From Mumia sp. Pv4-285 (lineage in GTDB: Bacteria; Actinomycetota; Actinomycetes; Propionibacteriales; Nocardioidaceae): 64,000 bases of DNA. The notes beneath the pieces are model-generated. The model saw only the letters and a list, made by a program, of their open reading frames with translations. It was not told where the DNA came from and searched no databases. Position numbers and translations under genes: made by a program. Location: the NCBI RefSeq assembly GCF_041320275.1, contig NZ_CP162023.1:4154001-4218000 (forward strand), in the 5' to 3' direction. Shown piece after piece: positions 1-64,000 of this stretch (position 1 is its first letter; each line of letters opens with the position of its first letter).

Positions 1-1
1 C

Positions 2-1183
2 GCCGACATCGTCACAGCCCGTACGGCGGTGGCGCACGCCGCGTGGGAGGGGCGCGACCGCGTGACCTCCGCCGACATCCGCGTCGCCGCCCGGCTCGCG
101 CTGCCGCACCGGCGGCGACGCAACCCGTTCGACGCCCCCGGGATCGACGAGGACGTGCTGGACGAGGTGCTGCGAGATGCAGAGCCGGAGGACCCGGGGC
201 CGGACGGGGACGGGGACGGCCCGGGCGGTGGCGGGGGTCTCGATACGCCCTCGCCCAGCGAGGAGGCGCGCAACTCGGTCGACTCGGCCGCCCGAGACGG
301 CCACGAATCGGACGACTCGACCGACGGCGCCCCGCCCGCACCCGGCGTCCCCGCCCCGACCACCGTCGGCGCGGGCACCCCGTACCGTGCCCGGCTCTTC
401 TCCGTCGCCGGCACCGGCACCGGTGACGCCGGCCGCCGCTCACGCGCGATCACGCGAACCGGCCGCCAGATCGGGTCCCGCACCCCCGACGGCGAACCCG
501 GCAGCATCCACCTGCCCGACACGATCCGTGCCGCTGCGCCGCGCCAGGGCGGGCGCGCACGCCGGGGCGCCGCGCTCGCGCTCGCGCCGGCCGACCTCCG
601 CCTCGCGGTGAAGGAGGGACGCGAGTCCAACCTCGTGCTCCTGTGCGTCGACGCGTCGGGGTCGATGGCGGCGAGGCGTCGCATGGAGCAGGTGAAGACG
701 GCGGTGCTCTCGCTGCTGCTCGACGCCTACCAGCGCCGGGACAAGGTCGGACTCGTCACGTTCCGCGGCCACGCGGCGACCGTCGCGCTGCCTCCCACGT
801 CCTCGGTCGAGGTCGCCGCGCGTCGGCTCGAGGAGCTGCCGGCCGGCGGGCGCACGCCGCTCGCCGAAGGCCTGCTCCAGGCGGCGGAGGTGCTGCGCGT
901 CGAGCGCCTACGCGACCCGCGGCGGCGAGCCCTGCTGGTCGTGGTCACCGACGGGCGCGCCACCGCCGGTGCCTCCGCGCGAAGCCGCGCCGCTCAGGCG
1001 GCTGCCTCCCTGGCAGGTTCCGGCGTCACCAGCATCGTCGTCGACTGCGAGACGGGACGCTTCACCATGGGCCTCGCCCGGGAGCTGGCCGCTGACCTCG
1101 GGGCGGAGTACGTGCCGCTGGGCGAGATCACCGCGGACGGCCTCACCGCCGTCGTGCGCGCACCCCGTACGGCGGTGGCCTGA
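2..1183 (+). CDS. Chelatase VWA subunit (ChlD/BchD-like), 5' end outside window
   Basis: The reading frame is open from the first base, so the N-terminus lies upstream. The visible 393 residues begin in the tail of an AAA+ module, pass through an acidic, Gly/Pro-rich linker (about 45-130) and end in a von Willebrand A domain with the MIDAS motif DASGSM near residue 217 and a later VVTDGRAT strand. This is the layout of fused Mg-chelatase I/D proteins that work with CobN in aerobic cobalt insertion. It overlaps cobO (TGATG), which supports a role in cobalt chelation rather than chlorophyll synthesis. CobN is not in the window, so the metal is inferred from context. Confidence 0.85.
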   Translation, partial: ADIVTARTAVAHAAWEGRDRVTSADIRVAARLALPHRRRRNPFDAPGIDEDVLDEVLRDAEPEDPGPDGDGDGPGGGGGLDTPSPSEEARNSVDSAARDGHESDDSTDGAPPAPGVPAPTTVGAGTPYRARLFSVAGTGTGDAGRRSRAITRTGRQIGSRTPDGEPGSIHLPDTIRAAAPRQGGRARRGAALALAPADLRLAVKEGRESNLVLLCVDASGSMAARRRMEQVKTAVLSLLLDAYQRRDKVGLVTFRGHAATVALPPTSSVEVAARRLEELPAGGRTPLAEGLLQAAEVLRVERLRDPRRRALLVVVTDGRATAGASARSRAAQAAASLAGSGVTSIVVDCETGRFTMGLARELAADLGAEYVPLGEITADGLTAVVRAPRTAVA

Positions 1184-1797
1184 TGCCTCAGGGCCAGCCG
1201 GCCGCCGTGCCCGAGGACGGCCTCACCACGCGCCAGCGCCGCAACCGCCCCGTCCTCGCCGTCCACACGGGCGACGGCAAGGGCAAGTCGACGGCTGCCT
1301 TCGGCCTCGCGATGCGTGGCTGGAACCAGGGCTGGGACATCGGGGTGTTCCAGTTCGTGAAGTCCGCGAAGTGGCGCATCGGCGAGCAGACCGTCCTCGA
1401 GACGCTCGGCGAGCTGCACGCGTCGACGGGCAAGGGCGGGCCCGTCGAGTGGCACAAGATGGGCGCCGGATGGTCGTGGACGCGCAAGGCGGGCAGCGAG
1501 GACGACCACGCGCTGGCCGCCGCCGACGGCTGGGCGGAGATCAAGCGTCGCCTGTCCGAGGAGCGTCACGACCTGTACGTGCTCGACGAGTTCACGTACC
1601 CGATGGCCTGGGGCTGGGTCGACGTCGACGACGTCGTCGAGACGCTGACGGCCCGTCCGGGTCGACAGCACGTCGTGATCACCGGTCGGCGCGCCGACCC
1701 GCGCCTGCTCGACGCCGCGGACCTCGTCACGGAGATGGCGAAGGTGAAGCACCCGATGGACGCCGGCCAGAAGGGGCAGCGGGGGATCGAGTGGTGA
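1183..1797 (+). CDS. cobO: Cob(I)yrinic acid a,c-diamide adenosyltransferase
   Basis: Transfers the 5'-deoxyadenosyl group of ATP to the corrinoid cobalt. The 204-residue product has the family P-loop GDGKGKST at residues 30-37, the FQFVKS segment that follows it, and the C-terminal KHP...GQKGQRGIEW signature of the CobO/BtuR family; the length is normal. Its ATG overlaps the chelatase stop by one base and its own stop overlaps the next start (GTGA), so the three genes are probably translationally coupled. The N-terminal 20 residues are a variable extension typical of the family. Confidence 0.96.
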   Translation: MPQGQPAAVPEDGLTTRQRRNRPVLAVHTGDGKGKSTAAFGLAMRGWNQGWDIGVFQFVKSAKWRIGEQTVLETLGELHASTGKGGPVEWHKMGAGWSWTRKAGSEDDHALAAADGWAEIKRRLSEERHDLYVLDEFTYPMAWGWVDVDDVVETLTARPGRQHVVITGRRADPRLLDAADLVTEMAKVKHPMDAGQKGQRGIEW

Positions 1798-4196
1798 CCG
1801 TGCTGCCGCGGGTGATGATCGCGGCACCGGCCTCGGGTCACGGCAAGACGACCGTCGCGACCGGGCTGATGGCCGCGCTGTCTCGCGCGGGCACCGAGGT
1901 CAGCGGGCACAAGGTCGGGCCCGACTACATCGATCCCGGCTACCACGCGCTCGCCACCGGACGGCCTGGTCGCAACCTCGACCCCTACCTCGTCGGCGAG
2001 GAGCGCATCGTTCCGCTGCTGCTCCACGGCGCGGGTCCGCTCGGCAGCCGTCCTGCTGCCGAGATCGCTGTGGTCGAGGGCGTGATGGGCCTGTACGACG
2101 GGCAGCTGGAGACCGACGGGTTCGCATCGACCGCCCACGTCGCCGCACTCACCCGTACGCCGGTGGTGCTCGTCGTCGACGTCTCGCACGCCTCCCGCAC
2201 GATCGGAGCGGTCGTCCACGGTCTCGTCTCGTACGACCCCCGCGTCGAGGTCGCAGGCGTGATCCTCAACAAGGCGGGATCGCCGCGGCACGCCGACGAG
2301 GTACGCCGCGCGATCCGCGACGTCCCCGTCCTCGGCGTGCTGCACCGCGACGCCGGGATCGAGGCACCGTCGCGCCACCTCGGGCTCGTCCCCGCCGCGG
2401 AGCGGGCGGAGGCGGCGCACGCCCTCGACGTCCTCGCGGCGCGGATCACCGACGCCGTCGATCTCGAGGCCGTCCGCCGCATCGCCGCCGGAGCCCCGCC
2501 GCTCCACGCGCAGCCGTGGAGCCCGTCGGACGACGTGTCGCCGCCCTCGGCCGATCGGCCGGTGGTGGCGATGGCCGGTGGGCGCGCGTTCACGTTCCGC
2601 TACGCGGAGACGGAGGAGCTGCTGCGTGCGGCGGGCTGCGACGTCGTGGCGTTCGACCCGCTGAGCGACGCGGTCCTCCCGGAAGGCACCGCGGGGATCT
2701 ACCTCGGCGGCGGCTTCCCGGAGGTGCACGCCGCCGACCTCGCAGCGAACGTGCCGTTGAGGTCGGCGCTGGCGACGGCGATCGCCGAAGGTGTCCCGAC
2801 CGTCGCCGAGTGCGCCGGCCTGCTGTACCTCTGCCGGTCCGTCGACGCCGCCGAGATGGTGGGAGCAGTCGAGGCCGCTGCCGTCATGACGCCGCGGCTC
2901 ACGCTCGGCTACCGGAGGGCGACCTCGCCGACGGACAACCTCCTGGGTCCGGCCGGCACCACGGTCACCGCGCACGAGTTCCACCGCACGACCGTCGAGC
3001 CTGGTGCCGGTGCCGTGGCGGCGTGGGAGCTCGGCGAGCGAGCGGTCGGGTTCGCCGGTCCCACGCTGCACGCCTCGTACCTGCACATCCACTGGGCCGG
3101 TCACCCCGCGATCGCCCAGGCGTTCGCCGATGCCGTGCACGGGGGTGGCCAGGCGGCGAGGCCGGCACCCGACCTGCGCCACCACGGAGACGTGGAGGTC
3201 CGTGACGGCGACCTGGTCGACCTCGCCGTCAACGTGTGGGACGGGCTGCGTCCCGAGTGGCTCGACGACGCCCTCCGGACGAGCATCGACGACGTCCACC
3301 ACTACCCCGAGGCCGGTACGGCGGAGGACGCGCTCGCCGCCCGCCACGGCCGTACGCCGGGCGAGGTGCTTGCGACGGCAGGCGCCGCGGAGGCCTTCGG
3401 GCTGGTCGCGCGCCTGCAGCCGTGGCGTCACCCCGTCGTGGTCCACCCCCAGTTCACCGAGCCCGACGTCGCCCTAGCCGAAGCCGGGCACACGGTCGCC
3501 CACGTGCTGCTCGACGCCGACCACGGATTCGCGCTGGACCCGTCCGCGGTGCCGGCCGACGCGGACCTCGTCGTCGTCGGCAACCCCACCAACCCGACGA
3601 GCCGCCTCCACCCGGCCGACGCCGTGCGCGCGCTCGTACGACCCGGCCGGCTCGTGGTCGTCGACGAGGCGTTCATGGACTTCGTCCCGGGCGAGACCGC
3701 GTCGCTCGCCGGCGACCGTACGCCCGGTGTCCTCGTGATCCGGAGCCTCACCAAGCTGTGGTCGATCCCGGGGGTCCGCGCGGGGTACGTGCTCGGGGAG
3801 CCGGACGTGGTCGCCGCCCTGCGGGCCGCGCAGGCGCCCTGGTCGGTGTCCACGACCGCTGCGGCCGCGATGCGTGCGTGCGCGTCGGAGGCTGCGTCGC
3901 ACGAGGCCGAGCGGCGCGCGGACACCACCGTGACCCACCGCCAGGCGCTCACCGACGGGCTGGATGCGCTCGGCGTCCCGTACGTCGCCGGACCCGCCGG
4001 CCCGTTCGTGCTGGCGCGTCCCGGCGAGGGGGTCCGCGAACGACTGCGCGCGGCAGGACTCGCCGTACGGCGCGGCGACACCTTCCCCGGCCTCGACGCG
4101 TCGTGGGTGAGGATCGCCGTCCGTGCGCCCGCCGTCACCGAACGGCTGCTGTCCACCCTCGAGGCGGTGGCGTGCGAACGCCGCCCGATCCGATAG
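1794..4196 (+). CDS. cobB-cobC: Fusion of cobyrinate a,c-diamide synthase (CobB) and CobC-like PLP aminotransferase/decarboxylase
   Basis: One 800-residue frame. Residues 1-450 are CobB: P-loop ASGHGKTT near the start, EGVMGLYDG, and a class I-type glutamine amidotransferase domain with nucleophile Cys in AECAGLLYLC (about 339); CobB amidates cobyrinate side chains a and c. From about residue 458 comes a histidinol-phosphate-aminotransferase-like domain (NPTNPTS, PLP lysine in RSLTKLWSIPG near 652), matching CobC/CobD of the (R)-1-amino-2-propanol phosphate branch. No internal stop separates the halves. The GTG start overlaps cobO by 4 nt. Domain calls are firm; whether the chain is cleaved or works as a bifunctional enzyme is unknown. 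Confidence 0.92.
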   Translation: MTVLPRVMIAAPASGHGKTTVATGLMAALSRAGTEVSGHKVGPDYIDPGYHALATGRPGRNLDPYLVGEERIVPLLLHGAGPLGSRPAAEIAVVEGVMGLYDGQLETDGFASTAHVAALTRTPVVLVVDVSHASRTIGAVVHGLVSYDPRVEVAGVILNKAGSPRHADEVRRAIRDVPVLGVLHRDAGIEAPSRHLGLVPAAERAEAAHALDVLAARITDAVDLEAVRRIAAGAPPLHAQPWSPSDDVSPPSADRPVVAMAGGRAFTFRYAETEELLRAAGCDVVAFDPLSDAVLPEGTAGIYLGGGFPEVHAADLAANVPLRSALATAIAEGVPTVAECAGLLYLCRSVDAAEMVGAVEAAAVMTPRLTLGYRRATSPTDNLLGPAGTTVTAHEFHRTTVEPGAGAVAAWELGERAVGFAGPTLHASYLHIHWAGHPAIAQAFADAVHGGGQAARPAPDLRHHGDVEVRDGDLVDLAVNVWDGLRPEWLDDALRTSIDDVHHYPEAGTAEDALAARHGRTPGEVLATAGAAEAFGLVARLQPWRHPVVVHPQFTEPDVALAEAGHTVAHVLLDADHGFALDPSAVPADADLVVVGNPTNPTSRLHPADAVRALVRPGRLVVVDEAFMDFVPGETASLAGDRTPGVLVIRSLTKLWSIPGVRAGYVLGEPDVVAALRAAQAPWSVSTTAAAAMRACASEAASHEAERRADTTVTHRQALTDGLDALGVPYVAGPAGPFVLARPGEGVRERLRAAGLAVRRGDTFPGLDASWVRIAVRAPAVTERLLSTLEAVACERRPIR

Positions 4197-4300
4197 TCTC
4201 CACGTACCCGCAACCGAGGAAGCCGGTGTGATTCCGGCGCAGTCGCGCTACTGTGACGCCCCCCAGGGCGAAGCCAGACCCGACGTTGTGGCCATTCCAT
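4190..4300 (+). promoter_or_regulatory. Cobalamin riboswitch upstream of cbtB
   Basis: The conserved core GAAGCCGGTG...ATTCCGGCGC followed by CGCTACTGTGA (about 4217-4260) and a B12-box-like AGCCAGACCCGAC (about 4272-4284) match the cobalamin riboswitch. It begins at the cobB-cobC stop codon and precedes cbtB by about 35 nt, with a good AGGAGG at 4325-4330. Adenosylcobalamin binding would be expected to reduce expression of the cobalt importer and perhaps cobD. It looks like a compact version, lacking some peripheral stems. Exact ends need covariance-model scoring. Confidence 0.88.
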
Positions 4301-4334
4301 ACGACGCAGGGACGCCGCATCCCTAGGAGGAAAC

Positions 4335-4547
4335 ATGTCTCAGGCACACGTTGCCACCCCCATGCCCACGGTCACGACGATCTCCGTACGCGAGCTCGCA
4401 CCGTGGGCAGCTCTGTTCGGTCTCCTCGCGGTCCTGACGATCTTCTTCGTCAGCGCCGACCAGGGAGCGGTCTCGATCCCGGCGGGCAACGCCATCCATG
4501 AGTGGGTCCACGACGGACGCCACCTCATGGGCTTCCCCTGCCACTGA
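4335..4547 (+). CDS. cbtB: Cobalt transporter subunit CbtB
   Basis: A 70-residue protein with one membrane helix (about 24-42) and the CbtB C-terminal metal-binding pattern HEWVHDGRH...PCH. CbtB is the small partner of CbtA in predicted cobalt uptake and is usually under B12-riboswitch control, as here. Strong SD AGGAGG ends 4 nt before the ATG. Confidence 0.93.
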   Translation: MSQAHVATPMPTVTTISVRELAPWAALFGLLAVLTIFFVSADQGAVSIPAGNAIHEWVHDGRHLMGFPCH

Positions 4548-4622
4548 TCGCCTGACCTCAGCACCTGACCGCAGCGCCTACCGGCGTTGCGGCAGCTTGC
4601 GCTACCCCGAACGGACCTTTCG

Positions 4623-5426
4623 ATGACTCCCCGTACCTTCCTCGTCAACGGCCTCCTGGCCGGCCTCGTCGCGGCGATCGCCGCCTTCGTGGTCGCCTAC
4701 ACCGTCGGCGAACCCCAGATCGACACCGCCATCTCGCTCGAGGAGGCCGCGTCGGCGACGACCTCCGACGGCCACGACCACGCGCACGACCACGACGAGG
4801 CCGGCGCGCACACCCACTCGCACGGCGACGGAGGCACCACCGTCTCGCGCGAGCACCAGGCGACCTTCGGGCTCGCCACCGCGATCCTTGCGCTGTCGCT
4901 CGCCTACGGCGGCGTGCTCGGCCTGATCGCCGCCTTCGCCACGGGGCGGCTCGGGCGCCTCACGGCCGTGGGGAGCACCGCGGTGGTCTCGCTGATCGCC
5001 TTCGTCGCGTACGCCCTCGTGCCGTTCCTCAAGTACCCGGCGACCCCGCCCGCGGTCGGTGACGGCGACACCATCGGCGAGCGCACCGGTCTCTACTTCG
5101 GCTTCGTGCTCGTCTCTGTCCTGGTCGCCGCCGCCGCCGTCGTGCTCGCGGTGAAGCTGTTCCCGAAGCTCGGCGGCTACGGGGCGATCGTCTCGGGCGC
5201 GGCTGCGTACGTCGCCGTCATGCTCGTCGCTGGAGGCCTCTTCTCGACGGTCAACGAGGTCGGCGACTTCCCGGCTGACATCCTCTGGTTCTTCCGGCGC
5301 GACTCGCTTCTCACGGTGGCGACGACGTGGGCGGTGCTCGGCGTCGTCCTGACGGGGCTGGTGCTGCGCTCGCAGAACCAGGTGGCTGCTGCTGCCGAGA
5401 AGCGCGAGGCGGCCCTCGCGCTGTGA
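4623..5426 (+). CDS. cbtA: Cobalt transporter subunit CbtA
   Basis: A 267-residue polytopic membrane protein. A first helix (about 5-25) is followed by a periplasm-facing loop rich in histidine (GHDHAHDHDEAGAHTHSHG, about 50-70), then several more helices. The histidine loop is typical of CbtA and would bind Co2+ outside the membrane. ATG at 4623 was chosen because the product then begins directly before the first helix; an in-frame TTG at 4587 would add 12 residues of no recognisable type. It ends in a GTGA overlap with cobD, consistent with one cbtB-cbtA-cobD transcript under the riboswitch. Confidence 0.92.
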   Translation: MTPRTFLVNGLLAGLVAAIAAFVVAYTVGEPQIDTAISLEEAASATTSDGHDHAHDHDEAGAHTHSHGDGGTTVSREHQATFGLATAILALSLAYGGVLGLIAAFATGRLGRLTAVGSTAVVSLIAFVAYALVPFLKYPATPPAVGDGDTIGERTGLYFGFVLVSVLVAAAAVVLAVKLFPKLGGYGAIVSGAAAYVAVMLVAGGLFSTVNEVGDFPADILWFFRRDSLLTVATTWAVLGVVLTGLVLRSQNQVAAAAEKREAALAL

Positions 5427-6364
5427 CAGTGGCCCGCGCCGTCGGCATCGCGATCGGCTATGCGCTCGACCGGGTGCTCGGCGACCCAGCGCGCCGGCAC
5501 CCGGTCGCGGGCCTCGGTCGCGTGGCCGGTGCGCTCGAGCGTCGCCTGTACGCCGACCGCCGCGGGTCCGGTCTCGCGTTCACGGCGCTGCTCGTCGGAG
5601 GTACGGCCGCGGCCGGCGTCGCCGTCGAGAGTGCGGGCCGTCAGCGACCTGTCGTGCGCGCGGCGCTCACTGCGGCAGCGACCTGGGTGGTCCTCGGCGG
5701 GCGCTCGCTCGAGCGCGAGGCGCTCGCCGTCGTCACGCACCTCGACCGCGACGACCTGCCGGCAGCGCGCCAGCGCTTGACGCACCTGGTCGGCCGCGAC
5801 ACCGCACGGCTCGACGCGTCGGAGGTGAGCCGAGCCGTCGTCGAGTCCGTGGCCGAGAACACCAGCGACGCCGTGGTCGCGCCGTTGGTGTGGGGCGCGT
5901 TCGCCGGGGCCCCGGGACTACTCGCGTACCGCGCTGCCAACACGCTCGACGCGATGGTGGGGCACCGCAGCCCGCGGTACGAACGGTTCGGGTGGGCATC
6001 GGCCCGGCTGGACGACGTTCTCAACGTCCCCGGGTCTCGCCTGTCGGCAGCCCTCGCCGCGGCGCTCGCCCCGACCGTCGGCGGCCGTCCGGCCGACGCC
6101 CTCCGCGCGTGGCGCCGTGACGCCGGCGGACACCCGAGCCCGAACGCGGGACCGGTCGAGGCGGCGTTCGCGGGTGCGCTCGGGATCAGGCTCGGCGGGG
6201 TGAACCGGTACGGCGACCGTGTCGAGGACAGGCACGTGCTCGGGGACGGACGCGCGGCCGAGCCCAGCGACGTGGTGCGAGCGGCGCGCCTGGCCCGGAG
6301 GGTGGACCTCGCCGCGTGCGCGATCGCGTGCGCGGTCGCATTTCGCCGGGCCCGGCGTCGGTGA
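5423..6364 (+). CDS. cobD: Adenosylcobinamide-phosphate synthase (CobD/CbiB)
   Basis: Attaches the aminopropanol(-phosphate) arm to adenosylcobyric acid in the membrane. The 313-residue product carries family signatures: GYALDRVLGDPARRHPV at the N-terminus, VESVAENTSDAVVAPLVWGAFAG in the middle, ANTLDAMVGHRSPRYERFGWASARLDDVLN and RDAGGHPSPNAG. GTG 5423 overlaps the cbtA stop by 4 nt, so translation is probably coupled. The nucleotide-loop substrate supplier (CobC-like domain) is encoded just upstream in the cobB-cobC fusion. Confidence 0.94.
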   Translation: MTVARAVGIAIGYALDRVLGDPARRHPVAGLGRVAGALERRLYADRRGSGLAFTALLVGGTAAAGVAVESAGRQRPVVRAALTAAATWVVLGGRSLEREALAVVTHLDRDDLPAARQRLTHLVGRDTARLDASEVSRAVVESVAENTSDAVVAPLVWGAFAGAPGLLAYRAANTLDAMVGHRSPRYERFGWASARLDDVLNVPGSRLSAALAAALAPTVGGRPADALRAWRRDAGGHPSPNAGPVEAAFAGALGIRLGGVNRYGDRVEDRHVLGDGRAAEPSDVVRAARLARRVDLAACAIACAVAFRRARRR

Positions 6365-6428
6365 GCGCTCTCTGCCGGTGGTGAGCCCGGGCTACAACAC
6401 TCGCTCACCACCGGCGGAGCGGGCTCAC
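6361..6428. repeat. 68-nt hairpin element (family D, copy 1) spanning the cobD and cobK stop codons
   Basis: Layout is 26-nt arm, 16-nt loop, 26-nt arm. The inner 13 nt of each arm pair perfectly (GCCGGTGGTGAGC with GCTCACCACCGGC) and the outer GTGAGC/GCTCAC also pair. The loop reads CCGGGCTACAACACTC. The element covers both stop codons of two convergent genes, so it can serve as a bidirectional terminator, but a related 68-nt element lies at 36822-36889, which makes it a repeat family as well. Confidence 0.85.
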
Positions 6429-7168
6429 CGCACGAGTGCGCGGACCCAGGCAGCGGCAGCGGCAGGATCGCCGACGGTCTCGACGGCAGCGAGCGCCGTC
6501 AGGCGCCGTACGACGACGACCGGGATCCCCAGCTCGTCGGCGGCAGCCATCTTGGGCCACGTGTAGCGTCCGCCGGAGTCTTTCGTGACCAGCACGTCGA
6601 TACCGTGGTCGCGCATGCGGGCGCGCTCGCCGTCGAGGGCGTACGGCCCCCGGTCGAGGAGGACCTCCCAGCCCTCGGGGACCGCGATCTCGGGCGGGTC
6701 GACGACGCGGACGAGCGCCGCACGGTCGCGCAGCGGCTCGACGAACCGGTCGAGCGGCTGGCGGCCGACGGTGAGGAACGGCCGTTCGCCGCGAGCAGCG
6801 GCCTCCCGCGCCGCGACGTCGTGGCCGTCGACCCAGGTCCAGCGGTCGGCACCGGGGGCCGCGGCCCAACCGGGACGCTCGAGACGGAGCAGCGGTACGC
6901 CGTCGGCCGCGCACGCCGCGACCGCGTTCACCGAGATGCCCTCCGCGAACGGGTGGGTGGCGTCGACCACCGCGGCGATCCCGTGGTCCTCGACGTACGA
7001 CCTCAGCCCGTCCACTCCCCCGAACCCACCGACCCGGACCTCGCCGACCGGCAGCCGCGGACGCGCGACACGGCCGGCCAGCGACGAGACGACCGCGACA
7101 CCGCCCGCGTGGAGAAGCGTGGCGAGCTCACGCGCCTCCGCCGTACCGCCGAGCACCAGGACGCTCAC
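6425..7168 (-). CDS. cobK: Precorrin-6A reductase
   Basis: NADPH-dependent reduction of precorrin-6A. The 247-residue protein opens with [13 protein letters not shown] (Rossmann-like glycine motif), has [12 protein letters not shown] around residue 70 and [13 protein letters not shown] toward the C-terminus, all CobK/CbiJ hallmarks. The GTG start overlaps the cobQ stop by 4 nt (GTGA), so it is the distal gene of a cobQ-cobK pair. Confidence 0.95.
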
Positions 7169-8694
7169 CCGACACCGCCGGGCGCCACGACAGGGAGGTC
7201 GGCCGGAGCACCCTCCTCGATCAAGGACAGCACGGCGTCGACGTCGACGTTCTCCTCGATCAGGTCGGCCAGGAGGTCGAGCCGCGCGGACCGGGCGTCG
7301 GCGAACGAGACGTCCCCCGGTGTCCAGGGTCGCCCGACCGCAGCGGCGACCTCGGCGAGGAGAGCTCGCCGCAGACCGTCCGACTCGAGGCTGCCGTGCC
7401 ACATCGTCCCGGCCACGACTCCCCGGCGCGCACCGCCGAGGAACTCCTCGTCGTCTCCACGGGTGATGCGGCCGTGATGGATCTCGTACCCGTGCGCCTC
7501 CGCGCCGAGCGCCGTGCCCGACGGCAGGCGCAGCACCTTGTCGGCGCCGAAGGTCGTCGTGACGTCGAGCAGCCCGAGCCCCTCTGCAGTCGCGCCGGCC
7601 TCGCCCTCGACGCCGTCCGGATCGGCGATCGTCCGGCCCAGGATCTGGAACCCGCCGCAGATGCCGAGCACCGGCCGTCCGGCGCGCGCGTGCGCGGCGA
7701 CAGCGACGTCGAGACCGCGGTCGCGCATCCACGCGAGATCGGCCAGGGTCGCACGGGTCCCCGGGACGACCACGAGATCGGCCTCCGCGACGCGGCGCGG
7801 ATCGCTCACGAACGTCACGTCCACGCCCGGCTCCAGTCCCAGCGCGTCGACGTCGGTGAAGTTGCTGATCCGCGGCAGCCGTACGACGGCGACTCGCAGC
7901 GGGTTGTCGGACGCGCCGGCGGCACCACGAGAAGCGACATCCATGCCGTCCTCCGAGTCGAGCCAGACGTGCGGGCTCCACGGCAGCACACCCAGCACGG
8001 GACGCCCGGTCGTACCAGCGATCGCGACGTTCGCCGGGGCGAGGAGCGACTCGTCGCCGCGGAACTTGTTGATCACGAATCCCGAGATCAGCGCTTGGTC
8101 CTGCGGCGAGAGCAGCGCGACGGTGCCGTGCAGTGCGGCGTACACCCCTCCCCGGTCGATGTCGCCCACCACGAGCACCGGCATCGACGCGTGCTGCGCG
8201 AGTCCCATGTTGACGTAGTCGCTGTCGCGCAGGTTGATCTCGGTCGGGCTGCCCGCGCCCTCGCAGACGATCACGTCGAAGCGTTCGGCCAGGTCGTCGT
8301 ACGCGGCGAACGCCGCCTCGGCGAGGTGCTCCCGCCCGCGGGTGAAGTCGCGAGCGTCCAGCGTCCCGCCGGGGTGTCCCATGACGACGACGTGGCTGCG
8401 CCGGTCACCGCCGGGCTTGAGCAGGACCGGGTTCATCGCAGGCTCGGGAACGGCGCCCGCGGCGACGGCCTGGATCCACTGCGCACGACCGATCTCGGCG
8501 CCCTGACCGTCCGCACCGGCTCCACCCATCGCGCCGGCCCCGGCGACCACCATCGAGTTGTTGGACATGTTCTGGGCCTTGTACGGCGCCACCTTCATGC
8601 CCCGCCGCGCGAGGAGGCGGCACAGCCCGGTCGTCACGACGGACTTGCCCGCGTCGGAGGTCGTCCCGGCGATCATCAACGAGCGGGCGGTCAT
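7165..8694 (-). CDS. cobQ: Cobyric acid synthase, glutamine-hydrolysing
   Basis: Amidates side chains b, d, e and g of adenosylcobyrinate a,c-diamide. The 509-residue product has the N-terminal P-loop [10 protein letters not shown] with KAQNMSNNS, the CobQ motif [12 protein letters not shown], and a C-terminal amidotransferase domain with nucleophile Cys in [10 protein letters not shown] (about residue 346) and a His in HGYEIHHG. Length is normal. The gene lies 46 nt downstream of the ECF sigma gene on the same strand, with no riboswitch in that gap. Confidence 0.96.
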
Positions 8695-8740
8695 GAGGAC
8701 CAGCGTAGGAGTCTTGCCGCGTTCGGCCCGATCCGGGCAG

Positions 8741-9613
8741 CTAGTCCGGAAGGTCCATGGCGGCGAGGCGGTCCTGATCCGTCGTCGACACGATCTCGAC
8801 GATGCGGCCGTCGACCACGGTGCAGGCCATCACGGCCACCGGCCGCCCACCCTGGCCCACCGCCAAGATCCCCGGCTCGCCGTTCACGAGCACGGGGCGC
8901 GACGTCGCGGTCGCGCCGGCCGCGAACTGCACCCGCGACGCGACCTCGGCCGCACCCAGCCGTACGACGAGCCCTCGCGCGGAGTAGCCGCGCCACCTGA
9001 CCTCCGGGTCGAGCACCCGCAGCAGCCCTTCGAAGTCACCGGCCCGCGCTGCTGCGAGGAACGCGTCGACGACGGCACGCGCTCGGCGCCGTTCGTCGGA
9101 GGGACGCGGGGCCGCCTGCACCTTCCGGCGCGCCCGGCTGGCGAGCATCTTGGACGCGTCGGTCGACCTGCCGAGGATCTGACCGATCTCGTCGAACGGC
9201 ACCGCGAACATGTCGTGCAGCACGAACGCCAGGCGTTCGGCGGGGCCGAGCGAGTCGAGCACGACCAGGAGCGCCACCGCGACCGAGTCGGCGAGCACCG
9301 CATCGTCCTCGGGCGCTCCTTCGTCCTCGGTGACGACGAAGTCGGGCAGGCGCTCGCCGTACGGCGCCTCGGGGTGGGCCGCGCGTGCACGCAGCATGTC
9401 GATGCAGACCCGGCCGACGACGGTGGTCAGCCATCCGGACAGGTTGTCGATCGTCGCCGCGTCCTGGCGCATCAGTCTCAGCCACGCCTCCTGCACCGCG
9501 TCCTCGGCGTCCGTCCGCGATCCGAGCATGCGATAGGCCACCGCCTCCAGGCGCCCGCGCTGCTCCTCGAAGGCTCCCGCCAGGGCGTCGTCCCCCACGT
9601 CCGATCCCGTCAT
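8741..9613 (-). CDS. ECF RNA polymerase sigma factor with SnoaL-like C-terminal extension (SigJ/ECF41 type)
   Basis: A 290-residue sigma factor. Region 2 (AYRMLGSRTDAEDAVQEAWLR, with the DNA-opening NLSGWLTTVVGR/DMLRARAAHPE) and region 4 (LGPAERLAFVLHDMFAVPFDEIGQILGRS) are followed by a roughly 100-residue NTF2/SnoaL-fold tail containing NGEPG. ECF41-group sigmas use such a tail instead of an anti-sigma factor. Here the segment where many members have a glycine-rich DGGG motif reads LDPEVRWRGYSARG, so the subgroup is uncertain. SD AGGAGG lies just before the ATG. Divergent from a DoxX gene, its likely target. Confidence 0.88.
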   Translation of the reverse strand: MTGSDVGDDALAGAFEEQRGRLEAVAYRMLGSRTDAEDAVQEAWLRLMRQDAATIDNLSGWLTTVVGRVCIDMLRARAAHPEAPYGERLPDFVVTEDEGAPEDDAVLADSVAVALLVVLDSLGPAERLAFVLHDMFAVPFDEIGQILGRSTDASKMLASRARRKVQAAPRPSDERRRARAVVDAFLAAARAGDFEGLLRVLDPEVRWRGYSARGLVVRLGAAEVASRVQFAAGATATSRPVLVNGEPGILAVGQGGRPVAVMACTVVDGRIVEIVSTTDQDRLAAMDLPD

Positions 9614-9638
9614 GCCGTTACCTCCTGCCAGCCAGGTC

Positions 9639-9655
9639 CGTCATACCTGATGACG
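9639..9655. promoter_or_regulatory. Inverted repeat CGTCAT-N5-ATGACG between sigma gene and doxX
   Basis: A perfect 6-bp dyad lies at the centre of the 79-nt divergent intergenic region. It may be part of the doxX/sigma promoter or an operator. The published ECF41 promoter pattern was looked for by eye and not convincingly found. Confidence 0.4.
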
Positions 9656-9692
9656 GGCTCGCAAGGGCAGACGTAACAGAAAGCGGAAGCTC

Positions 9693-10073
9693 ATGGACCT
9701 CGCACTGTGGATCATCGCCGGCCTCCTGGCAGCAGTCTTCCTCCTGGCAGGGGCGAACAAGCTCTTCGTTCCGCGGGAGACGCTGGCCAAGGCTCCTGGC
9801 GGGGGTTGGGTCAACGACTTCAGCCCACGCTTCATCAAGACCCTCGGCGCGCTCGAGATCCTCGGCGCGCTCGGCCTGATCCTGCCGGCCGCCCTCGGCA
9901 TCGCACCGGTCCTGGTCCCGCTCGCCGCCGTCGGCCTGGCGACGATCATGGTCGGCGCGGCGATCGTGACGTCCCGCCGGCACGAGGTCGCGCACGCGAT
10001 CCTGGACCTGACGTACCTCGCCCTGATCGTCTTCCTGGCGGTCGGCCGGTTCGGTCCGGAAGCATTCGGGTGA
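9693..10073 (+). CDS. DoxX family membrane protein
   Basis: A 126-residue protein with four predicted membrane helices. The N-terminal IIAGLLAAVFLLAGANKLF is the DoxX-like signature, followed by LGALEILGALGLILPAALG. Family members are often linked to redox stress or thiol chemistry, but no biochemical role can be read from this sequence. Position opposite an autoregulated-type ECF sigma gene suggests it is sigma-dependent. Confidence 0.85.
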   Translation: MDLALWIIAGLLAAVFLLAGANKLFVPRETLAKAPGGGWVNDFSPRFIKTLGALEILGALGLILPAALGIAPVLVPLAAVGLATIMVGAAIVTSRRHEVAHAILDLTYLALIVFLAVGRFGPEAFG

Positions 10074-10095
10074 GGCAGTCCCCCCGCCGGTCGAT

Positions 10096-10201
10096 GGTCT
10101 CGATCGCTTCGCGCCTCGACCAACCGCACCCCCGCTGGTCGAGGAGGGCGAGGAACGAGCCCGTCTCGAGACCAGGTCTCGATCGCTTCGCGCCTCGACC
10201 A
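10096..10201. repeat. Cluster of dispersed GGTCTCGATCGC.../CTGGTCGAG repeats
   Basis: Two direct copies of a 27-nt unit starting GGTCTCGATCGCTTCGCGCC and ending TCGACCA (10096-10122 and 10175-10201) flank a variant in opposite orientation (10135-10173) that starts CTGGTCGAGGAGG and ends CTCGAGACC. Fragments of the same unit continue to about 10250. It lies between doxX and the convergent tetR gene, where it may help end transcription. Related copies occur at 36764, 37776-37928 and 43794. Confidence 0.85.
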
Positions 10202-10256
10202 ACGGGGGGAAGGGCGCCTCGACCAGCGGAGAAGAAGGGCTCGACCAGTGAAGCGG

Positions 10257-10844
10257 TCAGGCGGGGGGCAGCAGGAGCGAGCGGATGGTGTCGGTGAACG
10301 CGTGCACGTCGATGCTCGGGTCGAGCGACCGCTGCGCGCCCAGCCCGATGCCGAGGCTCAGCAGCACCAGCGCGACCTGGTCGGCGGGCACCGCGAGGCG
10401 CATGCCGGTTCGCTCCTGCATGTCGAGCAGCATCGCGGCGATGGACTCGCGGATCAGCCGGTGGCGGGCGGCGAGCTCCGTGGCGACGAAGGGACTGGTG
10501 CGGACCACGGCGGCGAACTCGACCTCGAGCGCGGTCCAGCGCGGCTGTCCTAGTCGGACCTTGAGCCAGCCCTCGAACGCGTTGAGCGACTCCTCGTACG
10601 TCGTGGCCGAGGTCAGCGCCTCGAGCACCTCGACCACCATCTCGCCGTGGATCTCGTCGAGGACGGCGAGTCCGAGCTCTTCCTTGCTCTTGAAGTTCGA
10701 GTAGACCGCGCCCTTCGAGAACCCGGCCTCCACGGCGACGCGCTCGAGGCTGGTCGCGGCGTAGCCGTCGTGGAGGAAGAGAGCACGGGCCGTCGCGATC
10801 AGCGACTCGCGCGTCTGCGCCTGACGTGCCGCCCGGATGGACAT
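10257..10844 (-). CDS. TetR/AcrR family transcriptional regulator
   Basis: 195 residues with the standard N-terminal helix-turn-helix (TRESLIATARALFLHDGYAATSLERVAVEAGFSKGAVYSNFKSKEEL, residues 10-57) and a variable ligand-binding half. It is transcribed away from the monooxygenase gene across a 71-nt gap that contains a perfect dyad over the monooxygenase -10 element, so it is the likely repressor of the BVMO-P450 genes. Confidence 0.92.
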   Translation of the reverse strand: MSIRAARQAQTRESLIATARALFLHDGYAATSLERVAVEAGFSKGAVYSNFKSKEELGLAVLDEIHGEMVVEVLEALTSATTYEESLNAFEGWLKVRLGQPRWTALEVEFAAVVRTSPFVATELAARHRLIRESIAAMLLDMQERTGMRLAVPADQVALVLLSLGIGLGAQRSLDPSIDVHAFTDTIRSLLLPPA

Positions 10845-10880
10845 CGGCCCTCCTCGTTCCGCAATATGACATCAAGAGTG

Positions 10881-10909
10881 TTGCATCCCGCTCGGATACC
10901 GTTAGTATC
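10881..10909 (+). promoter_or_regulatory. Promoter with overlapping TetR-type dyad for the monooxygenase gene
   Basis: TTGCAT (10881-10886), a 16-nt spacer and TAGTAT (10903-10908) form a sigma70-like promoter only 7 nt before the GTG at 10916, implying a leaderless mRNA. A dyad GATAC-CGTTA-GTATC (10895-10909) covers the -10, an ideal position for repression by the divergent TetR. Confidence 0.6.
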
Positions 10910-10915
10910 TGACTC

Positions 10916-12406
10916 GTGATCACCCAAGATATCGTCATCGTCGGCACCGGGTTCTCCGGCATGGGCATGGCCATGAAGCTCGCCGAGGCAGGGCGCGACG
11001 ACTTCGTCATCCTCGAGAAGGCCGACGAGGTCGGGGGCACGTGGCGCGACAACACCTACCCGGGCTGCGCGTGCGACGTGCCGAGTCACATGTACTCGTT
11101 CTCGTACGAGCTCAACCCGCGCTGGTCCAACTCGTTCTCGGGCCAGCCCGAGATCTGGGACTACATGCGCAAGGTCGCCGACGAGCACGGCATCCGCAAG
11201 CGCATCCACTTCGGCAAGGAGGTCGTCGGTGCCCACTGGGACGACGACCGCCGCCGCTGGGAGGTCCACACGGCCGACGGCGACGTGTACGACGCACGCG
11301 TGCTGGTCTCGGGCATGGGCGGCCTCCACATCCCGAACGTCCCACACATCGAGGGCGCCGAGTCCTTCACCGGCGCGCGATTCCACTCCGCCGAGTGGGA
11401 CCACGACGTCGACCTGACCGGCAAGCGGATCGCCGTCATCGGCACCGGGGCGAGCGCGATCCAGTTCGTCCCGATCATCGCCGAGCAGGCGTCGCACCTC
11501 ACGCTCTTCCAGCGGACGCCCCCGTGGGTCCTCCCGAAGCGCGACAAGCCGATCGGCGCGACGAAGCAGACGATCCTCGAGAAGGTCCCCGGCGCCAACC
11601 GCGTCTACCGCGACGCCCTCTACTGGGCGCTCGAGTCGCGCGCGATCACCTTCAACGGCCACGTGCCCGCGTTCCTCCGTATCGCCGAGAAGGTCGTCCA
11701 CGCCCACATTGCACGCCAGGTCGACGACCCCGAGATCCGCGCCAAGCTGACGCCCGACTACCGCCTGGGCTGCAAGCGCGTGCTGCAGTCCAACGACTAC
11801 TACCGCACGTTCAACCGCGACGACGTGACGCTCGAGACGACACGCGTCGCCCGCATCGTCCCCGAGGGCGTCGTCGATGCGGACGGCACGCTGCACGAGG
11901 CCGACGTCATCGTCTACGGGACCGGCTTCCACGTCGTCGACGCGTTCGACCACCTCAACATCACCGGCCGAGGCGGCGTGCCCATGGCGGAGCAGTTCCG
12001 ACGTGACGGGGTCGAGACCTACCTCGGCATCAACGTCAGCAACTTCCCCAACCTGTTCCTGATGCTCGGCCCCAACACCGCGCTCGGCCACAACTCGGTG
12101 GTCTTCATGATCGAGCAGCAGGCGAAGTACATCGTTCGCTCGCTCGACACGATGGACCGTCTGCGCGCCGACGTGATGGAGCCGACGCGACTCGCTCAGG
12201 ACACCTACAACGCCGACATCCAGGAGCGGGTCAAGAAGGGCATCTGGACCCAGGGCGGCTGCACCTCGTGGTACCTCGACAGCCAGGGCAACAACCGTAC
12301 GATCTGGCCGAAGTTCACCTTCCAGTACTGGTGGGACACCCGCAAGGTCCGCGAGGAGGACTACGTCTTCGAGCGTGCTGCGCGCACGGATAAGGTCGCA
12401 GCATGA
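10916..12406 (+). CDS. Flavin-containing monooxygenase, Baeyer-Villiger type
   Basis: 496 residues. FAD motif GTGFSG near residue 9, NADP-binding GTGASAIQ near 178, and the Baeyer-Villiger fingerprint FxGxxxHxxxW (FTGARFHSAEW, about 151-161) identify a type I BVMO inserting oxygen next to a ketone carbonyl. The GTG start fits the leaderless promoter. The next gene, a P450, begins 11 nt after its stop. The substrate is unknown; a hydrophobic ketone or steroid-like compound is plausible from the P450 and MDR neighbours only. Confidence 0.92.
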   Translation: MITQDIVIVGTGFSGMGMAMKLAEAGRDDFVILEKADEVGGTWRDNTYPGCACDVPSHMYSFSYELNPRWSNSFSGQPEIWDYMRKVADEHGIRKRIHFGKEVVGAHWDDDRRRWEVHTADGDVYDARVLVSGMGGLHIPNVPHIEGAESFTGARFHSAEWDHDVDLTGKRIAVIGTGASAIQFVPIIAEQASHLTLFQRTPPWVLPKRDKPIGATKQTILEKVPGANRVYRDALYWALESRAITFNGHVPAFLRIAEKVVHAHIARQVDDPEIRAKLTPDYRLGCKRVLQSNDYYRTFNRDDVTLETTRVARIVPEGVVDADGTLHEADVIVYGTGFHVVDAFDHLNITGRGGVPMAEQFRRDGVETYLGINVSNFPNLFLMLGPNTALGHNSVVFMIEQQAKYIVRSLDTMDRLRADVMEPTRLAQDTYNADIQERVKKGIWTQGGCTSWYLDSQGNNRTIWPKFTFQYWWDTRKVREEDYVFERAARTDKVAA

Positions 12407-12416
12407 TGGGCACAGC

Positions 12417-13706
12417 ATGAGCCTGCCTCCAGGACCACGGTGGCCCGCTTCCGTCCAGACGGTGGCGTTCCTCGCGTTCCGGGGGCCGTTCTCCCGCATG
12501 CTCGTCCGCCGGTACGGATCCGCGTACACGATCCGCATCCACCCCGGCCCACGCACGATCGCGACGGTCAGCGAGCCGGAGCACATCAAGCAGGTCTTCG
12601 GCGGCGACGCGACCGAGTTCCACGCCGGCGAGGGCAACCAGGTGCTGCGTCCGGTGATGGGCGACCACTCGGTGCTGCTGACCGACGAGGCGGAGCACAT
12701 GCGGGCGCGCAAACTGCTGATGCCCGCGTTCAACGGGGCGTCGCTGCGCGGATACCGCGGGCTGGTCGACGCGCTCGCGAAGGCAGAGGTCGACCGCTGG
12801 CGCGACGGCGAGCGCCTCGTCACCCACGACCGCATGAACGCTCTCACGCTGGAGGTGATCCTCCAGGTCGTGTTCGGGGTGACCGACGAGGAGACCCTCG
12901 ACTCGCTCCGCCCGCGCATCCGACGGATGGTGGAGATCGACCCGGTGATGTTCGTCGGTTGGATCTTCCCCAGGCTGCGCCGGTACGGGCCGTGGAAGCG
13001 CTACTTCGACAACCAGCGACAGGTCGACCGGCTCCTGTACGCCGAGATCGCCGCGCGACGCGAGGTGCCCGACCTCGATGCCCGCACGGACGTGCTCTCC
13101 CGGCTGCTCGGCGTCCGAGCCCAGGACGACGTCGCGTCCCTGACCGACCCCGAGCTCCGCGACCAGCTCGTCACGCTGCTCCTCGCCGGGCACGAGACGA
13201 CGGCGTCCGCCCTGTCGTGGACGCTGTACGAGCTCGGGGCCAACCCCGACGTCCAGGCCGACGCCGTGCGGGCCGCGGACACCGGGGACGAGGCGTTCCT
13301 CGAGGCGTGCCTCAAAGAGGGCATGCGGCTCCATCCCGTGATCGACTCCGTCGTGCGGCGCCTGACCACGCCGCAGCGGATCGGGCCCTGGGAGCTCCCG
13401 GCGGGCACCGTCGTCTCACCGTCGATCGCCGGCGCTCAGGCGTCGTCCGCCAGCTTCGCCGAGCCGCGTCGGTTCCGGCCGCGGCGATTCCTCGACGACG
13501 ACATCGCGCCCAACACGTGGCTCCCCTTCGGCGGAGGGGTGCGCCGGTGCATCGGCGCCGGCTTCTCGCTGCTGGAGGGTACGGCGGTGCTGAAGGAGAT
13601 CCTCACCCGCTACCGCGTGAGCGTGGACGGCGAGGAGATCGACATGCTCCGCAACATCACGCACGTCCCGAAGCACAAGGCCGTCGTCAGCCTTCACGCC
13701 CGGTGA
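12417..13706 (+). CDS. Cytochrome P450
   Basis: 429 residues. I-helix LLAGHETTAS (about 255-264), ExxR in EGMRLHP (about 300), and heme-binding FGGGVRRCIGAGF with the axial Cys near 378. The ATG at 12417 gives a normal MSLPPGPR opening, close to class members that start with the proline-rich segment without a membrane helix; partner ferredoxin genes are not nearby. Probably co-transcribed with the BVMO. Confidence 0.94.
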   Translation: MSLPPGPRWPASVQTVAFLAFRGPFSRMLVRRYGSAYTIRIHPGPRTIATVSEPEHIKQVFGGDATEFHAGEGNQVLRPVMGDHSVLLTDEAEHMRARKLLMPAFNGASLRGYRGLVDALAKAEVDRWRDGERLVTHDRMNALTLEVILQVVFGVTDEETLDSLRPRIRRMVEIDPVMFVGWIFPRLRRYGPWKRYFDNQRQVDRLLYAEIAARREVPDLDARTDVLSRLLGVRAQDDVASLTDPELRDQLVTLLLAGHETTASALSWTLYELGANPDVQADAVRAADTGDEAFLEACLKEGMRLHPVIDSVVRRLTTPQRIGPWELPAGTVVSPSIAGAQASSASFAEPRRFRPRRFLDDDIAPNTWLPFGGGVRRCIGAGFSLLEGTAVLKEILTRYRVSVDGEEIDMLRNITHVPKHKAVVSLHAR

Positions 13707-13723
13707 GTGACACCCCTCCCCGC

Positions 13724-13745
13724 TAAGCGCTCGCTTAGGTAGGGT
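13724..13745 (+). promoter_or_regulatory. TAAGCGCTCGCTTA dyad and -10 for the MDR gene
   Basis: A perfect 6-bp dyad TAAGCG-CT-CGCTTA (13724-13737) lies directly upstream of TAGGGT (13740-13745), 6 nt before the ATG at 13752. Dyads of the AAGCG/CGCTT type are typical TetR-family operators in actinobacteria. The controlling regulator is not identifiable here. Confidence 0.5.
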
Positions 13746-13751
13746 CGGGTC

Positions 13752-14720
13752 ATGCGTGCAGTCCAGATCACATCGTTGGAAGGTCCCTCCGCCGTCGAGG
13801 TCGTCGACATCGACGCACCCGAGCCGGGTCCTGACCAGGTCGTCATCGACGTCCGGGCGTCGGGTGTCTCGTTCCCGGAGGTCCTCCAGACCCGCGGGCT
13901 CTACCAGGTGAAGCCCCCGCTCCCGTTCGTCCCCGGCTCCGAGATCGCCGGCGAGGTGGTCTCCGCGCCTTCGGGCTCGGGCTTCTCCACCGGTGACCGC
14001 GTCGCCGCGTTCCCGATGCTCGGCGGGTTCTCGGAGCGCGTCGTCGCCAACCCCGACATGACCTTCCACCTCCCGGACAACCTCTCGTACGAGGAGGGTG
14101 CCGCGATCCCGCTCAACTACCTCACGGCGCACTTCGCGCTGCTCAAGCGCGGCTACCTCCGCCACGGCGAGTCCGTTCTGGTCCAGGGAGCCGCCGGCGG
14201 CGTCGGCACGGCGTCGATCCAGATCGCCAAGGCGTACGGCGCGGGTCAGGTCATCGCCGTCACCTCGACCGACGAGAAGGGTGAGGTGGCCAAGGCCGCC
14301 GGCGCCGACGCGTACGTGCTGGTCGACGGGTTCAAGGACGCGGTCAAGGACCTCACCGGTGGACGCGGCGCGGACATCGTGGTCGACCCGGTCGGCGGTG
14401 ACCGCTTCACCGACTCGCTCCGTGCGCTCGGCGACGACGGTCGCCTGCTGGTCATCGGGTTCACCGCCGGCGCGATCCCCGAGGTGAAGGTCAACCGACT
14501 GCTGCTCAACAACATCGACGTCCGCGGCGTCGGCTGGGGAGCGTACGTGATGAAGCGGCCCGGCTACGTCGCCTCGCAGTGGCAGGAGCTCACGCCGCAC
14601 CTCGAGGCGGGCTCGCTGACGCCGCCGATCGGCGCCCGGTTCCCGCTGGAGGACGCGGCGAGCGCCCTCGCGTCGATCGACAACCGCGAGGCCGTCGGCA
14701 AGGTCGTCCTCGTCCCCTGA
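13752..14720 (+). CDS. Zinc-free MDR NADPH:quinone reductase-like oxidoreductase
   Basis: 322 residues: GroES-like N-terminal half (FPEVLQTRGLYQVKPPLPFVPGSEIAGEV) without the structural or catalytic zinc cysteines, then a Rossmann domain with GAAGGVGTASIQIAKAYGA around residue 147. This is the quinone reductase branch of the medium-chain superfamily. It has its own promoter with a TetR-like dyad, so it may be an independent unit rather than part of the P450 operon. Confidence 0.9.
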   Translation: MRAVQITSLEGPSAVEVVDIDAPEPGPDQVVIDVRASGVSFPEVLQTRGLYQVKPPLPFVPGSEIAGEVVSAPSGSGFSTGDRVAAFPMLGGFSERVVANPDMTFHLPDNLSYEEGAAIPLNYLTAHFALLKRGYLRHGESVLVQGAAGGVGTASIQIAKAYGAGQVIAVTSTDEKGEVAKAAGADAYVLVDGFKDAVKDLTGGRGADIVVDPVGGDRFTDSLRALGDDGRLLVIGFTAGAIPEVKVNRLLLNNIDVRGVGWGAYVMKRPGYVASQWQELTPHLEAGSLTPPIGARFPLEDAASALASIDNREAVGKVVLVP

Positions 14721-14729
14721 CGCCGGACG

Positions 14730-14793
14730 CACGAAGAGGGTGCGTCGCGCCGGATTCCCCCGTGGTCCGGCGTGACGCACCCTCGGCTTCGTG
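14730..14793. terminator. Bidirectional hairpin terminator
   Basis: Arms beginning CACGAAGAGGGTGCGTC (14730) and ending GACGCACCCTCGGCTTCGTG (14793) form a long stem, with an inner GCCGGA/TCCGGC pairing and a loop around CCCCCGTGG. It lies between convergent MDR and permease genes. Confidence 0.85.
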
Positions 14794-14794
14794 G

Positions 14795-16324
14795 CTACTC
14801 GGTGTTGCCCTTGAGGATCTCGTCCTCGATCGTGCCGCCGAGCCCTTCCTTCTCCGGGTCGTAGCCGTGCAGGCCGCCGGACACCGCGTACTCCTCCTCG
14901 GGAGACAGCACCAGACGGTGACGGCCCCACAGCGCGAACAGCAGCAGCATCACGGCGTAGATGACGACGATCGCGATCACGGCCGGGCGGTACGTCTCGT
15001 TGAGCAGGATGCCGACGAACGTGATCGCCGCGATCACACCGGCGACGATCGCGCCTCCCACGCCGACCGGGCTGACGTACGGCCGGACCGCGTTCGGGAA
15101 CTTCCTGCGAAGCATCACGAACGCGACCATCTGCAGGAAGTACGCGAGGACCGCGCCCCACACCGCGATGTTCAGGACGATGTCGCCGGCTGCGGAGCCG
15201 ACGAGGTCCACGATGAACAGCGCCACGAGACCGATCACCGCACCGGCGACCAGCGCGACCCACGGGGTCTGCCGCGCACCGGTGAGCGACAGGAACTTCG
15301 GGTAGTAGCCGGCCCGCGACAGCGAGTACATGTTGCGGCCGTAGGCGAACATGATGCCCTGCAGGCTCGCGAGCAGACCGATCAGCGCGAACGCCGACAG
15401 CAGCGCTGCCAGGTCGGCCGAGAGGAACGACCGGAACCCGTCGAGCAGCGGCTCGCCCGACGTCCGGATCTCGTCCGAGCCCGTGACCGCCGGGTTGAGG
15501 AACAGCACGATCGCCGCGGTCGCGATCAGGGTGAGCAGTCCGCCGATGCCGGCCCGCGGGATGTCCTTCTGAGGGTCGTGCGCCTCCTCCGCCGCGAGCG
15601 GGAGCTCCTCGATCCCGAGGAAGAACCACATCGCGAACGGCAGCGCGTACAGGACGCCCTCCCATCCGAACGGGAGGAAGTCGGAGTTGCCCGGATCCGG
15701 GGTGATGTTGTTGAGGTTGCCGAAGTCGACGGCGCCGTTGGCGAACGCCAGGATCGCGAAGAGGACCAGGACGCCGATCGAGATGATCGAGACGATGATC
15801 GCGAACTTGAACGAGATCGCCGCCCCCAACGTGTTGAGGCCGACGAACAACGCGTAGAGGACGATCCACCAGATCCACATGTTGTCGGTGAGATCCAGCC
15901 CGATGAGCTCGTCGGTGATCGCGTTGGCGTACTCCGCGGAGAAGAGCACGATCACGCCGGTCGTGAAGACGTACTCGATCGTCTCGGCGACCCCGGTCAC
16001 GAAGCCGCCCCACGGACCCATCGCTGCCCGGGAGAACGAGTACGCGCCACCGGTGTGCGGCATCGCGGCCGACATCTCGCCGATGGAGAACAGCATGCCG
16101 AAGTACATGACGACGATGACGAGGCTCGCCACGACGAGGCCGCCCCAGCCCGCGGCGTCGAGGCCGAAGTTCCATCCCGAGAAGTCGCCGGAGATGACGG
16201 CGCCGACGCCGATGCCCCACAGCCCCCAGAAGCCGGCGGCACGCGTGAGCTGCCGCTTCTCGAAGTAGCCGTCCTGGGCGTGGGAGTACGTCGCTCCCGA
16301 GGACGTGAGTCTCTTGTCGGCCAT
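14795..16324 (-). CDS. APC-family ethanolamine-type permease
   Basis: 509 residues with about 12 membrane helices. The opening segment GVGAVISGDFSGWNFGL, GEMSAAMPHTGGAYSF and PFAMWFFLGIEELPLAAEEAHDPQKDIPRA are close to ethanolamine permeases of the APC superfamily. Start ATG 16324 was chosen because it precedes a short cytosolic tail before helix 1; longer upstream frames run into the divergent gene. Divergent from the glutamine-synthetase-like gene, so it probably supplies that pathway's amine. Confidence 0.88.
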   Translation of the reverse strand: MADKRLTSSGATYSHAQDGYFEKRQLTRAAGFWGLWGIGVGAVISGDFSGWNFGLDAAGWGGLVVASLVIVVMYFGMLFSIGEMSAAMPHTGGAYSFSRAAMGPWGGFVTGVAETIEYVFTTGVIVLFSAEYANAITDELIGLDLTDNMWIWWIVLYALFVGLNTLGAAISFKFAIIVSIISIGVLVLFAILAFANGAVDFGNLNNITPDPGNSDFLPFGWEGVLYALPFAMWFFLGIEELPLAAEEAHDPQKDIPRAGIGGLLTLIATAAIVLFLNPAVTGSDEIRTSGEPLLDGFRSFLSADLAALLSAFALIGLLASLQGIMFAYGRNMYSLSRAGYYPKFLSLTGARQTPWVALVAGAVIGLVALFIVDLVGSAAGDIVLNIAVWGAVLAYFLQMVAFVMLRRKFPNAVRPYVSPVGVGGAIVAGVIAAITFVGILLNETYRPAVIAIVVIYAVMLLLFALWGRHRLVLSPEEEYAVSGGLHGYDPEKEGLGGTIEDEILKGNTE

Positions 16325-16372
16325 CTCGACTCTCCTATCGACGGTCGCGTCGCTTGGACCGAGAGTAGACCC

Positions 16373-16401
16373 GTCAATGGTGGCCTGGACATACCTTTGA
16401 C
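16373..16401. promoter_or_regulatory. Inverted repeat in the permease/ligase divergent region
   Basis: GTCAATGGT, an 11-nt spacer and ACCTTTGAC form a dyad with one mismatch in nine. Being central to the 156-nt divergent region, it could bind the FadR-type regulator encoded at the end of the cluster. Confidence 0.5.
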
Positions 16402-16480
16402 TGGCGATCTCGCGATTTCTCCGCTGATCTTTGTCGCAACCTCCCGTCCCAATGGTTGGTTCGGCGTGATTCACTGAGGC

Positions 16481-17845
16481 ATGAGCACGTCGGGCAACCT
16501 GACCCTGGACCAGCTGAAGGACGACGTCGCGACCGGTGACATCGACACGGTGATCGTGGCGTTCTGCGACATGCAGGGCCGGATGACCGGCAAACGGGTC
16601 TCGGCCCGGCTGTTCGTCGAGGACGTCGCCGAGCACGGCGCAGAGTGCTGCAACTACCTCCTGGCGGTCGACGTCGACATGAACACCGTCGACGGGTACA
16701 CGATGTCGAGCTGGGAGACCGGCTACGGCGACATGGTGATGCGCCCCGACTTCGCGACCCTGCGGCGCATCCCCTGGCTCCCGGGTACGGCGCTGGTGAT
16801 CGCCGACCTCGAGGACCACCACGGCGACGCGGTCGCCGCAGCGCCCCGCTCGATCCTCCAGCGGCAGGTCGCGCGGCTCGCCGAGCGCGGGCTCGTGCCG
16901 TACGCGGGGACCGAGCTCGAGTTCATGGTGTTCGACACCGGCTTCCGCGAGGCCTGGGCCAAGGGCTACCGCGACCTGACTCCTGCCACGGACTACAACG
17001 TCGACTACGCGATGCTCGCCTCGACCCGCATGGAGCCGCTGCTGCGCGACATCCGTCAGGGCATGGACGGAGCCGGCATGTACTGCGAGGGCGTCAAGGG
17101 CGAGTGCAACCTCGGACAGCAGGAGATCGCCTTCCGGTACGCCCACGCGCTCGCGACCTGCGACAACCACACGATCTACAAGAACGGCGCCAAGGAGATC
17201 GCCGACCGTCACGGCAAGAGCCTCACCTTCATGGCGAAGTTCGACGAGCGCGAGGGCAACTCGTGCCACGTCCACCTCTCCCTGCGCGGCGACGACGGCA
17301 GCGCGGTCTTCGCCGACGACGACGGGCCGCACGCGATGTCGCCGATGTTCCGCCACTTCGTCGCCGGCCAGCTGGCGACGATGCGCGAGCTGACCCTCTT
17401 CTACGCCCCCAACATCAACTCGTACAAGCGGTTCACCGAGGGCAGCTTCGCCCCGACCGCCGTCGCCTGGGGCGTCGACAACCGCACCTGCTCCCTGCGC
17501 GTGGTGGGCCACGGCCTCGGCATGCGGGTGGAGTGTCGCGCACCCGGCGGTGACGTCAACCCGTACCTCGCCGTTGCCGCACTGATCGCGGGTGGTCTGC
17601 ACGGCATCGATGCGGAGCTCGAGCTCGACGCCCCGCTCGAGGGCAACGCGTACACGAGCGACGCCGAGCACCTCCCGTCCACGCTGCGCGACGCGGCGAC
17701 CCTGTTCGAGGAGTCGACGATCGCTCGCGAGGCCTTCGGCGACGAGGTCGTCGACCACTACCTCAACAACGCACGCATCGAGCAGACAGCGTTCGACGCC
17801 GCCGTGACCGACTGGGAGAGGGTGCGCGGATTTGAACGACTCTGA
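16481..17845 (+). CDS. Glutamine-synthetase-like gamma-glutamylamine ligase (GlnA4/PuuA-like)
   Basis: 454 residues. It has the GS catalytic core: ELEFMVF, GECNLGQQEIAFRYA, FMAKFDEREGNSCHVHLSL and the substrate loop NSYKRFTEGSFAPTAVAWGVDNRT, but no adenylylation-site region like that of GlnA1 and an altered N-terminal domain. Such paralogues join glutamate to an amine (putrescine for PuuA, ethanolamine for Streptomyces GlnA4). The divergent ethanolamine-type permease and downstream gamma-glutamyl hydrolase favour this over ammonia assimilation. Substrate choice is inferred. Confidence 0.88.
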   Translation: MSTSGNLTLDQLKDDVATGDIDTVIVAFCDMQGRMTGKRVSARLFVEDVAEHGAECCNYLLAVDVDMNTVDGYTMSSWETGYGDMVMRPDFATLRRIPWLPGTALVIADLEDHHGDAVAAAPRSILQRQVARLAERGLVPYAGTELEFMVFDTGFREAWAKGYRDLTPATDYNVDYAMLASTRMEPLLRDIRQGMDGAGMYCEGVKGECNLGQQEIAFRYAHALATCDNHTIYKNGAKEIADRHGKSLTFMAKFDEREGNSCHVHLSLRGDDGSAVFADDDGPHAMSPMFRHFVAGQLATMRELTLFYAPNINSYKRFTEGSFAPTAVAWGVDNRTCSLRVVGHGLGMRVECRAPGGDVNPYLAVAALIAGGLHGIDAELELDAPLEGNAYTSDAEHLPSTLRDAATLFEESTIAREAFGDEVVDHYLNNARIEQTAFDAAVTDWERVRGFERL

Positions 17846-18563
17846 CCGGCCGCCCGTCATCGGCCTGACGACCTATCTCGAGCGGTCCGCCACCGGAGTG
17901 TGGGACGTGCCGGCCTCGTTCCTGCCGCGCATCTACATCGACGGGATCACCGGCGCCGGCGGCGTGGCGGTCCTGCTTCCGCCGCAGCCGCCGAGCGGTG
18001 CGGCGTACGCGCTCGACGGCCTCGACGGTCTCGTCCTCACCGGCGGACGCGACGTGGACCCTGCCTCGTACGGCCACGAGCCGCACCCGAGCACCGACGA
18101 GCCGCGCCCGGACCGCGACGGGTGGGAGCGGGCGCTGCTCGACGGAGCGCTCGACCGGGATCTGCCGGTGCTCGGCATCTGCCGCGGCATGCAGGTCCTC
18201 AACGTCGCGCTCGGCGGGACCCTGCACCAGCACCTCCCCGACGTCGTCGGCCATCCCCGCCACCAGCTCGGTGACGCGGTGTTCTCGACGACCACCGCCC
18301 GCATGGTCCCCGGCACCCGGACCGCGGCGATCGTCGGCGAGGCGGTGGACGGCCAGTGCTACCACCACCAGGGCCTCGATCGGCTCGGCGAGGGACTCGT
18401 CGTCAGCGGACGGGCCGACGACGGCACGGTCGAGGCCGTCGAGCTGCCTGCGGCGGCGTTCGTCGTCGCGGTGCAGTGGCACCCCGAGGAGACCCTCGAC
18501 GACCTCCGCCTGTTCGCTGCGCTGGTCGCAGCGGCGACCGACCGCTCGGAGCTGCGGGTATGA
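17832..18563 (+). CDS. Class I amidotransferase-like gamma-glutamyl hydrolase (PuuD-like)
   Basis: 243 residues with the C26 peptidase/PuuD fold: nucleophile Cys in GICRGMQVLN (about 117), and His-Glu in QWHPEE (about 217-219). PuuD hydrolyses gamma-glutamyl bonds of gamma-Glu-GABA. The start is taken as TTG 17832, which overlaps the ligase end by 14 nt and gives the usual PPVIGLTTY opening; no ATG or GTG exists in frame nearby. It overlaps the next gene by ATGA. Confidence 0.88.
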   Translation: MNDSDRPPVIGLTTYLERSATGVWDVPASFLPRIYIDGITGAGGVAVLLPPQPPSGAAYALDGLDGLVLTGGRDVDPASYGHEPHPSTDEPRPDRDGWERALLDGALDRDLPVLGICRGMQVLNVALGGTLHQHLPDVVGHPRHQLGDAVFSTTTARMVPGTRTAAIVGEAVDGQCYHHQGLDRLGEGLVVSGRADDGTVEAVELPAAAFVVAVQWHPEETLDDLRLFAALVAAATDRSELRV

Positions 18564-19984
18564 CCACGACGGACCTCCACAACCCCGCCGACGGCTCGGT
18601 GCTGATGACCCTCGACCTGCTGGACGCGGATGCCGTCGACGACGCCGTCGCCCGAGCCCGTACGGCGCAGCGGGCGTGGGCACGGCTGGCTCCGGTCGAG
18701 CGGGGCCAGGCCCTGCGCGCGTTCGCCGACGCCGTACGCGACCACGTCGAGGAGCTCGCGCGTCTGGAGGTCGCCAACAGCGGGCACCCGATCGGGCAGG
18801 CGCGCTGGGAGGCGGGCCACGTCGCCGACGTGCTCACCTACTACGCGGCCGCGCCCGAGCGGCTCTTCGGTCGCCAGATCCCGGTCGCCGGCGGCATCGA
18901 CATGACCTTCGCGGAGCCGATCGGCGTCATCGGTGTGATCACCCCGTGGAACTTCCCGATGACGATCGCGTCGTGGGGGTTCGCCCCCGCGCTCGCCGCC
19001 GGCAACGCCGTGCTGGTCAAGCCTGCGGAGTGGACCCCGCTGACGACGATCCGGCTCGGCGAGATCGCTGTCCAGGCGGGGCTCCCGGACGGCCTCCTGC
19101 AGGTCCTGCCGGGTCGCGGGTCCGTCCTCGGCGAGCGCCTCGTCACGCATCCCGGGGTCGGCAAGGTCGTCTTCACCGGATCCACCGCCACCGGTGCACG
19201 CGTGATGGCCGCTGCCGCGCCGACGGTGACGAACGTGACCCTCGAGCTCGGCGGCAAGAGCGCCAACGTCGTGTTCGCCGACGCCGACCTCGAACGCGCC
19301 GCGGCCACTGCTCCGTACGGAGTGTTCGAGAACGCCGGCCAGGACTGCTGCGCCCGCAGCCGCATCCTCGTGCAGGAGTCGGTCTACGAGCGGTTCATGG
19401 AGCTGCTCGAGCCCGCGGTCGCCGGTGTCCGTGTCGGTGACCCGGCGGACGAGGCGACGGAGATGGGCCCGCTGGTGTCGCGCCCGCACTGGGAGAAGGT
19501 CGCCTCGTACGTGCCCGACGACGCTCCCGTCGCCTTCCGCGGCTCGGCACCCTCCGGTCCCGGCAACTGGTTCGCCCCGACGGTCCTGACTCCGTCCTCG
19601 CGCACCGACCGCACGGTCGTCGAGGAGATCTTCGGACCGGTCGTCACGGTGCTCCGGTTCAGTGACGAGGCCGACGCGATCGCGCTCGCGAACGACACGG
19701 CGTACGGGTTGTCGGGGTCGATCTGGACCCGCGACGTCTCGCGTGCCTTCCGCGTCGCGCGCGCGGTCGAGGCCGGGAACCTGTCCGTGAACTCGCACTC
19801 GTCGGTGCGGTACGCGACACCGTTCGGCGGGTTCAAGCAGTCCGGTATCGGCCGTGAGCTCGGGCCCGACGCGCCGCTCGCCTTCACCGAGACCAAGAAC
19901 GTCTTCGTGGCCGTCGAAGACGGGCCAAGAAGCGACCAGCAGAGCGTGGCCGTCGAAGACGCAGCCCAGGAGGAGTCCGCATGA
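18560..19984 (+). CDS. NAD(P)-dependent aldehyde dehydrogenase (PuuC-like)
   Basis: 474 residues. Motifs: TPWNFPMTIASWGFAPALAAGN, KPAEWTPLT, FTGSTATGARV, catalytic Glu in LELGGKSANVVF and catalytic Cys in NAGQDCCARSR (about 262-263). Expected to oxidise a gamma-glutamyl aminoaldehyde to the acid in this cluster. The C-terminus carries an extra low-complexity tail in which VAVED occurs twice, 13 codons apart, encoded by a 16-nt direct repeat (19907-19922 and 19946-19961). Confidence 0.92.
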   Translation: MTTTDLHNPADGSVLMTLDLLDADAVDDAVARARTAQRAWARLAPVERGQALRAFADAVRDHVEELARLEVANSGHPIGQARWEAGHVADVLTYYAAAPERLFGRQIPVAGGIDMTFAEPIGVIGVITPWNFPMTIASWGFAPALAAGNAVLVKPAEWTPLTTIRLGEIAVQAGLPDGLLQVLPGRGSVLGERLVTHPGVGKVVFTGSTATGARVMAAAAPTVTNVTLELGGKSANVVFADADLERAAATAPYGVFENAGQDCCARSRILVQESVYERFMELLEPAVAGVRVGDPADEATEMGPLVSRPHWEKVASYVPDDAPVAFRGSAPSGPGNWFAPTVLTPSSRTDRTVVEEIFGPVVTVLRFSDEADAIALANDTAYGLSGSIWTRDVSRAFRVARAVEAGNLSVNSHSSVRYATPFGGFKQSGIGRELGPDAPLAFTETKNVFVAVEDGPRSDQQSVAVEDAAQEESA

Positions 19985-20763
19985 AGCCCGTCGACCTGAC
20001 CCAGCGGCTCGCCGGTCGCGTCGCCGTCGTCACCGGAGGGGCCAGCGGCATCGGCCTCGCCGCCGCACGCCGGATGGCGGCCGAGGGCGCGTCGATCGTC
20101 GTCGGCGACGTCGACCAGGAGTCCGGCAAGGGAGCCGCCGAGTCCGTCGGTGGGCTGTTCGTGCCCGTCGACGTCGCCGTCGAGGCGCAGGTCGATGCGC
20201 TGTTCGACGCCGCTGCGGAGGCGTACGGGTCGGTCGACGTCGCCTTCAACAACGCCGGCATCTCGCCGCCGGAGGACGACCTGATCGAGGTGACCGGCAT
20301 CGAGGCGTGGCAGCGCGTGCAGGACGTCAACCTCACGTCGGTCTACTTCTCCTGCCGCGCCGCACTGCGCCACATGGTGCCCGCGGGGCGCGGCTCGATC
20401 ATCAACACGGCGTCGTTCGTGGCCGTCATGGGGTCGGCGACGTCGCAGATCTCCTACACGGCGTCCAAGGGCGGGGTGCTCGCCATGTCGCGCGAGCTCG
20501 GCGTCCAGTACGCCCGCCAGGGCATCCGCGTCAACGCTCTGTGCCCGGGGCCGGTGAACACCCCCCTGCTCCAAGAGCTGTTCGCGAAGGACCCCGAGCG
20601 TGCCGCGAGGCGCCTGGTCCACGTGCCGGTCGGCCGGTTCGGCGAGCCGGAGGAGATGGCCGCCGCCGTCGCCTTCCTCGCCAGCGACGACGCGTCGTTC
20701 ATCACCGGCTCGTCGTTCCTGGTCGACGGCGGCATCAGCTCGGCGTACGTCACGCCGCTGTAG
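19981..20763 (+). CDS. Short-chain dehydrogenase/reductase
   Basis: 260 residues, classical SDR: cofactor motif TGGASGIG (about 18-25), NNAG, catalytic YTASK (Tyr about 159), and the C-terminal GSSFLVDGG. An Asp after the second strand (VVGDVD) favours NAD over NADP. In this cluster it could oxidise the hydroxyl of a gamma-glutamyl amino alcohol to the aldehyde used by the neighbouring dehydrogenase. It overlaps that gene by ATGA. Confidence 0.92.
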   Translation: MKPVDLTQRLAGRVAVVTGGASGIGLAAARRMAAEGASIVVGDVDQESGKGAAESVGGLFVPVDVAVEAQVDALFDAAAEAYGSVDVAFNNAGISPPEDDLIEVTGIEAWQRVQDVNLTSVYFSCRAALRHMVPAGRGSIINTASFVAVMGSATSQISYTASKGGVLAMSRELGVQYARQGIRVNALCPGPVNTPLLQELFAKDPERAARRLVHVPVGRFGEPEEMAAAVAFLASDDASFITGSSFLVDGGISSAYVTPL

Positions 20764-20787
20764 ACGGCGGGAGGTAGGGTCACCGCG

Positions 20788-21525
20788 ATGAGCACCGCAC
20801 CATCCGACGGGATCGAGGACGGCAGGGTGGAGGACGCGCTCCTGCGCCCCGTCCGGACCGGCAACGCCTTCGAGGACACCGTCTCCCGTCTGCTGCAGAC
20901 GGTGCGCCTCGGCGTGATCGCCCCCGGCGAGTCGCTGCCGTCGGAGCGCGACCTCGCGCTGCGGCTCGGGGTCAGCCGCGACACGGTGCGGGAGGCGATC
21001 CGGACGCTGAACGACGCCGGCTACGTGGAGACACGACGGGGGCGGTACGGCGGCACGTTCGTGGTCGACGACCTGCCCGCGCCGGTGCACCACGGTCCGG
21101 CACGCGCACCCGACTTCGACCTCGACGACGTGCTCCGGCTCCGCGAGATCCTCGAGGTCGGCGCGGTCCGGATGGCGGCAGCGCGGTCCCTCACCGCCGG
21201 CGAGCGCGACACCCTCTGGACGCGGCTCCAGGAGCTCACCACCGCCGAGCCGGTCGACTACCGCAGGCTCGACTCGCGGCTCCACCTCACGCTCGCCGAG
21301 ATGGCCGGTTCGCCGTCGCTGCTGCCGCTGGTGGCCGACGTCCGGATGAAGCTCAACGTCTTCCTGGACGACATCCCGCTGCTGCCGCGCAACATCGGCC
21401 ACTCCGACGAGCAGCACGAGACGCTCGTCGTCGCCGTCCTCACCGGCGATCCCGATCGCGCTGCGGCGGCGATGGAGGAGCATCTCGCGGGGTCGGCGGC
21501 GCTGCTGCGTGGGTTCTTGAGCTGA
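20788..21525 (+). CDS. FadR-type GntR family regulator
   Basis: 245 residues: winged helix (SLPSERDLALRLGVSRDTVREAIRTLNDAGYVETRRGRYGG, about 50-90) followed by an all-helical FCD effector domain with its metal-ligand-like Asp/His pattern. A -10-like TAGGGT ends 7 nt before the ATG, so it may also be made from its own leaderless message. Likely senses an intermediate of the upstream amine pathway. Its last 86 nt overlap the convergent gene. Confidence 0.9.
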   Translation: MSTAPSDGIEDGRVEDALLRPVRTGNAFEDTVSRLLQTVRLGVIAPGESLPSERDLALRLGVSRDTVREAIRTLNDAGYVETRRGRYGGTFVVDDLPAPVHHGPARAPDFDLDDVLRLREILEVGAVRMAAARSLTAGERDTLWTRLQELTTAEPVDYRRLDSRLHLTLAEMAGSPSLLPLVADVRMKLNVFLDDIPLLPRNIGHSDEQHETLVVAVLTGDPDRAAAAMEEHLAGSAALLRGFLS

Positions 21526-22417
21526 GGCCGCCGCCGGTCGACGAGGGTGTGCTGAACTCCTCGATCATCACGGGATACTGCTCGCCGCCGTGCCCCGCGG
21601 CGATCGCTCGGTCGGCCATCGCCTTGATCATCCTGGGCAGCTGGGTGCTGACGCCGGCGGCCTCGCTCTCCTCGATCAGGTGCTCCATCGCCCGGACGTC
21701 GGTCTCGAGTGCCGACACCTCGGCTGGGAAGCGGTCGGCGTCGACCTGCTCGGCATAGCCCGGTAGCCACCCGGCCACCTCGGCCGCGACCTGCTGCGCG
21801 AAGGGCGCGTACGTCGCGGCGTCGACACCCACCGTCCGGAGCAGAGCCGTCCCCTGCAGCCACGCGTTGAGCACGCTCCACATCATCGCCAGGCCGGCGG
21901 CGTCGTACAGCGCCGCGAGACCGTGGTCCGTGCCGAGGTGGGTGATGGTGCCGAGCGCCCGCAACGTCGGTTCGTGGGCCTGGAGGTCCTCGGCCCGCCC
22001 GGCCTGGAGGATCACCGCCTCGGGCGTGCCGATGGCCGGCGGTACCGCCATGATGGCGCCGTCGAGGTAGCGCGCGCCGCGCTGCTGTGCCCAGTGCGCG
22101 GTCTCCCGCGCCTGGTCCGAGCTGCCGGACGTGACATTGACGAGCGTCGCTCCGTCCAGCGCGCGTTCACCGGCTCCGAGGATGCTGCGGACGGCCCGGT
22201 AGTCCGTCACGCAGACGATCGTCAGTGGGCTTGCCCTGAGAGCGTGCCCCTCCGAGGGTGCTCGTCGTGCGCCCTTGGCCACCAGGCGGTCGACCTTCGA
22301 GGCGGTGCGGTTCCACACGGTCGTCGGATGGCCCGCAGCCAGGAACGCCTCCGCGAGCGCCTGGCCCATCAGCCCGAGTCCGATGACTGTCACTGGTGCT
22401 CTGCTCGTGTCTTCCAT
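21440..22417 (-). CDS. NADPH-dependent imine-reductase-like / 6-phosphogluconate-dehydrogenase-family protein
   Basis: 325 residues. N-terminal Rossmann motif VIGLGLMGQALAEAFLAAGHPTTVWNRT, NVTSGSSDQARE, then the helical dimerisation domain with a SALETDVRAMEHLIEES segment as in imine reductases/beta-hydroxyacid dehydrogenase relatives. ATG 22417 fits a leaderless MerR-type promoter; an ATG at 22438 lies inside the operator. The last 30 residues (Pro/Arg-rich) are read antisense to the GntR gene and have no family counterpart, so the natural end may have been lost. Confidence 0.85.
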   Translation of the reverse strand: MEDTSRAPVTVIGLGLMGQALAEAFLAAGHPTTVWNRTASKVDRLVAKGARRAPSEGHALRASPLTIVCVTDYRAVRSILGAGERALDGATLVNVTSGSSDQARETAHWAQQRGARYLDGAIMAVPPAIGTPEAVILQAGRAEDLQAHEPTLRALGTITHLGTDHGLAALYDAAGLAMMWSVLNAWLQGTALLRTVGVDAATYAPFAQQVAAEVAGWLPGYAEQVDADRFPAEVSALETDVRAMEHLIEESEAAGVSTQLPRMIKAMADRAIAAGHGGEQYPVMIEEFSTPSSTGGGLSSRTHAAAPPTPRDAPPSPPQRDRDRR

Positions 22418-22423
22418 GGCAAC

Positions 22424-22455
22424 ATCGTCAACGTTCATACCGGTGTGAAGGTCAA
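22424..22455 (-). promoter_or_regulatory. MerR-type operator/promoter
   Basis: On the minus strand TTGACC (22455-22450) and GACGAT (22429-22424) are separated by a 20-nt spacer holding the dyad TTCA-N8-TGAA centred on ACCGGT (22434-22449). Overlong spacers with a central dyad are the hallmark of promoters activated by MerR proteins. The -10 ends 6 nt before the ATG at 22417. Confidence 0.65.
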
Positions 22456-22467
22456 GCGAGGTGTGGA

Positions 22468-22824
22468 GTGCTGATCGGAGAGCTCAGCCGTCGGACGGGG
22501 GTCAACACCCACCAGCTGCGGTACTACGAGGCACAGGGCCTGCTCGAAGCCGATCGTGGCGTGAACGGCTATCGCGAGTTCGGGGCGAACGCGGTGCTAC
22601 GGGTGAGGCAGATCCGTCATCTGCTCGGTGCCGGCCTCTCGTCCGACGACATCGCGTACCTGTTGCCCTGCGCGACCGGGGAGGCGCCCGAGCTGGTCGG
22701 TTGTCCCGAGCTGCTCAGTGCCATGCGGTCGCGGCTCGAGCGGCTGGACGGCGAGATCACACGGCTCGGCCGGTCCCGCGAGGCCCTGCTCGACTACATC
22801 GAGACGGCCGAGCGGACAGGTTAG
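22468..22824 (+). CDS. MerR family transcriptional regulator
   Basis: 118 residues. N-terminal winged helix LIGELSRRTGVNTHQLRYYEAQGLLEADRGVNGYREF followed by a coiled-coil dimer helix (MRSRLERLDGEITRLGRSREALLDYIETAE). The short C-terminus has one Cys pair-like CATGEAPELVGC segment but no clear metal site. GTG start chosen at the normal MerR opening. Its TAG overlaps the stop of the convergent S-component gene. Confidence 0.92.
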   Translation: MLIGELSRRTGVNTHQLRYYEAQGLLEADRGVNGYREFGANAVLRVRQIRHLLGAGLSSDDIAYLLPCATGEAPELVGCPELLSAMRSRLERLDGEITRLGRSREALLDYIETAERTG

Positions 22825-23630
22825 ACGCCGAACGTGGCCGCCCGACCGAACGACGCCTTGCGCGCTGCCCGCCGCAGCGTGAGGAGCACCGCCGGCCCGA
22901 GCACGATGATCGCGACGGCGTTGGTGATCGCGCGCCCGGTGTCCCACCCGAGCGAGGTCAGGAGGATGAACCAGAAGAACCGTTGCAGGTTCTCTGCCAG
23001 CGACGCGCCCGGCACGAACGCGAGACCCTGGTCGCCGCTCGGGTCGATGCCCGCGAGGAACGGCCAGAACCAGAGGTTGAGCAGAGCACCGTAGAAGTAG
23101 GCCGCGAAGACCCCGTACGCCGCGAGCATCGCGATCTCCTTCTTCCCGGTGACCCGCTTCGGGAGCAGACCAGCGCCCAGTCCGAGCCACGCAGCGCACA
23201 TCATCTGGAACGGGAGCCACGGCCCGACGCCGGCGGTCAGGAGTGCCGACGCGAACAACGACGTGCACCCGAGCAGGAAGCCGAAGCCTGCACCGAAGAC
23301 CCGCCCACCCAGGATCAGCAGGAAGAAGACGAGGTCGAGCCCGGCCGTACCCGCACTGAGGGCACGCAGCCCGCACTGGATCGCCGACAGCACGCCGAGC
23401 ATCGCGAGCGCCTTCGCATCCATCCCGCCCTCCGACAGCTCGGCGAGGACGACGAGGAGCAGGAGCGGGAGGAGCAGGACGAAGTAGATCGGTGCCTGCG
23501 CGTCCTGCTGTCCGGACGCCGGCTCGAACAGCAGGGGCCACCCGAACATCGCCAGTCCGGCGACGGACGCGACCACCAGCACCGCCGCCGAGCGTGGCCG
23601 CAGCGCGATCGCCGTACGAGGGGTGCTCAC
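22821..23630 (-). CDS. ECF transporter S component (predicted cobalamin/corrinoid type)
   Basis: 269 residues with 6-8 hydrophobic segments, including RAAIxCGLRALSAGTAGLDLVFFLLILGGRVFGAGFGFLLG-like helices typical of ECF S components, and no ATPase or catalytic motif. As last gene of the operon it overlaps the ATPase by GTGA. The upstream cobalamin riboswitch and a transcobalamin-like gene point to B12 or another corrinoid as cargo; cobalt is less likely because S components for cobalt (CbiM) look different. Confidence 0.82.
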   Translation of the reverse strand: MSTPRTAIALRPRSAAVLVVASVAGLAMFGWPLLFEPASGQQDAQAPIYFVLLLPLLLLVVLAELSEGGMDAKALAMLGVLSAIQCGLRALSAGTAGLDLVFFLLILGGRVFGAGFGFLLGCTSLFASALLTAGVGPWLPFQMMCAAWLGLGAGLLPKRVTGKKEIAMLAAYGVFAAYFYGALLNLWFWPFLAGIDPSGDQGLAFVPGASLAENLQRFFWFILLTSLGWDTGRAITNAVAIIVLGPAVLLTLRRAARKASFGRAATFGV

Positions 23631-25291
23631 GCCTCCCCCTCCTCGGCGCGCTCCAGCGCGAGGCGTACGTCGCGGACCGTGAGCCACTCCGGGCCGAGCA
23701 CCTTGGCGACCTGCGGGGCGAAGGCGGGTGAGGCGGCCAGGACGTGGTGCACGTCGCCGGCGGCGATGACCTCGCCCTGCGCCATCACGACGGCGCAGTC
23801 GGCGACCTCCGCCACGAACTCGACGTCGTGGGTCGCGACGAGGACGGCGCTCCCGTGGCGGGCGAGGTCGTGCAGCATCGCGGCGAGCTCGGACTTGGCG
23901 GTGTAGTCGAGACCGCGCGTCGGTTCGTCGAGCAGGACGACCTTCGGCGCGGCGGTCAGCTGGACCGCGAGGACGAGGGCGAGCTTCTGCCCCTCGGACA
24001 GGTCTCGCGGGTTCATGACCGGATCGATGGTGCCGGCGAGACGGGCGAGGAGCGCGCGGCACGTGCCGGGCTCGGCGCCGGCCTCCGCGTCGGCGGCGGC
24101 GCACTCGACCGCGACGGTCTCGAGGTAGAGCAGGTCGCTGGCGGTCTGGGGTACGAGCCCGATCCTCGCGCGGGCCTCCTTGCGGGAAAGGTCTCCCGGA
24201 TCGTCACCGCCGACCCGGACGTCGCCGCCGTGCCGCGGACCGGATCCCTGCAGGGCCCACATCAGCGTCGACTTGCCGGAACCGTTCCGCCCCATCAACG
24301 CCGTGACGGTGCCGGCGCGGAGATCGAGGTCGACCCCACGCACGGCGTACAGGGGGCCGTACCGCACCTCGACGTCGCGCGCGGTCAGCAGCACGTCCTG
24401 CCCCGTCCCCGATTTGGGACCTTCGACAAGGTTCTGTGACCCGGATTCCTTCTCCAAGGTCCCAAATCGCGGACGGGACGGCTCCAGGGACTTGCGCAAG
24501 GTCTTCGACGCGCGGCGGGCCTCGCGGACGGTCAGCGGCAGCGGCTCCCACCCGGCGAGCCGGCCGAGGCTCACGATCGGCGGGGCGACCGGGCTCGTCG
24601 CCAGCATGCTCGCCGGCCCTCCGGCAGCGACGGTGCCGTCCGTCCCGACGTAGACGAGCACGTCCGCGAACGGCACCACGCGCTCCAGCCGGTGCTCCGC
24701 GAGGACGACCGTGGTCCCGAGGTCGTGGACGAGCCGCGCCAGCGTCGCGAGCACGTCCTCCGCCGACGTCGGGTCGAGCGCGGACGTCGGCTCGTCGAGC
24801 ACGAGGACCGGCGGGTTCATCGTGAGCACCGAGCCGATCGCGACCCGCTGCTGCTGCCCGCCCGACAGCGAGCGCAACGACCGCGCCCGCAGGTCGGCGA
24901 TGCCGAGCAGGTCGAGCGTCTCCTCGACCCGTCGCCGCATCGCCTGCGGGTCGACGCCCAGCTGCTCCATCCCGTACGCGAGCTCCTCCTCGACCGTGTC
25001 CGTCACGAACCCGGCGAGCGGGTCCTGGCCCACCCAGCCGACCGTGGCCGCCAGCTCGCGCGGCGGGTGGTCCTGCGTCCGCAGCCCGGCGACCGTCACC
25101 GTGCCGTCGAGGTGGCCGCCGGTGAAGTGCGGGACGAGGCCGTTCACGAGGCCGAGCAGGCTCGACTTGCCGGCGCCGGTCGGGCCGGTGACGACGACGA
25201 GCTCACCCTCCTCGACGTGCAGGTCGACGTCGCGCAGCACCGGCTCCGCCACCCCGTCGTAGGTGAACGTCACGCCCTCGATCGCGATCAC
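23627..25291 (-). CDS. Energy-coupling factor ABC ATPase, two fused domains
   Basis: 554 residues with two nucleotide-binding domains. Domain 1: Walker A GPTGAGKSS, signature LSGGQQQRVAIG, Walker B VLVLDEPTSALD. Domain 2: GRNGSGKST, a deviant signature LSEGQKLALV, VVLLDEPTRGLD. Together they make the EcfA-A' pair in one chain. The linker between them (about residues 272-297) is encoded by an inserted hairpin repeat. GTG 25291 overlaps the EcfT stop by 4 nt. Confidence 0.93.
   Translation of the reverse strand: MIAIEGVTFTYDGVAEPVLRDVDLHVEEGELVVVTGPTGAGKSSLLGLVNGLVPHFTGGHLDGTVTVAGLRTQDHPPRELAATVGWVGQDPLAGFVTDTVEEELAYGMEQLGVDPQAMRRRVEETLDLLGIADLRARSLRSLSGGQQQRVAIGSVLTMNPPVLVLDEPTSALDPTSAEDVLATLARLVHDLGTTVVLAEHRLERVVPFADVLVYVGTDGTVAAGGPASMLATSPVAPPIVSLGRLAGWEPLPLTVREARRASKTLRKSLEPSRPRFGTLEKESGSQNLVEGPKSGTGQDVLLTARDVEVRYGPLYAVRGVDLDLRAGTVTALMGRNGSGKSTLMWALQGSGPRHGGDVRVGGDDPGDLSRKEARARIGLVPQTASDLLYLETVAVECAAADAEAGAEPGTCRALLARLAGTIDPVMNPRDLSEGQKLALVLAVQLTAAPKVVLLDEPTRGLDYTAKSELAAMLHDLARHGSAVLVATHDVEFVAEVADCAVVMAQGEVIAAGDVHHVLAASPAFAPQVAKVLGPEWLTVRDVRLALERAEEGEA
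24402..24477. repeat. Hairpin element (family E, copy 1) inside the ECF ATPase gene
   Basis: Arms of 22 nt start CCCGTCCCCGATTT (24402) and end AAATCGCGGACGGG (24477), with one mismatch and a 32-nt interior that has a further AAGG/CCTT pairing. Between the GTCCCCGATTT and AAATCGCGGAC ends it is 70 nt long, exactly the geometry of the copy at 54423-54492. It is translated in frame as part of the interdomain linker. Confidence 0.85.
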
Positions 25292-26370
25292 GCGGCCACC
25301 TCCTGCCCCGTACGGGTGGGGGCGGGCGTGCGCAGCGCGGCGTACGGCGACACAGGCTCGGGCGTGAGCAGCGCCGGCAGCGCAGCCACGACCAGCACGA
25401 CGAGCGTCACCGGGTCGAGCACGTACGAGACGGAGAACCCTGCGGCGACGACGACACCGCAGAGCGCGGTGAACCACTCCCACCCCAGCCACGGGTCGGG
25501 TCGGTAGCGGGTGTGTCCGACCTTGCGCCCCGAGAGCCAGAACCCGACGCCGGCGACCGAGAAGCCGGCGACGAGCATCGGGGCCGCCAGGAGACGCGGC
25601 GCGGTCAGGTCGGCGGTCGCGTACACACCGACGCATACCCCGAGGAGCCCGACGAGCAGCAGCGCACCGGTCGCGGCGCGGGTCCGCCGGTCCACACCGC
25701 CGCGGCGCCCGTAGCCGCGGGCGTCCATCGACGCGGCCAGCTGCATCGAGCGGTCGAGCGCATCCTCCATCACCGGGATCACGATCGACCGCAGCGCCCG
25801 GATGTTGCGTCCGGAGTCACCGCGGAGCCGCCTGGCCCGGCGGACACGGCCGATGCTCTCGGCCAGCTGAGGGAACAGCGTGAGCGCGACGACCACGGCC
25901 GCGCCCACCTCGTACAGGGCCGGCGGCAACGACTTGAGCAGCCGGCGCGGGTTGGCGAGGGAGTTCGCGGCTCCGACGCAGATGATCAGCGCCGCCAGCT
26001 GCAGGCCGACCGCGAACGAGCGCTGCAGCGTCTCCCACGTGACCGGTCCGAGGATCCGGATGCCGTCGGCCCACGACGGCAGCGGGATCTCGGGCAGGTC
26101 GAGGATCACGGTGCCGGTCGACGACCCCCCGAGGAGCACGCCGAACAGCACCCGGATCACGATCACGAGAGCACCGAGCCACAGGTAGAGCCGGAACGAC
26201 ATCGCCCACGGAGCCACCGGACGACGAGCGACCACGACCAGGCTCGCGACCCCGATGATCAGGCCGAGCAGGACGACCTCGTACGTCCGGCTGGCAGCGA
26301 CGGCGAGCCCGATCGCCCACACCCACCACGCTCCGGGGTGCAGGTCGCGCCGGGCACGACGCTCGGGCAC
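25288..26370 (-). CDS. Energy-coupling factor transmembrane protein EcfT
   Basis: 360 residues, membrane helices at both ends, and in the cytosolic part the two coupling-helix motifs RRARRLRG and MDARGYGRR (Ala-Arg-Gly type) that dock onto the ATPases. The C-terminal third carries additional helices beyond the common EcfT core. GTG 26370 follows the DUF4430 stop by only a few nt. Confidence 0.93.
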   Translation of the reverse strand: MPERRARRDLHPGAWWVWAIGLAVAASRTYEVVLLGLIIGVASLVVVARRPVAPWAMSFRLYLWLGALVIVIRVLFGVLLGGSSTGTVILDLPEIPLPSWADGIRILGPVTWETLQRSFAVGLQLAALIICVGAANSLANPRRLLKSLPPALYEVGAAVVVALTLFPQLAESIGRVRRARRLRGDSGRNIRALRSIVIPVMEDALDRSMQLAASMDARGYGRRGGVDRRTRAATGALLLVGLLGVCVGVYATADLTAPRLLAAPMLVAGFSVAGVGFWLSGRKVGHTRYRPDPWLGWEWFTALCGVVVAAGFSVSYVLDPVTLVVLVVAALPALLTPEPVSPYAALRTPAPTRTGQEVAA

Positions 26371-26373
26371 GGG

Positions 26374-27048
26374 TCAGGCGTCCTCGCTGCGACGACGACG
26401 GACGAGCGAGAAGGCGACGGCGACCGCGAGCAGCACGGCGACGGCGATGCCGATCCACACGATCGAGGTGCCGTCGTCCGGCTCCGAGTCGCTGGCGTCG
26501 GAGTCGGCCGACGCGGGCTCCAGGGTCGGCGGGTCCGCGGGGTCGAAGTCGGGCATCGGCGTGGAGTCCATCGACTGGTTGAGCTGGAAGCGCCAGCCCT
26601 CGTACCCACCGGGGACGACCTTGTTGGTGTCCGCCCCGGCCTCCGCGTACGCCCAAGCGCCCTCGGCCGGTGCGACGTAGTACGACCAGTACGCCGCGCC
26701 GGGCGGGAACTGCTGGCACTCCTCGACGTAGTCGCGGCCGTCGACCTCGAGCGCCTGGTCCGCTGCGGGCTGGTCGTCGATGCGGCACGGACCAGTCAAG
26801 CCGCTCGCGGTGACGGGCTCGACGTCGAAGCCGGCGGCCTCGAGCGCCTGCATGCCGGTCATCCCGTCGGAGTCCTCGGCGCACCCGACCTGGACGTGCC
26901 CGCCGAGGTCGACGAAGTCCACCACGACCGTCGTGCCCGTGGTGTCGGTGCAGGCCTCACCCTCCGCGTGGGCCGACGCGGTCGACGCGGTGGCCATCGG
27001 GAGTGCGGCACCGATGAGAAGTGCGGCGGCGGCGGCGAGCGTACGCAT
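26374..27048 (-). CDS. Membrane-anchored DUF4430 (transcobalamin-like C-terminal) protein
   Basis: 224 residues: Sec signal peptide (MRTLAAAAALLIGAALPMATASTASA), a DUF4430-type beta domain (TGMQALEAAGFDVEPV...YVEECQQFPPGAAYWSYYVAPAEGAWAYAEAGADTNKVVPGGYEGWRF in outline), an acidic Ser/Asp linker, and a C-terminal helix followed by RRRR. It would sit on the outer face of the membrane. The domain resembles the C-terminal part of vertebrate B12-binding proteins, and the gene is first in a riboswitch-controlled ECF operon, so an extracellular corrinoid-capturing partner is likely but unproven. Confidence 0.85.
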   Translation of the reverse strand: MRTLAAAAALLIGAALPMATASTASAHAEGEACTDTTGTTVVVDFVDLGGHVQVGCAEDSDGMTGMQALEAAGFDVEPVTASGLTGPCRIDDQPAADQALEVDGRDYVEECQQFPPGAAYWSYYVAPAEGAWAYAEAGADTNKVVPGGYEGWRFQLNQSMDSTPMPDFDPADPPTLEPASADSDASDSEPDDGTSIVWIGIAVAVLLAVAVAFSLVRRRRSEDA

Positions 27049-27119
27049 CGCGCACGTCCTTCCTGCTGCGGACGGGATCCAGCCCGTCGTCCTCGGCAGC
27101 GTACGGAGGCGGCTCCGGG

Positions 27120-27236
27120 TCACGGGTCGGACCTGGAGTGGCAGCAGGTGCTCCGGCTCGCCTCCGAAGAGGCCTACGGTTGCGGGTCAGCGCCGGACTC
27201 GGACCGGCTTCCCCTGGTGCCGCCCTCAGGGTATCC
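27120..27236 (-). promoter_or_regulatory. Cobalamin riboswitch of the ECF importer operon
   Basis: On the minus strand: GGGGAAGCCGGTCCGAGTCC, GGCGCTGACCCGCAACCGT (about 27214-27175) and a B12 box AGCCGGAGCACCTGCTGCCA (about 27158-27138), a close match to the canonical core. A hairpin GACGGG...CCCGTC (27071-27088) follows just upstream of the SD GGAAGG and could be the expression platform, acting on translation of the DUF4430 gene. Confidence 0.93.
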
Positions 27237-27288
27237 GAGGTGCGCCCCGCTCCCTGCCGCCGCCGGGGATCCGCGAGACGATGCTGCG

Positions 27289-28161
27289 GTGTTCGACGGT
27301 TTCCAGACCGACACTATCCGGCTCGACGACAGCGACGTCTTCGTACGGTACGGCGGCTCCGGACCCGTGGTGGTGCTCCTCCACGGCCATCCGAGGACGT
27401 CCTCGACCTGGTACCGCGTGGCGCCGGCGCTGGTCGATCGCGGCTTCACCGTGGTCTGCCCGGACCTTCGCGGGTACGGGCGATCCCGGGGGCCCGCACC
27501 GAGTCCTGACCATGCCGCACACTCCAAGCGTGCGATGGCCGGCGACGTGCGCGAGGCGCTGCGGCGGCTCGGGATCGAGCGGTTCCACCTGGCCGGTCAC
27601 GACCGGGGCAGCTATGTGGCGTTCCGGATCGCGATGGATCATCCGGAGAACGTCGACAGGCTGGCGCTGCTCGACTGCATCCCGATCAGCGAGCACCTTC
27701 GGCGGATCACGCCCGGTTTCGCGACACGGTGGTTCCACTGGTTCTTCTTCGCGCAGCCGGACACCCCCGAACGGGTGATCAACGCCGATCCGGACGCCTG
27801 GTACGCGGGAACGCCCGACAGGCTGGGCGAGGAGAACCACGCCGAGTTCCGGGCCGCGACCCGCGACCCGGACGTCGTCCGGGCGATGCTCGAGGACTAC
27901 CGCGCGGGCCTGACTGTCGACCTCGCCGACGAGGAGGCGGACCGGGCGGCCGGCCGACGGATCGAGCGTCCGCTGCTCGTCGCCTGGTCCGCCGGCGAGA
28001 ACCTCGACGACATGGGCGGGGACCCGGTGGCGGTCTGGGAGGCATGGGCGGACGACGTCCGGGGACCGGCCGTCATCCCCGGCGACCATCACATGGCCGA
28101 GGAAGGGCCGGACGAGCTCACCGACGCGCTCGCCGCGTTCTTCGGCGACCCCACCGGCTAG
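27289..28161 (+). CDS. Alpha/beta hydrolase, haloacetate-dehalogenase-like
   Basis: 290 residues. Oxyanion segment LLHGHPRTSSTWYRVAPAL, nucleophile elbow GHDRGSYVAFR with Asp (about 105) rather than Ser, cap-domain segment WFHWFFFAQPDTPERVI, and catalytic His in GDHHMAEE. The Asp nucleophile and the WFHWFFF cap resemble fluoroacetate/haloacetate dehalogenases and related epoxide hydrolases. Start GTG 27289 gives a normal opening; no good SD. It diverges from the B12-importer operon. Confidence 0.85.
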   Translation: MFDGFQTDTIRLDDSDVFVRYGGSGPVVVLLHGHPRTSSTWYRVAPALVDRGFTVVCPDLRGYGRSRGPAPSPDHAAHSKRAMAGDVREALRRLGIERFHLAGHDRGSYVAFRIAMDHPENVDRLALLDCIPISEHLRRITPGFATRWFHWFFFAQPDTPERVINADPDAWYAGTPDRLGEENHAEFRAATRDPDVVRAMLEDYRAGLTVDLADEEADRAAGRRIERPLLVAWSAGENLDDMGGDPVAVWEAWADDVRGPAVIPGDHHMAEEGPDELTDALAAFFGDPTG

Positions 28162-28167
28162 AGAACG

Positions 28168-28767
28168 TCACCCGGGCAGGCGGCGGAACGACCATCCCTC
28201 GGCGGCGCGCGCGTACTCGTCCCGCGTGCTCGGTGCCTCGTCGTCGCCGCGCCAGAAGGTCAGCTGCCGAGGGACGAGGTGGAAGCACAGCCACGTCGTC
28301 GGCGGAGCCAGGTCGGGGTGCGCCGCATCGAACGCGCGCCACCGCGCGACCCGCTCCGGCCGGGGCAGGCGTGCGACCTCGGGATCATTGAGCCAGGCCA
28401 GCAGCTGGAGGTCGCGTGAGCACGCCGCGTACAGCTCCGCCTCCTCCTCGGTGCTCGCGCGCACGACGTCGCCGACGGCCACGAGCTGCCGTTAGTCCTC
28501 CGGCCACGCCAGCACGATCGCCGCGCGAGGGTCGGTCGCGAGCTGGTCGACCTTCTCCGAGCGAGCGTCGGAGTGGAACGAGAGCCGACGTCCGTCGAAC
28601 CCGTTGAGCATCACGGTGCGCGCTGCGGGAGCGCCGTCGTCGCCGACGGTCGCCAGGGTCATCAGCAGCGGAGCGCTTCCGGTCGGGCGGTCGAGCCAGT
28701 GCGTGAGGAGCTCGAAGGGATCGGTCGCATCGACGTCCGGTGCGATGTCATGTCCGAAGGCGTTCAC
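28168..28767 (-). pseudogene. Pyridoxamine 5'-phosphate-oxidase-like gene interrupted by one in-frame TAA
   Basis: A single frame of 200 codons holds both halves of a PNPOx-type flavoprotein: N-terminal DPFELLTHWLDRP, MTLATVGDDGAPAARTVMLNGFD and the FMN-region SEKVDQLATDPRAAIVLAWPED; then TAA (28494-28492, codon 92); then, without frame change, RQLVAVGDVVRA (the RQVRVEG motif), FHLVPRQLTFWRG and a C-terminal GWSFRRLPG. The stop occupies the position of the residue before RQ, so one substitution explains it. The usual R-L-H substrate motif near the C-terminus is also absent. Either a pseudogene, a readthrough case, or an assembly error. Confidence 0.82.
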
Positions 28768-28823
28768 CGGCCCACCGTACGACCAGGAGCTCCGGTGACC
28801 CGGACGACCGGGAGAATGGCGTC

Positions 28824-29426
28824 ATGCATCCCCCGCCGACCACGGCACCGCAACGGTCGTTCGCGTTCGAGAACACCGTCTACGCCGTCATCGTCCCTGC
28901 CGGGCTGTTCCTGCTGGGATGGGTGTGGATAGGACGGGCGTTCCTCGGCGCTGGAGGCTGGCTCATCCTCCTGTTCGCGATGACGGTCGTCCCGGTCCTC
29001 TTCGGGGCGCTGGCCCTCACCACCGCGATCGCCTTCTCGCAGCGTCGCCCTCCGTCGGTCGGCCGGATCACGCCGCGGCAGGCCTGGGCGCACGTGGTGC
29101 TGTGGGTCGCTCTGTTCGTGTTCGGCTTCTGCGTGGTCGACGTCGGCGACGCCGAGGACAGCTCCCACTCGGTGCTGACGCTCCTCGTCGGCCCGTCGGA
29201 CTCCGTGCAGGACGTGTCGACGGTGATCGCCCTCGTCGCTGCCGTCGTCGCGGGTGCCGCCTGGGTCTGGCTGCTCGTCGAGCTCCTCGTCAGCGGCCGT
29301 GACGCCCGGCGACGACGCGCCGCCGAAGTCGAGCAGCAGCAGCGCCAGTGGCAGTGGCAGCAGTGGCAGTGGCAGCAGTCCCAGCAGCCTCCGCCACCGG
29401 CTCCCTGGGATCCCCCGCGGCACTAG
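28824..29426 (+). CDS. Hypothetical membrane protein with Gln/Trp-rich tail
   Basis: 200 residues, not recognised. Four hydrophobic helices (about 18-38, 45-65, 90-108, 135-158) are followed by a basic patch RDARRRR and a low-complexity cytosolic tail made of Q and W repeats (QWQWQQWQWQQ) and prolines. The ATG gives a 15-residue Pro/Thr-rich lead. No neighbours suggest a role. Confidence 0.75.
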   Translation: MHPPPTTAPQRSFAFENTVYAVIVPAGLFLLGWVWIGRAFLGAGGWLILLFAMTVVPVLFGALALTTAIAFSQRRPPSVGRITPRQAWAHVVLWVALFVFGFCVVDVGDAEDSSHSVLTLLVGPSDSVQDVSTVIALVAAVVAGAAWVWLLVELLVSGRDARRRRAAEVEQQQRQWQWQQWQWQQSQQPPPPAPWDPPRH

Positions 29427-29458
29427 CGCGGCACCTCGGGCTCCGATAGAACTCGTCC

Positions 29459-31318
29459 ATGCCGCTGCCCCGCACGCGCACGACCGCTCTGCTCGCCCTC
29501 GCCGCCGGCGTGTGGGTCCTCGTGGACGTCGTCCGCGTCTGGGCCCCGTCGCTGATCACGATCTTCGGCCAGGCCGCCTCGACCCCGCCCGAGCTGATGG
29601 GCGCGTACGCGCTGGGGTGCGTGGCGGTCGCGGTGGTCGTCGTCGCGCTGACAGCCCGACGTGCTCCCGGCACGACGCTCGGCCTCGCGGTCGGCGTGAT
29701 GGTCGTGTGTCGGGTCGGCCTGCAGCTGAGCGACGGCGGCCGCCCTCAGCTGGTCCTCGCGTCCGTCGGCGTCGCCGCCTCGATCGTGTGGCTCGCGCTC
29801 GCCGTCGTCCGGTACGGCGACGTGGCCGCTGTCGGCACGGTGACCGGGGTGGCGGTCTCGGTGACGACGCACGCGGCGCTCGGCACGTGGGGCGCGGTCT
29901 GGCGGCACGACTTCTGGGGGTGGGCGCTGCTCGTCGTCCAGGTCGCCGTCCTCGTCGCCGCGACCTCCAAGTCGAGGGGCCGTGAGACAGTCCCTGCTCC
30001 GGGTCGCCGGTTCGCGTGGCTGCTGATGCCCGGTCTCCTGGTCGCCGGCGTCGTGGTCGGCAACGCGAGTCGCGCCAGCGCGGTCGCCGGCACCCTCGGC
30101 CTGGTCGCGATCGCTGCGGCGTCGGTCGTCGCGGTGGCGCTCGCCGGCACGCGCCCTCGGCCCGTGGTCGCCTGGCTCGGGGCTGCGGCCCTGGTCGGGT
30201 CGGTCGCGCTCGCCCTCGTCGTCACCGTCGAGCTGGACGGCATCCCCGCCGTGACCCCGCCCTGGGCCGTCGTCGCGTACGCCGTCGGCCCGCCGGCACT
30301 CGCGACCGTCTGGGCCGCCTCGGCCCGTGGCACGGGCGCGTCGCCGGTCGCCGTGGCGCTGGGCGGGCTCGTGTGGGTCGCGCTGCTTTTCGTCTACTAC
30401 GCCGGGTACGACCTGGGCTACCGCGCCGACGTCGTGGCCGTCGGCGCCGGCGCCGTGGTCGCCGTGGTCGCGGCAGCAGGTGTGGGATCACGGTCCGACG
30501 ACGGCCCGGTCGCCGCCGTCGGGCTGCGCGCCACTGCCGTCGCGGGCGCGCTCGCGATCGCCGCGGCCTGGGCCGGCCCCACCCTGACGGTTCGCCCGCT
30601 CGTCACCGAGATCTCCGACGTGCAGGAGTCGACCCAGGTCGTGGCGTACAACGTGCGGATGGGTTACGGCATGGACGGCACTTTCCGCCCCGCCGACGTC
30701 GCCGAGGTCCTGCTCCGCACCGACGTGGCGCTGCTCAGCGAGGTGGACCGCGGCTGGTACCTCAACGGAGGTCAGGACCACCTCGCGATCCTCGAGCGCC
30801 TGCTCGAGCGCGACGCCGTGTTCGCACCGGCCGCCGACCCGGTGTGGGGCGACGCCGTCCTCTCGAGGATCCCGGTCGAGGAGACCGTCGGCACTCCCCT
30901 CCCGTCCCACGGCGCCGTGACGGGGGCGCAGGCGTTGGCGGCTCGGATCCCCGTGGAGGGCGTCCCCACGTGGTTCGTGTCGACCCACCTGCAGCCGAAC
31001 GACAGCGACGAGGGTGTGCGCGAGCAGACCGACGACCTGGCCGCCGCCGTTCGTGCGCGCCTCGACGACAACATCCCGCTCGTGCTCGGCGGTGATCTCA
31101 ACACGGTGCCCGGCAGTCCCTCGTACGAGGTGCTCCTCGACCTCGGGCTGGTGGACGCTCTCGACGGGGAGGGACCCACCTCGCCCGCCGACGCCCCCGC
31201 CCGGCAGATCGACCACCTGTTGGTGACGCCCGACCTCGCCCCGTCGTACCCCGTGGTCGGCACCAGCCAGGCCTCGGACCACCTGCCCGTCCTCGTGACC
31301 ATCAGGCCGCCGCGCTGA
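29459..31318 (+). CDS. Membrane protein with C-terminal endonuclease/exonuclease/phosphatase domain
   Basis: 619 residues. About ten hydrophobic helices fill residues 1-380; the last 230 residues form an EEP fold: VVAYNVRMG, LLSEVDRGWYLNGG (metal Glu), LGGDLNTVPGSPSY (GDLN) and a final SDHLPV with the catalytic Asp-His. The DNA-phosphatase/sphingomyelinase-like domain probably faces outside and could act on phosphodiesters of lipids or nucleotides; the substrate cannot be assigned. Confidence 0.87.
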   Translation: MPLPRTRTTALLALAAGVWVLVDVVRVWAPSLITIFGQAASTPPELMGAYALGCVAVAVVVVALTARRAPGTTLGLAVGVMVVCRVGLQLSDGGRPQLVLASVGVAASIVWLALAVVRYGDVAAVGTVTGVAVSVTTHAALGTWGAVWRHDFWGWALLVVQVAVLVAATSKSRGRETVPAPGRRFAWLLMPGLLVAGVVVGNASRASAVAGTLGLVAIAAASVVAVALAGTRPRPVVAWLGAAALVGSVALALVVTVELDGIPAVTPPWAVVAYAVGPPALATVWAASARGTGASPVAVALGGLVWVALLFVYYAGYDLGYRADVVAVGAGAVVAVVAAAGVGSRSDDGPVAAVGLRATAVAGALAIAAAWAGPTLTVRPLVTEISDVQESTQVVAYNVRMGYGMDGTFRPADVAEVLLRTDVALLSEVDRGWYLNGGQDHLAILERLLERDAVFAPAADPVWGDAVLSRIPVEETVGTPLPSHGAVTGAQALAARIPVEGVPTWFVSTHLQPNDSDEGVREQTDDLAAAVRARLDDNIPLVLGGDLNTVPGSPSYEVLLDLGLVDALDGEGPTSPADAPARQIDHLLVTPDLAPSYPVVGTSQASDHLPVLVTIRPPR

Positions 31319-31343
31319 CGGCGCGCCCACGTCAGGTCAGCGC
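31312..31343. terminator. Hairpin across the stops of convergent genes
   Basis: GCGCTGAC (31312-31319) pairs perfectly with GTCAGCGC (31336-31343), including both stop codons of the EEP and cobL genes. Short 16-nt loop, no T-run. Confidence 0.55.
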
Positions 31344-32545
31344 ACCGCACTCCACTGCACGACCGGCCGCGCAGACTCCCAGGCCGTCGCGTCACCCGAC
31401 GCCGTCACGACGTCGACGCCGATACGGACGAGCTCGCCACCCTGCTTGCGGTAGCGGTCGACGAGGGCGGCCTCGTCGTCCAGCGTGACGGCCTGGACGA
31501 CGAGGCGGCCACCGGTCCGGAGCGCCGACCAGGCCGCCTCGACGATGCCGGCGTCCGAGCCGTGCGCCCCGAGGAAGACCGCGTCCGGAGCGCCGAGGTC
31601 GTCCAGCGCGTCGGGCAGCGTGCCCTCGACGGCACGCAGCTCACGAACACCGAGGTCGGTCGCCGCCTCCCTCGTCCGGGACACGTCGGCCGCGGACGGC
31701 ACGACCACGAGCGCCGAGGCGAGCGGCTCCGCACGCAGCCACTCGACGCCGATCGACACCGCTCCCGGTCCGAGCCCCCAGAGGAGATCGCCGGCCGCCG
31801 GGGCGAGACGCGCCAGCGCCGCCGTACGGACGTCCCGAGGCACGACGGGGACCGCGTCGCCGAACGCCGTGTCCGGCAGTCCTGGGACGCGTGACATCGC
31901 CGAGCGGCGGGACGAGTCTGCGACACAGCTGAGGCAGATGACGTTGAGGTCGGGCGAGACGCGCTCGCGCCACCCGGCGGCAGTCGACTCCGTCCGCGAC
32001 TCGGCCAGTCCACCGAGGTCGCCGAACACCGTCATCGTCGACTCCCCGTAGCCCTGTGCCGTGAGCAGGGTCGCGACCGACGAGGGCGTCCCGCCGTCGG
32101 CCGACAGGAGGACGAGCTTGCGGCCGGGCGCCAGGTGAGGGAGCAGCCGGCGTACGTCGTGGCCGCTGAGCGGGACCAGCGCGGTCTCCTCGAAGGACCA
32201 CCGCATGCGGGCGCGGGCGAGCGACTCCGACGAGACCGTCGGGATGACCTCGACGTCGTCGGGATCCACGAGCGTCACCAGCAGCGACGCGATCCCGGCC
32301 ACGAGCGGGTCACCGGAGGAGAGGACGACGATCCGCTTGCCCTCGTACTCCTCGAGCAGCGGCGGCAGCGCTTCTGCGACCTCCGCCGGCCACTCGATCC
32401 TGACCTGCCACCAGGCCCACGGGACGGAGTCGAGGTGGCGCTTGCCACCCATCACGACCTCGGCCTCGCGGACGATCCGCCGCGAGTCCATCGCGAGCCC
32501 GTCCCAGCCGTCCGCACCGATGCCTACGACCGTGATCCGCTGCAT
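31337..32545 (-). CDS. cobL: Precorrin-6Y C5,15-methyltransferase (decarboxylating), CbiE-CbiT fusion
   Basis: 402 residues. The CbiE half (1-200) starts with ITVVGIGADGWDGL and has VMGGKRHLD, VVLSSGDPLVAGI and TVSSESLARARM. The CbiT half (about 205-400) has RDVRTAALARLAPAAGDLLWGLGPGAVSIGVEW in outline, where the SAM motif that is normally DxGxGxGS has Gly for Asp and Val for the second Gly region, an unusual change. Probable -10 TAACGT lies 8 nt before the ATG. Divergent from cobA. Confidence 0.93.
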   Translation of the reverse strand: MQRITVVGIGADGWDGLAMDSRRIVREAEVVMGGKRHLDSVPWAWWQVRIEWPAEVAEALPPLLEEYEGKRIVVLSSGDPLVAGIASLLVTLVDPDDVEVIPTVSSESLARARMRWSFEETALVPLSGHDVRRLLPHLAPGRKLVLLSADGGTPSSVATLLTAQGYGESTMTVFGDLGGLAESRTESTAAGWRERVSPDLNVICLSCVADSSRRSAMSRVPGLPDTAFGDAVPVVPRDVRTAALARLAPAAGDLLWGLGPGAVSIGVEWLRAEPLASALVVVPSAADVSRTREAATDLGVRELRAVEGTLPDALDDLGAPDAVFLGAHGSDAGIVEAAWSALRTGGRLVVQAVTLDDEAALVDRYRKQGGELVRIGVDVVTASGDATAWESARPVVQWSAVR

Positions 32546-32715
32546 GGGTGAAGACGTTATCCGGGTCGGCGGGTCAGGCCCAACCCCGATCCGGATGTGA
32601 TGCACACCATGTCCGCGATGCGGCGGTTTCGTCGGCCGGCAGCCGGCCATGCCTACCATCATGACGCGCATCCGCGGACGTCGTGCGACGCGCACCAAGG
32701 AGAGGACGCCTGTTG

Positions 32716-33792
32716 ATGGCACGTTCTACCGGGTTCGGAGCAACCCTGCCCGTGTCCGGCCGCCGCGTCCTGGTGGTCGGTGCCGGCGCGGATGCTCTCG
32801 GGCAGGTCGTCGCGCTGCGCGACGCGGGAGCAGCCGTGACCGTCGTGGCCCCGGAGGCCGTCCAGTCGATCGCCGACCTCGCCGAGCGGGGCGTGCTGCA
32901 GTGGCACTCCCGGGCGTACGAGGCCGCCGACGTCGCCGGCCTCGAGGCCGAGCTCGTGGTGGCCGCGACCGGCGAGCGCGACCTGGACGCCCGCGTCGCC
33001 GCTGACGCGGCAGCCGTCGGCCGCTGGTGCGTCGTACCCGAGGTGCAGGCACGGAAGGCGGAGGCGACGGGCGGGAGCGTCGTCCTCGTGGGAGGCGGGC
33101 CCGGGGACCCGGGACTGATCACGGTCGCGGGGATGGAGGCTGTCCGCGCCGCCGACGTGGTGGTCACCGACAGGCTCGCGCCGCTCGGCGTCCTCAAGGA
33201 CCTCGACGTCGAGGTCATCGACGTCGGCAAGATCCCCCGCGGCCGCTTCACGCCGCAGGAGGAGATCAACCGGATCCTGGTCGAGCAGGCGCAGGCCGGA
33301 CGACGCGTCGTACGCCTCAAGGGCGGCGACAACTTCGTGTTCGGCCGCGGCGGCGAGGAGGTCGAGGCGTGCACGGCTGCCGGGATCCCCGTGGAGGTGG
33401 TCCCGGGGGTGACCTCGGCGATCGCCGGGCCCGCGCTCGCCGGCATCCCCGTGACGCACCGGGGTCTCAGCCAGGGTTTCACCGTGCTCTCCGGCCACGT
33501 GCCCCCGGGCGACCCGCGCTCGACGCTCGACTGGGCGGCTCTGGCGCGGTCGGGGACCGATCTCGTCCTTTTGATGGCGGTGGCCACCCTTCCCGCGATC
33601 ACGGAAGCGCTGATCGCCGAGGGTCTCGATCCGACGACTCCCGCCGCCACGGTCGCCGATGCTGCCCTGCCGACGCAACGGGTGGTGCGAGGCGACGTGT
33701 CGTCGATCGCCGCCCGGGTCGACGAGGCAGGTATCGGCGCTCCCGCGATCACCGTGATCGGGCTGGTCGCCGGGTTCGACCCGCGCGGCTGA
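32716..33792 (+). CDS. cobA: Uroporphyrinogen-III C-methyltransferase with N-terminal siroheme-synthase-type domain
   Basis: 358 residues. Residues 1-115 form a Rossmann domain (RRVLVVGAGADALGQVVALRDAGAAVTVVAP) like precorrin-2 dehydrogenase/ferrochelatase but without that protein's C-terminal part. Residues about 118-350 are SUMT: VVLVGGGPGDPGLIT, VVTDRLAP, RLKGGDNFVFGRGGEE, VEVVPGVTSAIAGPALAGIPVTHRG. It makes precorrin-2, the entry to both B12 and siroheme. ATG 32716 follows AGGAGAGG-like SD. Confidence 0.94.
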   Translation: MARSTGFGATLPVSGRRVLVVGAGADALGQVVALRDAGAAVTVVAPEAVQSIADLAERGVLQWHSRAYEAADVAGLEAELVVAATGERDLDARVAADAAAVGRWCVVPEVQARKAEATGGSVVLVGGGPGDPGLITVAGMEAVRAADVVVTDRLAPLGVLKDLDVEVIDVGKIPRGRFTPQEEINRILVEQAQAGRRVVRLKGGDNFVFGRGGEEVEACTAAGIPVEVVPGVTSAIAGPALAGIPVTHRGLSQGFTVLSGHVPPGDPRSTLDWAALARSGTDLVLLMAVATLPAITEALIAEGLDPTTPAATVADAALPTQRVVRGDVSSIAARVDEAGIGAPAITVIGLVAGFDPRG

Positions 33793-33810
33793 CTGCCGGC
33801 CGGACGGAAC

Positions 33811-33843
33811 CCGCCCTCGCACGCCGCTGGCGCACGAGGGCGG
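33811..33843 (+). terminator. Hairpin downstream of cobA
   Basis: CCGCCCTCG (33811-33819) and CGAGGGCGG (33835-33843) pair perfectly 18 nt after the cobA stop. No T-run, as common in actinobacteria. Confidence 0.65.
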
Positions 33844-34163
33844 ATCTGCATCCCCGGCGGAAGGTCCCCCGATCCTCCGCCCTGGCGGATGCCGACGTTC
33901 CCGATCGGCATCGTGCCGGGATGGGCCGCACCGTGATCCGTGGGTGGCCGCGAAGTCTGGAGGGAATCGCGGCGTCGCCCGCGGCGGGCGGCACGCCTCA
34001 AGCGTCGCAGCGTGCGCATCCCGCCGCCATGCGAGTCGGCCGCACGGTCGGCGAACGGTCGTACGCCGCGACGAACGGTTGCGCCGTCCCGAGCCTCGGG
34101 CGGTCGGGAACGCCTCGCGGCTAGGCTGAGGAGTCCTCGCACCCTGCCCGGAAGGCCTCCTCG
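33844..34163. other. Non-coding leader region upstream of cobT
   Basis: No plausible gene was found here. After the cobA terminator two further dyads occur: GGCGGA/TCCGCC (33856-33881) and GATGCCGA/TCGGCATC (33888-33912). A TAGGCT at about 34122-34127 may be a -10 for cobT, giving a roughly 35-nt leader. The cobalamin-riboswitch core was looked for on both strands and is absent. Confidence 0.5.
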
Positions 34164-35225
34164 ATGTCTGACGCCGCCGCTGCCGCATCCCGCATCGCGC
34201 CGCCACCGGAAGCCGTACGACGCGAGGCCGCGGACCGCCTGGCCGGGCTCGCGACGCCTGCCGGAGCGCTCGGGCGGCTCGGTGAGGCGGCCGTGTGGTG
34301 GGCTGCCGTGCAGGGGCAGTGCCCGCCGTCGCCACCGTCGAACGTGCGGGTTGTCGTCTTCGCCGGCGACCACGGCGTGACGGCGCACGGCGTGTCCGCG
34401 TACCCGTCGGAGATCACCGCGCTGATGGTGCACCAGTTCCTCTCGGGCGGCGCCGGTGTCGCCGTGCTCGCTCGTCTCCACGGCGCCGAGCTGCGCGTGC
34501 TCGACCTTGGCGTCGATGTCGAGGCGGGTACGTTCCCCGCCGAGGTCAGCAGCTACAAGGTGCGCCGTGGCTCGGGAGCGATCCACGTCGAGGACGCCCT
34601 GACCGCCGAGGAGACCCTTCAGGCGCTCGCCGCGGGTGCGTCGGTGGCGGCTGAGGAGATCGCCGCCGGCGCCGACCTGCTGGTCGCGGGCGACATGGGG
34701 ATCGGCAACACGACGCCGTCGGCGGCGTTGATCGCGGCGACACTCGGCCTCGGTGCCGAGGAGGTCACGGGACGCGGGTCCGGCATCGACGGTGACGCCC
34801 TCATGCACAAGCAGACCGTGGTCGACGAGGCGCTCGTCCGTGCCGGCGAGCGGGTCACCGACCCGGTCGACCGGCTGACCGCGCTCGGGTCGGCGGACCT
34901 GGCGGCGCAGGTCGGCTTCCTCGCCGAGGCGGCCCGCCGCGGCGTGCCGGTGCTGCTGGACGGCGTCATCTCGGTCGCGTGCGCGCTCGTCGCCGAGGAC
35001 TACGCACCCGGATCCTCCGCGTGGTTCTCCGCCGGTCACCGTTCGCCGGAGCCCGCACAGTCGCTCGCGTTGTCGAAGCTCGGGCTCGAGCCGTTGCTCG
35101 ACCTGGGGATGCGGCTCGGCGAGGGCAGCGGCGCGGTCGCCGCCGTCCCGGTCGTCCGCTCGGCGGCTGCTCTGCTCGCCGACGTCTCGCTGCTTGCCGA
35201 CGTCCTCGGCGACCAGGGCGCCTGA
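34164..35225 (+). CDS. cobT: Nicotinate-nucleotide--dimethylbenzimidazole phosphoribosyltransferase
   Basis: 353 residues. Makes alpha-ribazole phosphate for the lower ligand. Signatures: FAGDHGVTAHGVSAYP, GGAGVAVLAR, GDMGIGNTTPSAAL, DGDALMHKQ, the catalytic-end SAGHRSPEPAQ...LGLEPLLDLGMRLGEGSGA. Length is normal. It is followed 5 nt later by cobS. Confidence 0.96.
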   Translation: MSDAAAAASRIAPPPEAVRREAADRLAGLATPAGALGRLGEAAVWWAAVQGQCPPSPPSNVRVVVFAGDHGVTAHGVSAYPSEITALMVHQFLSGGAGVAVLARLHGAELRVLDLGVDVEAGTFPAEVSSYKVRRGSGAIHVEDALTAEETLQALAAGASVAAEEIAAGADLLVAGDMGIGNTTPSAALIAATLGLGAEEVTGRGSGIDGDALMHKQTVVDEALVRAGERVTDPVDRLTALGSADLAAQVGFLAEAARRGVPVLLDGVISVACALVAEDYAPGSSAWFSAGHRSPEPAQSLALSKLGLEPLLDLGMRLGEGSGAVAAVPVVRSAAALLADVSLLADVLGDQGA

Positions 35226-35230
35226 CGCCT

Positions 35231-36043
35231 GTGACGGACGGGCAGCCGGGGACGGCGCAGCCGCCCGCGCGCGGCGCGTTCGCCGACGGGCTCCTTCTCG
35301 CGGCGGGCACCTTCAGCACGGTCCGGTTCCCGGCGCCGTCGACGGTCGACCGGTCGCGCGCGCGGGTGGCGATGGTCGTCGCGCCCGTCGCGGCAGCGCC
35401 CCTGGGCGTTGCGGCAGGCCTCGTCGCGGCGCTCGGAGAACGGCTCTCGCTCCCGCTGCTGGTGACGGGCGCGCTGGCGGTCGCCGTCGTGGCCCTCGGC
35501 ACGCGAGCCCTGCACCTCGACGGGCTCGCCGACTCGGTCGACGGACTCAGCGCGCCGTACGACCGTGAGCGTCGGCTCGCGATCATGAAGTCCGGTGACG
35601 TCGGCCCTGCCGGAGCGGTCGCGCTCGCGCTCGTCGTCCTCGTCCAGTCGGCGGCGCTGGGGTCCGTCGTCGGACGCGAGCACGGATGGCTGCTGGTCGG
35701 CGTCCTCGTCTGCGTGTCACGCGCGGCCGTGCTCGTCGCGTGCGTCGCTCCCGTACCCGCCGCGAGCCCGACGGGGTTGGGCGCGGCGGTCGCCGGGACG
35801 GTCCCGGTCGTCCTCGCCGTCGCCGCGGGAGCCGCGTACGCGGGGGTCCTGGCCGGCGCGTTCGCCGTCACCGGTGCCGCCTGGTGGTACGGCGTCGCCT
35901 CGGTCGCCGCGCTCGTGGTCGTGGTCGCTCTGCTCGTACGCCGCGCGGTCTCGTTGATCGGCGGGATCACCGGGGACGTCGTCGGCGCGTCGATCGAGCT
36001 CGGGCTCCTCGCCCTCTGCGTCGTCGCCTCCGCCGCGTCCTGA
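35231..36043 (+). CDS. cobS: Adenosylcobinamide-GDP ribazoletransferase (cobalamin synthase)
   Basis: 270 residues, polytopic membrane protein. The family motif RALHLDGLADSVDGLSAPYDRERRLAIMKSGDVGPAGA (about 95-132, including the metal-binding Asp residues) is followed by several helices and the C-terminal SLIGGITGDVVGASIELG. Joins adenosylcobinamide-GDP and alpha-ribazole. The GTG start was chosen 5 nt after the cobT stop. Confidence 0.95.
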   Translation: MTDGQPGTAQPPARGAFADGLLLAAGTFSTVRFPAPSTVDRSRARVAMVVAPVAAAPLGVAAGLVAALGERLSLPLLVTGALAVAVVALGTRALHLDGLADSVDGLSAPYDRERRLAIMKSGDVGPAGAVALALVVLVQSAALGSVVGREHGWLLVGVLVCVSRAAVLVACVAPVPAASPTGLGAAVAGTVPVVLAVAAGAAYAGVLAGAFAVTGAAWWYGVASVAALVVVVALLVRRAVSLIGGITGDVVGASIELGLLALCVVASAAS

Positions 36044-36053
36044 CCGTGGGGCC

Positions 36054-36587
36054 TCAGAGGTGGAGCACGCGCCCTGCCACGACGAGCGCGACCTCCTCGG
36101 AGGCCTCGGCCAGCCGCTGGTTCGTGATGCCGAGGACGTCTCGGAAGATCCGGCCCGAGCGGTGCTCTGGGACGACGCCGAACCCGACCTCGTTCGTGAC
36201 GGCGACACTCATCCGGTCGCGCGCGCACCACGCCTCGGCCAGGCTCTCGATGCGCTTGCCGATCTCGGGGCGCCACTGCGCGTCGGGCGCGTCCCAGGCG
36301 TCGAGCTCGTCGAGCATGGCGGTCACCCAGGTGCCGATGCAGTCGACGATCGCCGGTGACTCCGTGCCGCGGAGCGCGCTCGCGACGTCCGTGGTCTCCA
36401 CGGTCGTCCAGGTGGCCGGGCGGTGCTGCTGGTGCGCGAGGATCCGGGCCCGCCACTCGGGATCGCTCCCGTCCGGAAGCGGTCCTGGTGCGATGTAGGT
36501 GACGCCCTGCCCGTCCCCGAACAGGGACTCCGCGTACGCGGACTTGCCGGAGCGTACGCCCCCCGTGACCAGCACCCTGTGGCTCAT
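36054..36587 (-). CDS. cobU: Bifunctional adenosylcobinamide kinase / guanylyltransferase
   Basis: 177 residues. P-loop VTGGVRSGKSAYAE at 7-20, the GMP-accepting His region ARILAHQQHRPATWTTVET, VDCIGTWVTAML, and VTNEVGFGVVPEHRSGRIFRDVLGITNQRLA. It activates adenosylcobinamide for CobS, encoded convergently 10 nt away, rather than in a common operon. Confidence 0.95.
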   Translation of the reverse strand: MSHRVLVTGGVRSGKSAYAESLFGDGQGVTYIAPGPLPDGSDPEWRARILAHQQHRPATWTTVETTDVASALRGTESPAIVDCIGTWVTAMLDELDAWDAPDAQWRPEIGKRIESLAEAWCARDRMSVAVTNEVGFGVVPEHRSGRIFRDVLGITNQRLAEASEEVALVVAGRVLHL

Positions 36588-36694
36588 GTCCGCCCCTCTC
36601 GGCCCCGCGAAGGTCGTCCTGCTTGTGCGCTCTCGGGCAGCCTCGCACGACATCGGGAGTAATGCACACCCGGGTCTCAGCACTCGTACGACAG

Positions 36695-36742
36695 CCGCCC
36701 GAAATCACGCGTTCACTTGCCGTACGCCAGGATTTCGGGCGG
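36695..36742. repeat. 48-nt hairpin with 12-bp perfect arms
   Basis: CCGCCCGAAATC (36695-36706) pairs perfectly with GATTTCGGGCGG (36731-36742); inside the 24-nt interior a GCGT/ACGC pairing extends the fold. It lies in the 319-nt gap between cobU and the sirtuin gene; apart from the three repeat elements listed, nothing else was seen in that gap. Confidence 0.7.
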
Positions 36743-36763
36743 TCGAGGCACCCCACCCTCCAC

Positions 36764-36790
36764 TGGTAGAGGCGCGTAGCGATCGAGACC
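36764..36790. repeat. Dispersed GGTCTCGATCGC-type repeat, reverse orientation
   Basis: A 27-nt copy (TGGTAGAGGCGCGTAGCGAT followed by CGAGACC) of the unit seen at 10096, in the opposite orientation and with TAG for TCG and TAG for AAG changes. Confidence 0.8.
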
Positions 36791-36821
36791 CGGACGGGCC
36801 TGCGCAGCGCCAGCTGACTCG

Positions 36822-36889
36822 GTGAGCCCCAACGGCCAGTGGTGAGCCCGCGCCACAACAGGCGCTCACCACTGGCCGTTGGGGCTCAC
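36822..36889. repeat. 68-nt hairpin element (family D, copy 2)
   Basis: Perfect 26-nt arms (start GTGAGCCCCAACGGCC, end GGCCGTTGGGGCTCAC) around a 16-nt loop CCGCGCCACAACAGGC. It shares with 6361-6428 the outer GTGAGC/GCTCAC, the inner GTGGTGAGC/GCTCACCAC and 12 of 16 loop bases, while the middle of the arms differs. Downstream of the sirtuin gene, it could also terminate transcription. Confidence 0.88.
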
Positions 36890-36906
36890 GGCGGCGCAGG
36901 CGCCGC

Positions 36907-37725
36907 TCAGCCGTCGCCGAGGGCCTCCAGCACCTCGCTGCATCCGGCGTCGAGCTTGATCGTCGCGAGCTCGTCGCCGCGAGTCGATCCACGGTTCACG
37001 ATCACCACCGGCGTACCCGCCTTCGCGGCCTGCCGGACGAACCTCAAGCCGGACATCACCTGCAAGGACGATCCGACGACGAGCAGCGCGTCGGCCGCGT
37101 CGACGAGAGAGCGGCAGTGCTCCACGCGCGGCTTCGGGACGCTCTCACCGAAGAACACGACGTCGGGCTTGAGGATCCCGCCGCACCCCAGGCACGGAGC
37201 CACGCGGAACGTGCTCGTCTCCTCGAGCACCGCGTCGCCGTCCGGCGCGATCGCGTACGCCCCCTCGCCGTAGCCAGGGTTGAGCACGTCCAGCCGTTCG
37301 TGCAGCGCGGCGCGCGGCGTACGACCGCCGCAGCCGAGGCAGGCGACGTCCGCGATCCGGCCGTGCAGAGCCGTGAGCGCGCGCTGGCCGGCGGCCTCGT
37401 GCAGACCATCGACGTTCTGCGTGATCACCGCGGAGACGGCCCTCGTCTGCTCGAGCGCGACGAGCGCGCGGTGACCCGCGTTCGGCTGGGCGCCCGACAT
37501 GTGCCGCCAGCCGACGTGCGCCCGCGCCCAGTAGCGCTGGCGGGCCTGCGGCGTCGCCACGAACTCCTGGTACGTCATGGGCTGGCGCGGCACGGACCCC
37601 GGGCCGCGGTAGTCCGGGATGCCCGAGTCCGTGCTGATCCCGGCACCGGTCAGGACCACGACGCGGCGCCCGGCCAGGAGCGTACGCGCGTCGGCGACGG
37701 TCGGCTGCTCGGTGACGGTGTCCAC
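36907..37725 (-). CDS. Sir2-family NAD-dependent protein deacetylase
   Basis: 272 residues. NAD-binding GAGISTDSGIPDYRGP (about 27-42), TQNVDGLHEAAG, catalytic His in ALHGRI (about 122), zinc cysteines in CLGCGG (two pairs), KPDVVFFGES and VGSSLQV. A class II-like (SIRT4-type) sirtuin by its GPGS and loop features, tentatively. TAATCT lies 6 nt before the GTG start, so the mRNA is probably leaderless. Confidence 0.94.
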   Translation of the reverse strand: MDTVTEQPTVADARTLLAGRRVVVLTGAGISTDSGIPDYRGPGSVPRQPMTYQEFVATPQARQRYWARAHVGWRHMSGAQPNAGHRALVALEQTRAVSAVITQNVDGLHEAAGQRALTALHGRIADVACLGCGGRTPRAALHERLDVLNPGYGEGAYAIAPDGDAVLEETSTFRVAPCLGCGGILKPDVVFFGESVPKPRVEHCRSLVDAADALLVVGSSLQVMSGLRFVRQAAKAGTPVVIVNRGSTRGDELATIKLDAGCSEVLEALGDG

Positions 37726-37775
37726 TCGTCAAGATTACGTTCCGGCCCCACCCTCGCTGCTCGAGGCGCGACCCC

Positions 37776-37928
37776 GGTCTCGATCCTCCGCTAGCGCTCC
37801 GGCCTCGACCAACGGAAGTCTCGCCGGTCGAGGCGCGAAGCGATCGAGACCCGGTCTCGATCCTCCGCTAGCGCTCCGGCCTCGACCAGCGAGGGTTTCG
37901 CTGGTCGAGGCGCGAAGCGATCGAGACC
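37776..37928. repeat. Two tandem 76-nt inverted-repeat units (GGTCTCGAT... / ...ATCGAGACC)
   Basis: Units 37776-37851 and 37853-37928 are near-identical. Each starts with GGTCTCGATCCTCCGCTAGC, reaches TCGACCA, and ends with GGTCGAGGCGCGAAGCGATC followed by GAGACC, so the two ends of a unit can pair. Only about 14 nt in the middle differ. The rest of the 310-nt gap before the transglycosylase gene (37929-38035) shows nothing recognisable. Confidence 0.88.
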
Positions 37929-38035
37929 CCACCCGACGTCGACACGAGAACCGCGGGAGGCGATGCTGGAGCCGGCCGAGGAGGTCATCATCGTCACCGT
38001 CATCGTGCAGCACGCGGCTCGTGTCTCGAGCCGCC

Positions 38036-38842
38036 GTGCGTGAGCGGCCGGTTCGGGTGAGCCGCCACCTCGCCCGCGGCCCCGTCCTGGCAGCCCTCGT
38101 CGGCACTGCCGGGATGTTCGCCGTGACGGCTGCACTCCTCCTGCAGTCGTCCAGCAGCGGCGAGGCCCAGGTCGTCGCGCTCACGATGGCCGACCCGGTG
38201 ACGACGGCGACCGCGGCACCGACCGCCGTCGCAGCCGGTGACGTCCCCGGCGGGGTGACGTCGTCGCTAGACCGGCCCCGCGCCGACGCGGTCTGGGTCA
38301 ACAGCATGTCGGCACGGCTGGGCGTCGGCCAGGCGGCCGTCGCCGCCTACGCGAACGCGGCGCTCAGGATCGGTGTCGAGCAGCCGGCGTGCAACCTCGA
38401 GTGGACCACCCTCGCCGGCATCGGCTGGGTCGAGTCGCAGCACGGCACGCTCGGCGGCAACGAGCTCCTGCACGACGGCACGACGCGGAAGCCGATCCTC
38501 GGCCCCGCATTGGACGGCTCCGAGGGCGTCGGCGCGATCCGGCCCGGCGCCGACGACACGACGGCGCACGGCAATACCGACTGGGACCACGCCGTCGGAC
38601 CGATGCAGTTCATCGGCAGCACCTGGGCCCGCTGGGGAGCCGACGGTGACGGTGACGGCGTGTCCGACCGTGCCGACCTCGACGACGCCGCTTACGCGGC
38701 CGGCCGCTACCTGTGTGCCGACGGGTACGACCTCGCGACGGGCACCGGATGGTCGGCGGCGGTCTTCGCCTACAATCACTCCGACGAGTACGTCGCGTCG
38801 GTACTGGCCACCGCCAACACGTACGCCGAGCGCTCGGGCTGA
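38036..38842 (+). CDS. Secreted lytic transglycosylase (MltB-like)
   Basis: 268 residues. A basic N-terminus and hydrophobic helix (GPVLAALVGTAGMFAVTAALLL) form a signal anchor, then a transglycosylase domain: LAGIGWVESQHG with catalytic Glu, AVGPMQFIGSTWARWGADGDGDGVSDRADLDDAAYAAGRYLC and VFAYNHSDEYVASVL. Such enzymes cleave peptidoglycan glycan strands. Start uncertain: GTG 38036 or GTG 38057, both in frame and neither with a clear SD. Confidence 0.86.
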   Translation: MRERPVRVSRHLARGPVLAALVGTAGMFAVTAALLLQSSSSGEAQVVALTMADPVTTATAAPTAVAAGDVPGGVTSSLDRPRADAVWVNSMSARLGVGQAAVAAYANAALRIGVEQPACNLEWTTLAGIGWVESQHGTLGGNELLHDGTTRKPILGPALDGSEGVGAIRPGADDTTAHGNTDWDHAVGPMQFIGSTWARWGADGDGDGVSDRADLDDAAYAAGRYLCADGYDLATGTGWSAAVFAYNHSDEYVASVLATANTYAERSG

Positions 38843-38855
38843 GCACTCGGCGTAC
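38821..38855. terminator. Hairpin across the transglycosylase stop
   Basis: GTACGCCGAG (38821-38830) and CTCGGCGTAC (38846-38855) pair perfectly around the TGA, just before the convergent MMPL gene ends. Confidence 0.65.
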
Positions 38856-38869
38856 GGGTCGTCACGGCA

Positions 38870-41083
38870 TCAGGCCCTGGCGGGCTCCGGCGTCGGCTCG
38901 GCACGCTCGCCGAGACGCTTGGCCAGCTGGTCGCCCTCGATGTCGAGGTTAGGGATCAGCCGGTCGAGCCACTTCGGCAGCCACCAGGCCGCCTTGCCTG
39001 CGATGGCCATGAACGCGGGGATCAGCGTCATCCGGACCAGGAACGCATCGGCGAGGATGCCGAACGCGAGACCGAACCCGATCGGCTTGATCATCGCCAT
39101 CGGGCTGATGATGAAGCTGCCGAACACCGAGATCATGATGATCGCGGCCGCGGTGACCACGCGGGCGCTGTGGCTGAAGCCGGTGACCACCGAGGCGTTG
39201 GCGTCGCCGGTGTGGACGAAGTCCTCACGCATCCGCGAGACCAGGAACACCTGGTAGTCCATCGCGAGACCGAACAGGATGCCCACCATGAGCAGCGGCA
39301 GGATGCTGATGATCGGTCCCGGCGTGTCGACACCGAACAGACCGGACAGCCAGCCCCACTGGAAGACGGCCACGGTCGCACCGAGCGCCATGCCGACGGA
39401 CAGAAGGAAGCCGATCACGGCCGACAGCGGGACCAGCAGCGAGCGGAACACCAGGATCAGAAGGATGAACGCCAGTCCGACGACGAGCGCCAGGTAGACC
39501 GGCAGAGCGTCGGCGAGCTTCTCCGACACGTCGACCGAGACGGCGGTCTGACCGCTGACCAGCACGTCGGCGCCGGTGTCGGCCTGGACGCCGCTCACCG
39601 CGTCGCGGATCTCGTGGACGAGGTCCTGCGTGGCGGCCTCCGCGGGCCCGCTCGTCGGGACGACGGTGATCGTCGCCAGGTCGGCGTTCGGGATCACCTG
39701 AGCGGGGACCACGGCACCGACCAACGTGTCGATCCCCTCGATCGCCGACGTCGCCGCAGCGACCGCAGCGTCCGGGTCGGCGGCGTCCTTCGTGTCCACG
39801 ACGACCAGGAGCGGACCGTTGGCGCCCGCGCCGAAGCTGTCGGAGATGAGGTCGTACGCCTTGCGCTGCGTCGTGTCGACCGCTGCGGTCCCGTCGTCGG
39901 GCAGCGACTCCTGCAGCGACATCACCGGGATCGACGCGACAGCGGCAACGAGCACTCCAACGACGGCCACGACGCCCTTGCGGCGCGAGACCAGACCCGC
40001 CCAGCGCTGTCCCAGCGCCGGCTTGCCCGAGTGGTCGTCGGCCTCGGGGTCGTGCTGACGCAGCCCGGGGATCTTGCCCTTCGTGATGCGCCGCTTGGCG
40101 AACCCGAAGAGAGCCGGGAGGAGCGTGAGCGCGATCAGCACCGAGATCGCGACCGTCGCGGCAGCGGCGAGGCCCATCTCCGTGAGGATCGAGATGTTGA
40201 CGACGGACAGGCCCGCGAGCGCGATGACGACGGTCAGGCCCGCGAACACGACGGCGCTGCCGGCGGTGCCGACGGCGCGACCGGCCGCCTCCTCCGGCTC
40301 GCGGCCGCTCATCACCTCGTGGCGGTAGCGGGAGACGATGAAGAGGGCGTAGTCGATGCCGACGGCGAGGCCGAGCATCGTCGCCAGGATCGGCGTCGTG
40401 GACCCGAGGGACATGAACCCGGTCAGCGCGGTGATGCCCGAGATGCCGATGCCGACGCCGATCAGCGCCGTGAGGAGCGGCATACCGGCGGCGATCAGGG
40501 ACCCGAAGGTGATCAGGAGGACGACCAGGGCGACGACGATGCCGATCAGCTCCGACGAACCGGTCTCCGGCATCGCGGTGAGCGCGTCGCCACCGACCTC
40601 GACGGTCATCCCCGCCTCACGTCCGGCGTCCGGCGCCGCTTCGAGCGCGTCGATCTGGGCCTCGGACAGGTCGATCGACTGCGTGTCGTAGCTGATCGTC
40701 GTGTAGGCGACCGTCTCGTCCGGAGACACCTGCTTGGCCTGGAACGGATCGACGGCGCTGATCACACCGTCCTCGTTGCCGAGCTCGTCCACGGTCTGCG
40801 TGACGACGGCGGCGTACTCGGGGTCGGTGACCTTCGAGCCCTCCGGCGCCTGGAAGACGACGCGTGCGGTGGCACCGTCAGCGGCGGCGTCGGGGTTGCG
40901 CTCCTTCATCAGGTCGAACGCCTGGACGGACTCGAGGCCCGGCATCGAGAAGTTGTCGGAGGTCTTCCCCGACAGCGTCGCCGCACCGGTGCCGGCGATG
41001 ACGAGCGCGAGGAGCCACGCGACGAGGACGCCCTTGCGGTGGCGGAACGACCACCGTCCGAGGCGGTAGAGGTACCAGGACAC
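38870..41083 (-). CDS. MMPL/RND family transporter
   Basis: 737 residues with two repeats of one helix, a large external domain and five helices. Motifs GLAVGIDYALFIVSRYRHE (first repeat, with the proton-relay Asp-Tyr) and GLAMDYQVFLVSRMREDF (second) are MMPL hallmarks. Exports lipids or drugs in other actinobacteria. It lies 43 nt downstream of a TetR gene in the same direction. Confidence 0.93.
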   Translation of the reverse strand: MSWYLYRLGRWSFRHRKGVLVAWLLALVIAGTGAATLSGKTSDNFSMPGLESVQAFDLMKERNPDAAADGATARVVFQAPEGSKVTDPEYAAVVTQTVDELGNEDGVISAVDPFQAKQVSPDETVAYTTISYDTQSIDLSEAQIDALEAAPDAGREAGMTVEVGGDALTAMPETGSSELIGIVVALVVLLITFGSLIAAGMPLLTALIGVGIGISGITALTGFMSLGSTTPILATMLGLAVGIDYALFIVSRYRHEVMSGREPEEAAGRAVGTAGSAVVFAGLTVVIALAGLSVVNISILTEMGLAAAATVAISVLIALTLLPALFGFAKRRITKGKIPGLRQHDPEADDHSGKPALGQRWAGLVSRRKGVVAVVGVLVAAVASIPVMSLQESLPDDGTAAVDTTQRKAYDLISDSFGAGANGPLLVVVDTKDAADPDAAVAAATSAIEGIDTLVGAVVPAQVIPNADLATITVVPTSGPAEAATQDLVHEIRDAVSGVQADTGADVLVSGQTAVSVDVSEKLADALPVYLALVVGLAFILLILVFRSLLVPLSAVIGFLLSVGMALGATVAVFQWGWLSGLFGVDTPGPIISILPLLMVGILFGLAMDYQVFLVSRMREDFVHTGDANASVVTGFSHSARVVTAAAIIMISVFGSFIISPMAMIKPIGFGLAFGILADAFLVRMTLIPAFMAIAGKAAWWLPKWLDRLIPNLDIEGDQLAKRLGERAEPTPEPARA

Positions 41084-41126
41084 GATGTCTCCTGTGGTTC
41101 GTGCGCCCGCGGGCGCGAGGGAGGGA

Positions 41127-41705
41127 TCAGGGAGCGGAAGGGGTGACGCCGAGTGCGGGCAGCAGCACGGCGTCGATGAAGCGGGAGACGTAGGCGACGT
41201 CGGCCACCTCGCCGTCGATGACCTCGCGCAGCAGCGCGGGGCCGATCATCGTGACGATCACGAAGGGCAGTGCAGGGTTGTCGGGCGCGACCTCGCCACG
41301 CCGCACCGCGCGATCGAGAAGGATCCCGACCTCGGCCGACCGACTGGTGACGATGCGCTCGCGCACCGACTCGGCGAGCTCGGGGTGGGTCTTGCAGGCG
41401 TGGATGACCGCGACGACGAGGTCCATCTCAGGGTCGTCGACGTCCTCGTGCTCGCAGGCGAGCCCGATGAGGTCTCCACGCAGGCTGCCCGTGTCGGGGA
41501 GCTGCGAGGGCTCGGGGGCGAGGGCGCCGATCGCTGCGACGACGAGCGCCTCCTTGCTCCCCCACTGGCGGTAGAGGGTGGCCTTGCTGGAGCGGGTCGC
41601 CTCGGCGACCTTGTCCATCGTCAGCTTGTCGTAGCCAACGTCGGCGAGCAGGCGCAGCACAGCGGCGTACAGCTGGTCGGTGCGCTCAGGAGTCAAGCGG
41701 CTCAC
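41127..41705 (-). CDS. TetR family regulator of the MMPL gene
   Basis: 192 residues. Helix-turn-helix AVLRLLADVGYDKLTMDKVAEATRSSKATLYRQWGSKEALV (about 15-55) and a TetR C-terminal (TetR_C_11-like) domain. First gene of a tetR-mmpL unit, so it probably represses both through the dyad just upstream. Confidence 0.93.
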   Translation of the reverse strand: MSRLTPERTDQLYAAVLRLLADVGYDKLTMDKVAEATRSSKATLYRQWGSKEALVVAAIGALAPEPSQLPDTGSLRGDLIGLACEHEDVDDPEMDLVVAVIHACKTHPELAESVRERIVTSRSAEVGILLDRAVRRGEVAPDNPALPFVIVTMIGPALLREVIDGEVADVAYVSRFIDAVLLPALGVTPSAP

Positions 41706-41753
41706 GGAAGACCTCGGTGATCAAGGAGGAACGAAACGGCTGGGCATATCGAA

Positions 41754-41768
41754 ACGAAACGGTTTCGT
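41754..41768. promoter_or_regulatory. TetR-type operator ACGAAAC-G-GTTTCGT
   Basis: A perfect 7-bp dyad 49 nt upstream of tetR, with an extra half site GAACGAAACGG at 41729-41739. It lies between tetR and the divergent acyl-CoA dehydrogenase gene and could control both. Confidence 0.7.
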
Positions 41769-41853
41769 ATCGATCTTAGGTCGTGGTGCGCCAAAGCGAA
41801 GCTCACCGAGGCGTGGCCTCGCTCACAGTGCCCGTCCGGGTAGCGTCTGGGCC

Positions 41854-43788
41854 ATGGCCGATCTCGCGACGTCCCTCCGCACCGCCCTCGACGGTCCGTA
41901 CGCCGACGCCCGCGCTGCGGCGCGACAGCTGCTCACGGACACCGGCGTGCTCACCGACCCGACGCTCTCGCTCGAGGACCAGCGCACCCGCACCCGCGAC
42001 GCCGTGCTCGCTCTCGCCGCGTCCGACGTCCCGGCGGCCGGGTTCGCCAAGGCACACGGCGGCACCGGCGACATCGGCGCCTCGCTCGTCGGGTTCGAGA
42101 CGCTCGTGTACGCCGACGTCTCCCTCATGGTGAAGTCCGGCGTGCAGTGGGGCCTGTTCGGTGGCGCGATCGAGAACCTCGGCACCGCCCGGCACCACGA
42201 GCAGTACCTCCCCGACGTGATCTCCGGCGACCTGCTCGGCTGCTTCGCGATGACCGAGACCGGCCACGGCAGCGACGTGCAGAGCCTCGAGACCACGGCG
42301 ACCTACGACCCGGCCACGGGAGAGATCGTCGTCGACTCGCCGACGCCGAGCGCCCGCAAGGACTACATCGGAGGCGCCGCGCACGACGCGACGATGGCTG
42401 CGGTCTTCGCCCAGCTCGTGACCGCCGGCCCCGGTGAGGAGCCGACCTCGCGTGGCGTCCACTGCGTGCTCGTCCCGATCCGCGACGCGGACGGGCGCGA
42501 CCTGCCTGGCATCACCACGTCGGACTGCGGGGTCAAGGGCGGCCTCAACGGCGTCGACAACGGACGCATCGTCTTCGACCAGGTGCGGGTCCCCCGGGCC
42601 AACCTGCTCGACCAGTACGCCTCGGTGGCCGATGACGGCACCTACTCGTCCCCCATCGATAACCCGAACCGCCGCTTCTTCACGATGCTCGGCACGCTCA
42701 TCCGCGGCCGGGTCAGCATCGCGGGTGCCAGCGGTGCGGCCTCGCGGCAGGCCCTCGCGATCGCCGTCCGGTACGCGCTCCAGCGCCGCCAGTTCGGCGC
42801 CCCCGGTGCGGGTCCCGACGAGGACCACGAGGTTCTGCTCATGGACTACCGCACCCACCAGCGGCGGCTCCTGCCCGCGCTCGCCCGGTCGTACGCGCTC
42901 CAGATCGCGCAGAACGAGCTCGTCACGACACTGGCCCGCATCCAGGGTTCCGACGCGGAGGCCGACCCGCGCGAGCAGCGCGAGCTCGAGGCGCTCGCCG
43001 CGGGGGTCAAGGCCTACGCGTCGTGGCACGCGAGCGCGACGATCCAGGACTGCCGCGAGGCGTGCGGCGGCGCCGGCTACCTCGCCGCGAACCGGCTGAC
43101 GACCCTCAAGGCCGACACCGACGTCTTCACGACGTTCGAGGGCGACAACACCGTCCTCATGCAGCTGGTCGGCAAGGAGCTGCTGACGGGGTACGCCGAC
43201 GAGGTCCGAGGGCTCGACCCGGTCGGGATGGCATCGTTCGCGGTCGCGAACGCCGCCGAGGTGGTGCTCGAGCGTACGCCCGTGGCGCCGCTGGTCGCCC
43301 GGCTGCGCGACGCCGCACGGCGCGAGGGCGACGAGCCCGACCTGCTCGACCGCGGCACACAGCTCGCCCTGCTCACCGACCGGGAGGAGCACCTGCTCGA
43401 GACCCTGGCGCGGCGGATGCAGTCAGCACGCAAGGACTCCGGCGCGGCGGCGTTCGCGGCGGTGAACAGCGCCCAGGACCACCTCGTGCACCTCGGCCGC
43501 GCCCACGTCGAGCGCGTCGTCCTCGACGCGTTCGTGGCGACCGTCGCCGAGGTCGAGGACAACGACGTGCGCGCGGTGCTCGACGCGGTCTGCGACCTCT
43601 TCGCGGTCAGCGCCGTCGAGGACGACAAGGCGTGGTTCCTCGAGCACCGGCGGCTCTCGGTGGGGCGGGCCAAGAACGTGACCGTGACGGTCAACGAGCT
43701 CTGCGAGAAGCTCCGCCCGCACGCGGCCGACCTCGTCGACGCGTTCGGGATCCCCGAGCACCTGCTCGACGTCGAGATGATGCACTAG
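41854..43788 (+). CDS. Acyl-CoA dehydrogenase/oxidase
   Basis: 644 residues, longer than standard dehydrogenases (about 380). Core ACAD motifs FAMTETGHGSDVQSLETTA (FAD/substrate) and RQFGAP, then CREACGGAGYLAANRL...TFEGDNTVLMQ, followed by an additional C-terminal helical domain of acyl-CoA oxidase type. It may pass electrons to O2 or ETF; a deciding residue cannot be read by eye. A TAGCGT ends 7 nt before the ATG, suggesting a leaderless mRNA. Confidence 0.9.
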   Translation: MADLATSLRTALDGPYADARAAARQLLTDTGVLTDPTLSLEDQRTRTRDAVLALAASDVPAAGFAKAHGGTGDIGASLVGFETLVYADVSLMVKSGVQWGLFGGAIENLGTARHHEQYLPDVISGDLLGCFAMTETGHGSDVQSLETTATYDPATGEIVVDSPTPSARKDYIGGAAHDATMAAVFAQLVTAGPGEEPTSRGVHCVLVPIRDADGRDLPGITTSDCGVKGGLNGVDNGRIVFDQVRVPRANLLDQYASVADDGTYSSPIDNPNRRFFTMLGTLIRGRVSIAGASGAASRQALAIAVRYALQRRQFGAPGAGPDEDHEVLLMDYRTHQRRLLPALARSYALQIAQNELVTTLARIQGSDAEADPREQRELEALAAGVKAYASWHASATIQDCREACGGAGYLAANRLTTLKADTDVFTTFEGDNTVLMQLVGKELLTGYADEVRGLDPVGMASFAVANAAEVVLERTPVAPLVARLRDAARREGDEPDLLDRGTQLALLTDREEHLLETLARRMQSARKDSGAAAFAAVNSAQDHLVHLGRAHVERVVLDAFVATVAEVEDNDVRAVLDAVCDLFAVSAVEDDKAWFLEHRRLSVGRAKNVTVTVNELCEKLRPHAADLVDAFGIPEHLLDVEMMH

Positions 43789-43793
43789 CGCCC

Positions 43794-43818
43794 GGTCTCG
43801 AGACGAGCGATCGAGACC
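43794..43818. repeat. GGTCTCGA/TCGAGACC hairpin at convergent stops
   Basis: Perfect 8-bp arms with a 9-nt loop, a shortened member of the dispersed GGTCTCGAT family, ending on the SIMPL stop codon. Likely doubles as terminator. Confidence 0.7.
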
Positions 43819-44489
43819 TACCCCGCCGCGGTCTCGAAGTCCGCCGTCACCTCGCAGGACACCTCGATGTCGTCCGGTCGGAGTTCCATGCCTCCGCCGC
43901 CGGACGGCGCCGCCGCAGCGCGCATCGCGACACCGACGCCGCCACCACCAGCGGCGATGTGCGGCCGCAGCCCTTCCTCGTACAGCGCGGCGAGCCGCAC
44001 CGCGCCGAGTCCGAGCGCGTCCGCGTAGGCCTGTGCCCGTGCCACGGCGTCCCGCGCGGCCGATGCGCGCACCTGGGCGACGGCGGCATCGCGGCGCACG
44101 TCGGTCAGCGCCCAGTCGACGCCTCCGACGGACACCCCGTCGATCAGCGCCACCTTGCTCGCCCATCGCGACAGCGCCCCGAAGTCACGGAACTTCACCC
44201 GGACGCCAGCGCTCGCTCGGAAGCGCCGGACCTTGACCTGCTCCTCCTGCGCGCTCGGCTTGATCCACTCGTCGAACGTCCACGCCGAGACCTGGTCTGA
44301 CCCCCACCAGGTCGCCGCACCTCCGGCGACCTGGTCCTTGGCCCCGGCCACGAGCGTGCCGTGGGCGCGCTCCGCGGCTGTGACGACGTCCTCGCGGCGC
44401 GCTGCGGAGAACGAGACCGACAACCGGAGCGTCCCCCGCTCGGCGGGGATGTGCTGGGTGGCGCGTCCGGCCACGGTGATCTTCGGCAT
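43818..44489 (-). CDS. SIMPL (DUF541) domain protein
   Basis: 223 residues. ITVAGRATQHIPAERGTLRLSVSF and the later DAVARAQAYADALGLGAVRLAALYEEGLRP are typical of the SIMPL/BP26 family. Unlike most members it has no signal peptide, so it is predicted cytosolic. A Gly-rich segment (GGGGVGVAMRAAAAPSGGGG) precedes the last strand. TAGTCT lies 7 nt before the ATG. Function unknown; relatives have been linked to oxidative stress. Confidence 0.88.
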   Translation of the reverse strand: MPKITVAGRATQHIPAERGTLRLSVSFSAARREDVVTAAERAHGTLVAGAKDQVAGGAATWWGSDQVSAWTFDEWIKPSAQEEQVKVRRFRASAGVRVKFRDFGALSRWASKVALIDGVSVGGVDWALTDVRRDAAVAQVRASAARDAVARAQAYADALGLGAVRLAALYEEGLRPHIAAGGGGVGVAMRAAAAPSGGGGMELRPDDIEVSCEVTADFETAAG

Positions 44490-44513
44490 GGCCCGAAGAC
44501 TACGCGAGAGAGG

Positions 44514-45077
44514 TCAGCCTTCGACCGGCTCGAGGATGCGCTGGAAGAGGACGTGGTCCTGCCAGCGCCCGTCGATCTTCAGGTACTCCTCGGCGACGCC
44601 GATCGGTGTGAACCCCGTACGCCTCAGCACCGCCTGGGAGGCCGCGTTGTGCAGCAGCGTCGCCGCCTGGAGACGGTGAAGGCCGAGGCCGGCGGCGTAC
44701 CCACTGATCGCTTCCACTGCGCCCGTCATCAGGCCGCGCCCGGTGTGGGCGCCGTCCAGCCAGTAGCCGAGGTGGCCGTTGCGGAAGACGCCGAGCACGA
44801 TGTCGTTGACGTTCACCGAGCCGACCACGTCCTCGCCGTGGAAGATCAGCGAGGTGATGCTCGTCCCGACGATGTCGGAGGCTTCGCGCTGTCCGAGGCG
44901 ACGCACCTGCTCGTCCACGGTGTAGTAGTCGTCGTCGCGGACCGGCTCCCACCGCGCGAGGTGCTCGCGGTTCCGTACGCACGCCGCTGCAAGCGCCGCC
45001 GCGTCACCGACCCGGGCATGACGCAGGAGGTGCCCGTCTCCGAGGTCGACCTCGAGCGCCGTCGATCCCGAGGTCAT
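44514..45077 (-). CDS. GNAT family N-acetyltransferase (RimJ/RimL-like)
   Basis: 187 residues: LRHARVGDAAALAAACVRNREHLARWEP, then GYWLDGAHTGRGLMTGAVEAISGYAAGLGLHRLQAATLLHNAASQAVLRRTGF in outline, with the acetyl-CoA loop (GRGLMT) of the ribosomal-protein-Ser/Ala acetyltransferase branch. Its ATG overlaps the NDH-2 stop by 4 nt (ATGA). Confidence 0.9.
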   Translation of the reverse strand: MTSGSTALEVDLGDGHLLRHARVGDAAALAAACVRNREHLARWEPVRDDDYYTVDEQVRRLGQREASDIVGTSITSLIFHGEDVVGSVNVNDIVLGVFRNGHLGYWLDGAHTGRGLMTGAVEAISGYAAGLGLHRLQAATLLHNAASQAVLRRTGFTPIGVAEEYLKIDGRWQDHVLFQRILEPVEG

Positions 45078-46591
45078 CCGCGGGGCTTGGAGCGCGCGAC
45101 TGCCTTCGCCTGGTCGGTGTCCGCGTCGCTGGCGGCGGCGTCGGCGCGCCGAGCGGCCGCGTCGTCGAGCTCGTCCACCACCGCGTCGGCCTCGGCGCTC
45201 TCGACCCGCACCTTCTCGGTCTCGGTGCCGGCGACCGTGTCCGCCTGGCCGTCGCTGCTCTGCCGCGGAGGCATCAGCTCGCTCGACGGCGCACTCAGGA
45301 CAGCACGTGCCGGCGCGACCCGGGCGATCACCGGTGGTGTCTCGCCGACGATCGCGTTGTGCCCGCCGCGCCAGAAGATGTAGCGCGAACCGAGGTTGAT
45401 CATCGTCGCGAGCCGGTTGCGGTTCCCGAGGAGGAAGTACAGGTGGACGATGATCCACACGACCCACGCGGGGAAGCCGGTCAGCTTGCCGGTGAACTTC
45501 GACTCCGCGACGGCCGAGCTGCGGCCGATCGTGGCCATCGTGCCCTTGTCGAAGTACTTGAAGGGCTTGTGGTCCTTGCCGGCGAGACGCTTCTTGATGT
45601 CCTCCGCCGCGAACTCGCCGCCCTGCAGCGCCGGCTGAGCCAGCTGTGGCAGCGCGCGGTCGCCGTCCTCGACGGCGACGTCGCCGACGGCGTACACGTT
45701 CTCGAGGCCCTGCACGCGGAGGTGGTCGTCGACCATGATGCGGCGGCCTCGGCCGAGCGGGACACCCCAGTCCGCGATGACCGGGTGGGTGGTGATCCCG
45801 GAGGCCCACACGACCATGTCGGCGCCGACGAACTCGTCGTCGTTGACGACGACGCCGTCGGGGCGCACCTCCTTGACCGAGGTCTCCAGACGGAGGTCGA
45901 CGCCACGCTTCTCCAGCGACCTGCGGGTGTAGTCGCGCAGCTTCGGGGAGAACGGGGCGAGCACGTGCGGCGCCATCTCGACGAGCGTGATGTGCACGAG
46001 CTGGTTGTCGATCTCGGGGTACGTGACCGGGAGGTCGACGTTGCGCATCTCGGCCAGCGCGCCCGCCGTCTCGACGCCGGTCGCGCCACCGCCGACCACG
46101 ACGACGCGCAGCTCGCGGTCCTGGCCGTTGACGGCCGCGTCCTCGAGGATCGCGAACAGCCGGTCACGGACGGCGAGCGCCTGCGAGCGCCGGTAGAGCG
46201 GCAGCGAGAACTCCTCGGCACCGGGGATGCCGAAGAAGTTGGCCGTCGCACCCGCCGCGATGACCAGGTAGTCGTACGAGAGGGTCAGCCCGCCGTCGAG
46301 GTTGATCGTCCGCGTCGAGTGCTCCATCGAGGTGACGGTGCCCTTGAGGAACCTGACGTTCTCCTGCTTCCCGCGCAGCGAGCGGAGGAACCACGTGATG
46401 TCGCCGGGGTTCAGGGTCGACGTCGCGACCTGGTAGAGGAGCGGCTGGAACGTGTTGTACGTGTGCCGGTCCACCAGCGTCACGTCGACGTCAGCCCGCT
46501 TCAGCGCCCGTACTGCGGATACTCCGCCGAACCCGCCGCCGACGACCACGACGTGGGGTCGCGTGCGCGGCATCACCTGCGATTCGTCCAT
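45074..46591 (-). CDS. ndh: Type II NADH dehydrogenase
   Basis: 505 residues. FAD motif VVVVGGGFGGVSAVRAL, NADH motif VVVVGGGATGVETAGALAE, quinone-region AQPALQGGEFAAEDI, and a C-terminal membrane-binding part (FPAWVVWIIVHLYFLLG). A long acidic tail with Ala/Asp runs after residue 430. Start MDESQ (46591) follows a TACGCT -10 by 6 nt; an upstream in-frame start would add 10 residues. Divergent from lpd. Confidence 0.93.
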   Translation of the reverse strand: MDESQVMPRTRPHVVVVGGGFGGVSAVRALKRADVDVTLVDRHTYNTFQPLLYQVATSTLNPGDITWFLRSLRGKQENVRFLKGTVTSMEHSTRTINLDGGLTLSYDYLVIAAGATANFFGIPGAEEFSLPLYRRSQALAVRDRLFAILEDAAVNGQDRELRVVVVGGGATGVETAGALAEMRNVDLPVTYPEIDNQLVHITLVEMAPHVLAPFSPKLRDYTRRSLEKRGVDLRLETSVKEVRPDGVVVNDDEFVGADMVVWASGITTHPVIADWGVPLGRGRRIMVDDHLRVQGLENVYAVGDVAVEDGDRALPQLAQPALQGGEFAAEDIKKRLAGKDHKPFKYFDKGTMATIGRSSAVAESKFTGKLTGFPAWVVWIIVHLYFLLGNRNRLATMINLGSRYIFWRGGHNAIVGETPPVIARVAPARAVLSAPSSELMPPRQSSDGQADTVAGTETEKVRVESAEADAVVDELDDAAARRADAAASDADTDQAKAVARSKPRG

Positions 46592-46685
46592 ACTTCGAGC
46601 GTACGCCGGGGATTCGGGCACCGCGTATCTGGTCGATCACACGTCCGCCGACGGGTGATGTGCCTCACGTCCCTAGGATTGGGGT

Positions 46686-48098
46686 ATGAGCGATCACTTC
46701 GACGTCGTCGTCCTTGGCGCCGGACCGGGCGGCTACGTCGCCGCGATCCGTGCCGCGCAGCTCGGCAAGACCGTGGCTGTCATCGAACCCGAGTACTGGG
46801 GAGGTGTCTGCCTCAACGTCGGGTGCATCCCGAGCAAGTCGCTGCTGCGCAACGCGGAGCTGGCGCACATCATCACGCACGAGGCCGAGTCCGTCTTCGG
46901 CATCGGCGTCGGTGACGTCACCCTCGACTACGGCAAGGCGTACTCGCGCAGCCGTGAGGTCGCGGACGGCCGCGTCAAGGGCGTCCACTACCTGATGAAG
47001 AAGAACAAGATCACCGAGATCCACGGCACGGGCGTCTTCACCGACCCGAAGACGATCGACGTCACCCTCAACGACGGCGGCAGTCAGCAGGTCACGTTCG
47101 ACGCCTGCATCATCGCGACCGGCTCGTCCACCCGGCTCCTCCCGGGCACGGAGCTGTCGGATCGTGTCGTCACCTACAAGGAGCAGATCCTCGCAGACTC
47201 CGTCCCCGAGTCGATCGTCGTCGCCGGAGCGGGCGCGATCGGCGTCGAGTTCGCGTACGTCCTGAGCTCGTACGGCGTCAAGGTCACCATCGTCGAGTTC
47301 CTCGACCGCGCCGTCCCCAACGAGGACGCCGACGTGTCCAAGGAGCTCACCCGCGCCTACAAGAAGCTCGGCATCGACATCCTGACCTCGACCCGTGTCG
47401 ACGCGATCGACGACTCCGGCGACAAGGTCAAGGTCACCGTCACCCGCAACCCGGAGGGCGACGCGAAGCAGGAGGTCCTCGAGGCCGACAAGGTCCTGCA
47501 GGCGATCGGCTTCGCACCGCGCAGCGAGGGCATCGGCCTCGAGAAGGCGGGCGTCAACGTCTCGCCGCGCGGCGCGATCGAGATCGACGACTACATGCGG
47601 ACCAACGTCGACGGCATCTACGCGATCGGCGACGTCACCGCCAAGCTGATGCTCGCCCACGTCGCGGAGGCGCAGGGCGTCGTCGCCGCCGAGACCATCG
47701 GCGGCGTCGAGACGTTCCCGCTCGACTACGTGATGATGCCGCGCGCGACCTTCTGCCACCCTCAGATCGCGTCGTTCGGCTACACCGAGGCGCAGGCGCG
47801 TGAGCTCGGCTTCGACGTCCAGGTCGACAAGTTCCCGTTCAGCGCGAACGGCAAGGCACCCGGTCTCGCCGACACGGCCGGGTTCGTCAAGCTGGTGACC
47901 GACAAGACCTACAAGGAGCTTCTCGGCGCGCACCTCGTCGGCCCCGAGGTCACCGAGATGCTGGGCGAGCTGACGCTGGCGCAGCGCTGGGACCTCACCG
48001 CCGACGAGGTGGCCCGCAACGTGCACGCGCACCCCACGCTGTCGGAGGCCGTGCAGGAAGTCATCCACGGGGCCGCCGGACACATGATCAACCTCTGA
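46686..48098 (+). CDS. lpdA: Dihydrolipoamide dehydrogenase (E3)
   Basis: 470 residues. Redox disulfide in [17 protein letters not shown] motif [16 protein letters not shown] motif [18 protein letters not shown], and C-terminal His-Glu of [18 protein letters not shown] (46674-46679) is 6 nt upstream of the ATG, so leaderless. E3 component of 2-oxoacid dehydrogenases; the E1/E2 genes are elsewhere. Confidence 0.96.
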
Positions 48099-48119
48099 CC
48101 GAGGCCCTTCGTACGACGA

Positions 48120-48166
48120 AAGACCCGGCGTCCCTCCCCGATTCAGGGGAGGAACGCCGGGTCTTC
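48120..48166 (+). terminator. Strong rho-independent-type terminator after lpdA
   Basis: AAGACCCGGCGTCCCTCCCC and GGGGAGGAACGCCGGGTCTT form a nearly perfect stem with loop GATTCA, followed by CTTGT. Probably bidirectional with the convergent LVIVD gene. Confidence 0.92.
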
Positions 48167-48181
48167 TTGTCAGGTCTTGCG

Positions 48182-49666
48182 TCAGTGCCGACCGTGGCCG
48201 CGCGAGAACTCAGGCTGCGACTGCGGGTTGAGCTCGTCGTACCTGTAGCCCTTCGCACCCGCCAACCTGCGGTCCTTGACCTCGAACACGTCGAAGCCCT
48301 TCTGGATGTCGTTCGAGTAGATGTAGCCGTTGTAGTAGTACGCCGACCACGACCCTCCGAGGATCAGCCGGTCCGCGCTGAGCGGGCCGCGGTCGAACCA
48401 CGCCAGCTCCTTCGGGTTGGCCGAGTCGGTGAAGTCCCACACCGAGATCCCGCCCTGGTACCAGGCCTGGACCATGATGTCCTTGCCCTTGATCGGGATG
48501 AGCGATCCGTTGTGGGCCACGCAGTTCTCGGTGTTGGCCTGGGTCCGCGGGATCTTGAAGTAGCTCTTGAAGACGAGCTGGTTGCCACGCTTCAGGTCGT
48601 AGATCGCGTCCGCGCCCTTGACCGGACCGACCGTCGGGTTGCAGGTCGGGCCACCGCCGCCGCCGAGCTCGTCGGTGAAGACGACCTTGGTGCCCGCGTT
48701 GTTGAACGTCGCCGAGTGCCAGAACGCGAAGTTCGTGGTGTCACGGACCTGCTCGACGACCTTCGGGTTGGCGCGGTCCTTGATGTCGAAGATGACGCCG
48801 TCACCCATGCAGGCACCGGCAGCGATGTCCTTCGCCGGGTAGGCCGTGATGTCGTGGCAGCCCGAGGTCGTCGACGAGTAGCCTCCCGGAGGGTTGCCAC
48901 CGTCGGGGAACACGACCGGCTCGGACACGACTGCGGCAGCGGCCGGGTTCTTCACCGGGATCTTGACGACCGAGATCAGGTCGTGCGGGGGCTGGCAGTC
49001 GGGGAACGCCGCGTTCGGCGAGTAGGACGAGACGTACACGAAGAGGTCCCGCTTGTTCTTCGACGGCGCCAGCGTGTGGGTGTGCGAGCCGCACTTGGTC
49101 TCGACGGACGCGACGTACTTCGGTGCCGTGGGCCGGCTGATGTCGAAGACCTTCAGGCCCTCCCAGGACGCCTTCTCCGTCGCCGGCAGCGCGACGTTCT
49201 CGCACGAGTCGTTGCTGCGACCGGAGTCGGTGCTGAGAACGAGGAGGTCACCGTAGACCGAGACGTCGTTCTGCGAGCCCGGGCAGACCACCTGTGCGAC
49301 CTGCTTCGGCCGCGAGCCCTTCTTGATGTCGTACACGGTGAAGCCGTTGTAGTTGCCCGCGTAGGCGTAGTCGCCGTTGAAGGCGAGGTCGCTGCTGTAC
49401 GCGGTCTCCTCGGCGAACGCCCCGTTCTTCGGGATGTTGGCGAGCAGCTTCATGTTGGGGCTGGAGGCCGTCTCGCCGACACCGAGCTGGGTGTCGCTGT
49501 CGTCGACGGCGGCAAGGCGCTGCGCCGTCACAGGGGCCGGGGAGGAGCCGTCGTCGGGGACACCCACGGAGGGGCCCGCACCGGCGAGGGACGTGAGAAC
49601 GAGCGCGCCGGCGCCCGCAGAGATGGTGACTACTCGAGCGAGACGTGGGCTGTGCTTCGGTCTCAT
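48182..49666 (-). CDS. Secreted LVIVD-repeat beta-propeller-like protein
   Basis: 494 residues. Signal peptide (RLARVVTISAGAGALVLTSLAGAGPSVG) and a mature chain containing repeated strands of the LVIVD type (GLKVFDISRPTAPKYVASVETKCGSHTHTL, GVIFDIKDRANPKVVEQVRDTTN, ISVWDFTDSANPKELAWF in outline). Conserved HTH, HSATF and CVAHN segments suggest metal sites. No enzymatic motif. The gene is divergent from a DUF305 lipoprotein, a recurrent pairing in actinobacteria as far as I recall. Confidence 0.82.
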   Translation of the reverse strand: MRPKHSPRLARVVTISAGAGALVLTSLAGAGPSVGVPDDGSSPAPVTAQRLAAVDDSDTQLGVGETASSPNMKLLANIPKNGAFAEETAYSSDLAFNGDYAYAGNYNGFTVYDIKKGSRPKQVAQVVCPGSQNDVSVYGDLLVLSTDSGRSNDSCENVALPATEKASWEGLKVFDISRPTAPKYVASVETKCGSHTHTLAPSKNKRDLFVYVSSYSPNAAFPDCQPPHDLISVVKIPVKNPAAAAVVSEPVVFPDGGNPPGGYSSTTSGCHDITAYPAKDIAAGACMGDGVIFDIKDRANPKVVEQVRDTTNFAFWHSATFNNAGTKVVFTDELGGGGGPTCNPTVGPVKGADAIYDLKRGNQLVFKSYFKIPRTQANTENCVAHNGSLIPIKGKDIMVQAWYQGGISVWDFTDSANPKELAWFDRGPLSADRLILGGSWSAYYYNGYIYSNDIQKGFDVFEVKDRRLAGAKGYRYDELNPQSQPEFSRGHGRH

Positions 49667-49695
49667 GCTGAGGGCCTTCCTCGTGAGGTTTCCCC

Positions 49696-49732
49696 GAAGC
49701 ATTGCGCCAAATGCAGAATTCCGCAACGCTTC
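49696..49732. promoter_or_regulatory. Dyad in the LVIVD/DUF305 divergent region
   Basis: GAAGCATTGCG (49696-49706) and CGCAACGCTTC (49722-49732) are complementary with one mismatch, 15-nt spacer. Central between two divergent genes, so a shared operator is possible. Confidence 0.5.
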
Positions 49733-49767
49733 ATGAGTCGGTTCCGTTCCCTGGAGGGAAGATCTTC

Positions 49768-50469
49768 TTGACGCCACACACCCGCCGTCCGGTCGCGCTG
49801 ACCCTGGTCGGACTGCTCCTGACCGGCGGCGCGCTGGTGTCGTGCTCCGGCAGCGACGACCCTGACGACGCGGCGGCCACGACCCCGCCGCCGGCGCAGA
49901 GCACCGTGCTCCAGCCCGGGCGCCCAGGCGAGTCGAACACGACGCTGGACCCCGAGGACTACCCGCAGGACGCCGAGCAGAACGCGGCCGACGTCGAGTT
50001 CATGACGATGATGATCTCCCACCACATGCAGGCGCTGGAGATGACCGAGCTGGCCGAGTCCCGGGCTGCCGACCCGAACGTCCGCAGCCTCGCCGAGCGC
50101 ATCTCGGCCTCCCAGGGTCCCGAGATCCACGGCATGGTGGCGTGGCTCGAGGCGCGCGAGCTGCCCGTCCCCGAAGGCGCCGACGGGCACGGCGGACACG
50201 GTGGACACGGCGCGGCGCCCACTGCCGCACCGGTCCACGGCATGCTCACCCAGGAGGACATGGACGCGCTGGCCGACGCGGACGGCTCCGCGTTCGACCA
50301 GCTGTTCCTGCGCGGGATGATCGAGCACCACGAAGGCGCGCTCGCGATGGCGGAGGTGGCTCAGACCGAAGGGGCCGACCTCCTCGTCAGCGAGATCGCG
50401 GCCGATGTGGCGTCCGGTCAGGGCGCCGAGATCGCGCGCATGCAGACGCTGCTCGACCAGGTCTCCTGA
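49768..50469 (+). CDS. DUF305 lipoprotein, histidine/methionine-rich
   Basis: 233 residues. Start TTG 49768 has SD GGAGGG 9 nt upstream and yields a lipoprotein signal (LTLVGLLLTGGALVSC). Two copies of the DUF305 ferritin-like helix pair follow, each with MMISHHMQALEM / MIEHHEGALAMAE metal-type motifs, joined by a GHGGHGGHG linker. Members are implicated in copper or other metal handling in the envelope. Confidence 0.88.
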   Translation: MTPHTRRPVALTLVGLLLTGGALVSCSGSDDPDDAAATTPPPAQSTVLQPGRPGESNTTLDPEDYPQDAEQNAADVEFMTMMISHHMQALEMTELAESRAADPNVRSLAERISASQGPEIHGMVAWLEARELPVPEGADGHGGHGGHGAAPTAAPVHGMLTQEDMDALADADGSAFDQLFLRGMIEHHEGALAMAEVAQTEGADLLVSEIAADVASGQGAEIARMQTLLDQVS

Positions 50470-50503
50470 GCGGACGGCCCTGACGTAAGGCGTCCACGGC
50501 CGG

Positions 50504-51688
50504 TTAGCGTCGCGCGGCGAACCAGGCCGACACGTCGCGGCGCCAGACCAGCACGACGCAGCCGATCTCGGCGGCCAGCCACACGAGTCCGAGCGGCGCG
50601 GTGAGCACCGACATCACCATCGCGATGCCGGTGACGACCGTGAACACGATGCGGGTGGCCGGCTGTCGCGACAGCATCGCGAGCGCCGACACCGCTCCGA
50701 CGACGGCGAGCAGGCCGAGGGCGAGGGAGAGCCAGAACATCATCCGCGCGAACTCGCCCGACGACATGCCGGCCTGCGAGAGCACGTCGCTGTCGCGGAT
50801 CATCGGCTGCTCCGCGATCAGCGACGCGTACTCCGACGGCGACACCAGGTACAGCAGCGCGTTGGCCCCGAACACCAGCGCCACGAGCCCGGACAGGACC
50901 GTCGCGATCACGACGGCCGTCGTCAGGCGACGCGGGCGTACGAGGGCGACCGGCTGCCAGTACGCGGGCGGCTGCTGGCCGTAGGGGCCGGGTTGTCCGT
51001 ACGGCGGCGGCTGGTGTCCGTACGACGGCTGCTGCTGGTACGGCGGCGGGCCGGGTTGCGACGGCGCGGGAGCCGTGACGGGCCCCGGGGCTGACGCGTA
51101 CGGGCGTGACGCCGGCGCGGGGACGTCTGCCGACCCCTGGGCGTCGGGCGGGAGGATCGGGGGCGCGGTCGGCGAAGCCTCGACCGGCGGCTCCGGCGGC
51201 GGTGCCGCCGGCGGTGGACCGGAGGGCGCCGGCTGTCGCCGCGACGGCGTCGCGGTCTCCCCCGCGAACCAGGCGCGGGCCTCGGCTCCCCAGAGGAACA
51301 CCACGACGATCACGCCGAGGAGCCCGGGGACGATGCCGGCCGTCCCGGCCACGACGAAGGCGAGGCTCGACAGCGCGGCGAGGACCGTGAGTCCGATCCG
51401 TGCGCCGCGGTGCCGCTTCGCCGTCCAGATCGCGAGGACGATCGCCGCAGCCGACAGCGCACCCGCGACCATCAGCGCGATCCGGAGCCAGGTGAGGGCC
51501 TGGTCGATGCTCAGTGCGCCGTCGACGGGGCCGGACGCGAGGGCCTCCTCGATCTGCTTGCGCACCTCGGTCGAACCCCAGTCCGACAGCGTGGCGACGA
51601 CGCTGACCAGCACGATCGCCGAGGCCAGCCCCGCAGCCAGGCAGGCCATCGTCACCTTCTGCGGACGTGCACCGGTCGCGTTCGCCAT
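50504..51688 (-). CDS. Hypothetical membrane protein with two similar halves and a Pro/Tyr/Gln-rich linker
   Basis: 394 residues, not recognised. Both ends consist of four helices that close with a WxxEARAWFAG / WRRDVSAWFAARR motif; between them lies a 120-residue disordered linker rich in P, Q, Y and G. The halves seem to derive from duplication. A signature for membrane scaffolding is not evident. Start ATG 51688. Confidence 0.78.
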   Translation of the reverse strand: MANATGARPQKVTMACLAAGLASAIVLVSVVATLSDWGSTEVRKQIEEALASGPVDGALSIDQALTWLRIALMVAGALSAAAIVLAIWTAKRHRGARIGLTVLAALSSLAFVVAGTAGIVPGLLGVIVVVFLWGAEARAWFAGETATPSRRQPAPSGPPPAAPPPEPPVEASPTAPPILPPDAQGSADVPAPASRPYASAPGPVTAPAPSQPGPPPYQQQPSYGHQPPPYGQPGPYGQQPPAYWQPVALVRPRRLTTAVVIATVLSGLVALVFGANALLYLVSPSEYASLIAEQPMIRDSDVLSQAGMSSGEFARMMFWLSLALGLLAVVGAVSALAMLSRQPATRIVFTVVTGIAMVMSVLTAPLGLVWLAAEIGCVVLVWRRDVSAWFAARR

Positions 51689-51745
51689 GGCCCCATCCCA
51701 TCACGCCGCCGGCCCGCTGTGGCAGGCCGGCGGCATGTGGACGGT

Positions 51746-54328
51746 TCAGCGCAGTGCGAGCCCGTCCGACGAGGGGTCGCGATCGACGACGACCTCGTCC
51801 CCGTCGCGCACCTCGCCGGCGAGCAGCGCACGGGCGAGCGGGTCGCCGATCGCCTGCTGGATCAGCCGCCGCAGGGGACGAGCGCCGTACGTCGGGTCGA
51901 ACCCGGTGGCGGCCAGCCACGTCTTGGCGTCGTCGGTCACGCTCAGGCGGATCCGGCGCGACTCCAACCGCCGCGACAACGCCTCGATCTGCAGGTCGAC
52001 GATCCGGGTGAGGTCGTCGATCGACAGCGCGTCGAACATCACGACCTCGTCGAGCCGGTTGAGGAACTCGGGCCGGAACGCCGTGCGTACGACCTCCATC
52101 ACCTTCTCCCGCTTCACCGCGTCCTCGAGCGCCGGGTCGGCCAGGTAGACGGAGCCCAGGTTCGAGGTGAGGATCAGGATGACGTTGCGGAAGTCGACCG
52201 TACGACCCTGCCCGTCCGTGAGGCGCCCGTCGTCCAGCACCTGGAGCAGGATGTCGAACACCTCGGGGTGCGCCTTCTCGACCTCGTCGAGCAGCACGAC
52301 CGAGTACGGGCGACGGCGCACCGCCTCGGTGAGCTGGCCGCCCTCGTCGTAGCCGACGTAGCCCGGAGGAGCTCCGACCAGGCGCGAGACCGAGTGCTTC
52401 TCGGAGTACTCGCTCATGTCGATGCGGACCATGGCCCGCTCGTCGTCGAACAGGAACTCGGCCAGCGCCTTCGCGAGCTCGGTCTTGCCGACGCCGGTCG
52501 GCCCGAGGAAGAGGAACGAGCCGGTGGGACGGTTGGGGTCGGCGATGCCGGCACGGGACCGGCGTACGGCGTCCGAGACCGCCTCCACAGCGGTGGTCTG
52601 ACCGATCAGGCGCTGCCCGAGTTCGGACTCCATCCGCAGCAGCTTGCCGGTCTCGCCCTCGAGCAGACGGCCGGTCGGGATGCCGGTCCAGGCCGCGATC
52701 ACCTCGGCGATCTCGTCCGGGCCGACCTCCTCGTTGACCATGCGCTCGACCGGCTCGGCGGCCTCGTCGGCCTCCGCCTTCTCGAGCTGCTTCTCCAGGC
52801 TCGGGATCTCGCCGTAGTTCAGACGCGCGGCAGTCTCGAGGTCACCGGCGTTCTGGGCGCGCTCCGCCTCACGCCGCAGCTCGTCGATCTTCTGCTTGAT
52901 CTCGCCGACCTGGTTCAGCCCCGAGCGCTCACGCTCCCAGCGCGCCTCGAGACCGCGCAGCTGCTCCTCGGCGTCCGCGAGCTCGGCGCGCAGCTTGTCG
53001 AGCCGCTCCACGCTCGCCTCGTCGGTCTCCTTGGCAAGGTGGAGCTCCTCCATCTTCATGCGGTCGACCGAGCGCCGGAGCGTGTCGATCTCGACCGGGT
53101 TGGAGTCGATCTCCATGCGCAGCCGGCTGCTCGCCTCGTCGACGAGGTCGATCGCCTTGTCGGGGAGCTGGCGGCCGCTGATGTAGCGGTCGGACAGCGT
53201 CGCGGCCGCCACCAGCGCAGCGTCGGAGATCTCGACCTTGTGGTGCGCCTCGTACGTCTCCTTGAGACCGCGCAGGATCGCGATGGTGTCCTCGACGCTC
53301 GGCTCGTCGACCAGCACCTGCTGGAAGCGGCGCTCGAGCGCGGGGTCCTTCTCGATGTTCTCGCGGTACTCGTCGAGCGTCGTCGCGCCCACCATCCGCA
53401 GCTCTCCGCGCGCCAGCATCGGCTTGAGCATGTTGCCGGCGTCCATCGCGGAGTCACCGGTCGCACCGGCGCCCACGACGGTGTGGAGCTCGTCGATGAA
53501 CGTGATGATCTGACCGTCGGAGTCCTTGATCTCCTGGAGCACGGCCTTGAGCCGCTCCTCGAACTCGCCGCGGTACTTCGCGCCCGCCACCATCGCGCCC
53601 AGGTCGAGCGAGATCAGTCGGCGGCCCTGCAGGGAGCTCGGCACGTCGCCCGCGACGATGCGCTGCGCGAGGCCTTCGACGACGGCGGTCTTGCCGACGC
53701 CGGGCTCACCGATGAGGACCGGGTTGTTCTTCGTACGGCGGGTCAGCACCTGGATCGTGCGGCGGATCTCCGCATCGCGGCCGATCACGGGGTCGAGCTT
53801 GCCCTCACGGGCGGTGGCCGTGAGGTCGACGCCGTACTTCTCCAACGCCTGGTACGTGTCCTCGGCGTCCTGGCTCGTCACGCGGGCGGAGCCTCGTACG
53901 GTCTGGAACGCTCCGGTCAGCGCCTCGGCGGTGGCGCCGAGACCGTCGAGGACCTCACGGGCCTTCGACTGCACGGTGGCCAGCCCGACCATGAGGTGCT
54001 CGGTGGAGACGTACTCGTCGCCGAGCTCACCGGCCAGGTCCTGCGCCCGCTGGAACACCTCGAGGGTCGCGCGGGCGTACGACGGCGTCGCGACGCTCTG
54101 ACCCGCGGCCGACGGGAGCGCGGAGAGCGCCTCGGCGGTGCGGGCGCGCGCGGTCGCCGGGTCGGCGCCTGCGGCCTGCAGGAGGGGGACGGCGGTGCCG
54201 CCGTCGGCGTCCAGCAGCGCGTGGAGCACGTGCACCGGGTCCACGGCGGGGTTGCCTGCGGCAGCGGCGCTCTGGATGGCGGCGCTGATCGCCTGCTGGC
54301 TACGGGTGGTGAGCTTGGAAGCGTCCAT
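51746..54328 (-). CDS. clpB: ATP-dependent disaggregase ClpB
   Basis: 860 residues: Clp N domain ([17 protein letters not shown]), NBD1 with [15 protein letters not shown], coiled-coil M domain (about 400-520), NBD2 with [16 protein letters not shown] and the arginine-finger region. ClpB with DnaK resolves protein aggregates. Two HAIR-like dyads lie upstream, indicating HspR control as in other actinobacteria. Confidence 0.97.
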
Positions 54329-54351
54329 CGATCTCCCCTGGTTCTCGGTCA

Positions 54352-54403
54352 GTCAACTAGTACCCAGTTCAACGCACCCAAAGTTGAGTCCATTCCGCTC
54401 AAC
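54352..54403 (-). promoter_or_regulatory. HAIR-type HspR operators upstream of clpB
   Basis: GTTGAGT-CCATTCC-GCTCAAC (54383-54403) is a near match to CTTGAGT-N7-ACTCAAG. A weaker copy, GTCAACT-N7-AGTTCAA (54352-54372), lies closer to the gene. HspR-DnaK binding would repress clpB until heat shock. Confidence 0.8.
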
Positions 54404-54420
54404 TCTGCTGCGGTCCCACT

Positions 54421-54494
54421 CCGTCCCCGATTTGTGCAGTTGATCAAGGAGTTCGACCGGCGATTCCTTGATCAGCTGCACAAATCGGGGACGG
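54421..54494. repeat. Hairpin element (family E, copy 2)
   Basis: Arms of 30 nt starting CCGTCCCCGATTT and ending AAATCGGGGACGG, 29 of 30 complementary. Relative to the copy in the ECF ATPase gene the outer 11 nt and the 16-nt loop length are kept while the middle 16-nt arms are entirely different yet still complementary. It lies between clpB and the acyltransferase gene. Confidence 0.9.
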
Positions 54495-54499
54495 GACGG

Positions 54500-56314
54500 T
54501 CAGCAGCTGCCGAGGGACTCGCGCACGAGGCGCGTGTAGAGGCGGGCACCGCGCTCGTTCGGGTGCACCCGGTCGGCGGCGAGGAGCGCGTCGCGTCCGG
54601 CCACCGCGCCGTGCCAGTCCGCGAGCCGCACGGCGTCGTGGTCGCGCGCCACCCGGCGTACGGAGCTGAGCGCCCCCTTCTGCCACGACCTGCCCGGCAC
54701 GTACGGCGACACGAGCACGACCTCGTGACCCGCGAGCTGTCGTCGTACGAGCCGGTCGAGGTCGTCGCGGTCGACGAGCCCGTTGGTCCCGGTGCCGATC
54801 AGCACCACAGGACCGAGGACACCTCGCGCGGCCGCCTTGCGGACCGCCGCGGCCACGTCCTCGTACTGCCAGCCGACCCTGGCTGTCGCCCGCAGCCTCG
54901 CCATCGTGCCCAGGAGCTCCGGCGCCGCAGCGACGAGGACCGAGTCGCCGAACGCGCTGACCCGGACCGACGTGCCGACCGTACGGCAGGTGGCCGGCAC
55001 CTGCGCCCCGCCTGCCGCCGCCTCGGGATCAGGCGCCACAGGCTCCCCCGCTCCGCCGGCGAGGAGCCGCTGACCGTGCAGCAGGCTCGCCTGCAGCCGG
55101 CTCTCGTCGGGCGCGGTGCCGACCGCGGTGACCGCACCCACGAGGACCGCGGCGGACACCGCCACGGCGAGCACCCAGCGGTACGCCGGACGCCGCCGGT
55201 GCGCGACCAGCCGCTCGATCGGCGACACCCACCGGCGCAGCGTCAGACCGATCCCGTCCATCCGCATCGGCATCTCGACGAACCGGTACGACGCAGCGGC
55301 GACGGCGACGGACGCGCCGACGGCCAGCACGCCCGCCTCCACGGCCCGGTCCGGCGGGGCGATGCGCGTCGCGAGGACGATGAGCGGCCAGTGCCACAGG
55401 TAGATCCCGTACGAGCGCGCTCCGACCCAGCGAAGCGGCGCCAGGGAGAGCGCGGCGGCGAACGCGGTCCGGTTGGCTGCGGCGACGACCACGGCACCCG
55501 ACGCGAGGCTGGCGACGAGGAGCCCGCCGCGGTACGTCACGGGACCCGACCACGAGACCAGGACGGCGTACGCGACGACCACCCCGAGGCCGGTCACGCC
55601 GAGCCCGGTCATGACGAGCCGGGTGCGACGCGCCGGCGGCGATCGGTCCGACCGCAGCAGGTGCGGCACCTTGGCCAGCGCGAGCGCCCCGCCGATCAGC
55701 AGCCCGAAGACGTGCGTGTCGGTCCCGACGTAGGCGCGCGTCGGGTCACCCGCGTCGTACGTGGCGCCCATCAGCGCAGCAGACACGAGGGCGAGCGCGA
55801 GCATCGCTCCGGCGAGCCGGCGCCGTGACATCACCAGCAGGCCGAGCGCGAGGAGCGCGGGCCAGACGACGTAGAACTGCTCCTCGATGCCGAGCGACCA
55901 CAGGTGGTTGAGGACGGGCGGCTCGCCCTGCTCGGCGTACGCCCACCCCTGCGCGACCTGGAACCAGTTCGACGTCCAGGTCAGACCGCCGAGGACCTGC
56001 CAGCGCAGGCCGGCGCCGGTGTCGCGTCCGACGACCAGCGTGAGCGCGGCGACGACCACGATCATCAGCGTCGCGGCGGGCACCAGCCGTCGCGCGCGGC
56101 GTACCCAGAACGACGGCAGGTCGAAGTGCTGGGCGCGCGCCGCGTCCTCCATCAGCACCGTGGTGATCAGGAAGCCACTGAGGACGAAGAAGACGTCGAC
56201 CCCGACGTAACCGCCGGGCAGCCAGGCCGGCGCGACGTGGAACAGCACCACGAGCAGCACGGCGACGGCACGCACGCCGTCGAGACCGGGCGCCGTGGGA
56301 CGGCGCAGTGACAT
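54500..56314 (-). CDS. Membrane acyltransferase-3 with C-terminal SGNH domain (OatA-like)
   Basis: 604 residues. An N-terminal acyltransferase-3 domain of about 10 helices (LDGVRAVAVLLVVLFHVAPAWLPGGYVGVDVFFVLSGFLITTVL with the catalytic His) is followed by an SGNH hydrolase fold: GDSVLVAA (Ser), GTGTNG and the final ADRVHPNERG with Asp-x-x-His. Typically O-acetylates peptidoglycan or other surface polymers. SD GGAGGAAG precedes the ATG. Its end abuts the family E hairpin. Confidence 0.9.
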   Translation of the reverse strand: MSLRRPTAPGLDGVRAVAVLLVVLFHVAPAWLPGGYVGVDVFFVLSGFLITTVLMEDAARAQHFDLPSFWVRRARRLVPAATLMIVVVAALTLVVGRDTGAGLRWQVLGGLTWTSNWFQVAQGWAYAEQGEPPVLNHLWSLGIEEQFYVVWPALLALGLLVMSRRRLAGAMLALALVSAALMGATYDAGDPTRAYVGTDTHVFGLLIGGALALAKVPHLLRSDRSPPARRTRLVMTGLGVTGLGVVVAYAVLVSWSGPVTYRGGLLVASLASGAVVVAAANRTAFAAALSLAPLRWVGARSYGIYLWHWPLIVLATRIAPPDRAVEAGVLAVGASVAVAAASYRFVEMPMRMDGIGLTLRRWVSPIERLVAHRRRPAYRWVLAVAVSAAVLVGAVTAVGTAPDESRLQASLLHGQRLLAGGAGEPVAPDPEAAAGGAQVPATCRTVGTSVRVSAFGDSVLVAAAPELLGTMARLRATARVGWQYEDVAAAVRKAAARGVLGPVVLIGTGTNGLVDRDDLDRLVRRQLAGHEVVLVSPYVPGRSWQKGALSSVRRVARDHDAVRLADWHGAVAGRDALLAADRVHPNERGARLYTRLVRESLGSC

Positions 56315-56425
56315 GCGGGACTTCCTCCGAGACTCACGAGCAGGGTCGGGCACCCGAGGTGACGCCTCTCGACCCCGATCGAGAGTACCGACCGCGCCCC
56401 AACCCCCGACCGGCTGCACGGAGCG

Positions 56426-56842
56426 TCAGTCCATTCTCACCAGCTGTACGCGGCAGGCGGGCGCGCTGCCCGGGTTCACCGAGAGGCCCTCGACCGTGAA
56501 CGCGGTCTCGACCGCGGTCGGGACCTTGGGGATCACGAGGCGTCTCGCCTTGGCCGTGGTCGTCCCGGGCGGCGCCACGAAGACCGTCACCCGGTAGTCG
56601 GCGGTGGCGGCCCGGTTGACGATCACGCCGGTCGCCGTCCAGACCTTCGGATCTGCCGTGGGCAGGCACTGGAACGACAGGAGGTCAGGGACCGCGGGGG
56701 GTACGACCGTGGGCGACGCGCTCGCCCCGGCCGACGCGCTGGGGTCTGCCGACGCCGGCGGCTGACTGACGACCGAGCAGCCCGAGAGGCTCGCGACGAC
56801 CAGGGCCCCGGCGGCGAGTGCGAGGGAGGACGAGCGGCGCAT
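56426..56842 (-). CDS. Small lipoprotein of unknown function
   Basis: 138 residues: lipobox LSGC at about residue 22, then Ser/Ala/Pro-rich linker and a small domain LLSFQCLPTADPKVWTATGVIVNRAATADYRVTVFV with two Cys that could pair. Not recognised. Divergent from the SARP gene. Confidence 0.72.
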   Translation of the reverse strand: MRRSSSLALAAGALVVASLSGCSVVSQPPASADPSASAGASASPTVVPPAVPDLLSFQCLPTADPKVWTATGVIVNRAATADYRVTVFVAPPGTTTAKARRLVIPKVPTAVETAFTVEGLSVNPGSAPACRVQLVRMD

Positions 56843-56949
56843 ACCGCCATGACACCACGCCCGGACGCCGGTTCCGTGGAGGCACGTCCACGGCGCTGCA
56901 GAACCGAGGCCGAACCCGCGTGACCTCCTCCGTCGCTATGTTCGAGATC

Positions 56950-59706
56950 ATGTGGTTCGCCGTTCTGGGCCCGCTCGAGGTCCACGACGACGGGGGGAAA
57001 CCGCTCGCCGTCCCGCCGACCAAGCAGCGGCTCTTGCTCGCTGCGCTCCTCTGCACGCCCGGCCAGACGGTGCTCGTCGACCGGCTCGCCGACCACGTCT
57101 GGCGCGGCGCGCCACCCGACAACGCTCGCGCCAACCTCCAGCTGTACGTCCACCGCCTCCGCCGAAGTCTCGGCACCGACCGCATCGTGCACCGCCACGA
57201 CGGATATGCGCTCGTGGTCCGCCCGGACGAGCTCGACGCGACGCGGTTCACCGAGCTGGCCGCCGAGGGCGCGCACCACGAGGCACTGGCGCTGTGGCGC
57301 GGTGAGGCGTTCGAGGGGATCGACGACCTCGACGTCGCCCGCGAGGAGGCGGTCCGGCTCGACGAGCTGCGGTGCCACGTCGTCGCGGAGCGCATCGACG
57401 CCGACCTTGCGGGCGGTGCGGACTCCGCCCTCGTCCCGGAGCTCACCGCCCTGGTGGCGGCGCACCCCCTCCACGAACGCTTCCGCGCTCAGCTCATGCT
57501 CGCGCTGCACCGCGCCGGCCGACAGGCGGATGCGCTCGGGGTCTTCCACGACGGCCGCAAGGTGCTCGTCGACGAGCTCGGCCTCGAGCCAGGGGCAGAG
57601 CTGCGACGCCTGCAGGAGCAGATCCTCGGCGACGACCCGGACCTGGTCGGCGACAGCCCGACCCAGCCCGCGCCGGTTCCCGCCGAGGTGCCGGGTCCAT
57701 CGACGACGTTCGCGGGTCGTCGCGCGGACATCGACCAGGTCGCGGCGCTGCTGACAGCCCCGTCCTCGACTCCCATCGTCGTGGTCACCGGCATCGGCGG
57801 CGTCGGCAAGTCGGCCCTCGCGGTGCAGGCCGCGCACCAGGTGGCCGACCAGTTCCCGGACGGGCAGCTCTACGTCAACCTGCAGGGAGCGACCCCGGGA
57901 CTCGCACCACTCGATCCGCTCGAGGTCGCCCGGCGATTCCTGCGGTCGCTCGGGGTCGCGGACTCGAACATCCCCTCCCAGAGGGAGGAGGCTGCCGCGA
58001 GGCTGCGGTCGGTCACCGCGGACCGCTCTCTGCTCATCGTGCTCGACGATGCCGCCGACGCGGCGCAGGTCCGCGCGTTGCTCCCCGGTGGCAGCAGGAG
58101 CGCTGTCCTGGTGACCAGTCGGCAGCTCCTCACCGAGGTCGACGGTGCCGTCAACCTCGGGCTGGGCGCCCTGGATGCCGAGGGAGCCCGCGACATCCTC
58201 GTCCTCGCGTGCGGCGAGGATCGCTTCCACGACGAGCCCGTCGCGACCGGCGAGCTCATCGCCTTGTGCGCGGGACTCCCCCTCGCTCTGTGCCTCGCCG
58301 CCGCGCGGCTGACACGACGCCCGCAGTGGCCGGTGTCGGCGCTCGTGACGCGATTGAGCGACCGCGCCACACGCCTCGACGAGCTGCAGTCCGGCGACCG
58401 TGCCGTACGCACCAGCTTCGCTGTGAGCCACGAGGACCTCAGCGCCGCAGCGGCTGGCGTCTTCGCCACCTTCTCGCTGCTCGACGTGACCGACGTCGGG
58501 ATCGCGGCCGCCGCCGCTGCCGCCGCGCTTCCCGAGGAGGACGTCGAGACACTGCTGGAGGAGCTCGTCGACGCCCAGCTCGTCGAGGCGGTCGGCGCCG
58601 GCCGGTTCGGTATGCACGACCTGATCCGCTTGTTCGCCCGCGAGTGCGCCGCCGACGAGCTGTCGGAGGACGAGCGCGCCGCGGCTGTACGCCGTGCCGC
58701 ACACCACTACCTCGCCACGGCGTTCACCGTCGCCGAGTTCCAGAGCCCTGACAGCTGGCGCAACGGCTTGGCTCCCGACGGGATCCGGTGCGGCGGCACA
58801 CCGATGCGCAGCGACGCCGACGTCAATGCGTGGCTCCTCGCCGAGCGGCACAACCTGCTCGACGTGGCGCACGAGATCGCGTCGCTCGGCGACGACGGCC
58901 CGGCGCTGTGCGCTACCTTCGCCAACCTGTTGTTCGCCTCGCTCAACACCCGCGGACAGTGGGACGAGATCCGTGCTCTCAACGGCTACGTCCTTGAGGT
59001 CGACAAGTCCGACACCCCCGTTCCCGGCGACGCACGGGCGCTGGCGCAGAACGACCTCGGCTGGACGCACGCCGTCCTCGGGCGTGGCGACGACGCGGTC
59101 GCCTACCTCGTGGACGCACTCTCGTTCTGGACCAGCCACCACCTCCGTCGCGGTGAGGCCCACACCCGACGTGCCCTCGTCAAGGCGTTCACGCTCACCG
59201 GCGACATCGGCGGCGCCCTCGAGCAGGCGGACGCCGCCCTCGCACTCTTCCGGGAGATGGGGTCCCCCACCGGCGAGATCGACTGCCTGATCGCGATCGG
59301 CCTCCTCCACGCGCACGAGCAGCAGCTCGGTCCGGCGATCGAGACCCACGAGAAGGCGCTGGCGATCTCGACGGAGGTCGGCGACGACTGGCACCGCGGC
59401 GCCGTGATCGGAAACCTTGCCGAGCTCTACCGCCGCGACGGGCAGCAGCAGCGAGCCCGGACGCACTTCGAGGACGCACTGATCGTGGACCGCGAGGTCG
59501 GCAACGACGGCACCTACTACGAGGCCGAGCACCTGTGGGGGCTGGGTTCGACGTTGCACGCCCTCGGCGACACCCACGCCCACGCGTGCTGGGACCGCGC
59601 CGCATGGATCCTTCGGGACCTGGGACTGATCGGCACCGACGAGTACGCCGCGGTGGTCGCCGCGGTCGTCCCTCCGACGCCCGAGATCATCCTCCGGCAG
59701 CTGTGA
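56950..59706 (+). CDS. SARP/AfsR-type regulator with NB-ARC and TPR domains
   Basis: 918 residues. OmpR-like winged helix (MWFAVLGPLEVHDDGGKPLAVPPTKQRLLLAALL), BTAD domain (LWRGEAFEGIDDLDVAREEAVRL...YVHRLRRSLG), NB-ARC ATPase with P-loop GIGGVGKSALAVQ (about 281) and LIVLDDAADA, and C-terminal TPR repeats. The ATG at 56950 has TATGTT 7 nt upstream, so leaderless; an in-frame ATG at 56938 would add MFEI. AfsR-type proteins activate metabolic or antibiotic clusters. Its end overlaps the convergent DUF5722 gene by 20 nt. Confidence 0.92.
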   Translation: MWFAVLGPLEVHDDGGKPLAVPPTKQRLLLAALLCTPGQTVLVDRLADHVWRGAPPDNARANLQLYVHRLRRSLGTDRIVHRHDGYALVVRPDELDATRFTELAAEGAHHEALALWRGEAFEGIDDLDVAREEAVRLDELRCHVVAERIDADLAGGADSALVPELTALVAAHPLHERFRAQLMLALHRAGRQADALGVFHDGRKVLVDELGLEPGAELRRLQEQILGDDPDLVGDSPTQPAPVPAEVPGPSTTFAGRRADIDQVAALLTAPSSTPIVVVTGIGGVGKSALAVQAAHQVADQFPDGQLYVNLQGATPGLAPLDPLEVARRFLRSLGVADSNIPSQREEAAARLRSVTADRSLLIVLDDAADAAQVRALLPGGSRSAVLVTSRQLLTEVDGAVNLGLGALDAEGARDILVLACGEDRFHDEPVATGELIALCAGLPLALCLAAARLTRRPQWPVSALVTRLSDRATRLDELQSGDRAVRTSFAVSHEDLSAAAAGVFATFSLLDVTDVGIAAAAAAAALPEEDVETLLEELVDAQLVEAVGAGRFGMHDLIRLFARECAADELSEDERAAAVRRAAHHYLATAFTVAEFQSPDSWRNGLAPDGIRCGGTPMRSDADVNAWLLAERHNLLDVAHEIASLGDDGPALCATFANLLFASLNTRGQWDEIRALNGYVLEVDKSDTPVPGDARALAQNDLGWTHAVLGRGDDAVAYLVDALSFWTSHHLRRGEAHTRRALVKAFTLTGDIGGALEQADAALALFREMGSPTGEIDCLIAIGLLHAHEQQLGPAIETHEKALAISTEVGDDWHRGAVIGNLAELYRRDGQQQRARTHFEDALIVDREVGNDGTYYEAEHLWGLGSTLHALGDTHAHACWDRAAWILRDLGLIGTDEYAAVVAAVVPPTPEIILRQL

Positions 59707-62632
59707 GGCCGCCCAGCACGACACCGAGGTCGTCGACCTGGAACCTCGGCGCCCACGCGGGCAGCGTGCTCCCGACGGCCCGGGTGCCGACCTCGACCGA
59801 CGACACCGCGCTCGCACCGTCCCACTCCCGCAGGTCGACGGTGACGCGGTTCCAGCGGTCCGGCGTGTAGCTCGTCGTGGTCCGCCGCGTCGTCCCGTCG
59901 GCGGAGGTGACCGTGACGACCGCCTCGTACGAGGTTGCGCCGACCGCCCCACCGTAGGAGTTCACCGAGAGCTCCAGCATGGAGACGGCCGAGAGGTCCA
60001 CCGGGGTGTCGAAGGTCCGGACGACGCTGTGGACGACGTCGGGCGCCGCTGCCGACCCGGTCGCCTCCAGGGCGCCGGTCCCCTGGGCCGGCCTGCCCGG
60101 AGCGTTCGCGATGGCGGAGACCACGGCGACCGCGCTGACGGCCGAGCCGGGCCGCCATCCCGCCCCGTCGCCATCGAGGTCGTCGAGCGAGATGCGGGGC
60201 GCGTCCACGGCGACCTGGATCCGCTCCCCGCCGACGTCGAGGCAGACCGTGCCGTTCCCATGCGACCCGAGGTGGACGGGAACCTCCACCGACCGCTCCC
60301 GCCCGATCCGCAGGGACGACAGGTCGAGCGGGGTCCTGTCCACCTGCCAGCCGCCGCACGGCAGCACGACTGCCGGCCCGGCGCCGTAGGCGTCGAGCCC
60401 GACGAGGTCCAGCCGGAGGCGAGCCTGAGTCGCCGACGTCGCCTCGAGCGTGCCCTCGACGAGGAGGTTCGCCGCCGTCGACCGCGACAGCCGCGTCGTC
60501 AGCCGGACGTCCTCGACCTGCATCCGCGTCGATCGCCGCGTCGAGCCGTTCCCGCGCACCCACACCTGGACCTCGGCGACCTGCGCGCTGCGAGGAAGGC
60601 TCCTCAGGTCGGCGGTCACCGTCCGCGCGGAGCCGTCCGCCGGCAGACGACCGTCGGCGTCGACCACACGGCCGTCGCTGGTCGTCACGCGCACGCGCGC
60701 GACCGCCTCGTCGTCGGCGACACCGGAGACGCGGACAGCCAGACCCCGGCTGCCGCCCAGCCGGAGCCCGCCGTCCCACCGACGCCGGACGCCGCGCCAC
60801 TGCAGGTCGTACGAGGTCGCAGCCGCCGACAGTGCGCCATCGGTGACCGAGACGGAGGTGACGTTGTGGTCAGCCTCCCACCCGGCGAAGGCGGGCCCGG
60901 CGAGGTCGCGCCCGGGACGGCTGGGGGCGTCGACGACGCTGCCGGTCCGGACCGCAGCGCGGCGGTCGCCGAGGACGGACGCGTCGAATCCTGGGATCAC
61001 CTCGCTCCAGTCCTCGATGCCGATGACGTCCTTCGCGAACTCCGTCGCCTGCAAAGACCGACGGGTGTCGATGTCGCGGAACACCTCGTACGCCAGCTTG
61101 CGGCGACTCGGCGCCGCGAGGTCCGACAGGGCGGTGTCTCGCGCCCACAGGCCCAGGTTCAGTCCGCCCTCGGCACCGTGGTCGACGTGCCGGTGGAGGA
61201 TGAACGCGTCGATCCCGTCGAGGAAGCGTGTCCGGTAGTAGGCATATGCGTAGCACGCGGCTTGGAGCCGCTCCGCCTCGTCACGATCACCCGACGGCGT
61301 GTTGCAGCCCTGCTCCGAGAGGATCACGCGGCGCACGTCCCCGTGGAAGCGGAGCTCGGGCCGTTCGAGGTAGCGGGTCAGGACGTCGAGGTTGCGGAAC
61401 GTGACCACGGGGGCGTCGACGTCCTCGGTCGCGTCGGGGTCGTCCCACACCGTCGGGTCGAACAGGTCCTGCGGATAGGGGTGGTAGGCGACCTGCCACG
61501 GGAAGCCGCCTTCGCGGTGACCCTGTGCCACGAGACCGTCGAGGACGTCACGACCGGCGTAGTAGCGGGTCGGCTCGCCCTCGTCCGGGTTCGGCCCGCT
61601 GGGTCGGGTCCAGCTGTGCGTCAGCGAGACGTACGTCCGGGCCGACGAGGAGTACTTCGTCGTGGCCAGCCAGCCGATCCGCAGTGCGCGGCTGTAGCCG
61701 TCGAGGAACTCGTCCAACGTTTTCTCGCCCGACTGCGACCACTCCCACTGGGCGTCCACCTCGTTGCCCATGATGAAGCCGTCGACGCGTCCGTGGGCAC
61801 GGTCGGGCTGCGTGTAGCGGCTCGCCAGCAGCTCCATCGCAGCCCGCAGGTGCGCGACGCCCTCGGCCGTGGTCGTGTTGAACCCCATCACGGTGCCCGC
61901 GCCGGCGCTCGCACCGGGATCGGTCAGCACCGAGGCCGCCGACCTCGGGTCGCCGCTGCGGTAGACCAGCACGATCAGCGAGACCGAGGCACCTGCTTCG
62001 CTCGACCCGCGGACCTGCCGGTCGAGGCTCTCCAGCGCGGAGCGCGAGAACCAGAACGTACGCCCGCCGCTGCGGAACTCCAGCGTCGCGTCGGCCGACC
62101 CAGGTCGTACCCACATGATCTGCCCGAGCGAGACGTTGATCGCCGCGTGCTGCACGCCGAGGTCCTCGGCGTCGTCGCTCAGCTGGACCTGCAGTCCCTT
62201 CTTGCTGGTGACCGGGGTCGGCGGGAGATCGGCACGCGAAGGCGCTGTGACGTCGTCGACGAAGTGCGAACCGCTGTCGGTCCCGGCGGCGGTGGCTGTG
62301 TACTCGGCGTACCGGAGGTCCTCGCCGCTCTCCGACTCCGACGGCAGCGACGCACGGAAGCTGCCGTCGTCGCCGGCGGTCACGCTCACCGAGGTCCGAT
62401 CACCGTCCTCGGCCAGCGCCGCGCTGGAGGCCGACACCTCCACGGTCGCACCTGCCGCCGCCTGACCCGTGACCGCGACGTCGTTGCTCCCGTACGTGAC
62501 ACCCGTGATCGTCGGGGCCTGTGCGGCCGTGGTGGGGGCCGCCCACGCGGCCTCCGCCGGCGGGAGCGCCGTGGCTGCCAGCGTCGCCGCAGCGACGCCG
62601 GCAGCCACGAGGGCCGTTCTCAGGAGATCCAC
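59687..62632 (-). CDS. Secreted DUF5722 glycosidase-like protein
   Basis: 981 residues. Signal peptide (LLRTALVAAGVAAATLAATALPPAEAAWA), an Ig-like domain, the DUF5722 TIM-barrel-like domain (MGFNTTTAEGVAHLRAAMELLASRYTQ, GFIMGNEVDAQWEW, ILSEQGCNTPSG, FILHRHVDHGAEGGLNLGLW), and C-terminal beta domains. The NE and ILSEQG strands look like glycoside-hydrolase acid/base and nucleophile positions. Start GTG 62632 overlaps the GH78 stop by 13 nt, implying co-expression. Confidence 0.85.
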   Translation of the reverse strand: MDLLRTALVAAGVAAATLAATALPPAEAAWAAPTTAAQAPTITGVTYGSNDVAVTGQAAAGATVEVSASSAALAEDGDRTSVSVTAGDDGSFRASLPSESESGEDLRYAEYTATAAGTDSGSHFVDDVTAPSRADLPPTPVTSKKGLQVQLSDDAEDLGVQHAAINVSLGQIMWVRPGSADATLEFRSGGRTFWFSRSALESLDRQVRGSSEAGASVSLIVLVYRSGDPRSAASVLTDPGASAGAGTVMGFNTTTAEGVAHLRAAMELLASRYTQPDRAHGRVDGFIMGNEVDAQWEWSQSGEKTLDEFLDGYSRALRIGWLATTKYSSSARTYVSLTHSWTRPSGPNPDEGEPTRYYAGRDVLDGLVAQGHREGGFPWQVAYHPYPQDLFDPTVWDDPDATEDVDAPVVTFRNLDVLTRYLERPELRFHGDVRRVILSEQGCNTPSGDRDEAERLQAACYAYAYYRTRFLDGIDAFILHRHVDHGAEGGLNLGLWARDTALSDLAAPSRRKLAYEVFRDIDTRRSLQATEFAKDVIGIEDWSEVIPGFDASVLGDRRAAVRTGSVVDAPSRPGRDLAGPAFAGWEADHNVTSVSVTDGALSAAATSYDLQWRGVRRRWDGGLRLGGSRGLAVRVSGVADDEAVARVRVTTSDGRVVDADGRLPADGSARTVTADLRSLPRSAQVAEVQVWVRGNGSTRRSTRMQVEDVRLTTRLSRSTAANLLVEGTLEATSATQARLRLDLVGLDAYGAGPAVVLPCGGWQVDRTPLDLSSLRIGRERSVEVPVHLGSHGNGTVCLDVGGERIQVAVDAPRISLDDLDGDGAGWRPGSAVSAVAVVSAIANAPGRPAQGTGALEATGSAAAPDVVHSVVRTFDTPVDLSAVSMLELSVNSYGGAVGATSYEAVVTVTSADGTTRRTTTSYTPDRWNRVTVDLREWDGASAVSSVEVGTRAVGSTLPAWAPRFQVDDLGVVLGGLTAAGG

Positions 62633-64000
62633 GAGATGTCGTCGATCTGGAACCGGTGACCCCACGCCGTGGTCGACCCGATGCCCTGGAAGACGATCTC
62701 GATCTCCTTGACGGCACTGCGTCCTGCCCAGCCGGCCAGATCGACGTCGAGCGTGTTCCAGGAGTCGGGGTTGACCGAGAGCACCTTCTCCAACGGTTCA
62801 CCCGCCTCCGGCACCAGCCGCACGGTGGCCTGGTAGCCGGTGGCGCCCGGAAGGCCGCCGTACGCGTCCAGGTGCGCCACGAACGACGACGCCTCCGACA
62901 GGTCGAGCGGCGCCTCCGGGACGTAGCGGACCGACCTCGGCTGGTTGCCCGGGCGAGCCGGGACGACAGCCTCCAGTGCTCCGCTCCCCGCGTACGGGCG
63001 GCCGGGCGCGTTGGCGAAGCTGCTGACCTGGTTGACGGCCGAGACGTTCTGTCCGGCGCTCCACCCGTCGGTCCCGTCCTCGAAGTCGGACAGGACGACC
63101 GTCTTGCGCAGCTTGACCACTGAGCTGTCCTGCACGCTCTCCTCGCCGTCCTCGCCGCGGTAGGTGAGCTTGGCCCCGATCTCGAACTCGCCGCTCGAGA
63201 CGCCGTCGGGAACCAGGACGAAGAAGCGGTACGACTTCTCGATCGGCGCCCCGTCGGAGTCGAGCGACACGGGCCGCTCGGTCGCCGAGACCTTCCAGCC
63301 CTCCGGAGCGGAGACCTCGAGGGTGCCCTTGAACGTCCTCGCTGCCTTGGCGGTGACGACGGCGTCGAACGCCTGCATCGCGCCGGGCTCGACGACCGCC
63401 GAAGTCGGGGACATCACGAGGGACGCCTCGGTCGCGGCGCTGTCGCGCAGGCTCGCCCGCACGACGTGGTCGCCGGCGCCGAGTCCACGGACGACCGCAT
63501 AGCCGTCGTCGTCGATCTCCGCGTCGACGCGCTTGCCGTCGACCGTCACCGTCGCCTTCCGACCATCGGTCGGAAGCGCGACCTCGGCGGTGGTGCCGCC
63601 GGGGACGCTCACCTCGGTGCTGAACGCGTCCTTGCTCCGCTCCCACGACGTCTCGATCGCGCCGTGTGGTGTCGGGACGGTGCCCTCGGCCCACGAGAGC
63701 GAGCCCGGCTGCGGACGCACCTCGAACGACGAGAACCCGGCCCCGGTCGGCTCCACGCCCAGCACCTGCGTCGTCATGCTGACCGTCGGTCCGGCCGCCC
63801 AGCCGTGCGCGAGGCTGGAGAACTGCCCGAGGTTGGGTCGGCCGTTGGCCTGGACGTGCTCCCAGAAGGTGGAGCCGGTGTCCTGGTCGAGCATCCAGCC
63901 CCAGAACCGCTTCATGAGGGTGAAGCCCGACTCCTGGTCCATCGCCGTCGCACCGGGTGCGGTGAGGCGCGCATCGACCTCGAACCAGCTCGGCAGCGGC
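62620..64000 (-). CDS. Alpha-L-rhamnosidase (GH78), N-terminal part outside window
   Basis: About 460 residues are visible. The part encoded up to about 63650 carries the GH78 C-terminal barrel end (ESGFTLMKRFWGWMLDQDTGSTFWEHVQ..., FSSLAHGWAAGPTVSMTTQVLGVEPTGAGFSSFEVRPQPGSLSWAEGTVPTPHG in outline). This is followed by an NPCBM-like/beta domain and a C-terminal domain also found at the end of the downstream DUF5722 protein. The 5' end continues beyond base 64000. Confidence 0.9.
   Translation of the reverse strand, partial: PLPSWFEVDARLTAPGATAMDQESGFTLMKRFWGWMLDQDTGSTFWEHVQANGRPNLGQFSSLAHGWAAGPTVSMTTQVLGVEPTGAGFSSFEVRPQPGSLSWAEGTVPTPHGAIETSWERSKDAFSTEVSVPGGTTAEVALPTDGRKATVTVDGKRVDAEIDDDGYAVVRGLGAGDHVVRASLRDSAATEASLVMSPTSAVVEPGAMQAFDAVVTAKAARTFKGTLEVSAPEGWKVSATERPVSLDSDGAPIEKSYRFFVLVPDGVSSGEFEIGAKLTYRGEDGEESVQDSSVVKLRKTVVLSDFEDGTDGWSAGQNVSAVNQVSSFANAPGRPYAGSGALEAVVPARPGNQPRSVRYVPEAPLDLSEASSFVAHLDAYGGLPGATGYQATVRLVPEAGEPLEKVLSVNPDSWNTLDVDLAGWAGRSAVKEIEIVFQGIGSTTAWGHRFQIDDISWIS

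Follow-up and report, generated by a model that had tools for sequence, protein, structure and literature searches.

A dispersed palindrome family of Mumia and its candidate partner, a palindrome-flanked AbiEi-Vsr/DUF559-like nuclease gene

Dispersed palindromes are common in bacteria. Rickettsia palindromic elements (RPE) insert in frame in protein genes, and the EDxHD homing endonucleases are kin to Vsr. In the available text of PMC3733652, REP elements are described as dispersed palindromes that lie mostly just downstream of genes, with some inside them, and the RAYT gene is flanked by the same palindromes. The same portion of that source presents RAYTs as the proposed dedicated enzymes of the GTAG REPs and states that the CGTC REPs, including two RPE families, "apparently lack a dedicated transposase" (PMC3733652). 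The accessible part of PMC3943268 describes the EDxHD family of homing endonucleases, and that of PMC7319586 reports that AbiEi and Rv2827c bind 23-bp inverted repeats upstream of their own genes.

We analyzed a stretch of 64,000 nucleotides (the window), which spans positions 4154001-4218000 of the Mumia genome G000, a single contig of 4,649,352 bases (4.65 Mb). Two palindromes in the window, termed family E, had been singled out by a first-pass annotation for their constant segment lengths, kept outer arms, and unrelated inner arms that still pair. The features concerned are as follows.

24404..24475, no strand assigned: palindrome copy 1 (site 1), 72 nt, in frame in an ABC-ATPase gene
24405-24415 and 24464-24474: outer arms of copy 1
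24416-24431 and 24448-24463: inner arms of copy 1
24432-24447: spacer of copy 1
23627..25291, minus strand: two-domain gene that we take to encode an ABC transporter ATPase; start codon inferred; contains copy 1
54422..54493, no strand assigned: palindrome copy 2 (site 2), 72 nt, its end 6 nt from the stop codon of the minus-strand ORF 54500..56419
54500..56419, minus strand: ORF, presumably acyltransferase-like, whose stop codon abuts copy 2
51746..54328, minus strand: ORF, presumably ClpB-like, on the opposite side of copy 2

The segment lengths of 11+16+16+16+11 nt are borne out at 24405-24474 and 54423-54492. By direct reading, the unrelated inner arms do pair, at 14 of 16 positions in site 1 and at 15 of 16, plus one G.T, in site 2. 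The outer arms are kept at site 2 (AAATCGGGGAC) and not at site 1, where the right arm reads AAATCGCGGAC and one outer pair is broken. The natural unit of the family is 72 nt, CGTCCCC...GGGGACG, corresponding to 24404-24475 and 54422-54493. An Rfam scan of the window at gathering score returned 0 matches.

The strict pattern GTCCCCGATTTN{20,50}AAATCGGGGAC occurs at eight places in G000, and its reversed control at none; site 1 is not among the eight because its outer pair is broken. The 12-mer CGTCCCCGATTT tags 18 palindromes in the same genome, from which covariance model R1 was built. Since an exact match to the 12-nt left outer arm was the selection criterion for these copies, the lack of variation in that arm is built in. 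Across the 18 copies, 42 cells carry changes on both sides, compared with 18.6 ± 2.9 after shuffling (0/500), and 87.1% of cells pair, compared with 33.8-47.4% for slid structures. The first-pass annotation had proposed a covariance-model search of the whole genome and its relatives. Using R1, this search returned at least 29 distinct places in G000 at E<=1 (150 of 997 candidates scored), the weakest at 29.6 bits and on one strand only, and the family is carried by all six Mumia genomes searched. These data confirm that the window hairpins belong to a dispersed palindrome family whose arms co-vary beyond shuffled controls.

Across Nocardioidaceae, matches at E<=0.001 were found in 26 of 197 sampled genomes, representing 5 of 26 genera. 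Each model search scored no more than 150 candidates per genome (25 in the family-wide survey), and loci were taken among the matches listed; copy numbers are therefore minimum values, and high-scoring elements are over-represented among the solos. One listed place, 2584161, was left out of the fetched loci. In total, 108 distinct elements were gathered, comprising 92 solos and 16 elements that flank eight units. Six elements from other genera were excluded from the unit-match matrix and from the location and arm counts, which leaves 86 Mumia solos. We also observed, after the fact, that 14 of the 29 family-E copies in G000 lie within ~471 kb of the start or end of the record (58-446 kb and 4178-4506 kb; ~20% of the genome).

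The first-pass annotation saw no transposase-like gene nearby, which holds for both window sites; elsewhere in the genome, however, a nuclease gene is flanked by the palindromes. Eight palindrome pairs, 1.04-1.08 kb apart, flank a homologous gene of ~305 codons (called longer in L178 and L181), with at least one pair in each of the six Mumia genomes. The unit in G000 (C1:1773196-1774331) encodes protein P0002. As a separate observation, two solos in G004 lie 2 kb apart with the nuclease gene absent between them (L177, 4217-6224).

Against Pfam, P0002 matches DUF559 above the cut-off and MTES_1575 below it. Residues 9-163 match the PADLOC AbiEi model (2e-18), while the vsr model is matched weakly, far below its cut-off. 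Among 55 aligned homologues (an alignment that does not include L259, L270, L282, L302, and L303), 40 match MTES_1575, 33 DUF559, 8 AbiEi_1, and 5 AbiEi_4 at E<=0.01, and residues S185, E188, R192, P203, D221, and G235 are invariant. A PDB search with the single P0002 sequence gave no match. A profile search of PDB gave weak matches, all of them over the C-terminal domain, to 3hrl (1.8e-5), to 3r3p, a "Mobile intron protein" (0.017) that we take to be the Vsr-like I-Bth0305I, and to Vsr (0.94-0.97; 1vsr, 0.97); profile matches to IcmE (0.0018 and 0.0019) and to an oxidoreductase (0.6) were regarded as spurious. Judged from sequence, the partner is likely a protein of ~305 residues whose N-terminal region is AbiEi-like and whose C-terminal domain is a Vsr/DUF559-like PD-(D/E)XK nuclease, and it is predicted to cut DNA. 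For the seven homologue pairs listed, differences per site amount to 0.35-0.44 at third and 0.10-0.16 at second codon positions, and third positions differ 1.8-4.6 times as often as first/second positions, a pattern as would be expected under purifying selection.

A search of G000 for the Y1 transposase (Y1_Tnp, PF01797) returned 0 matches; the same search was positive in 5 of 14 named control genomes. In a class-wide sample, the nuclease gene family was present at E<=1e-20 in 86 of 296 genomes and 41 of 115 genera. The plasmid search for the family returned three Arthrobacter records only, and peptide patterns of P0002 went unmatched among viral contigs.

The arrangement of a nuclease gene between palindromes extends beyond family E. 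G000 contains five homologues of the nuclease at E<=0.001; for each of the first three (100, 63, and 33% identical), the bracketing palindromes come from a separate family. We compared the 400 nt upstream of each gene with the region from -100 to +200 nt around its stop codon by local similarity, treating nucleases and controls identically. Flank similarity was at least 33 for 24 of 30 Mumia homologues and, with one locus taken from each of 29 further genomes in the class, for 24 of 29, compared with 1 of 48 control ORFs; the cut-off of 33 was fixed after the control values were known, and the next control value is 32. The single positive control ORF encloses two solo palindromes in L177. Controls were mechanically called ORFs of at least 250 aa from the window and L174-L178, with the L175 nuclease gene removed (49 to 48). 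The Mumia homologues occupy 31 places, one without a locus; L258 was added from a separate search and L282, where the gene call failed, was dropped, giving 30. A variant of the test with 300-nt flanks scored 19 of 30 at 34 or above and missed loci with the stop codon inside the palindrome. The main test failed for 6 of 30 Mumia loci (L259, L268, L270, L272, L273, and L274) and for 5 of 29 class-wide loci (L286, L301, L302, L305, and L309); some of these failures are gene-call or contig-edge errors. The upstream flank of L273 (G002) was seen to contain long C and G runs resembling an assembly artefact, and its palindrome call was discarded.

Locus-specific palindromes occur class-wide, such as GTTGATCTTGGAGTAAC, CAGAGAAGTGGGGCACCTGAG, and CCCGAGTGTGTAGTTG. 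Hairpins scoring at least 13 are found on both sides of 19/30 Mumia genes, 11/29 class-wide genes, and 1/48 controls, and on one or both sides of 23/30, 24/29, and 16/48, respectively. Since one-sided hairpins are common in controls, it is two-sidedness and the sequence match between sides, rather than hairpins as such, that distinguish the nuclease genes. Six flank-positive loci with weak hairpins (L287, L289, L290, L291, L298, and L307) are without two strong hairpins, and the more distant nuclease homologues L277, L280, L281, and L283, likewise flank-positive with weak hairpins, carry short repeat arrays (CGCGAGTCACC / CTCGCGGGTCAC types) with no single clean palindrome. At loci from other genera, the gene lies between E-like palindromes in 2 of 20 cases (L156 and L163). 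Dispersed copies were mapped for family E only.

Palindrome similarity tracks nuclease identity (Mantel Spearman 0.321, 0/2000 permutations, 21 loci). The set was reduced from 31 loci by removing L259, L282, and those with up-flank palindromes that scored <13 or consisted of C/G only. Median palindrome similarity is 0.24 for proteins at least 60% identical (different genomes) and 0.15 for those below 45%; the correlation between palindrome and nuclease is modest.

The palindromes of the other G000 nucleases have no clear copy in the window. The window does contain other repeats, recorded here as side observations. Positions 6358-6431 and 36819-36892 belong to another palindrome family (CGGTGAGC...GGTGAGC / GCTCACC...GCTCACCG) and are 78% alike; their outer end resembles the GCGGTGAGC palindromes that flank the G000 nuclease L256, and the L256-flanking palindrome, used as a query, found no copy in the window. 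A dispersed repeat (GGTCTCGATCGCTTCGCGCCTCGACCA) occupies 10096-10224, 36741-36793, and 37773-37928, and is tandem at 37773-37926. By eye, a repeat of this type also occupies the ABC linker in G001.

Copy 1 lies within a coding sequence. It contributes 24 residues, 'RPRFGTLEKESGSQNLVEGPKSGT', to the linker joining the ABC protein's two ATPase domains; these residues are absent from all 14 aligned homologues. Within Mumia, this linker contains the element in G000 and is missing it in G005, G002, and G004; in G003 there is a short remnant-like palindrome (GTCCCCGATCTGTGCA / CACAACGGGGACGGG), and in G001 a different palindrome of the TCGAGGC..GATCGAGA type. Further in-frame copies separate the hydrolase from the CMD domain of a PcaL-type protein (G000 L187; its orthologous counterpart is G003 L225) and NAD_binding_7 from TP_methylase in CysG-type proteins (G003 L216 and G002 L240). 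Another falls in a protein carrying HTH_25 and RodZ_C domains (G003 L212), and one follows the domain of an M28 peptidase (G005 L196). Ten of the 86 Mumia solos are called inside ORFs, of which about six in-frame copies are counted as convincing because the calls at L189, L213, and L232 (possibly wrong gene starts) and at L225 (called in the wrong frame) are doubtful.

Three loci were compared over the six genomes, and each is filled in some and empty in others. Three genomes (G005, G002, and G001) are empty at the site of the G000 unit; in G004 it is occupied by one solo palindrome, and in G003 by a unit with a different palindrome and a nuclease of 67% identity. Four of five relatives (G005, G003, G001, and G002) are empty at site 2. 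G004 has another palindrome there, with an inner arm (TTGCGGTCGG) that matches, by eye, the palindrome flanking the G004 nuclease L265. No target-site duplication is visible at the two sites with orthologous empty alleles.

Where copies are shared, the arms can be compared directly. Thirty orthologous solo pairs from 15 sites have flanks that are 85.8% identical and a mean inner-arm identity of 0.63, compared with 0.558 for other cross-genome pairs; as the compared flanks are largely coding, faster decay of non-coding arms may explain part of the arm difference. Within genomes, arm identity is 0.744 in G004, 0.726 in G002, 0.696 in G003, 0.692 in G005, 0.655 in G001, and 0.559 in G000. Orthologues are at or below cross pairs in four of ten genome pairs (G000-G002, G000-G003, G002-G005, and G003-G005) and above them in six, for instance G000-G004 (0.783 vs 0.622). 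Descent is therefore visible where arm types agree and erased where they differ. Shared junctions with different, genome-specific arm types include L186/L214/L237, L041/L242/L219/L195, and L187/L225, and inner arms at shared positions tend to be genome-specific as judged by these comparisons. For 41 of the 86 solos, the E-unit palindrome that they match best belongs to their own genome, compared with 13.4 ± 7.9 expected (0/2000). G000 is the exception: its own unit is the best match for 0 of 26 solos, 16 of which match the G004 unit best, and its copies resemble one another (0.559) no more closely than copies of different genomes do (0.558). The shared in-frame and shared-junction copies favor arm change in place, and site 2 favors re-use of a site.

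The first-pass annotation had offered two explanations: either the fold is under selection, or a copying process rewrites the arms. Rewriting gains support from the orthologous arms (0.63), whereas selection for an RNA fold does not: when 23 solos lying in tandem gaps are read along the sense strand, they show as many G.T as A.C mismatches (18 and 18), and an RNA-level role was set aside. When all 78 elements of 72 nt are taken together, G.T mismatches number 68 and A.C mismatches 43, in an orientation set by an RNA model that tolerates G.U.

We consider it fairly probable that the palindromes are non-autonomous REP-like mobile elements, spread and homogenized by a cognate AbiEi-Vsr/DUF559-like nuclease. 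From the observed association and presence/absence patterns, we infer that the nuclease acts on the palindromes as follows. Its N-terminal AbiEi-like region would read the palindrome arms; the enzyme would then nick or cut the palindrome, probably as an extruded hairpin or cruciform, or its target. Repair would copy the palindrome into new sites (gene 3' ends) or over older copies, and the arms of a genome's copies would come to resemble those belonging to whichever nuclease is currently active. The arms could change freely yet still pair because both would be copied together. A palindrome-reading N-terminus combined with cut-and-repair is proposed because AbiEi binds inverted repeats and nucleases of related fold occur among homing endonucleases. 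Several points weigh against this nuclease-driven reading: no target-site duplication was visible at two sites, none of the G000 solos matches its own unit best, and G000 copies differ among themselves as much as copies from separate genomes. Binding of promoter repeats in the manner of AbiEi could explain the upstream palindromes without mobility. The higher likeness of orthologues in six of ten genome pairs, the faster decay expected of non-coding arms, the modest correlation, the flank-test failures, the weak hairpins at positive loci, and the one-sided hairpins of controls count against it as well.

A bolder proposal, which we put forward only tentatively and with some doubt, holds that AbiEi-Vsr nucleases are arm-rewriting drives, a new class of mobile DNA in which the palindromes resident in a genome would be converted jointly, each remaining at its site. 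The nuclease would attack resident palindromes, and repair would install the arm pair of the active unit. New arm specificities would arise along with new nuclease specificities, and many unrelated-looking palindrome families would be generated across Actinomycetes.

The genomic location of the solos bears on what they might do for the host. With genes called by a simple GC-position rule, 36 of the 86 Mumia solos are in tandem gaps, 33 in convergent gaps, 3 in divergent gaps, and 10 in ORFs, the remaining 4 being unplaced; other gaps at the same loci are 45 tandem, 12 convergent, and 29 divergent. The distance from solo to stop codon has a median of 11 nt and is at most 15 nt in 49 of 69 cases, 7 of these overlapping the called gene end. 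The 3' flank of the palindromes is G-rich (GGRCGG), and a canonical intrinsic terminator was set aside since this flank has no T run. The proximity to stop codons and the convergent excess (33/86, with 3/86 divergent) could indicate that the solos are terminators or 3'-end elements kept for the host, while the palindromes at the nuclease gene are AbiEi-domain binding sites through which it autoregulates, much as AbiEi and Rv2827c bind repeats upstream of their genes in the accessible part of PMC7319586. We regard this explanation as unlikely. Palindromes also lie downstream of the nuclease gene and in frame in unrelated proteins, the G-rich 3' flank is without a T run, sites are empty in close relatives, and operators leave the genome-specific arms at many sites unexplained.

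The nuclease gene might instead merely sit between two copies of a palindrome that some transposase or a host process makes and spreads. Template switching in quasi-palindromes homogenizes arms and would be one such process, and movement of the palindromes by the nuclease is something we infer rather than observe. This alternative nevertheless seems quite improbable to us, as genes of this family sit between locus-specific repeats throughout the class, palindrome and nuclease co-diverge, Y1_Tnp is absent from G000 (the Y1 family alone was searched), and local arm correction would not yield one arm consensus per genome across sites. Very improbable is a defense or addiction role, with the nuclease an anti-phage or toxin-like enzyme and the palindromes self-marking or decoy sites: the N-terminal half does match PADLOC AbiEi models (2e-18) and the nuclease domain weakly matches the anti-phage Hhe and ProA, but such a role predicts neither the stop-codon location nor a site that is empty in some genomes and carries a solo or a unit in others.

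If true, spread of the palindromes by the nuclease would give a role to an uncharacterized family (Pfam DUF559, "protein of unknown function"), add an unrelated enzyme type to palindrome mobility, and explain hairpin arms that change freely while pairing. Enzymes of the AbiEi-Vsr type might also be candidates for the missing partners of CGTC-type REPs. Concerted evolution, insertion beside stop codons, and the gain of in-frame linkers from palindromes, as in the ABC ATPase, could all be tested in this system. Within the text available from the open-licence PMC literature searched, no description was found of a DUF559 or AbiEi-nuclease gene with flanking palindromes.

Several described systems share features with family E. 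Like MITEs, these are short inverted-repeat elements dispersed without a gene of their own; unlike MITEs, they are full palindromes rather than spaced terminal repeats, no target-site duplication was seen at two sites, and the Y1 search of G000 found no matching transposase. The partner shares its DUF559/PD-(D/E)XK domain, predicted to be Vsr-like, with Caulobacter VsrA, a DUF559 protein that the accessible part of PMC12907096 describes as a repair-type endonuclease linked to a cytosine methyltransferase, with palindromes unmentioned in that part. With AbiEi antitoxins it has in common the AbiEi-like N-terminal region, in a group where AbiEi binds inverted repeats, but here that region is fused to a nuclease domain and palindromes stand on both sides of the gene. 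The EDxHD homing endonucleases (I-Bth0305I; 3r3p, weak profile match at 0.017) likewise tie a nuclease, of a fold that may be related, to mobile DNA, whereas family E involves many dispersed palindromes and no intron, intein, or single homing site. As with RPE, palindromes lie in frame in protein genes (the ABC, PcaL-type, and CysG-type linkers); family E differs in belonging to another phylum, in having a candidate enzyme, and in being mostly intergenic, and it is not filed as RPE because most copies are intergenic.

Family E also resembles REP/RAYT. In both, the partner gene is flanked by the same palindromes as the dispersed copies (eight E-type units), and solos are found preferentially downstream of coding regions. 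The family-E partner, however, is PD-(D/E)XK-like with an AbiEi-like N-terminus and not a Y1 tyrosine transposase, of which G000 has none. Furthermore, REPs measure 20-40 bp and carry an unpaired GTAG/CGTC tag, whereas family E is 72 nt long and its CGTC end (columns 1-4) pairs with GACG (columns 69-72). Family E would thus work like REP/RAYT yet departs from REP in two criteria, the type of enzyme, and the size and tag of the element.
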